Below are positions 1-35,104 of a stretch of 35,104 nt of DNA, one piece after another; positions within the stretch are counted from its first letter, which is position 1, and each line of letters begins with the position of its first letter. The position numbers and the translations under genes are program-made. A model generated the notes under the pieces. That model was not told the origin of the DNA. It ran no database searches and saw only the letters and a list, made by a program, of their open reading frames with translations. Location of the stretch: positions 1 through 35,104 of the forward strand of contig JASJXX010000021.1 of NCBI GenBank assembly GCA_030123765.1. The letters run 5' to 3'. Source of the DNA: Actinomycetota bacterium. Lineage in GTDB: Bacteria > Actinomycetota > Acidimicrobiia > Spongiisociales > UBA5794.

Positions 1-108
1 TGAAGGGGGGACAGGGTTTGGGGAGGGCGGTTGCTTGTGCTTCGTTCTCCCTTGAAAGGGGGGACAGGGTTTGGGGAGGGCGGTTGCTTGTGCTTCGTTC
101 TCCCTTGA
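1..108. repeat. Tandem direct repeat, period 53 bp, two copies, carrying CCCTT-GA-AAGGG palindromic boxes
   Basis: Bases 11-55 (acagggtttggggagggcggttgcttgtgcttcgttctcccttga) are identical to 64-108; related palindromic box also at 186-205. Confidence 0.9.
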
Positions 109-185
109 GGGAGGACGGGTGAGTCTTCGAGCCCGGAGGGTGTTGCTAGGCGATCCCCCTGCATCCTCGTTGGCGCTCGTCTGCC

Positions 186-205
186 GTCCCCCTTGAAAGG
201 GGGAC
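186..205. repeat. Perfect palindrome gtccccctt-ga-aagggggac (REP/MITE-like box)
   Basis: 9-bp perfect inverted arms with 2-nt centre; same core as the boxes in the 1-108 tandem repeat. Confidence 0.8.
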
Positions 206-256
206 AAAAGTAGGGGGGAGGTCGCTCTCTGCTTTTGTGGGGCTATCCTCGTGCGC

Positions 257-481
257 ATGTTCACGAGACTGCGATGGTTCGTTTTTGGCTCCGCCGCCAC
301 GCTCGGTGCGACTGTTGTTGTCGTGAGCCGTGCACGGACGTTGCGCGAGCGGCTGACCCCTGAAGGTGTCGCCCGGGCTTCGGCGTCACTCCTTGCTGAT
401 GCCATCGAGTCGATCGGCGACCGGCTTCAGCGCTCGGCAGTGCGTCAGAGTTCGGACGCGCCCCGTCCCGACGCAAGTTAA
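257..481 (+). CDS. Small conserved actinobacterial membrane protein, DUF6167-like
   Basis: ORF MFTRLRWFVFGSAATLGATVVVV..., one N-terminal TM segment, directly upstream of alaS as in many actinobacteria. ORF track starts at GTG 251; ATG 257 preferred because of TATCCT-N7-ATG. Confidence 0.6.
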   Translation: MFTRLRWFVFGSAATLGATVVVVSRARTLRERLTPEGVARASASLLADAIESIGDRLQRSAVRQSSDAPRPDAS

Positions 482-492
482 CGTCGCCAGCC

Positions 493-3114
493 ATGGACAC
501 GAACGAGATCCGAAGCACCTTCATCGACTTCTTCGCGTCGCGCGATCACACCGTGGTGCCGTCAGCCTCGCTGATCCCTCTCGACCCTGCCCTCCTCCTC
601 ACCGTGGCGGGGATGGTTCCCTTCAAGGCGTACCTCACCGCTGAGGAGAAGGCTCCCTACGCGCGCGCTGTGAGCTCACAGAAGTGCATCAGGACCACAG
701 ACATCGACATTCTCGGCACGACCGCCCGACACATGTCCTTCTTTGAGATGCTCGGCAGTTTCTCCTTCGGTGACTACTTCAAGGAGAAGGCCATCCCGCT
801 TGCCTATGAACTTCTCACCGAGGTGTACGGCATGGATCCGGAGAGGCTCTGGTACACCGTGCACGAGACGGATGACGAGGCAGCGGCGATCTGGCTTGAC
901 GTCGTCGGCGTGAGCCCCGATCGACTGCAGCGCAGGGACAGAGACAATTTCTGGCAGATGGGTGTCGCCGGCCCGGCAGGCCCGTGTTCCGAGATCTTCT
1001 TCGACCGGGGCCCACAGTACGGACCTGACGGCGGCCCGATCGTCGACGAGGAACGCTTCGTTGAGATCTGGAACCTCGTGTTCATGCAGTACATCCAGGA
1101 CGAGCCCTATCACGTAGTCGGAGATCTCCCGATGAAATCGATCGACACGGGGATGGGTCTTGAACGTATGGCGATGGTCCTTCAGGACGTCGGATCGCTC
1201 TTCGAGACGGACTCTGTGCGGGCGATCATGGCGGTAGGCGAAGCGCGCACCGGCGTTCGCTACGGTGAGTCTGACCGCAGTGACATGTCGCTACGAATCC
1301 TCGCGGACCACGCTCGCGCACTCACGTTCCTCATCGCAGACGGCGTCGTGCCTTCGAACGAAGGGCGCGGCTACATCCTGCGCAGGCTCGTGCGCAGAGC
1401 TGTCCGCCACGCACACACGCTCGGCACGCAGACGCCTATCACGGCATCCCTTGTTGACGTCACCGTGACCGAGATGGGGGAGGCCTTCCCCGCGATCGTT
1501 GAGAAGCAGGACTTCATCAGACAAGTTGCTGAGCGCGAGGAGACGGGATTTCTCAAGACGCTCGAGTCAGGTGAACAGATGCTCGATGTTGCAATATCTG
1601 CACTCGGAGGCGCCACCACGATTCCTGGCGCCACGGCATTCAAGCTGCACGACACGTTCGGATTCCCCATCGAGCTCACGGAGGAGATCGCTACCGAACG
1701 AGGCCTTGACGTGGACCGGGAGGGGTTCGATGCCGAGATGGCAGAACAGCGAGAGAGAGCTCGGGCTGCTTTCAGGAGCTCATCCGGTGGCGACGCCGTC
1801 GCCGCTTATCGCAGGATCATCGGCGGTCTCACGCCGACATCATTCACCGGCTACGGCGAGATCGAGGGCGGAGGGGTCGTGCTCTCTCTTCTGCGCGAGG
1901 GGGAGCTGACCGAGCGCGTCGATGAGGGTCAGGAGGTTGAGGTCTTTCTCAGCGCCTCACCCTTCTACGCGGAGGCCGGCGGGCAGGTCGGCGATACGGG
2001 GAGGATCGTCACAGAGACGGGGGTCGTCAACGTGAGCGACACCCAGCTCGTGCTGCCCGGGGTGCACGGGCACCGCGGAGTGGTGACGTCAGGCCACATC
2101 CTGACGACGCAGGACGCGCGCACTGTAGTTGACGGCACGCGACGCGAGCGGATCAGGAAGAACCACTCGGGAACGCACATCCTCCACTGGGCCCTTCGCG
2201 ACGTCCTCGGCGACCACGTCCACCAGGAGGGCTCACTCGTGGCACCCGACCGCCTGCGTTTCGACTTCTCCCACTACGAGGGTGTGGACCACGAGACGCT
2301 CCACGACGTCGAGAGGCGGGTGAACGTACAGATCATCGCGAACAAGGCGGTACACACGGTAGAGACATCCAAGGACGACGCGGAGAAGATGGGTGCCATA
2401 GCGTTCTTCGGAGACAAGTACGGCGACGAGGTCCGGGTAGTGCAGATGGGAGACTTCTCAACGGAGTTCTGCGGAGGTACGCACGTTCCCTCGACGGGCC
2501 AGGTCGGACCGCTCGTTCTTGTCAGCGAGGGATCGGTCGGTTCCAACATTCGCCGTGTCGAGGCGCTCACCGGTTCCGCGGCGTACGACCATCTTGCGCA
2601 GCTTCGCGCAAACCTCGCCGACATCGGAGGGATACTGAGGGCGCAGCCGGGGAGGGAAGTGGATGCGGCGCACTCGGTAGCCGACCGTTTGAGAGCGGCC
2701 GAGCAGAGAATCGGCGAGTTCGAAGAGAGAGAGCGCACCCAGACAGCCGACGGTGTGGTATCTCGTGCAGAGAAGATCGGGGGGGCAGCTCTCGCGACCG
2801 CACGGATCGACGGTATCGGCGGAGACGGCCTCCGCGCTCTCGCGTTCCAGATACGGGACCGTCTCGGTTCGGGCATCGGCGCATTCGGATCTGTGACCGA
2901 CGGAAAGGCAGCGGTCATCGTGTTCGTATCAGATGATCTCGTCGCCAGGGGCGTTGCAGCAGGTGACATCGCTGGAGCCGGAGCGAAGGCGCTCGGGGGC
3001 GGGGGAGGCAGGGATCCGAGGTTGGCCCAGGCTGGAGGTCCGAATACGGACGGGATCGACGAAGCGCTCCTCCTCATGCGATCCGCGGCCAGCGAGGCGC
3101 TGGCCGAACTGTGA
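493..3114 (+). CDS. alaS: Alanyl-tRNA synthetase
   Basis: 873 aa; RSTFIDFFASRDHTVVPSASLIP N-terminus, HSGTHILHWALRDVLG and FCGGTHV editing-domain motifs. Confidence 0.98.
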   Translation: MDTNEIRSTFIDFFASRDHTVVPSASLIPLDPALLLTVAGMVPFKAYLTAEEKAPYARAVSSQKCIRTTDIDILGTTARHMSFFEMLGSFSFGDYFKEKAIPLAYELLTEVYGMDPERLWYTVHETDDEAAAIWLDVVGVSPDRLQRRDRDNFWQMGVAGPAGPCSEIFFDRGPQYGPDGGPIVDEERFVEIWNLVFMQYIQDEPYHVVGDLPMKSIDTGMGLERMAMVLQDVGSLFETDSVRAIMAVGEARTGVRYGESDRSDMSLRILADHARALTFLIADGVVPSNEGRGYILRRLVRRAVRHAHTLGTQTPITASLVDVTVTEMGEAFPAIVEKQDFIRQVAEREETGFLKTLESGEQMLDVAISALGGATTIPGATAFKLHDTFGFPIELTEEIATERGLDVDREGFDAEMAEQRERARAAFRSSSGGDAVAAYRRIIGGLTPTSFTGYGEIEGGGVVLSLLREGELTERVDEGQEVEVFLSASPFYAEAGGQVGDTGRIVTETGVVNVSDTQLVLPGVHGHRGVVTSGHILTTQDARTVVDGTRRERIRKNHSGTHILHWALRDVLGDHVHQEGSLVAPDRLRFDFSHYEGVDHETLHDVERRVNVQIIANKAVHTVETSKDDAEKMGAIAFFGDKYGDEVRVVQMGDFSTEFCGGTHVPSTGQVGPLVLVSEGSVGSNIRRVEALTGSAAYDHLAQLRANLADIGGILRAQPGREVDAAHSVADRLRAAEQRIGEFEERERTQTADGVVSRAEKIGGAALATARIDGIGGDGLRALAFQIRDRLGSGIGAFGSVTDGKAAVIVFVSDDLVARGVAAGDIAGAGAKALGGGGGRDPRLAQAGGPNTDGIDEALLLMRSAASEALAEL

Positions 3115-3557
3115 AGGGCAGGATCCTCGGCCTAGACCCGGGGGAGCGCAGGGTCGGCGTAGCCGTATCTGATGTCACCCGTACCATCGCGTCGCCAGTT
3201 GAGTACATCGACCGGGACGTCGGAGGCCACGACCAGCGGCTCACCGACCTGTGCACAGAGTGGGAGATCACCGAGATTGTTGTCGGGTTGCCCGTGAGTC
3301 TTGACGGTTCCGAAGGTGAGGCGGCAGAGCGCGCGCGAAGTTACGGAGAGCGGGTCCGGTCTCTTACCGGCTTCGCTGTGGAGTACCACGATGAGCGTTT
3401 CACGACGGTTACCGCGGAGCATGCGTTACTCGAGGGTGGCATGAAGCGCAAGGCGCGCACCTCTATGCGTGACCAGGTGGCCGCGTCTGTGATGCTCCAG
3501 GGACACCTCGATAGACGAAGATACGCTGCAGGAGAGAGGAATGATGAGGACGCCTGA
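3111..3557 (+). CDS. ruvX: Putative pre-16S rRNA nuclease / Holliday junction resolvase-like (YqgF)
   Basis: LGLDPGERRVGVAVSD, VVGLPVSLDGSEG, DERFTTV; GTG start overlapping the alaS stop. Confidence 0.95.
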   Translation: MKGRILGLDPGERRVGVAVSDVTRTIASPVEYIDRDVGGHDQRLTDLCTEWEITEIVVGLPVSLDGSEGEAAERARSYGERVRSLTGFAVEYHDERFTTVTAEHALLEGGMKRKARTSMRDQVAASVMLQGHLDRRRYAAGERNDEDA

Positions 3558-4620
3558 CGGCCGTACCGGTCGGACGCAGCGAGCCGTAGCGATCGTTGGT
3601 CTCGCCGCGGTTGCCGTAGTTCTCGTCTTCTTCGGCGCCCGCTTCGTCGCCGGGCTCGTCGCGGGCGGAGACGGGTGGGACGTCGTTCCAGGACAACCGG
3701 TCGAGGTGACGATCGAGTCGGGGAGTTCGGCGAACACTATCTACCGTGTCTTGAACGACGCCGGCGTCGTTCGGGCGAGGGACCTTGAGACGGTGGCGAG
3801 GGCTGCCGGAGTCGAAGATCGCCTCAAGGCAGGAACCTACGCGTTCACCACAGATATGGAGGCGGACGCCGTCGTGCGGCGCCTCGTCGCGGGAGGGGAT
3901 GTCGTTACAGGCAGCAGCTTCACACTCATCGAAGGCTGGACGGTAGACAGGATCATCGATGAGCTTGCCCGCAGCACGCCGTACTCCCAGGCGGAGTTTC
4001 AGAAGGCACTGCGCGACGGGGCGGTGAGATCGCCATGGCGTCCGGCCGAGGAGGAGGGCGTGGACGGTCTTGCCCCGTGGGAGGGTCTCCTGTTCCCGGC
4101 TACCTACCGAATCCTGGACGAATCGACTCCTGCGCAGATCCTTCAGATGATGGCCGACGAGATGACGCGTCGCATGGACACGATCGAGTGGTCACGCATC
4201 GGAGAACTCGACATCTCAAGATACGACGTCCTCATCATCGGATCCATGATCGAGCGGGAGGCGAAGACAGACCCGGACCGGCCGATCATCTCATCCGTGA
4301 TCCACAACAGGCTCGGCGAGGGCATGCGCCTCCAGATCGACGCCACTGTGATTTACGCTCTTGGATACAATCCCGGTCGCGTGCTTGATTCGCACCTCGC
4401 TGCCGAGTCGCCGTACAACACGTATCGGATCCGCGGCCTCCCACCGACGCCGATCGGTGCTGTGTCGACGGCGAGCCTCAATGCTGCTGCCAACCCTGCA
4501 GAGACGGAGTACCTGTTCTACGTACTCGGACACAAGGACGGCACCCACTTCTTCGCAGTGACCTATGAGGAGCATCAGGTGAACATCGAAATAGCGAGAG
4601 CGGCAGGTATCTTGCCATGA
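3541..4620 (+). CDS. mltG: Endolytic murein transglycosylase MltG (YceG-like)
   Basis: N-terminal TM; IIGSMIEREAK, VIHNRLGEGMRLQIDATVIYALG, SPYNTYRIRGLPPTPI. Confidence 0.95.
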   Translation: MMRTPDGRTGRTQRAVAIVGLAAVAVVLVFFGARFVAGLVAGGDGWDVVPGQPVEVTIESGSSANTIYRVLNDAGVVRARDLETVARAAGVEDRLKAGTYAFTTDMEADAVVRRLVAGGDVVTGSSFTLIEGWTVDRIIDELARSTPYSQAEFQKALRDGAVRSPWRPAEEEGVDGLAPWEGLLFPATYRILDESTPAQILQMMADEMTRRMDTIEWSRIGELDISRYDVLIIGSMIEREAKTDPDRPIISSVIHNRLGEGMRLQIDATVIYALGYNPGRVLDSHLAAESPYNTYRIRGLPPTPIGAVSTASLNAAANPAETEYLFYVLGHKDGTHFFAVTYEEHQVNIEIARAAGILP

Positions 4621-5423
4621 GGTTCGCCGTCGTCGGTGATCCTGTGAAACACTCGAAATCCCCGGCGATCCACAACGCGGGCTTTGAGGTGCTTGGTATC
4701 GATGCTGCATTCGACTTCATGCGGATCCCCCTGCACGACTTCGGGAGCGTCGTTCAGGCGTTGCGGGCGGAGGACCTCGACGGTGTGTCCGTGACGATGC
4801 CCCACAAACACAACGCGTTCGCCGCAGCCGACGAAGTCTCTGATGCAGCTCTGCGCACACGGTCGGTCAACACGTTGGTCATGAAGGAGGGACGCCTTCT
4901 CGGTTACAACACAGACGTTGCAGGGGTGACGCACGCCCTCTCCGAGGTCGGTGACACAGGGAACGCGCCAATCCTCATTCTCGGCAGTGGCGGCGCCGCG
5001 GCGGCAGCGCTCGTCGCGGTTGAAGGGCGCGACGTACTGCTCTCCGGGCGCGACGCAACCACGGTGGCGGCGCTGCTTGACACCGTATCCGTCGCAGCGA
5101 GCGCCGTGCCCTGGGGCACTTCGATCTCCGGTGCAGTAGTCATCAACGCGACACCCCTGGGGATGCACGGGGAGGACCTTCCTCTGCCAGTCGTAGAGGA
5201 AGCCGTCGCCCTGATCGATATGGCGTACGGCGAGGAAGTGACGCCGGCCGTGACCCTCGCACTACGCCTCGATATCCCCGCAGCGGACGGTCTCACGATG
5301 CTCGTAGGTCAGGCGGTCGCCGCGTTCCAACTCTTTGTAGATCGACGGGGGCCGATCCACGCGATGGAGGAGGCAGTGAGATCTGCATCCCGACACGGAC
5401 GATCCAGAGGTCGCGCCGGGTGA
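4617..5423 (+). CDS. aroE: Shikimate dehydrogenase
   Basis: GDPVKHSKSPAIHNAGF, VTMPHKHN, NTDVAG, ILGSGGAAAA; ATGA overlap with mltG. Confidence 0.95.
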   Translation: MRFAVVGDPVKHSKSPAIHNAGFEVLGIDAAFDFMRIPLHDFGSVVQALRAEDLDGVSVTMPHKHNAFAAADEVSDAALRTRSVNTLVMKEGRLLGYNTDVAGVTHALSEVGDTGNAPILILGSGGAAAAALVAVEGRDVLLSGRDATTVAALLDTVSVAASAVPWGTSISGAVVINATPLGMHGEDLPLPVVEEAVALIDMAYGEEVTPAVTLALRLDIPAADGLTMLVGQAVAAFQLFVDRRGPIHAMEEAVRSASRHGRSRGRAG

Positions 5424-5509
5424 GCGAGATGATTCCCTGAACACCCGGCCACGTCGTGCCGCGATGCGAAGTATCGAGTGTCGGTTGTCGATGGCGTAAC
5501 CTGCCCTCC

Positions 5510-6244
5510 ATGGTTCTCTCCACAGTTGTCGCCGCGCTCCTCGGCGTCTTCGCCGCGAGATCGATTGTGGCCGAATCCGACGCCCACAGGAACGAGCTCA
5601 CTGACCGGTGGCTGGGACCTCAGTGCGGCCGGTGCAGCACCGCGTTGACCGCCACGCTCGCTACGTGCCGAAGGCAGCAACATCCGCAGCGACGCTCCAA
5701 CATTGTCGTCCTCGTAGGGAGCACCGCTCTCTCCGGCGCACTCGCCCTCGCTCTGCCCTCCTTGTGGTTGCTCCCCGGATATCTCATCTTCCTCTGGGCG
5801 ATGATCCTCCTCACGATCACCGACCTGGACACGAAGCTCATCCCGAATCGGATCCTCGGCCCCGCGACGATCGCGGGAGTTGTGCTCCTTCTTGCCGGTC
5901 ATTACCTGAACGAGGAGCGCGGCGATCTCCTCGTCGCAGCCATGGGCGGTGTGACCTACTTCGCAGTGATGCTCCTGTTGGCGCTCATCGTGCGAGGCGG
6001 GCTCGGATTCGGTGACGTGAAGCTCTCCTTTCTCATCGGTGTGTTCACCGGGTACCTCGGGGTGGGCCACGTCGTTGTCGCCGGACTCGGATCCTTTCTC
6101 CTCGGCGGCCTCGTCGCTCTCTTCCTGCTCGCGACTCGCAGGCAGAGCAGGAAGGACGCCATCGCCTTCGGCCCGTTCATGACCATTGCCGCGATCGTGA
6201 CCGTGTTCTTCGGTGAATCCATCGTCGCGTGGTACCTGCGATGA
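5510..6244 (+). CDS. A24-family prepilin peptidase
   Basis: Multi-TM; catalytic Asp motifs TDLDTKLIPNRI and GFGDVKLS. ORF track begins at 5456; ATG 5510 preferred. Confidence 0.88.
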   Translation: MVLSTVVAALLGVFAARSIVAESDAHRNELTDRWLGPQCGRCSTALTATLATCRRQQHPQRRSNIVVLVGSTALSGALALALPSLWLLPGYLIFLWAMILLTITDLDTKLIPNRILGPATIAGVVLLLAGHYLNEERGDLLVAAMGGVTYFAVMLLLALIVRGGLGFGDVKLSFLIGVFTGYLGVGHVVVAGLGSFLLGGLVALFLLATRRQSRKDAIAFGPFMTIAAIVTVFFGESIVAWYLR

Positions 6245-6286
6245 CAGAGTCTCATCCCGCGTGTTTCGGTTCTACCCTTACCCCCC

Positions 6287-7438
6287 ATGCTTAGATTTCT
6301 CACCTCAGGCGAATCTCACGGCCCGGGCCTCGTCGCGACGCTCGAAGGTCTCCCCGCCGGACTCACGGTCACCCGGGACGGCCTCGCAGGGGAGTTAGCT
6401 CGACGCAGGCTCGGATTCGGCAGGGGACCTCGAATGCGTCTCGAGAAGGACGAACTGGAGATACTCGGTGGTATCCGCTTCGCGAAGACGCTTGGAGGAC
6501 CCGTCACAGTGCTCATCCGCAACACGGAGTGGAAGAAGTGGAGCGAGGAGATGTCGCCCGACGCGGGCGAGCCCTCCAAGAGAGAGACGAGGCCGCGCCC
6601 CGGTCACGCCGATCTCGCCGGCATGCAGAAGTACGACACCCACGACGCAAGGAATATTCTTGAGAGAGCTTCGGCGCGAGAGACCGCGGCAAGAACAATC
6701 GTCGGATATCTCGCGAAGCAGCTCTTAGGGGAGATCGGCATCACCGTGATCAGTCATGTGGTGGCAATTGGCTCTGTCAGAATCTCTGAGACGGCCCTCC
6801 CTGGTCCGCACGATCTCGCTGCGATCGATGGATCAGAAGTCCGCGTCTTTCACCCTACAGACGCAGCCGCGATGGTTGCCGAGATCGAGGCGGCGAAGAA
6901 GGAGAGAGACACGTTGGGTGGGGTCGTCGAGGTCCTCGTTCACGGTGCACCCCCCGGTCTTGGCAGCCACGTGCACTGGGACCGCAAACTCGACGGCCTC
7001 CTTGCTGGCGCGCTCATGTCGATACAGGCGATCAAAGCCGTGGAGATCGGCGACGGTCTCGCCCAGGCAGCGTCCCGCGGGTCGGAGTCTCACGACGAGA
7101 TTATCGCTGCCGATGGCCGGATCTCCCGCCGGACCAATCGGGCTGGGGGTATCGAAGGGGGCATCACGACAGGTGAAGTGGTGCGCGTGCGCGCGGCAAT
7201 GAAGCCGATCTCGACACTTATGAAGCCGCTTGACACGATCGACGTCGACTCGAAGGCGCCCGAGCTGGCTCTCCGTGAGCGCAGCGACGTCTGCGCAGTT
7301 CCAGCCGCCGGGGTGGTCGCTGAACAGATGGTCGCATATGTGTTCGCGAACGAGGTGATGCGCAAGTTCGGAGGAGACACGGTCGGCGATCTGCGTGCCT
7401 CCTTCGAGGCGTACAAGGCGCGGCTTCGGGACTTCTGA
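6287..7438 (+). CDS. aroC: Chorismate synthase
   Basis: MLRFLTSGESHGPGLVATLEGLPAGL, RPGHADLAGMQKY, SRRTNRAGGIEGGITTGE. Confidence 0.98.
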   Translation: MLRFLTSGESHGPGLVATLEGLPAGLTVTRDGLAGELARRRLGFGRGPRMRLEKDELEILGGIRFAKTLGGPVTVLIRNTEWKKWSEEMSPDAGEPSKRETRPRPGHADLAGMQKYDTHDARNILERASARETAARTIVGYLAKQLLGEIGITVISHVVAIGSVRISETALPGPHDLAAIDGSEVRVFHPTDAAAMVAEIEAAKKERDTLGGVVEVLVHGAPPGLGSHVHWDRKLDGLLAGALMSIQAIKAVEIGDGLAQAASRGSESHDEIIAADGRISRRTNRAGGIEGGITTGEVVRVRAAMKPISTLMKPLDTIDVDSKAPELALRERSDVCAVPAAGVVAEQMVAYVFANEVMRKFGGDTVGDLRASFEAYKARLRDF

Positions 7439-7439
7439 G

Positions 7440-7934
7440 ATGGGGCATCTCTGGCTTGTTGGCATGATGGGGTCAGGTAAGACAACCGTCGGAGCGCTCA
7501 CTGCCGGGCTCCTCTCCCTGCCGTTCGTCGACACCGATGCTCGAATCGCGGAGCGGAGCGGCCGCAGCGTCAAGGAGATCTTCGAAGATGGCGAGATTGT
7601 GTTCCGACGGATCGAATCGCAGATCCTTGCTGAAGTGGCCCTGGAGCGTCCTTCGGTCATCGCCACAGGCGGAGGGGCGGTACTCTCGGCTGAGAATGTC
7701 GTGCTGATGCGTGCGTCAGGCATGATCGTGCTGCTTGAGGTTGACGCAGGTACGATTGCAGAACGTGTGAAACTCGACGCCGAGAGGCCTCTGCTGGTAT
7801 CTGGAGAAGGAATTGTGGAAGTTCTCGAAGAGCGTCGCGAGTTGTACCGAGCAGTTGCAGATTGGATCCTCTCGAGCGTCGGGCGGACTCCGGAGGAAGT
7901 AGCGAGGGAGGTAGCTGCATGCGTAGACACGTGA
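7440..7934 (+). CDS. aroK: Shikimate kinase
   Basis: LVGMMGSGKTTVG Walker A, DTDARIAERSGRSVKEIFEDGE, ATGGGAV. Start trimmed from 7395 to ATG 7440. Confidence 0.95.
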   Translation: MGHLWLVGMMGSGKTTVGALTAGLLSLPFVDTDARIAERSGRSVKEIFEDGEIVFRRIESQILAEVALERPSVIATGGGAVLSAENVVLMRASGMIVLLEVDAGTIAERVKLDAERPLLVSGEGIVEVLEERRELYRAVADWILSSVGRTPEEVAREVAACVDT

Positions 7935-8965
7935 TCTGGCGTTCAGACGAGCCAGTGTCGACAATCATCGTGGGGCGAGGCGTCAACAACGTTCTCGCCG
8001 ACATCGTCCACTCGCATTCGTACGAGCGCGTCGTGATCCTCTGTCAGCCGCCCACTAGCCGACTGGCCGAGACGTACGCGAACGTCTTAGCAGATGTGGG
8101 GATCGCAGTTAGCGGCTACACGCTGCCCGATGGCGAGGACGCAAAACAGCTGGGGATCGTTGAAGACGTATACCGTTTCCTCAACGAGACTGGTTTCACC
8201 AGGGATGACCTGATCATCGGTGTCGGCGGCGGCTCCCTGACCGATGTTGCCGGATTCGTTGGTGGCACGTATCTGCGTGGCGTCGCCGTGGTCTACGTCG
8301 CAACATCCCTTCTCGGGGCGGTGGATGCTTCGATCGGCGGCAAGACCGGCGTCAACCTCGACGGAAAGAACCTGGTGGGCGTCTTCGCCCACCCTCTCAC
8401 GGTCCTGATCGACATCGATATCATCGACGAACTCTCCCCTGTGATGAAGCGGGCAGGTGCAGCCGAAGCGCTCAAAACCGGGTTTATCGAGGACATGAGG
8501 ATCGTTGAGGCGTACGAGGCAGGGGGTCTCGACGTCGATCTCCTGGAGATCGTCAACCGTTCGGTCGCCGTGAAGGTGGGGATCGTCACCGAGGACTTCA
8601 AGGAGCGTGGGAGGCGTGCAATCCTCAACTACGGCCACACTGTGGGGCACGCTATCGAGACGACAACGGGACGCAGCCACGGAGAGTCGGTCGCGATCGG
8701 AATGGTTGCCGAGGGAGCAGCGTCGAGCGCGTACTTCGGATTCACAGGAGAGGAGCGACAGAGAGCGGTGCTCGAACAGGTAGGTCTCCCCACCCGCGCA
8801 GCAGACGCGGGCGAGGTGACGATACGCGCCCAGATGGCCCTCGACAAGAAGCGTGATGCCGGGGGCCTTCGGATGATCCTTCTGGAAGACTTCGGATCAC
8901 CCAAGGTCGTACACGCTGACGACGCTACCGTACAAGCTGCACTCGATGCCGTCGGTATCACCTGA
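7919..8965 (+). CDS. aroB: 3-dehydroquinate synthase
   Basis: GVGGGSLTDVAGFVGGTYLRG, TSLLGAVDASIGGKTGVN, LNYGHTVGHAIE. Start ATG 7919 (MRRHVIWRS). Confidence 0.96.
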   Translation: MRRHVIWRSDEPVSTIIVGRGVNNVLADIVHSHSYERVVILCQPPTSRLAETYANVLADVGIAVSGYTLPDGEDAKQLGIVEDVYRFLNETGFTRDDLIIGVGGGSLTDVAGFVGGTYLRGVAVVYVATSLLGAVDASIGGKTGVNLDGKNLVGVFAHPLTVLIDIDIIDELSPVMKRAGAAEALKTGFIEDMRIVEAYEAGGLDVDLLEIVNRSVAVKVGIVTEDFKERGRRAILNYGHTVGHAIETTTGRSHGESVAIGMVAEGAASSAYFGFTGEERQRAVLEQVGLPTRAADAGEVTIRAQMALDKKRDAGGLRMILLEDFGSPKVVHADDATVQAALDAVGIT

Positions 8966-9008
8966 TCAGATCAGACGAGAGGACCGCGGCAATGAAGGAT
9001 GATGACGG

Positions 9009-9569
9009 ATGATCTCGACGAACGACGTGAGGCCAGGGATGGCGCTGAATCTTCCCGATGGCCTGTTCTCCGTGATCGAGTACCAGCATGTGAAACCAGG
9101 CAAGGGCAAGGCATTCGTGCGCATGAAACTCAAGAACGTACGAACCGGTGCAGTGCTCGACAAAACCTTTCGCGCGGGGGAGAACGTCCCCAAGGCGCGC
9201 ATAGACAGACGAGATTTCACCTACCTCTACAAAGACGACATGGGGTTCAACTTCATGGATGGCGAGACCTTCGAACAGATCTCCATCGGTGAGGGCCTTG
9301 TTGGCGCAAAGGCAGACTTCATGCCTGACGGAGCGACCGTTCGTATCGCTATGTTCGAGGAGATGCCCGTCGACATCGAACTTGCGGCCTCAGTCGAGCT
9401 CGAGGTGACGTTCGCGGAGCCTGGGGTGAAGGGCGATCGCGTATCAGGCGCGACCAAACCGGTCACTCTCGCGACGGGCCGCGTCATCCAGGTGCCGTTG
9501 TTTGTGGATCAGGGTGACGTCGTGAAGGTCGATACGCGGACGGGCGATTACATCACGCGGGTCTCGTGA
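9009..9569 (+). CDS. efp: Elongation factor P
   Basis: MISTNDVRPGMALNLPDGLFSVIEYQHVKPGKGKAFVRMKLKN; ends TGDYITRVS. Confidence 0.98.
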   Translation: MISTNDVRPGMALNLPDGLFSVIEYQHVKPGKGKAFVRMKLKNVRTGAVLDKTFRAGENVPKARIDRRDFTYLYKDDMGFNFMDGETFEQISIGEGLVGAKADFMPDGATVRIAMFEEMPVDIELAASVELEVTFAEPGVKGDRVSGATKPVTLATGRVIQVPLFVDQGDVVKVDTRTGDYITRVS

Positions 9570-9952
9570 AACACACCGAGGCGAGGGAGGAGGCACTCGG
9601 CGCCCTCTACGGAGCCGATACGCGTGGGCTCGACGTGATCGACATCACGAAGATCTCTCTCCGTGCTGCTGAGCTCGCCGAGGGCGCCTGGGATCGGCGC
9701 GAGGAGATTGATGGCGTGATCTCTCATGCCTCCTCTCACTGGCGGATAGAGCGGATGCCCGTTGTAGACCGCAACATTCTTCGGATCGGCGTCTACGAGC
9801 TGACCCAATCGGACCTTCCTGTGGGCATTGTCATCTCGGAGGCGGTCGAACTGGCGAAGAAGTATTCGACGGCGAAGAGTGGTGCATTCGTCAACGGCGT
9901 CCTCTCTGCGGTGGCCGACACGGTTGAGGATTCGGAGTCCGCGGAGATGTAG
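9566..9952 (+). CDS. nusB: Transcription antitermination factor NusB
   Basis: ARILRIGVYEL-type motif (DRNILRIGVYELTQSDLPVGIVISEAVELAKKYSTAKSGAFVNGVL). Confidence 0.93.
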   Translation: MKHTEAREEALGALYGADTRGLDVIDITKISLRAAELAEGAWDRREEIDGVISHASSHWRIERMPVVDRNILRIGVYELTQSDLPVGIVISEAVELAKKYSTAKSGAFVNGVLSAVADTVEDSESAEM

Positions 9953-9973
9953 TAGGGTTCCACGAAACACCGA

Positions 9974-10004
9974 CCTTTAATTCGGTCCTGCGAGGCCGTA
10001 AAGG
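9974..10004 (+). promoter_or_regulatory. PyrR-binding loop
   Basis: CCTTTA/TAAAGG outer stem enclosing GGTCCTGCGAGGCC, matching the PyrR-loop consensus UCCNGNGAGGY. Confidence 0.85.
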
Positions 10005-10014
10005 ATGGAGAACG

Positions 10015-10092
10015 ATGAAGCAGATCACGCGGCCGCACGCCCACAACGTGCGGTCTTTCTCGTTGCGGGAGGACCTTCGATGCGCCAGGTAA
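10015..10092 (+). CDS. Unannotated 25-codon leader ORF (MKQITRPHAHNVRSFSLREDLRCAR) overlapping the pyrR start
   Basis: SD-like AAAGGA 10000-10005, ATG 10015, TAA 10090-10092; overlaps pyrR ATG 10080. Too short for the supplied ORF track. Confidence 0.5.
   Translation: MKQITRPHAHNVRSFSLREDLRCAR
10033..10060 (+). terminator. Candidate attenuator/intrinsic terminator in the pyr leader
   Basis: ccgcacg-cccacaa-cgtgcgg 7-bp stem followed by tctttct. Confidence 0.5.
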
Positions 10093-10613
10093 TGTCAGAG
10101 ACGGAACTTGGTCGAGTCACGAGGCGGATCGCACACGAGATCGTTGAACGCAACCATGGCACGGAGAACATTGTCCTGGTTGGAATTCTCACCAGAGGCA
10201 AGCCGTTCGCTGAGCGAATAGCGAAGGTCCTGTCAGAGATCGAGGGTCGTCCCGTGCTGCCGGGGAGCCTCGACATCGGGATGTATCGTGACGACCTCGA
10301 TACCAGGCCGAAGACCAGGATCGGCCCCACAAACATACCAGAGAGCATCGACGGCAGAACAGTCATCCTTGCCGACGATGTGCTGTTCACCGGTCGGACG
10401 ATTAGAGCAGCACTCGACGCCCTTACTGATCTGGGTCGGCCGGGCGCTGTCCAGCTCGCCGTCGTGGTGGACCGCGGGCATCGGCAGCTCCCCATCAGGG
10501 CCGACTTCGTAGGCAAGAACATCCCGACCGCCGCCGCAGAGCGCGTCTCGGTGCGCTTTGAGGAGATCGACGGCGCAGACGGCGTGTGGATCGATGCGGG
10601 AGTGGAGGAATGA
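10080..10613 (+). CDS. pyrR: Bifunctional pyr operon regulator / uracil phosphoribosyltransferase PyrR
   Basis: GILTRGKPFAERIA, VILADDVLFTGRTIRAALDAL PRPP motif. Start ATG 10080 with gggagga SD instead of track start 10005. Confidence 0.95.
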   Translation: MRQVMSETELGRVTRRIAHEIVERNHGTENIVLVGILTRGKPFAERIAKVLSEIEGRPVLPGSLDIGMYRDDLDTRPKTRIGPTNIPESIDGRTVILADDVLFTGRTIRAALDALTDLGRPGAVQLAVVVDRGHRQLPIRADFVGKNIPTAAAERVSVRFEEIDGADGVWIDAGVEE

Positions 10614-11527
10614 ACCATCTGCTCACGATGGAGAACCTCGACAGGGGGACTCTTGAGAGTCTGCTCGACGAAGCCGACGACTTCGCCGAGGTGCTCACCC
10701 GACCGATCCCGAAGGTGCCCGCACTGCGCGGGAAGACCGTCGCCACCATGTTCTTCGAGCCATCTACCCGCACGAGGATGTCCTTCGAGAAGGCAGCGAA
10801 AGCGCTCTCTGCCGACACGGTTTCATTCTCGCCGGGAACCTCGGCGCTATCGAAGGGGGAGTCCCTCAAGGACACGGTGCTCACGGTGAGGGCTATGGGA
10901 GTCGACCTCATGATTGTGCGGCACCAGGCGACGGGGGCACCGTGGCGCATAGCGGAGTGGTTGGACATCCCGATCATCAACGGAGGCGATGGAGCCCATC
11001 AGCATCCGACCCAGGCGTTACTCGACTGTCTGACCATCCGTCAGCGATTCGGCTCCCTCGACGGGTTGACCATCGCGATTGTTGGCGATGTCAAGCATTC
11101 TCGGGTCGCTCGCTCAGACATCTTCGCCATGACCGCACTCGGGGCGAAGGTGATTCTTGTGGGACCGTCGACGCTTCTCCCGCTCGACCCGGAGGCGTGG
11201 CCGGTGACTGTGACGTCAAATCTCGATGAGGTTCTCGACGCCGTTGACGTCGTGTACTTGCTGAGGGTGCAGACCGAACGCGGTGGCGCCTCGGTCTTCC
11301 CCTCGCTTGCAGAGTACGCAGTGAAGTACGGAATGAACACGGAACGTCTCGCTCGTCTGAGGCCGGATGCCGTTGTGATGCATCCCGGGCCGATGAACCG
11401 CGGTGTCGAGATCGGGTACGACGTCGCTGACGATGACAGGTCTCTGGTGCTCCAACAAGTGACGAACGGGATCGCCGTGCGGATGGCAGTGCTGTTCCGT
11501 CTGATCGGAGGAGAGCAAGATGCATGA
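10610..11527 (+). CDS. pyrB: Aspartate carbamoyltransferase catalytic subunit
   Basis: FFEPSTRTRMSFEKAAKAL, GDGAHQHPTQALLD, HPGPMNRGVEI. Start ATG 10610. Confidence 0.97.
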   Translation: MNHLLTMENLDRGTLESLLDEADDFAEVLTRPIPKVPALRGKTVATMFFEPSTRTRMSFEKAAKALSADTVSFSPGTSALSKGESLKDTVLTVRAMGVDLMIVRHQATGAPWRIAEWLDIPIINGGDGAHQHPTQALLDCLTIRQRFGSLDGLTIAIVGDVKHSRVARSDIFAMTALGAKVILVGPSTLLPLDPEAWPVTVTSNLDEVLDAVDVVYLLRVQTERGGASVFPSLAEYAVKYGMNTERLARLRPDAVVMHPGPMNRGVEIGYDVADDDRSLVLQQVTNGIAVRMAVLFRLIGGEQDA

Positions 11528-12782
11528 TCTCGTTCTGGTCGGCGGGTCAGTCCTCACCGACGCGGGCCTCCGCACCACAGATGTAGCGGTCACCGACGGA
11601 AGGGTGACGGCCATCGGACGCGAGCTCGGGGAGTCCCGCGAGATCGTTGAGTGCTCAGGCGCGTGGGTCGGCCCGGGCTTTGTCGACCTGCATACACACC
11701 TACGCGATCCTGGTCACGAATGGAGAGAAGACATAGGGAGCGGGTCGGCTGCAGCGGCAGCGGGCGGCTATACCGCCCTGGTCGCGATGCCGAACACTGA
11801 CCCACCGATCGACGCCGGGCACCTCGCTCTGCGTATATCGGACGAGGCACGCAGAGTGGGTAAGGTCGCGGTTGTGTCGGCGGGATGCCTCACGATGGGG
11901 AGAGGGGGGGAGCGGATGGCGCATCTCGACGATCTCTGGTCCGCGGGGGTTCGACTCTTCACGGATGACGGAGACTCGCTCCAGAACGTCGCGGTGCTGC
12001 GCTCCGTCATGGAGTACGTGGCGCAGCTCGGCGGCGTCGTATCCCAACACGCGCTCGACGCCGATCTCTCCGGTGCAGGTTTCATGCATGAAGGCTCGGT
12101 CTCTTCCCGCCTCGGCATATACGGCATCCCGAGACAGGCGGACGACATCGTGATCGCCCGTGACATCGCGATTATGCGCATGACGGGGGTGCGCTATCAC
12201 GTGCAGCATCTCTCAACGGCAGGTGGGGTTGCACTCGTTGCTGCAGCGAAGGCGGAGGGGCTGCCGATAACTGCGGAGGTCACTCCGCATCATCTGATGT
12301 TCGACCACACAGCCGTCATGTCTACAGACTCCAACTTCAAGATGATGCCGCCGCTGAGAGAGGAGAGCGATAGGGAGGCTCTCGTCGAGGGCCTCCGATC
12401 GGGTGTCATTGACGCTGTCGCAACCGATCATGCGCCCCAGAGCGCGGTTGAGAAGGACGTACCCTTCGAGCATGCGCTCAACGGCGTGATCGGTCTTGAA
12501 TGGGCGGCATCGGTTGTCAACGGCGTGGTCTCGCTTGATCAGGACGTGTTCTTCGATCGCATGTCGATCACTCCGGCAGCCATCGCGGGGTTCACCGACC
12601 ACGGACGAGCGGTGGCAGTCGGGGCAGAAGCGAACCTCGTCGTCTTCGACCCGAACGTGAGATGGACGCCGACATCGACTCGTTCGAGGTCGCGCAACGC
12701 ACCCTATCTCGGGCGAGAACTCACGGGGAGGGTGGAGGTGACGATCCTCGGAGGGGCGATTACCTATGGAGGTGAACTATGA
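11520..12782 (+). CDS. pyrC: Dihydroorotase
   Basis: GFVDLHTHLRDPGHEWREDI, AMPNTDPPID, ATDHAPQ. Confidence 0.96.
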   Translation: MHDLVLVGGSVLTDAGLRTTDVAVTDGRVTAIGRELGESREIVECSGAWVGPGFVDLHTHLRDPGHEWREDIGSGSAAAAAGGYTALVAMPNTDPPIDAGHLALRISDEARRVGKVAVVSAGCLTMGRGGERMAHLDDLWSAGVRLFTDDGDSLQNVAVLRSVMEYVAQLGGVVSQHALDADLSGAGFMHEGSVSSRLGIYGIPRQADDIVIARDIAIMRMTGVRYHVQHLSTAGGVALVAAAKAEGLPITAEVTPHHLMFDHTAVMSTDSNFKMMPPLREESDREALVEGLRSGVIDAVATDHAPQSAVEKDVPFEHALNGVIGLEWAASVVNGVVSLDQDVFFDRMSITPAAIAGFTDHGRAVAVGAEANLVVFDPNVRWTPTSTRSRSRNAPYLGRELTGRVEVTILGGAITYGGEL

Positions 12783-13945
12783 GAGAGGGGCTGCTTGTCA
12801 CAGCGGACGGAGCGGTGTTCCGCGGCAGGTCAGGAGGTGTTGCGGGCGTCGCGACAGGCGAAGCGGTATTTAACACTGCGATGACGGGGTACCAGGAGAT
12901 CATCACAGATCCTTCCTACGCTGGTCAGATTGTGATTCTGACGGCGCCCCAGATCGGAAATTATGGATCAACCGATCGTGACGACCAGTCGTCCCGAGTC
13001 CACGCACGTGCGCTCGTAACGAGATCAATGAGCAGGATCGCCTCTTCGTGGCGCTCCACAGAGCCCTTCGACGAATATCTTGTGCGTCACGGCGTGGTCG
13101 CTCTCTGCGATGTCGACACCCGGCGTCTCACACGCCACATCCGTGATCATGGGGCCATGCCTGTGGCGGTGGGAACGGAGATCGACGAAGCAGAGCTCGT
13201 CGAGCTCGCTGCGGCCGAGCCCTCGATGGTGGGACAGGACCTCGCGAGCGCCGTGTCCACTACGGAGAAGTACTTGTGCAGAGCCACGACCGACGCTGTC
13301 GGCCACGTCGTCGCGTTCGACTTCGGGATTAAGACGGAGATGATTCGCTCGTTGAACGGCCGCGGTCTCGACGTCACCGTGGTTCCTGCATCGACGTCGG
13401 CTGCCGAAGCTCTCGCGCTCCAGCCCGACGCTGTCTTCCTCTCGAACGGCCCGGGCGACCCGGAGCCGCTTGCAGGGCCGATTGAGGCGATCAGGGGCCT
13501 CCTCGGAAAGACCCCCGTGTTCGGAGTCTGCCTCGGGCACCAACTCCTGGGCCTCGCGCTCGGTGCAACCACGTTCAAGTTGCCCTTCGGCCATCACGGA
13601 GGGAACCACCCGGTGCGAAGGCTCTCAGATGGAAGAGTGGCGATCACCTCCCAGAATCACGGGTTCGCTGTCGATCTGTGGTCCCTTGCAGGCGGAGAGC
13701 GCCCCGCCCGCCGGGGACTCCCGACTCCGGATCTGCTGCCCGTGAGCGTCGAGACGCAATTCGGCGACGTGTCGCCCACCCATCAGAATCTCAACGACGG
13801 CACGACGGAGGGTCTGGAGTGCCGGGACGTTGACGCCTTCTCGGTGCAGTATCACCCGGAAGCGGCCCCCGGCCCGAACGATGCAACCGTCCTCTTCGAC
13901 CAATTCGCCACCATGGTGAAGGAGAGCCGTGCCGAAACGACGTGA
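12779..13945 (+). CDS. carA: Carbamoyl-phosphate synthase small subunit
   Basis: [52 protein letters not shown]. Confidence 0.97.
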
Positions 13946-16900
13946 CATCAAGTCGATCCTCGTGATCGGCTCTGGTCCGATCATCATCGGCCAAGGGTGC
14001 GAGTTCGACTACAGCGGCACGCAGGCTGTGAAGGTGCTGAGGGAGCAGGGCTACCGCGTCATCCTCGTGAACTCGAACCCTGCGACGATCATGACAGATC
14101 CCGAGTTTGCCGACGCGACGTATATCGAGCCGATCACCGCCTCTGTGGTCGAACAGATTCTGCGTAAGGAGCGTCCTGACGCCGTGCTCCCCACGCTCGG
14201 TGGCCAGACGGCTCTCAACGTCACGATGGAGCTCGCGAAGCGGAACGTCTTCGACGACCTTGCGATCGAACTCATAGGAGCCTCACTTGACGCAATTGAG
14301 GCTGCAGAAGACCGCGGCCGCTTCAAAGAGATCATGGAAGCCGCGGGTATGGAGACGGCCGAGGGACACTACGTGAGGTCGATGGAAGACGCGAGAGCCG
14401 CGGTCGAAGACCTCGGTTACCCCGTGATGGTCCGTCCAAGCTACATCCTGGGCGGGGGAGGAACGGGCCTCGCGTACGACGAAGACGAGTTCGAGCGAGT
14501 CGTCCAGATCGGCATGGACGCCTCTCCAATCGGCGAGATCCTGATTGAGGTCTCCGTGTACGGTTGGAAGGAGTTCGAGCTCGAAGTGATGCGGGATTCA
14601 GCGGACAATGCAGTGATCGTATGCTCGATCGAGAATCTCGATCCTATGGGCGTCCACACCGGGGATTCGATCACAGTCGCACCCGTGATGACGCTCTCCG
14701 ACCGGGAGTATCAGGCAATGCGGGACGACGCGATCGCGTGCGTGCGCGCGATCGGTGTTGAGACCGGTGGCTCAAACGTGCAGTTCGCTGTTGATCCGAA
14801 GACAGGGAGAAGGATCATCATCGAGATGAACCCGCGCGTGTCGCGTTCCTCTGCCCTTGCATCCAAGGCGACCGGGTTCCCCATTGCAAAGATGGCCGCG
14901 CTGCTCGCCGTCGGTTTCACTCTCGATGAGATAGCGAACGATATCACGGGGGCAACACCTGCCTCCTTCGAACCTGCCCTCGACTACGTCGTCGTGAAGG
15001 TGCCGAGGTTCGACCTCGCGAAGTTCCCCTCGGTCGAACCGGTGCTTGGCACCTCGATGCAGTCGGTCGGTGAGGCTATGGCGTTCGGCAGGACGTTCCC
15101 GGAAGCGCTCCAGAAAGCGCTGCGCAGCCTCGAGACCGGCCGCTGGGGCTTGAACGCCGACGCGGGTGAGGAGCGACTGAGGGAGCTCAACGATGATGAG
15201 CTCCAGGCGCGTGTCGCCGTGCCGAGTCCCGAGAGAGTCTACGAGGTCGCGGAGGCGCTCTATCGAGGTGCTGACGCGAACGAGATCGCCGAGGCAAGCT
15301 TTATCGACCCATGGTTCATTGATCAGATCGCGCAGGTCGTAGAGCTTCGTGGAACCCTGGAGTCCCGGGTGTCGGATCCCTCCCTGCTTCGCGAAGCGAA
15401 GCGCTTCGGTTTCTCAGACAAACAGCTCGCGTATCTCTGGAATCAGACGGCGTCCGATGTCGCCGAGCTCCGAAGAGAGCACGGCATCTCCGTGACATAC
15501 AAGACGGTTGACACCTGCGCTGCAGAGTTCGAAGCTCAGACACCGTATTTCTACTCTACGTTCGAGGACGACAGCGAGGCGCCGCCCGCAGGCACAGATA
15601 CTGTGATGGTGCTCGGATCCGGTCCGAACAGGATCGGACAAGGCATTGAGTTCGATTACTGCTGCGTGCACGCTGCTTTCGCGCTCGAAGACGCCGGCTA
15701 TGAGACGGTGATGGTCAACTGCAATCCGGAGACTGTCTCCACCGATTACGACACGTCGACGCGGCTCTACTTCGAACCACTCACCATTGAGGATGTCCTG
15801 GCCATAGTGGCGGTGGAGAAGCCCAAGGCCGTGATCGTGCAGTTCGGCGGACAGACCCCGCTCGGCCTTGCACATGAACTGGAGATGGCAGGGGTCCGGA
15901 TCGCAGGGACCTCGCCAGACTCCATCGACATGGCAGAGGACAGAGAGCGCTTCGCCCTCCTCTGCTCCGAGCTCGGCATCCGCCAGCCTCCCCACGGCAC
16001 GGCCGTGAATCTCGACGGGGCCATGGCCGTCGTCGACGAGATAGGGTTCCCTGTCATCGTGCGTCCCTCCTACGTGCTGGGGGGGAGAGCGATGCGGATC
16101 ATCTACGGCGTAGAGGAGCTCAGCAGTTATCTCGCGGACTTGTACTCCGTCGCACGCGGTAGCGAAGTGGACCTCTCTGCATCCCCTCTGCTCATAGATC
16201 GGTTCCTTGAGTCGGCTATTGAGGTGGACGTCGACGCGGTGTACGACGGTAACGATATGTATATCGGGGGGATCATGGAGCACGTCGAAGAGGCAGGAGT
16301 CCACTCGGGCGACTCTGCATGCGTCGTGCCCCCTCCGACTCTCTCTGATCGGGTGATCGACGAGATCCGTGAGGACACGCTGAAGTTGGCGAGGGGACTC
16401 GGCGTCCGTGGACTTCTGAACATTCAGTTCGCACTGCGCGGTGACGACCTCTTCGTTCTTGAAGCCAACCCGAGAGCCTCCCGAACAGTGCCTTTCATCT
16501 CGAAGGCGACAGGCGTCCCCCTTGCCAAGGTGGCGACGAGAGTGATGATGGGAGAGACGCTTGCCGACCTCAGGAAGGCGGGTGTCCTGCCTCACCAGAC
16601 TCCGGAGCTGCCGTACGTGGCGGTGAAGGAGGCGGTTCTTCCGTGGAAGCGTTTCCCGAACGAGGACACGCTGCTCGGCCCCGAGATGCGTGCCACGGGT
16701 GAGGTGATGGGGATCGGTCCCACAGTGGCGGTAGCGTACGCGAAGGCGCTGAGTGGGGCGGGCCACGTGGTGCCTAGCGGCGGCTCGGTATTCATCTCCC
16801 TCGCGGATCGGGACAAGGCGCGAGGTGTCGAGATTGCGCAGATCCTCATCGACCTGGGTTTCAAAATCTTCGCAACCCACGGCACGGCCGGGCACCTCGC

Positions 16901-17189
16901 GCGTAAGGGGATCGCGGCAACTCACGTCGACAAGGTGGGGGAGGGCGCCTACGACCCGGTTCGTCTCATTGAAGAGGAACGCATCGACTTGATTGTGAAC
17001 ACACCCGCAGGGGGGAAGGCGCGAGGCGACGGAAGGATCATCCGACTCGCAGCGACGAGGCACGGGATCCCGTGTGTCACGACGGCGGAGGGCGGCCTCG
17101 CCGTAGCGAGGAGTATCGTCGCAGCACGAAGCGGGACATTTGAAGTTGTGAGCATCCAGGACCACCATGAGGCTGCAGGTCTGAGATGA
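13929..17189 (+). CDS. carB: Carbamoyl-phosphate synthase large subunit
   Basis: 1086 aa, duplicated ATP-grasp halves ([17 protein letters not shown] / [17 protein letters not shown]); GTG start. Confidence 0.98.
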
Positions 17190-18094
17190 AGCGTCTTGGA
17201 ACCTCGCTCGGCACGTACGTACTCTCCTCCCCTCTCATAGCGGCCGCAGGAACAGTCGGGTCGATCGTAGAGTTCGCCGACGTCATCGACTTCTCCCTCT
17301 ACGGCGCAGCTACCACCAAGTCCGTCGCTCCGGAGCCCTGGCCAGGGAGAGAGCCACCGCGTATCGCTCCGGGCGAGATGGGGATGCTCAACAGCATCGG
17401 CATCCAGAACACGGGAATCGATGTTTGGGCGGAGTCGATGGCGACCGAGCTGGCCGGCATCCCAACGAAGGTGTGGGGGAGCGTCGTCGCTCACGACATC
17501 GAGGGATTCGGTGAGGTCGCCCGCAGAATGGCAGATGTCGGCGTGTCAGCGATCGAGGTCAACCTCTCGTGCCCGAACCTCGACGGTACTCCCTTCGCTC
17601 TCGACCCCTTACTTTCACGCGACGTGGTGCGTTGCGTCCGCGACGCGGTCTCCCTCCCCATAGGTGCGAAGCTCTCCTCAGACGCCGAGCCGATCACAGC
17701 AGTAGCGTCAGCGGTCCAGGGGGCCGGGGCAGACTGGGTCGTGGTTGCGAACACCGTCATGGCCGCGCGGATTGATCCGGTCACGAGACGACCCGTCCTG
17801 AGTGGTCTCATCGGTGGATACTCAGGTGCTCCTATCCGACCGATCACGCTGAGAAGCGTTCTGCAAGTTGCCAGAGATCTCCCCGATCTGCCGATCGTCG
17901 GGTGTGGAGGCGTATCTCAAGCAGGTCACGTAGTGGAGTATCTTCTCGCGGGAGCCGCTGCAGTCGCCATCGGTTCAGCACACTTCAAAACACCTCGCGT
18001 CGCCCGGAAAATCACCCGCGACCTGGAGCGGTACATCCGTCGACATGAGCTCTCCGGAGTCGCGGAACTGATTGGAGCCTACGAACCGTGGTGA
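17186..18094 (+). CDS. pyrD: Class 1 dihydroorotate dehydrogenase (1B-like)
   Basis: [19 protein letters not shown] (catalytic Cys), [23 protein letters not shown]; overlaps carB. Confidence 0.9.
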
Positions 18095-18795
18095 CCTCCA
18101 ACCCGATCATCGTCGCTCTCGACTTGCCTACCGCGGAGGAGGCAGTACGGATGGCCCGGACGCTTGCTGATCACGTCGGCGCGTTCAAGATCGGCCTCGG
18201 CCTCCTCTGTGGCCCTGGACCCGGAACGATCGGTGCGCTCGTCAGGGTTGGGAAGCCGGTCTTCGTGGATGCCAAGCTCCATGACATCCCCAGCCAGGTC
18301 AGAGCAGCGGCAGAGCGGCTCGGCAAACACGGCGCCCGGTGGGTCACTGCACATGTCGGGGGTGGCCACAACATGCTTGAGGCAGCGGTTGAAGGCCTCA
18401 CCATGGGAGCGGGTGGCGCGCAGGCAGGAATCCTCGGCGTCTCCGTGCTCACCTCACTTGATCAGGCGGATCTTGAGAGGATCGGGATCCAGAGGACCCC
18501 GGGCCAGCTCGTCGGCAGAATGGCCAAGGTGGCCGATGGCGCAGGGTGCGAAGGCCTGGTGTGCTCGCCCCAGGAGCTCAACGTGGTGAGTCAAGCGGCA
18601 CCACGTCTCATACGTGTCACTCCGGGAATACGAGTTAGGGACCTCGGCGATGACCAGGCACGTACGGCAACACCGCTCGCTGCGATCGAGCGCGGCGCGA
18701 CGATGCTTGTCATCGGCAGGCCGATCACTCAGGCCTCTGACCCGGCGGGCGCCGCAGCAGCCATTCTCGCGGATATCACCGGCTCAGCGCCGTAG
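18088..18795 (+). CDS. pyrF: Orotidine-5'-phosphate decarboxylase
   Basis: IVALDLPTAEEAVRMA, FVDAKLHDIPSQV, VTPGIRVRDLGDDQARTATPLAAIERGATMLVIGRPI; GTG start. Confidence 0.95.
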   Translation: MVTSNPIIVALDLPTAEEAVRMARTLADHVGAFKIGLGLLCGPGPGTIGALVRVGKPVFVDAKLHDIPSQVRAAAERLGKHGARWVTAHVGGGHNMLEAAVEGLTMGAGGAQAGILGVSVLTSLDQADLERIGIQRTPGQLVGRMAKVADGAGCEGLVCSPQELNVVSQAAPRLIRVTPGIRVRDLGDDQARTATPLAAIERGATMLVIGRPITQASDPAGAAAAILADITGSAP

Positions 18796-18826
18796 AATTG
18801 ATACGATGCCTCCCGGAGAGGAGAGC

Positions 18827-19138
18827 ATGGCGCTTCCAGAGATGACCGAGGAGCAACGCACGGCCGCGCTCGCGCGTGCCGGGGAAGCCCGCAGGCTCCG
18901 CGCGGAGATCAAGCAGCTCCTGAAGACGGGGAGCCTCTCGTTCGCCGACGTGCTCGAGCGGGCAGCGGCGAATGATCTTGTCGCGGGGACGAAGATCCAA
19001 GCAATAGTGGTCTCGATGCCTGGCATGGGCAAGGTGAGCACGAAGCGGCTCCTTGAGGAGATCGGCGTGGCGAGCAATCGCACGATCAGGGGTCTTGGGA
19101 GAAAGCAGCGCGAGGCCCTTCTTGAACGCTTCTCCTGA
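18827..19138 (+). CDS. mihF: Integration host factor, actinobacterial type (mIHF)
   Basis: ALPEMTEEQRTAALARAGEARRLRAEIKQLLKTGSLS...MPGMGKVSTKRLLEEIGVASNRTIRGLGRKQREALLE; usual pyrF/gmk/rpoZ neighbourhood. Start ATG 18827 (or in-frame ATG 18806). Confidence 0.92.
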   Translation: MALPEMTEEQRTAALARAGEARRLRAEIKQLLKTGSLSFADVLERAAANDLVAGTKIQAIVVSMPGMGKVSTKRLLEEIGVASNRTIRGLGRKQREALLERFS

Positions 19139-19706
19139 CGGCAGACTCGTCGTCATCTCCGGCCCTTCCGGAGTCGGCAAGTCGAGCATCGTCGACGTGG
19201 TCGTGGACCGGACAGATTCGTGTTTCTCGGTCTCGGCTACGACGAAGCCCCCCCGGCAGGGGGAGGTGGACGGCGTCGACTATCACTTCATGACCCGCGA
19301 AGCCTTTCTCGATGCCACCGATGGAGGCTTGATGCTGGAATGGGCCGAGTACGCGGGGCACCTCTATGGGACCCTGCGGAGTGAGGTGGAGCCGCCACTT
19401 TCGCGGGGAGTCAACGTGATTCTCAACATCGAGATCGAAGGAGCGAAGCAGATTCGCGGAACGTATCCGGGTGCCGTCCTGATCTTCATCACTCCCCCCT
19501 CCCTCCAAGAGCTCGCACGACGTCTCGCAGGGAGAGGAGACACCGCTCCAGACGACGTCGAGCGGAGGTTCAGCATCGCCGCACACGAGATCGCCGCGGC
19601 GGCAGATGTGTACGACCACATCGTTGAGAACGACGTTCTTGACGACGCGATCACCCGGGTTCTCGATATACTCGACGGCGAAGGTGCCGACGCTGTGACG
19701 TTGTGA
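19122..19706 (+). CDS. gmk: Guanylate kinase
   Basis: LVVISGPSGVGKSSIVDVV, TTKPPRQGEVDGVDYHFMTREAF. Start uncertain: TTG 19122 proposed, TTG 19053 in the track. Confidence 0.93.
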   Translation: MNASPDGRLVVISGPSGVGKSSIVDVVVDRTDSCFSVSATTKPPRQGEVDGVDYHFMTREAFLDATDGGLMLEWAEYAGHLYGTLRSEVEPPLSRGVNVILNIEIEGAKQIRGTYPGAVLIFITPPSLQELARRLAGRGDTAPDDVERRFSIAAHEIAAAADVYDHIVENDVLDDAITRVLDILDGEGADAVTL

Positions 19707-19761
19707 CGCTTTGTGCCGCCCGAGCGGTGATCTGACTGTGACCTGAGGAGCCCATCGAATC

Positions 19762-19992
19762 ATGATTGAACCATCCATCGACGTGTTAGTAGAGAAGACG
19801 GGTTCCCGTTTCGCTCTTGTCGTGCTTGCCGCACGCCGCGCGAGGCAGATCAACGCCTATTACAACGAACTTGGTGCCGGAATCGGCGGTTATGTACCTC
19901 CCCAGGTTCACTCACTCTCAAGAAAGCCTCTCTCGATCTCTCTGGAAGAGATCGCTGCAGATAAAGTTGTCATCGCCCCGATGGAGGAGTAG
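19762..19992 (+). CDS. rpoZ: DNA-directed RNA polymerase omega subunit
   Basis: MIEPSIDVLVEKTGSRFALVVLAARRARQINAYYNELG. Confidence 0.93.
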   Translation: MIEPSIDVLVEKTGSRFALVVLAARRARQINAYYNELGAGIGGYVPPQVHSLSRKPLSISLEEIAADKVVIAPMEE

Positions 19993-19995
19993 TTC

Positions 19996-21180
19996 ATGAC
20001 CGCCGGGCGACATGTCGTTCTCGGCGTGACGGGGGGAGTTGCTGCCTACAAGGCCGCGTATCTCGCCCGGAGGCTCATTGAGCGTGGCGCGGCTGTTCGG
20101 GTCGTGATGACGGCCTCCGCACTGGAATTCATCGGAGCTCAAACGTTCGCAGCGATCACCGGGAGGGCTCCGTTGACGGACCTCTTCTCTGACACGGATG
20201 TCTCGCCACACACGACGCTGGGACGCTGGGCCGACACGATCGTCATCGCACCCGCCACCGCAGCGACTATCTCGAAACTCGCTTCCGGTCAGGCTTCCGA
20301 CGCGTTGATAGCGACCGTGCTCGCATCCAGAGCACGCGTGGTGGTCGCGCCGGCAATGCACACCGAGATGTGGGAGCACCCGGCGACACAACGCAACCTC
20401 GAGCTCCTTCGCTCCTACGGGTACGAGATCGTGAGTCCAGAGCGAGGTGCACTTGCAGGGGGTGACGAGGGAGTGGGAAGACTCGCCGAACCAGAGACGA
20501 TCGCCGAAGTTGTGTTGTCGCACCTCTCGACCCTCGACCTGGCCGGGCTGCACGTCATCGTTACCGCGGGGGGAACTCGGGAGCCGATCGATCCGGTGCG
20601 TTACATAGGGAATCGATCGTCAGGGAAGATGGGGAACGCGATCGCTCAGGTGGCCGCGAATCGCGGTGCAAGGGTCCTGCTCGTGACCGCAGCCGAGCCG
20701 CCTGACGACCCGTCCATCGAAGTGGTGCGTGTGGAGACCGCGCAGCAGATGGCTGAGGAAGTCTGGTCGCGTGCGCGCCATATGGACGTGGCCGTGATGG
20801 CAGCAGCGGTAGCGGACTTCAGGCCACGCGACATCGACAACTCCAAGATTCGCCGTGCCGACGGGGTGCCGGAGATCGAACTCGTCCCTACCTCTGACGT
20901 GTTGCAAGGGGTCCACGAGATGACACCCCGGCCGCTCCTCGTCGGTTTCGCCGCTGAGACAGGTTCGCTGGACCACGTGGTGGAGAAGGCGCGGTCGAAA
21001 GGCGTGGACCTCCTAGTAGCGAATGACGTCACAAAGGAGGGTTCCGGCTTCGGGTCGGACACAAACGAGGTGCGCTTCGTACGCGGCGACGGATCGGTCA
21101 CGGATCACGAGCTGATGTCGAAACACGACGTCGCAGAGGAGATCTGGGACGAGGTGCTGCGCTTGCGGGCGGAATCCTGA
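19996..21180 (+). CDS. coaBC: Bifunctional phosphopantothenoylcysteine decarboxylase / phosphopantothenate-cysteine ligase
   Basis: VLGVTGGVAAYKAAYLARRL, APAMHTEMWEHPATQRNL, VTAGGTREPIDPVRYIGNRSSGKMG. Confidence 0.96.
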   Translation: MTAGRHVVLGVTGGVAAYKAAYLARRLIERGAAVRVVMTASALEFIGAQTFAAITGRAPLTDLFSDTDVSPHTTLGRWADTIVIAPATAATISKLASGQASDALIATVLASRARVVVAPAMHTEMWEHPATQRNLELLRSYGYEIVSPERGALAGGDEGVGRLAEPETIAEVVLSHLSTLDLAGLHVIVTAGGTREPIDPVRYIGNRSSGKMGNAIAQVAANRGARVLLVTAAEPPDDPSIEVVRVETAQQMAEEVWSRARHMDVAVMAAAVADFRPRDIDNSKIRRADGVPEIELVPTSDVLQGVHEMTPRPLLVGFAAETGSLDHVVEKARSKGVDLLVANDVTKEGSGFGSDTNEVRFVRGDGSVTDHELMSKHDVAEEIWDEVLRLRAES

Positions 21181-22922
21181 CTCGTCGACGGGCCTGCCAG
21201 GTCGTACCTGAGATCGCCTCCTTCTCCGTCGACGACGGATTCACCTACCTTGTGCCAGAGGGCATGGTCGTGTCGGTCGGCAATCGTGTCCGTGTCAGGG
21301 TGTCAGGCCGGAGGCTCAGGGGTTACGTGACTGCGACGTTCGACGCGGATCCCGGGCGCAAGCTCCTCCCGATTGACGGACTCTCCGGCCAGATCCCCTC
21401 CTTTGATGCTTCCTCCCTCGAATCGCTCCGATGGGCTGCAACGCACTATGTAACGCCTCTCTCTGTCATCCTCAAGCGGTCGGTCCCACCAAACGTGCCG
21501 CAACCTACCGCCTCCTGGACCGGTGTGACGAGGGATTCCCGGCGCGGGAGCGTGCAGGAGCACCTCCCCGTCTTTCGAGTCGGTGCCACTCCCTTCGGCC
21601 CGGACGTGGCTTCCTCCATCAAGGCCGCGGCAGACGATCGCCGCAGTGTGGTGGTCATCGCTCCCAGTGTCCGTGAAGTCACCGACATGGCCGCCCATCT
21701 TGCCGACCTCCACGGAGATCGAGTCGTGACCGCGACTTCTTCGATGTCGGCACGCAGCGTCACACGTTCCTGGGTCGCGATCGCCACCAGGGAGGGAACC
21801 ATCCTTGTGGGGACGAGAGAAGTGGCGCTCTGGCCCTTCGGAGACGTTGACATCGTCGTAGTGGTGGAGGATGGCCGCAGAGTGATGCGTTCACCGAGCA
21901 CGCCAACCCTCGGTGTACGCGAGGTGATCCTTCATCGGTCGAGAGTCGAGCCGTTCCGTGTTGTGTTCCATGGTCCCGTGCCGACTCTCGAGACGCTTGC
22001 GGCGCTCTCCACGGTCGAAGAGCCTCCCGGGCGCCAGTGGCCGATGATCGAGGTGGTTGATCGGGGGGAGGACCCTCCGGGGACGGGGATGCTCGCGGAG
22101 CGGACCAAGGCAGCGATCCGCAGCGTGGCGTCTGAGGGTGCACCCGTCTTCGTCCTCGTGGGCTCGCGCGGCTACGCCCCTGCGTTTCGATGTGTGTCGT
22201 GTGGAGACGTCCAGAGGTGCTCGAAGTGCGGGAGCGCCGCGTCGAGAGGGAGTGCCTGCCGTCGATGCGGTGAGCGACTCACGCCGTGCAAATCGTGCGG
22301 CGGAACCCGGCTCTACCCGCTGGGCGCCGGCATCGGGAGCATCGTTGACGACATCGGCAGGTTCGTTGACTCGGTGGGTCGCCAGGGCGACAAGAAGTTG
22401 GTGACGGTCGGCTCGGAGCGCGATCTGGTAGACATCACCAAGGTGGCCCTCTCGGTGGCAGTTGACGTCGATGGCCTCGCCATGGCGCCACACTATCGCG
22501 CAGCGGAAGACGCGTTCCGCCTCCTCGTCCGGCTCGCGCAGACTGTCATGGGAGGCAGGGGTCGACGATGCATCGTCCAGACCGCTCTTCGAGACCAGGA
22601 CGTCGTCGACGCTCTCGTGAGCGGACGATCCCGTCCGTTCCTGGAAGGGGAGATGAAGTCACGAGAGAGATTCGGGTTCCCTCCGGTCGGCTCTCTCCTC
22701 GCCATTGAGGTCGACCGTGCCGAGGGTGCACAGGAGCTCCTGACGAAGCACATTGGTTCCCTCGCGACGATCCTGGGACCCGCGCCCGCAGGTGACCGGA
22801 CGCGGTGGCTCCTCCAAGGCAGGAACCTCGACGCGGCTCGGATCGCGTTGCGCCCCGTCGTCAACACGCTCCGGTCCCACGGGGCAAGGGTGCGCGTGGA
22901 CGTCGACCCGATCGACCTCTGA
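21177..22922 (+). CDS. priA: PriA-like primosomal protein N', apparently helicase-deficient
   Basis: Zn-binding CVSCGDVQRCSKCGS...CRRCGERLTPCKSCGG; N-terminal homology (RRRACQVVPEIASFSVDDGFTYLVPEGM) extends upstream of the called 21252 start; no Walker A. Exact start uncertain. Confidence 0.75.
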   Translation: MTRRRACQVVPEIASFSVDDGFTYLVPEGMVVSVGNRVRVRVSGRRLRGYVTATFDADPGRKLLPIDGLSGQIPSFDASSLESLRWAATHYVTPLSVILKRSVPPNVPQPTASWTGVTRDSRRGSVQEHLPVFRVGATPFGPDVASSIKAAADDRRSVVVIAPSVREVTDMAAHLADLHGDRVVTATSSMSARSVTRSWVAIATREGTILVGTREVALWPFGDVDIVVVVEDGRRVMRSPSTPTLGVREVILHRSRVEPFRVVFHGPVPTLETLAALSTVEEPPGRQWPMIEVVDRGEDPPGTGMLAERTKAAIRSVASEGAPVFVLVGSRGYAPAFRCVSCGDVQRCSKCGSAASRGSACRRCGERLTPCKSCGGTRLYPLGAGIGSIVDDIGRFVDSVGRQGDKKLVTVGSERDLVDITKVALSVAVDVDGLAMAPHYRAAEDAFRLLVRLAQTVMGGRGRRCIVQTALRDQDVVDALVSGRSRPFLEGEMKSRERFGFPPVGSLLAIEVDRAEGAQELLTKHIGSLATILGPAPAGDRTRWLLQGRNLDAARIALRPVVNTLRSHGARVRVDVDPIDL

Positions 22923-22967
22923 CCGTGGCCTCTGACGGAACCGGCGCATCACAAGTACTCTGGCTCC

Positions 22968-23471
22968 GTGGCGATCTATCCGATACGTACGTTCCCTGAT
23001 CCCGTTCTCTCAATGAGCGCGGCGAGCGTGATCGTGTTCGATGAGCACCTCGCCCGGTTGGTCGATGACATGATCGAGACCATGTATGACGCTCCGGGGG
23101 TCGGCCTGGCTGCACCCCAGATCGGGGTCCTCAAGAGCATCTTCGTTGCAGACGTCGGCGAGGGGCCCTTCGTCGTGGTCAACCCGGTACTTGTCGAGAC
23201 AGCCGGGAGATGGAAGTCGGAGGAGGGCTGCCTCTCGATACCCGGTCGGTACTGGGAGGTCAGCCGCGCCGAGTACGCGAAGGTCGACGGCGTTGGAATC
23301 AACGGCGCACCGGTGAGCTACGAAGGGGATGAACTGCTGGGCCGTGTGCTGCAACACGAGACCGATCACGTTGATGGCAAGCTCCTCCTCGCCCGCCTCA
23401 GCACCCGCCCCCGAAAGCAGGCACTGAAGGAACTGAGGGAAGACGCCCTCAATGCGCGTAGGCTCACCTGA
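22968..23471 (+). CDS. def: Peptide deformylase
   Basis: GVGLAAPQIG, EEGCLSIPG (EGCLS), LQHETDHVDG (HExxH); GTG start. Confidence 0.96.
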   Translation: MAIYPIRTFPDPVLSMSAASVIVFDEHLARLVDDMIETMYDAPGVGLAAPQIGVLKSIFVADVGEGPFVVVNPVLVETAGRWKSEEGCLSIPGRYWEVSRAEYAKVDGVGINGAPVSYEGDELLGRVLQHETDHVDGKLLLARLSTRPRKQALKELREDALNARRLT

Positions 23472-24379
23472 TGGGCGCTGTCTTTCTCGGTACACCTGCC
23501 TGTGCGATCCCCAGCCTTGCTGCTCTCGCCGGTGTCGCAGATGTGGAGTTGGTCATCACGCAGCCTGATGGCCGTGCGCCTCGCTCCGGTGGAAGACGAC
23601 CGCCTCCCGTGAAGATCGCCGCGCAGCAGTTCGGTTTTGAAGTTGCCCAACCGGAGACAGGCGAAGCGTTGCACGCAGTCATTGCTGAGCGAGAATTCAC
23701 GGTTGGCGTCGTAGTTGCTTACGGGCGCATACTGACGCCTGCAGTTCTGGATGCGTTGCCGTACGGATTTGTAAATGTCCACTTCTCCCTCCTTCCCCGG
23801 TGGCGAGGCCCGGCTCCTGTTGAGCGGGCGATTGCAGAGGGGGACGCCAGGACAGGGGCCACTCTCATGAAGATCGATGCAGGGATCGACACGGGACCCG
23901 TCCTGGCTGAGACCTCCACGTTGATTGCTCCGTACGAGACGGGGGGGAGTCTCACGGCCCGCCTGTCGCATCTGGGCGCGTCGCTGATCGACACTGCCCT
24001 CACGGAGTATCTCAACAACAGGCGCAGGCCGGTCCCTCAGATCTCCTCCGGTGTCACTCACGCGCGCAGGCTCACGAAGGGGGATGCGCAGATCCGCAAG
24101 GAGTGGACGGCAGAAGCCGCTGAACGGGCGATCCGCGCTTATCAGCCCCGTCCGACCGCATGGATTGCGACGCCGAAGGGGACCGTCCGCATCCACAGCG
24201 CGTCGCCGACATCGGAACGCGGTACACCAGGGGAGATCCAGCTCGTCGGGTCACACGTCATTGCGGGATTCGCGTCAGGAGCCCTCAAACTCGGAACCGT
24301 GCAGCCGGAGGGAAGACCGAGGGTCGATGCCCCCGCATGGATGCACGGGCTGAGAGGAGAACCTGTCTCGTTCCAATGA
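23471..24379 (+). CDS. fmt: Methionyl-tRNA formyltransferase
   Basis: VFLGTPACAIPSLAAL, VNVHFSLLPRWRGPAPVERAI. Confidence 0.95.
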   Translation: MGAVFLGTPACAIPSLAALAGVADVELVITQPDGRAPRSGGRRPPPVKIAAQQFGFEVAQPETGEALHAVIAEREFTVGVVVAYGRILTPAVLDALPYGFVNVHFSLLPRWRGPAPVERAIAEGDARTGATLMKIDAGIDTGPVLAETSTLIAPYETGGSLTARLSHLGASLIDTALTEYLNNRRRPVPQISSGVTHARRLTKGDAQIRKEWTAEAAERAIRAYQPRPTAWIATPKGTVRIHSASPTSERGTPGEIQLVGSHVIAGFASGALKLGTVQPEGRPRVDAPAWMHGLRGEPVSFQ

Positions 24380-25098
24380 GCGCCACCGCGTTCCTGAGCG
24401 AACCGTCGCCAGGGGCATTTACACTCGCAATGATGAGATCACCTGCCCGCATCGCACCATCGATACTCGCCGCCGACTTCGCACACCTCGCGCAGGAGAT
24501 CAAACTCATAGAAGATCACGTCGATCTCCTCCATGTTGACGTGATGGACGGCCACTTCGTTCCCAACATCTCTCTCGGTCCCCCCGTCATATCCTCCCTC
24601 CGAGGGGCTACGAATCTCTATCTCGACTGCCACTTGATGATCACGGACCCGCTCGCATATCTCGAACCTCTCTGCGAGGCCGGTGCGAACGGCGTCACCG
24701 TGCACATAGAGGCAGTACCGGATCCTTCTGCTGTGGCCAGGGAAGCCGGAGTCCTCGGACTGGATTTCGGCCTCGTGATCAACCCTCCCACACCTGTGGC
24801 GGCGGTCGAACCGTATCTCGAAATCGTGTCGATGGTTGTCGTCATGAGCGTTCATCCCGGCCTCGGCGGCCAGGCTTTCCTGACGAGCGCACTCGGCAAG
24901 ATCGCAGCGCTCAGAGAATTGATTGACTCGCACGCCCTTGCGACCGATATACAAGTCGACGGGGGCATCGACCTCCGTACGGCAGCGTCGGCCCGAGCGG
25001 CCGGGGCCGACGTGTTCGTGGCAGGGACAGCAGTGTTTCGTGCTCCGGACCCGGTCCGTGCCGTAAGGGAGATACGGACGATTTTGGACCGGATGTGA
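24376..25098 (+). CDS. rpe: Ribulose-phosphate 3-epimerase
   Basis: RIAPSILAADFAHL, DLLHVDVMDGHFVPNISLGP, VMSVHPGLGGQAF, DGGID. Start ATG 24376 (overlaps fmt stop) or ATG 24430/24433. Confidence 0.95.
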   Translation: MSATAFLSEPSPGAFTLAMMRSPARIAPSILAADFAHLAQEIKLIEDHVDLLHVDVMDGHFVPNISLGPPVISSLRGATNLYLDCHLMITDPLAYLEPLCEAGANGVTVHIEAVPDPSAVAREAGVLGLDFGLVINPPTPVAAVEPYLEIVSMVVVMSVHPGLGGQAFLTSALGKIAALRELIDSHALATDIQVDGGIDLRTAASARAAGADVFVAGTAVFRAPDPVRAVREIRTILDRM

Positions 25099-25099
25099 A

Positions 25100-26026
25100 A
25101 TGACTGAACGAATACTCGTCGTTGACGACGATCCGGATATCTTGCAGTTCGTGCAGATGAACTTGAAGCTCGATGGTTTCAAGGTCGACCTCGCACGGGG
25201 CGGACGAGAGGCGCTCGAGAAGGCTGCGGAGTGCCCTCCCGATCTCATGTTGCTCGATGTCATGATGCCGGAGATCGATGGGTTGACGGTGCTGCGCCGC
25301 ATGCGTTCAGACCAAGTAACAGCGAACATCCCTGTGATCGTGCTCACCGCTAGGAGCCTGGCTGAGGATCGGGTGAAGGGCCTCGATCTCGGTGCGGACG
25401 ATTACATCACGAAGCCGTTCGACTGTGAGGAATTGCTCGCCCGGGTCCGCACGGTGCTGCGCCGAAGCCGGCAGATGCGTGACCTCTCCCCTCTCACCGG
25501 TCTTCCCGGGAACTTCCAGATCACCAGCGAGCTTGAGCAGAGGGTCCAGAGCGGGCGGCACTTCGCCGTGGTGCACGCGGACCTGGACAATTTCAAGTCG
25601 TACAACGATCATTACGGGTTCCTACGCGGGGACGGCGTCATCAAATTCACCGCGAAAGTGCTCACCGACGCCGCGGTCAAGACCGGAGGTCGGGACGCCT
25701 TCGTCGGACATGTCGGCGGCGACGACTTCGTGGCCGTCCTCGGCATCGAGAGCGCAGAACCGTTCTGCGAGGAAGTGGCGGTCCGCTTCGATGATCGGAT
25801 CCTCGACTTTTACGACACCGCGGACGCCCTCCAGGGATACATCGAGGTGACCGACCGCAGAGGAGAGCGTCACGCGTTCCCGGTCTGTTCGCTCTCGATG
25901 GGTGTCGCAACGACCGAGAAGAAGGGGCTCGCGAGCGAGTGGGAAGCTTCTTCAGTGGCTTCCGAGATGAAGGAAGTCGCGAAGCGGGTACAGGGAACCA
26001 ATTACCAGATCGACCGCAGGACATAG
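25100..26026 (+). CDS. Response regulator with REC receiver and GGDEF-type (GGDDF) domain
   Basis: VVDDDPDILQFV, LMLLDVMMPEIDG, ADDYITKPF (receiver); LTGLPGN...VHADLDNFKSYNDHYG...HVGGDDFVAVL (GGDEF fold). Confidence 0.9.
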   Translation: MTERILVVDDDPDILQFVQMNLKLDGFKVDLARGGREALEKAAECPPDLMLLDVMMPEIDGLTVLRRMRSDQVTANIPVIVLTARSLAEDRVKGLDLGADDYITKPFDCEELLARVRTVLRRSRQMRDLSPLTGLPGNFQITSELEQRVQSGRHFAVVHADLDNFKSYNDHYGFLRGDGVIKFTAKVLTDAAVKTGGRDAFVGHVGGDDFVAVLGIESAEPFCEEVAVRFDDRILDFYDTADALQGYIEVTDRRGERHAFPVCSLSMGVATTEKKGLASEWEASSVASEMKEVAKRVQGTNYQIDRRT

Positions 26027-26123
26027 TCCCCGGATCAGGGCCTCCTGCCGCCTCGCTCTCTCAGATCGCAGAGTTCGCTGCTACCCGATAGTACGTTGCG
26101 TCTACTACCGTCTCTGTCACATA

Positions 26124-26239
26124 CCTCTTTCAGGGCAGGGTGCAATTCCCGACCGGCGGTGAGAGCCCGCGAACCCCACTAGGGGCCGATCCGGTGGAAT
26201 TCCGGTGCCGACGGTGAGAGTCCGGATGGGAGAAAGGGG
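26124..26239 (+). promoter_or_regulatory. FMN riboswitch (RFN element)
   Basis: Conserved RFN blocks: TTTCAGGGCAGGGTGCAATTCCCGACCGGCGGTGAGAGCCCGCGA...GGGGCCGATCCGGTGGAATTCCGGTGCCGACGGTGAGAGTCCGGATGGGAGAAAGGGG. Confidence 0.97.
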
Positions 26240-26246
26240 ACGCTTG

Positions 26247-27293
26247 ATGCGTCGCGCTGTCGACAATCCAGTCGACGGTGCCGCCGTGGACGAGTTGATG
26301 CGTCGTGCTCTCGCTGCTACGGCAGGGACGTACCCGCATCCGAATCCACGTGTCGGTGCCATCGTCATCACTCCACAAGGAGTCCTCCGTGCCCTCGCTG
26401 CACACCGGGGCGCTGGTGAGGCACACGCCGAGCGGCTAGCGCTTGCAGAACTCAGCGAGACCGACGGCGACACGATGATCGTGACGCTCGAACCGTGTGA
26501 TCACCATGGCAGGACCCCTCCCTGTACCGACGCGATCATCGAGAGTGGAATCGCGAGAGTGATCGTGGGCACACTCGACCCGGATCCGCGTGTGCGGGGG
26601 AGTGGCATGGCGAAGTTGCGTTCTGCCGGGATCGAAGTGGTTGAGAGCGGCCTCGGGTCTCTCGTTGAAGCGAATGACCCTGGCTACTTCCATCACCGCC
26701 GCACAGGGCGCCCTCTGGTGACCCTGAAGGTTGCAGCGACGCTCGACGGGCAGTCAGCAGCAGCGGACGGCACCTCGCAGTGGATCACCTCCCTTCAGGC
26801 ACGCGAAGACGGCCACAGGATTCGATCTGAGAACGATGTCGTCATTGTGGGTGCAGGAACAGTCCTCTCGGACGATCCAACGCTCACGGTGCGTCTCGAA
26901 GGTTACGACGGACCCCAGCCTCGTCCAGTGATCATCGCTGGGACGCGAGATCTGCCTTCGGATCGGCGTGTCTTCGCAAGAGACCCGATCGTCTATCGAT
27001 CTTCACCCGCGGGCGAGGTCGACCCTGCCGAGGTCGTCAGGGATCTCGGTGAACGAGGAATCGTCGCGGCGATGATCGAGGGTGGTCCGTCGGTTGCTGG
27101 ATCCTTCCTGCGCTCCGGAGTCGTTGACCAGATCATCTGGTACGTGGCAGCGAGACTCGCCCTGGGGACCGGCACTCCGGCGATCGCCGGCACGTTCGCG
27201 ACGATGGGTGACATTCGCGACATCACGATCACCGATGTCGTTCGCATCGGGTCGGATATCAAGATCACTGCGACACTCGGCAAGGAGCGATGA
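26247..27293 (+). CDS. ribD: Bifunctional diaminohydroxyphosphoribosylaminopyrimidine deaminase / reductase
   Basis: PHPNPRVGAIV, GAGEAHAERLAL, VTLEPCDHHGRTPPCTDAI. Start ATG 26247; track start 26205 lies inside the riboswitch. Confidence 0.95.
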   Translation: MRRAVDNPVDGAAVDELMRRALAATAGTYPHPNPRVGAIVITPQGVLRALAAHRGAGEAHAERLALAELSETDGDTMIVTLEPCDHHGRTPPCTDAIIESGIARVIVGTLDPDPRVRGSGMAKLRSAGIEVVESGLGSLVEANDPGYFHHRRTGRPLVTLKVAATLDGQSAAADGTSQWITSLQAREDGHRIRSENDVVIVGAGTVLSDDPTLTVRLEGYDGPQPRPVIIAGTRDLPSDRRVFARDPIVYRSSPAGEVDPAEVVRDLGERGIVAAMIEGGPSVAGSFLRSGVVDQIIWYVAARLALGTGTPAIAGTFATMGDIRDITITDVVRIGSDIKITATLGKER

Positions 27294-27901
27294 TGTTCAC
27301 TGGCATTGTCTCAGAGCTCGGAACGGTCACGAGGATTCTTCGACTGGATGGGTTCACGAAGCTCACGGTGGAGGCTCCGGACACGGTCCGAGGCATCACG
27401 ATCGGCGACTCCGTCGCTCTCAACGGCGTCTGTCTCACGGCTATCGGGGTCGAGGATGAGGCGTTCAGCGTCGAGGTGGTCGACGAGTCGCTATCGAGAA
27501 GTGCGCTTGGAGCCCTCGTCGTGGGCGACCGGGTGAACCTCGAGCGACCCATGCTGTCCAACGGACGTTTCGATGGGCACATCGTGCAGGGTCACGTTGA
27601 TGGAGTAGGGCGGGTTGTCGCTGTAACACACGAAGGCGAGGCGGTGCGACATCGAATCGAGATGCCGGGTGATCTCTCGCGATACGTGGTGGAGAAGGGG
27701 TCGATCACGGTCGACGGCACGAGTCTCACCATCACAGCAGTGTCGAGAGTGGAGACGGAGGACGCCTGGTTCGAGTTCGTCGTCATACCCCACACACTCG
27801 CGGCCACGGTCTTGGGCACGTCAGAGATCGGGACCGCCGTAAACCTCGAGGTCGACGTGATCGCGAAGTACGTCGAGCGCATGATCGGGAGTGCACGATG
27901 A
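27293..27901 (+). CDS. ribE: Riboflavin synthase (alpha chain)
   Basis: MFTGIVSELGTV, SVALNGVCLT, GHIVQGHVDGVG; duplicated lumazine-binding domains. Confidence 0.95.
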   Translation: MFTGIVSELGTVTRILRLDGFTKLTVEAPDTVRGITIGDSVALNGVCLTAIGVEDEAFSVEVVDESLSRSALGALVVGDRVNLERPMLSNGRFDGHIVQGHVDGVGRVVAVTHEGEAVRHRIEMPGDLSRYVVEKGSITVDGTSLTITAVSRVETEDAWFEFVVIPHTLAATVLGTSEIGTAVNLEVDVIAKYVERMIGSAR

Positions 27902-29106
27902 AGCTGGCTCCCATTGAAGAGGCAATTGACGCGATAGGTCGCGGGGAATTTGTCCTCGTCGTCGACAGTGAGGACCGCGAGAACGAGGGTGACCTCATCA
28001 TCGCGGCGGAGATGGTGACTGCTGAGAAGATCGCGTTCATGGTCCGCCACACGTCGGGATTGATCTGTCTCCCGATGACAGGTACACGGCTCGACGAGCT
28101 CGAGATGCCGCTGATGGTCATGGACAACACGGAAGCCCATAAGACGGCTTTCACGGTCTCCATCGACTTCAGAGAGGGCACGACGACCGGCATCTCAGCG
28201 GCAGACAGGGCCCGGACGATCCGCGCTGTCGTCGAATCGTCGAGCCGATCTACCGACTTCTCGCGTCCGGGACACATCTTCCCGCTTCGTTCCGACCGCG
28301 GCGGCGTCCTTACGAGACAGGGCCATACGGAGGCCGCTGTCGACCTGGCGAGCCTTGCGGGTCTCTTCCCTGCCGGTGTCCTGTGCGAGATCGTCAACGA
28401 TGACGGAACCATGATGCGGGGCGATGCCCTGTCCCGCTTTGCGCAGGAGCACGGCCTCGTCATGGTCTCGATCGAGGACCTTGTCGCCTACCGGTGGCGC
28501 ACGGAATCCCTCGTCGCGCGCGAAGCGTCGGCAACCTTGCCGACGGCCCACGGAGTCTTCGAGATCATCGGGTACCGGTCCACCATCGACGGAAGCCAGC
28601 ATGTAGCGCTGGTCGTAGGCGATGTGACAGGCCGTCACGATGTGTTGACGAGAGTCCACTCGGTGTGTCTCACCGGCGACGTCTTCGGGTCGCTGCGTTG
28701 CGATTGTGGCACCCAGTTGCGTGAGTCGATGCGGCTCATCACTGAGAAGGGGGAGGGAGTCGTCGTGTACAACACCTCACATGAAGGCCGCGGCATCGGA
28801 ATCCTCAACAAGATCGCTGCATACGACCTTCAGGAACAGGGCCTGGACACCGTGGACGCGAACCGTCAGATCGGACACGCCGATGACAATCGGCACTACG
28901 GCGTCGATGCCCAGATCCTGCACGACTTGAAGGTCTCGAGTGTGCGGCTTCTCACCAACAACCCCGACAAGATCCACCAGCTACGCCGCTTCGGCGTTCA
29001 GGTCGAGGGCCGCGTGCCGATCTGGGTAGGGGAGACGCCTGAGAACGAGGAGTATCTTCACACCAAAACCACCCGAATGGGCCACTTCGGAGAGGAGAAC
29101 ACCTGA
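27898..29106 (+). CDS. ribBA: 3,4-dihydroxy-2-butanone-4-phosphate synthase / GTP cyclohydrolase II
   Basis: VVDSEDRENEGDLIIAAE, RPGHIFPLRSDRGGVLTRQGHTEAAVDL; HSVCLTGDVFGSLRCDCGTQLRESM, HEGRGIGI. Confidence 0.95.
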   Translation: MKLAPIEEAIDAIGRGEFVLVVDSEDRENEGDLIIAAEMVTAEKIAFMVRHTSGLICLPMTGTRLDELEMPLMVMDNTEAHKTAFTVSIDFREGTTTGISAADRARTIRAVVESSSRSTDFSRPGHIFPLRSDRGGVLTRQGHTEAAVDLASLAGLFPAGVLCEIVNDDGTMMRGDALSRFAQEHGLVMVSIEDLVAYRWRTESLVAREASATLPTAHGVFEIIGYRSTIDGSQHVALVVGDVTGRHDVLTRVHSVCLTGDVFGSLRCDCGTQLRESMRLITEKGEGVVVYNTSHEGRGIGILNKIAAYDLQEQGLDTVDANRQIGHADDNRHYGVDAQILHDLKVSSVRLLTNNPDKIHQLRRFGVQVEGRVPIWVGETPENEEYLHTKTTRMGHFGEENT

Positions 29107-29576
29107 TGCGAGTCACCGACGAAGAGTCACACGACATCTCCGCTGCAGGGTTGCGGATCGGCGTCGTCACGGCGCTCTTCAACGAATCGATCACCTCAGG
29201 GCTCACCGCTGGAGCGATCGAATTCTTGGAGGAGGCGGGTGCTTCGGGGATTCGCACGGTCACAGTACCGGGTGCATTCGAAATTCCCCTGTTCGCACAG
29301 AAGCTCGCCACCTCCGGCTATCACGCCGTCGTCTGCCTCGGGGCGGTGATCGAAGGGGAGACGGACCACTATGAGCAAGTAGCGAACCGAACCTCTGAAG
29401 GACTGATGCGTGTGCAACTCGACACGGGTGTGCCGATCGCGTTCGGAGTCCTCACCGTCCGGTGTATCGATCACGCAATCGCACGCTCCCAGCCCGGGGC
29501 GAAGAACAAGGGCAGGGAGGCCGCAGCGGCCGCGGTGATGGCGGCGCGAGCGCTCGAGACCCTAGATAGAGCGTAA
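29106..29576 (+). CDS. ribH: 6,7-dimethyl-8-ribityllumazine synthase
   Basis: VPGAFEIPLFAQKLA, CLGAVIEGETDHYEQVAN, PIAFGVLTV. Confidence 0.95.
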   Translation: MRVTDEESHDISAAGLRIGVVTALFNESITSGLTAGAIEFLEEAGASGIRTVTVPGAFEIPLFAQKLATSGYHAVVCLGAVIEGETDHYEQVANRTSEGLMRVQLDTGVPIAFGVLTVRCIDHAIARSQPGAKNKGREAAAAAVMAARALETLDRA

Positions 29577-29634
29577 CACGCACTAGTCTTCTGCCCGTAA
29601 ACGACGCAAGTGGAGGCGCCTGCTTCCCACCTGT

Positions 29635-29740
29635 CCGCCGGCCAAGGCGTTCCAGGTCCAGAACGTCCGGCGGCACCATGTTGTGCCGCTTATGTTCTTG
29701 TAGGCAACCTCCTGTGTAAAGACGATCATGAACCAGGAGG
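29635..29740 (+). promoter_or_regulatory. Structured infC leader: nested hairpins plus SD-sequestering stem
   Basis: ccgccgg 29635-29641 / ccggcgg 29667-29673; cgttc 29648-29652 / gaacg 29661-29665; cctcctg 29708-29714 / caggagg 29734-29740 (contains SD). Confidence 0.55.
29678..29719 (+). CDS. Putative 13-codon leader ORF MLCRLCSCRQPPV* in the infC leader
   Basis: ATG 29678, TAA 29717-29719; its 3' end covers the anti-SD CCTCCTG. Only a weak SD (ggcgg). Confidence 0.3.
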   Translation: MLCRLCSCRQPPV

Positions 29741-29747
29741 AACTCTT

Positions 29748-30305
29748 ATCGCAGAGCCACGGGTCAACGAACGAATCCGCGTCAAGCGCGTGCGTCTCAT
29801 CGCACCCGATGGTGCCCAGATCGGCGAGAAAGACATCGACGAAGCACGGTGGCTCGCAGCCCAGCTCGGACTCGACCTCGTTGAAGTTGCACCAGACGCT
29901 CGTCCACCGGTCGTACGGATGATGGATTACGGAAAGTTCAAGTACGACCAGTCGGTCAAAGCACGCGAAGCTCGTAAGAACCAGACCCGTACCGTCATCA
30001 AGGAAGTTCAGTTCAGGCCGAAGATCGGATCAAGCGACTTCGACGTCAAGCGCAAGCGAGTTGTGAAGTTCCTCATCCAGGGTGACAAGGTCAAATGCAC
30101 CATGCGGTTCCGCGGGCGTGAGATGGCTCACCCCCAGCTCGGACGTGACATCCTCAAGCGTCTCTTTGATGAGATCTCCGACTATGGGGAGATCGAGACG
30201 ATGCCCAAGCTAGAAGGGCGAAACATGACCATGGTCCTTGTGCCGGTGAAGAACCGTCCCATGGACCTGATCGAGAACGAAGACGAGAACGAAGACGAGG
30301 AGTAG
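29748..30305 (+). CDS. infC: Translation initiation factor IF-3, likely ATC start codon
   Basis: IAEPRVNERIRVKRVRLIAPDGAQIG...EVAPDARPPVVRMMDYGKFKYDQ; strong SD aggagg 29735-29740 seven nt before ATC 29748. Confidence 0.93.
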   Translation: MAEPRVNERIRVKRVRLIAPDGAQIGEKDIDEARWLAAQLGLDLVEVAPDARPPVVRMMDYGKFKYDQSVKAREARKNQTRTVIKEVQFRPKIGSSDFDVKRKRVVKFLIQGDKVKCTMRFRGREMAHPQLGRDILKRLFDEISDYGEIETMPKLEGRNMTMVLVPVKNRPMDLIENEDENEDEE

Positions 30306-30343
30306 CCAATCGGCTCTCCTCTCTCTCCCCACAGGAGCACACT

Positions 30344-30538
30344 GTGCCGAAAATGAAGACACACAAGGGCGCTGCAAAGCGCTTCAAACGGACGGGCACC
30401 GGCAAGATCAGGCATGACAAGGCCTGGCGCGGTCACAACCGGCACAAGAAGTCCACGACGCGCTGGCGGCGCGTCAAAGGCAAGTCCAACCTCGCAGGTG
30501 GCGATGCGAAGCGCATGCGCCGTCTGCTCCACCCGTAG
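30344..30538 (+). CDS. rpmI: 50S ribosomal protein L35
   Basis: MPKMKTHKGAAKRFKRTGTGKI; GTG start. Confidence 0.96.
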   Translation: MPKMKTHKGAAKRFKRTGTGKIRHDKAWRGHNRHKKSTTRWRRVKGKSNLAGGDAKRMRRLLHP

Positions 30539-30547
30539 GAGGCCCTC

Positions 30548-30907
30548 ATGGCTCGTGTCAAGCGATCTGTGGCCGCGCGCAAGAAGCGCAAGAAGGTAAT
30601 GGAGCGGGCTTCCGGTTACACCGGAGCCCGTTCACGGAGATATCGCGCTGCTCGTGAGCAGGTCATGCATGCAATGCAGGATTCCTACGACCACCGTCGT
30701 GCGCGCAAGGGGCAGTTCCGCCGCCTGTGGATCCAACGGATCAACGCCGCGGCTCGTATCAACGGTACGACGTACTCGCGTTTCATGGCCGCCCTCAAGA
30801 CCGCCGAGGTCGAGGTCGACCGAAAAATGCTCGCTGAGATGGCAGTGAACGACCCCGACGCGTTCGCCGCGCTTGTCGAGGTCACGAAGGCTGGCGCCAC
30901 GGAGTAA
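30548..30907 (+). CDS. rplT: 50S ribosomal protein L20
   Basis: [42 protein letters not shown]...[18 protein letters not shown]. Confidence 0.98.
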
Positions 30908-30926
30908 TCCAGAGACGGATGCGACT

Positions 30927-30956
30927 ATCGGGCCCCCGTAACTGCGGGGGCCCGAT
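30927..30956. terminator. Perfect 12-bp hairpin after rplT (no U-tract)
   Basis: atcgggcccccg-taactg-cgggggcccgat. Confidence 0.65.
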
Positions 30957-31006
30957 CGCGTGGCACCCCCTACGCGATTGGCTCTGCGAGGACGTACGAT
31001 GGGCCG

Positions 31007-31750
31007 ATGGATCCCGCCATCACCTCCTCCAGCAACCCCGTGGTGAAGCGCTTTCGCAAGCTGCACAGGGCACGGGGGAGGAGGGAGACGGGCTTCACGC
31101 TCCTTGAGGGTCCCACCCTGTTCGCACTTGCAGCCGATGCAGGCGTCATCCCGGAGGCTGTGCTCATGGGGGAGTCAGACGAGGCGACCCAGGTCCTCTG
31201 CGCGGAGCGGGGGTGGGAACCCGTTCTCGTTCTGGCTGACGTTCTCGGAAGGGCAGCCGAGAGTATCCATCCTCAGAGCCCCGTCGTGATGATCGCAATT
31301 CCGCCGCCGTCTCCGATGCGCACGAGAGACACGCTCATTCTTCGGGATGTCTCCGATCCGGGAAACGTGGGAACGATGATCCGATCCGCCGCCGCTTTCG
31401 GGTGGGATGTGTGCATCAGCGGCGCGAGCGTCGATCCGTGGAGTCCCAAGGTGATTCGAGCAGGTGCCGGCGCACACTTCGCCCTCCAGATCTCGTCCTC
31501 GCACGACCCGATCTCCGACGCCCGCAATCTCGGGCTCGAGACCGTAGCCACGATTGTGTCGGATGGCCTCGACCCTGCACGCGGCGAGCAGCCCGTAGCT
31601 CTCCTCATCGGATCGGAGAACTCAGGGTTGTCTCCTGAGGACATCGGGCGCGCCGACCGCACGCTCACGCTCCCCATGTCAGGCGAGACGGAGAGCCTCA
31701 ACGCCGCCGTGGCGGCATCGATAGCGATGTACGCGCTCGGGCGGCTCTGA
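31007..31750 (+). CDS. TrmH/SpoU-family RNA 2'-O-methyltransferase
   Basis: ITSSSNPVVKRFRKLHRARGRRETGFTLLEGPTL; LRDVSDPGNVGTMIRSAAAFG, IGSENSGLS, LPMSGETESLNAAVAASIAMY. Confidence 0.93.
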   Translation: MDPAITSSSNPVVKRFRKLHRARGRRETGFTLLEGPTLFALAADAGVIPEAVLMGESDEATQVLCAERGWEPVLVLADVLGRAAESIHPQSPVVMIAIPPPSPMRTRDTLILRDVSDPGNVGTMIRSAAAFGWDVCISGASVDPWSPKVIRAGAGAHFALQISSSHDPISDARNLGLETVATIVSDGLDPARGEQPVALLIGSENSGLSPEDIGRADRTLTLPMSGETESLNAAVAASIAMYALGRL

Positions 31751-31837
31751 AGCTTCCGCTCGTACCGGTCAGAGCGTGGTTGCGCGAGGGAGGCTGGCGA
31801 CAAAAGTAGTTCTTCGGAAATGAGCGGGGTTTGGTGA

Positions 31838-31865
31838 TGGCAGAGATATGACAGGGGCTCTGCCA
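31838..31865. repeat. Inverted repeat TGGCAGAG-N12-CTCTGCCA at the housekeeping/accessory boundary
   Basis: Perfect 8-bp arms (31838-31845, 31858-31865) just upstream of the ISL3-like transposase start. Confidence 0.6.
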
Positions 31866-31904
31866 GTCTGACGGTAGTGAACACCTTCAGAATGGAGAGT
31901 CCCT

Positions 31905-32150
31905 GTGGAAATCGACCCTACTGTCATGTACGAGTTGCTTGTCGGACTCGGCAATGTAGACGTTGTGGGTGTCGACGACGTGGCGGATGAACCGATACGG
32001 GTCCATGTCGAGACGAGACAGCCGCGACCCGACTGTGGGCGGTGTGGGGACCCCGGCGGTGGTCAAGGAGCGGTCCTGTGGCCGAGCTGGTGGATCTGTG
32101 TGTGTTCGGCCGGCCTGCACGTCTGGTGTGGCGCAAGCACCGGTGGTCGA
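31905..32150 (+). pseudogene. ISL3-family transposase N-terminal fragment, frameshifted and truncated
   Basis: VGVDDVADEPIRVHVETRQPRPDCGRCG, then next frame TPAVVKER, then third frame VAELVDLCVFGRPARLVWRKHRWS: typical ISL3 N-terminal Zn-ribbon/HTH region. Confidence 0.75.
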
Positions 32151-32759
32151 GATGAGCCACAGCGCGGGGAACAGCCGGTGGCTCGCTGCGGCACGCAGGA
32201 ACCCTTGCAACTGTTGAGCGGTCCAGGCCTGCTGCTCCACTTTGGGAATCGCCCTGAGCTTCGGGGCGTGAGCCACGAACGCGACGTTGCGTGTCACGAT
32301 GCCTCTACGGGCGGCATCATTGAGGGCGCCACGGACGATGAGATGGATCTCCAACACGGTCTTGGGTGCCAGTGGTTTCCGCCCGTCGGTTGGATGGAGT
32401 TTCTGGTCGTAGAGCGCTTCGAGATGGTGTGGGCGCAGACGCCGAATCGGGACCTTGCCGAGGGTCGGGAGGATGTGCCGGTCGATCTTGCGGCGGTAGC
32501 CGTCCCAGGTGCTGCGAGCCAGCTCGAGTTTCTTGCCTGGCAGCTACCTGGTGGTCAGATAGGCCCCGAAGGTGAGTGATCTTCCTTCGTCGTTGCGTCC
32601 GTTGAGTTTCGCGGCAAGCCGCGCCGCCAACCTCTCTGCATCTTGTCGGTTGGTTCCTGCGGGGTGCCAAGTGCGACGTTCCTTTCCGGTGACCGGGTCC
32701 AAGCCTTCATAGATGACCGCATATCAACGGTCGCCCTTCTTGGCCACGTAGCCTTTCAC
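32140..32759 (-). pseudogene. Tyrosine recombinase/phage integrase remnant, two nonsense codons, C-terminal catalytic half missing
   Basis: Minus-strand conceptual translation VKGYVAKKGDR*YAVIYEGLDPVTGKERRTWHPAGTNRQDAERLAARLAAKLNG...TFGAYLTTR*LPGKKLELARSTWDGYRRKIDRHILPTLGKVPIRRLRPHHLEALYDQKL...LEIHLIVRGALNDAARRGIVTRNVAF...FPALWLISTTG. Confidence 0.85.
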
Positions 32760-33043
32760 GATTGCTTCTGCTACCGGGCTCCGACGTTTGGGACCCGGTA
32801 GAAGGATCGGTAGAAGAACCGGTGAACCGGAAGTCGAGCCGGTCCGGGCGCTCGGGAGGTTCTCGTGTGCCCCGACTTGATGGGAGTTGACCGAGATGGC
32901 CGGACTCGCATGAAGGTGTCTCGGACGAACCTGGATCGGTTCATTTGTGGGTCTCGATGATGTTTCGTGGCTGTGTGTGCACCGCCGGGGCGACTTCTCG
33001 GTTGCTCGATACATGTCGCGAATGGGTTTTCTTCGGAATGTTC

Positions 33044-33074
33044 TTGACTTTCAAGGTGGTTGAAGGTGTACGTT
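33044..33074 (+). promoter_or_regulatory. MerR-family-type promoter with 19-bp spacer and dyad
   Basis: TTGACT 33044-33049, 19-bp spacer, TACGTT 33069-33074; TTCAA/TTGAA dyad arms at 33050-33054 and 33060-33064. Confidence 0.7.
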
Positions 33075-33106
33075 CGATGAGTCGGCAGGAGCCGACGGGA
33101 CATTCG

Positions 33107-33337
33107 ATGAACGAGTTGATGATGGCAGAGCAGCAGGTGTTGACTGTGAATGGCATGACGTGTGACGGTTGTGAGCGGCGAATCGCGTCTGCCCTTGATG
33201 GCGTGTCGGGAATCGATGAGGCATCGGCAGATCACCAGGCCGGGATTGTGACGTTGCAGGTCGACCCGACGGTTGCCGGCCCGGACGCAGCGCGTAGTGT
33301 GATCGAGGAACTGGGTTATGAGGTGGTGTCGGGATGA
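33107..33337 (+). CDS. Heavy-metal-associated (HMA) domain protein
   Basis: VLTVNGMTCDGCERRIASALDGVSGIDEASADHQAGIVTLQVDP (GMTCxxC). Track start is upstream (32945); ATG 33107 or 33119/33122 is compatible with the MerR-type promoter. Confidence 0.85.
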   Translation: MNELMMAEQQVLTVNGMTCDGCERRIASALDGVSGIDEASADHQAGIVTLQVDPTVAGPDAARSVIEELGYEVVSG

Positions 33338-33744
33338 GGATCGGCGAGGTTGGTGCGGCGGTTGGCGTGGACACGTCGGCGATCCGCTATTACGAGTCGG
33401 TCGGAGTGTTACCCGAGCCGGATCGAACTGATTCGGGCTACCGGAGGTATTCGGAGGTCGACGTCGAGCGGCTGCGGTTTGTCGTCTTGGCGAGGTCCCT
33501 TGGCGTCGGGTTGAACGATATCCGTCAGATCTTGGGTCTTCGAGACAAGGGCGAGGCTCCATGCGGATTTGTCCGCGGGGTGTTGGATCGCCAGGTCGAC
33601 GCCGTAGAGGAACGGATCACCCAGTTGGAGGTCTTGTCGGGCGAGTTGCGCGAGCTACAGCGGGTTGCGCGCACGTTGCCAAACACCGGCTCGGACGATC
33701 CCTGCGTATGTCACATCCTCCAACCCGCCGGTGCACAGCATTGA
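33334..33744 (+). CDS. MerR-family metal-responsive regulator
   Basis: MRIGEVGAAVGVDTSAIRYYESVGVLPEPDRTDSGYRRYSEVDVERLRFV; Cys residues in EAPCGF and DDPCVCHIL. Confidence 0.9.
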   Translation: MRIGEVGAAVGVDTSAIRYYESVGVLPEPDRTDSGYRRYSEVDVERLRFVVLARSLGVGLNDIRQILGLRDKGEAPCGFVRGVLDRQVDAVEERITQLEVLSGELRELQRVARTLPNTGSDDPCVCHILQPAGAQH

Positions 33745-33772
33745 CGACGGAACAGATGCAACAACCGTATTG

Positions 33773-34009
33773 ATGAATGACAGTGATGAACATATGGCGA
33801 CGACAACATCAAAGACGTTCATAGTGAGGGGGTTTCATTGCAATGGATGCGCTGACAACCTGTCATCGGCGCTGAGCAACATGGATGGGGTGATCCGGGC
33901 TCGCGCCGACTACGACGAAGGCCGGGTAGAGGTGCGTTTCGACGCTGACCGCGTGTCTAAGCAGGACATCAGGGACCGGATCAGCGCCACAGGATTCGAA
34001 GCCAACTGA
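33773..34009 (+). CDS. Second HMA domain protein
   Basis: TFIVRGFHCNGCADNLSSALSNMDGVIRARADYDEGRVEVRFDADRVSKQDIRDRISATGFEAN (CxxC). Start ATG 33773 or 33794. Confidence 0.82.
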   Translation: MNDSDEHMATTTSKTFIVRGFHCNGCADNLSSALSNMDGVIRARADYDEGRVEVRFDADRVSKQDIRDRISATGFEAN

Positions 34010-34026
34010 ACCGACAAGGACCTGAC

Positions 34027-35104
34027 ATGGCGAACCAACACGGAGACACTGAGGGGGTAGAGACAGTCGGGCAGGCTGCGTTCCGGATGAAGATCGGCGG
34101 CATGTCGTGCTCGTTCTGCACCTCGACCATCGCCAAGGCCTACGCACGCATCGACGGTGTCTACGAAGTCGGTGTGTCCCTCGCCCACGAGGAGGGTCTC
34201 GTCAAGTACGACCCATCCAAGGTGACACCCGAGAAGCTGCGCCGCACCCTTGAGGAGATGGGATACACCTACCGTGATCCCGAGAAGGTGCGCAGCTTCG
34301 ACGATGACACCGCTGAGCTTCGCCGTGAACGGTTCCGGCTGACCGTCGCTGGGAGTTTCACGGTTGCGAGTCTTCTGCTGATGCTGGTTGGCCAGTGGCT
34401 CGACATTGTTGACATTCCCCTGATGCCACGGCTGCTGCTGGCCCTGGCGCTCAATACGATGTTCGTTACCGGCTGGTTCATCATGAAGATGGCTTGGGCG
34501 TCGCTGCGTCGCGGCATCCTCAATCAACATGTGCTGTTGGAGTTCGCGGCGTTCGCTGGTATCGCGGGTGGGTTTCTCGGACTGTTCGTCCTCGACAACT
34601 TCCCCGTCGGGGACTTCTTCGCCGCCGCCACCCTCGTCACGACATATCACATCTTGTCGCACTACTCGTCGCTGGTGGTGCGCACCCGGTCGTCCCAGGC
34701 GGTACGTCGTCTCATGGATCTACGCCCCGATACCGCCCGGGTCATCCGTGACGGGCAGGAGGTCGAGGTCCCTATCGAGGAGGTGGTCGCAGGGGACAGG
34801 GTCCGAATCCGGCCCGGCGAGTCGATCCCGGTCGACGGCTACGTCATCGACGGCGTCTCCGCAGTGGATGAGGCGCTGGTGACCGGCGAATCGATCCCCG
34901 CCGAGAAGGTCTCCGGTGACGAGGTGATCGGCGGCTCGATCAACCAGACCGGCACCCTCGTCGTCAATGTGACCCACGTCGGGGACGACGCCTTCTTGTC
35001 CCAGATCGCCCGCTCCATCGACGAGGCCCGTAGCCTGCGCCCCGGTGTCCTCCAGGTCGTCGATGTCGTGCTGCGTTACTTCGCCCCCACCGTGCTCATC
35101 TTCG
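34027..35104 (+). CDS. P1B-type heavy-metal-translocating ATPase, N-terminal part (runs off window)
   Basis: Open frame from ATG 34027: MANQHGDTEGVETVGQAAFRMKIGGMSCSFCTSTIAKAYARIDGVYEVGVSLAHEEG...IEEVVAGDRVRIRPGESIPVDGYVIDGVSAVDEALVTGESIPAEK; actuator TGES motif. Missing from the track because no stop lies in the window. Confidence 0.92.
   Translation, partial: MANQHGDTEGVETVGQAAFRMKIGGMSCSFCTSTIAKAYARIDGVYEVGVSLAHEEGLVKYDPSKVTPEKLRRTLEEMGYTYRDPEKVRSFDDDTAELRRERFRLTVAGSFTVASLLLMLVGQWLDIVDIPLMPRLLLALALNTMFVTGWFIMKMAWASLRRGILNQHVLLEFAAFAGIAGGFLGLFVLDNFPVGDFFAAATLVTTYHILSHYSSLVVRTRSSQAVRRLMDLRPDTARVIRDGQEVEVPIEEVVAGDRVRIRPGESIPVDGYVIDGVSAVDEALVTGESIPAEKVSGDEVIGGSINQTGTLVVNVTHVGDDAFLSQIARSIDEARSLRPGVLQVVDVVLRYFAPTVLIF

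Follow-up and report, generated by a model that had tools for sequence, protein, structure and literature searches.

The pyr operon leader in the window (the whole 35,104-nucleotide stretch of DNA that was analysed) probably acts as a translation-gated transcription attenuator run by PyrR. As judged from the sequence, a predicted PyrR-binding loop covers the ribosome entry site of a short leader open reading frame (ORF) that overlaps pyrR, and an intrinsic-terminator-like hairpin is nested inside this ORF (Table 1). Comparison with related leaders inclines us, with less assurance, to a broader view: in much of Actinomycetota outside the class Actinomycetes, PyrR would gate the ribosome, which in turn would gate a terminator lying within the first ORF, about 5-8 codons from its start (as far as about 20 codons or beyond in other families). 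In many families this terminator would itself be pyrR coding sequence with a TPPYGGVF or PxGGRF signature, so that an N-terminal extension of PyrR would exist for its RNA.

Table 1. Predicted features of the pyr leader and operon (positions in the window)
Feature	Position	Strand	Remark
-10-like hexamer TAGGGT	9953-9958	+	predicted promoter of the pyr operon (putative)
PyrR-binding loop	9974-10004	+	predicted; the Shine-Dalgarno (SD) sequence has its 5' half in the 3' arm, TAAAGG
SD region of leader ORF, AAAGGATGGAG	10000-10010	+	predicted anti-SD pairing of -6.9 kcal/mol
Leader ORF, 25 codons, MKQITRPHAHNVRSFSLREDLRCAR	10015-10092	+	start position, frame and stop conserved, peptide sequence not
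Terminator-like hairpin (10031-10055) and T tract	10031-10064	+	within the leader ORF, 16 nt past the start codon
Alternative hairpin, T tract paired with pyrR SD	10052-10075	+	window only, not conserved
SD of pyrR, GGGAGGA	10067-10073	+	
pyrR	10080-10613	+	match to PyrR protein families and solved PyrR structures
pyrB, pyrC, carA, carB	10613-17189	+	operon behind the leader

The locus is organized as efp-nusB-pyrR-pyrB-pyrC-carA-carB, with the nusB stop at 9952. The product of pyrR was assigned by the family models NF003547 (243.7 bits against a cut-off of 230) and NF003549 (also over its cut-off), and by matches to solved PyrR structures with a best E-value of 1.5e-56. Its start, which reads MRQVM, is supported by the presence of a start codon (ATG, GTG or TTG) at the same place, -12, in 46 of the 51 leader-ORF relatives. 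Initiation of PyrR in frame at 10005, which the first-pass annotation had held out as one outcome fatal to its reading, is unlikely, as this position lacks the proper SD spacing and is not conserved. An ATG found at the same place in four relatives opens another frame and runs into a stop after two to four codons. Several nearly complete genomes of relatives (six listed, among others) gave no close PyrR match.

The predicted loop consists of a lower stem of CCTTTA (9974-9979) and TAAAGG (9999-10004), an upper stem of CGGTC (9983-9987) and GGCCG (9994-9998), and an apical CTGCGA. The hallmark of a PyrR loop, UCCNGNGAGG in a bulged stem, is found here. The Rfam model of the PyrR binding site (RF00515) aligns with the loop and the hairpin together over 9970-10061, scoring 33.9 bits with an E-value of 0.004, below its gathering score of 54. 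The sequence and this below-cut-off match bear out the earlier proposal of a consensus PyrR loop whose 3' arm overlaps the SD of the leader ORF. RNA folding, suggested alongside it, gave -11.2 kcal/mol for the loop and -16.3 kcal/mol for the hairpin, the latter with a z-score of -3.4 against shuffles; the folding energy of the whole leader showed no excess (z 0.48). Leaders of the window's order have CCTTT/AAAGG as the lower stem, and most families in the remainder of Acidimicrobiia have CCGT/ACGG instead, which reads as a large compensatory switch. A GCCCGAGAGGC motif in four relatives proved to belong to the loop of the terminator, not to a PyrR loop. In one family of the set, eight leaders keep the loop at a gap of 117-135 nt to pyrR, mostly with no start codon near the loop.

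Upstream of the loop, TANNNT hexamers in 139 relatives peak at 25-27 nt (also at 28-33 nt) from the loop core; the three peak positions together hold 72 of them, where an average position has about 2. The TAGGGT of the window sits 32 nt from the core. Transcription thus probably starts near 9965, about 10 nt before the PyrR loop.

The unannotated leader ORF, first proposed from the sequence of the window, stood up exactly as described, running from ATG to a TAA and overlapping pyrR by 13 nt. For comparison, pyrR leaders were drawn from the genus, family, order, class and phylum of the window. Of the 66 leaders from the window's order, 53 have an ATG 5-15 nt downstream of the loop, where shuffles predict 13.4; elsewhere in the class a start codon follows the loop in 58 of 65 against 21.2 expected. 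These counts come from related genomes and genera and not from independent events. The best SD overlaps the loop arm in 78% of the leader ORFs, and the frame is identical in 25 of the 30 genera of the order. The leader stop overlaps the pyrR start by 13 nt in 27 leaders and by 4 nt (ATGA-type) in 18. Loop, ORF start, frame and stop/start overlap therefore recur beyond chance, as the conservation check proposed at the outset required. The converse, that relatives might keep the loop without the ORF or the hairpin, does not apply to the ORF start and frame in most of the window's order; it does apply to the terminator, which several genera lack. By contrast with its start, frame and stop, the leader peptide itself is not kept: substitutions in the window's order number 29, 27 and 31 at codon positions 1, 2 and 3, with no codon-type conservation. 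The length of the open frame was discarded as evidence, since about 73% of shuffles stay open.

The hairpin inside the ORF had been described as a 7-bp stem at 10033-10053; it is present, with nine pairs over the wider span given in Table 1, and is followed by TTTCTCGTT, a T tract that is modest in the window. It is the sole match of the terminator scan in the region. At a strict threshold (score of 24 or more), 53 of the 131 leaders from Acidimicrobiia contain a terminator; dinucleotide shuffles gave 0.61, and pyrR coding stretches of the same length gave none. A fold-based detector that allows bulges found 68, compared to 13.7 in shuffles and 3 in pyrR coding sequence, its additional finds including two further genera. 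The stem sequences vary among relatives while the pairing is kept. The distance from the start codon to the beginning of the hairpin is 15-21 nt in 20 of 21 leader ORFs. In all 23 leader ORFs with a hairpin the frame stays open past it, although the two other frames would also run through the hairpin without a stop, in 17 and 22 cases, respectively.

Other families of Acidimicrobiia display a different architecture, in which the unit of loop, start codon and terminator is fused in frame to pyrR with no separate ORF, for example VAERERRLTPPYGGVF. Within the class outside the window's order, 49 of 54 genera have the start codon that follows the loop in the reading frame of pyrR. Among the fused leaders, the hairpin begins 23-24 nt from the start codon in 16 and 36-78 nt from it in others. 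The fused unit opens with the conserved codons AERERR. Ahead of the hairpin in 21 fused leaders that follow the pattern VAERERRLTPPYGGVFVAR, the entropies of the three codon positions are 0.58, 0.42 and 1.56; because the codons vary mostly at third positions, this stretch is translated. The following TPPYGGVF is a reading of CCCC-GGGG-TTTT, an intrinsic terminator, so that the DNA of the PyrR N-terminal extension AERERRxTPPYGGVF is a predicted terminator in 18 listed leaders and in others; the extension of further families carries PxGGRF. To judge from these codons, the fused leaders are the best evidence for a ribosome passing over the terminator.

In the window, the terminator lies ahead of the first gene of the pyr operon. 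As it stands between the promoter-like element and pyrR, it must be conditional, and the PyrR loop with the adjoining ribosome entry site is the expected control point; we infer that PyrR-nucleotide blocks this entry. When pyrimidine nucleotides are low, the loop would be free and a ribosome would enter through the SD, which overlaps the 3' end of the loop and extends just beyond it. Translating the leader ORF close behind RNA polymerase, it would cover the hairpin, and transcription would reach pyrR-pyrB-pyrC-carA-carB. When UMP or UTP is high, PyrR would lock the loop, no ribosome would start, and the hairpin would fold as an intrinsic terminator, ending transcription about 95-100 nt into the leader. 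The presence of the ribosome would matter and the peptide would not; in sister families the terminator is translated along with the N-terminus of PyrR. Sequence and comparison show the parts, how they are spaced, that they recur, and that the hairpin region is translated in fused families; these findings point to PyrR binding here, to termination and to rescue by the ribosome as the putative steps that join them. The main physical worry is the tight timing, since RNA polymerase leaves the ribosome a stretch of roughly 20 nt in which to load.

Two layers of control had been envisaged by the first-pass annotation. The first, in which PyrR blocks leader translation and so exposes the hairpin, agrees with the placement of the loop over the ORF entry site and of the terminator inside the ORF. 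The second, an uncoupling of pyrR, fared poorly: pyrR has its own SD, predicted at -10.3 kcal/mol and thus stronger than that of the leader ORF, and the hairpin that would hide it, a duplex of the T tract with the pyrR SD at -14.9 kcal/mol in the window, is absent from relatives of the window's genus.

Attenuation in Bacillus subtilis combines a PyrR loop with a downstream intrinsic terminator and relies on an antiterminator (Rfam RF00515; PMC4347634). The same succession of loop and terminator is present in the window, which raises the alternative that the loop serves as an anti-antiterminator, that an antiterminator joins its 3' side to the 5' arm of the terminator, and that the ORF is incidental. 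The Rfam model indeed aligns both elements in this order, and the loop and terminator arm of the window could pair at -14.0 kcal/mol. However, such pairing is no better within a species than between swapped species (-9.7 and -10.1, respectively), and its median z-scores against shuffles are 0.18 and 0.75, in a test that is weak, as the Firmicutes control reached only -0.96. Species swaps and shuffles of the relatives' leaders, with this modest control, thus yielded no conserved antiterminator pairing of loop with terminator, in contrast to the B. subtilis system, which has no gate in the form of a leader ORF. Moreover, the fixed start codon, the frame and the terminators in the translated start of pyrR would be left unexplained. 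We consider this alternative unlikely, although the pairing in the window by itself would permit such a switch in this genome.

A second alternative follows the pyr operon of Mycobacterium smegmatis, in which PyrR reportedly acts by translational repression (work ascribed to Fields and Switzer in 2007). Repression would be passed on to pyrR by coupling through the overlapping ORF, and the hairpin would be secondary. Both systems have an actinobacterial PyrR, and in both a PyrR loop is situated where ribosomes first bind the operon's transcript; the M. smegmatis leader is said to have no terminator, whereas the window has a hairpin and a T tract. Coupling would fit the loop over the first ribosome-binding site, the stop/start overlaps of 4 or 13 nt, which are the rule, and the several genera in which loop and ORF are retained and the terminator is absent. 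Against it, most leaders provide pyrR with a separate SD (73% reach at least -5 kcal/mol in strength, compared to 25% in the coding background), and the terminator is strongly enriched at a constant distance from the start codon. As an account of the window it is improbable, to much the same degree as an antiterminator; it is probably the true mode in the terminator-less clades, and possibly an added effect in the window. That the ORF is accidental, with pyrR translated from the SD in front of it and the hairpin serving merely in RNA processing or stability, would suit the lack of codon-type conservation in the peptide but is very improbable: chance falls far short of explaining how well the start, the frame, the position of the stop and the terminator are conserved, and the fused sister arrangement is plainly translated.

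The translation-gated attenuator that we favour is unevenly distributed. In the window's clade of 11 sequences from four genera, ORF and terminator occur together in 11 of 11, as placed on a quick, weakly supported PyrR tree that served only as a rough map of states. Here the single arrangement of ORF and terminator described earlier holds; beyond the clade the two are separable, as some genera have no terminator and many families are fused with no separate ORF. Terminators occur in 46 of 84 Acidimicrobiia genera, nearly half having no recognisable one. In other families of Actinomycetota, 35 of 55 leaders have loop and terminator, 19 of them also with an ORF that reaches pyrR, and none of the 37 loci of the Actinomycetes type (e.g. 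Streptomyces and Microbacterium) has a terminator. On the same weakly supported tree, the layout (ORF, fused or direct) takes a minimum of 12 changes and terminator presence a minimum of 31, which indicates that the terminator comes and goes.

The idea of combining the two modes, put forward in the first-pass annotation as the part to examine, is not wholly new. For the pyr genes of Thermus ZO5, Van de Casteele et al. are said to have proposed in 1997, in J Bacteriol, that a translating ribosome and not an antiterminator prevents the terminator from forming. A PyrR site, a leader ORF and a terminator are common to both, and the layout ascribed to Thermus, with the ribosome-binding site at the PyrR site and the terminator inside or at the ORF, is found here. 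Thermus belongs to another phylum, and the proposal reportedly came from one sequence, compared to more than 130 leaders here; what sets the window's group apart is the overlap of leader stop and pyrR start and the fused arrangement, whose terminator belongs to pyrR itself. A plasmid search returned no Thermus pyrR. In E. coli pyrBI, a terminator in a short leader ORF just upstream of the pyr genes is likewise relieved by the translating ribosome; there the sensor is UTP-dependent pausing, and here it would be PyrR at the ribosome entry site. No description of Acidimicrobiia pyr leaders was found in the literature searched, which also appears to contain no report of a separate ORF that overlaps pyrR, of its fused counterpart or of their occurrence across Actinomycetota.

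PyrR is known to attenuate transcription in Firmicutes and to repress translation in mycobacteria. An arrangement where PyrR would block translation and thereby bring about termination joins these two modes and probably fills the gap between them, and suggests how either could give rise to the other through loss of the antiterminator or of the terminator. It also offers comparative support for a mechanism reportedly proposed only once, and presents a regulator gene whose first codons contain a terminator. As a point of caution, RNA would have shaped the N-terminus of PyrR in many actinobacteria, and the AERERRxTPPYGGVF and PxGGRF extensions may be misread as protein domains.

Elsewhere in the window, an FMN riboswitch (RF00050, 111.5 bits) at 26122-26241 lies upstream of a probable riboflavin operon, with ORFs that by eye resemble ribD (called from 26205), ribE (27290) and ribBA (27898).
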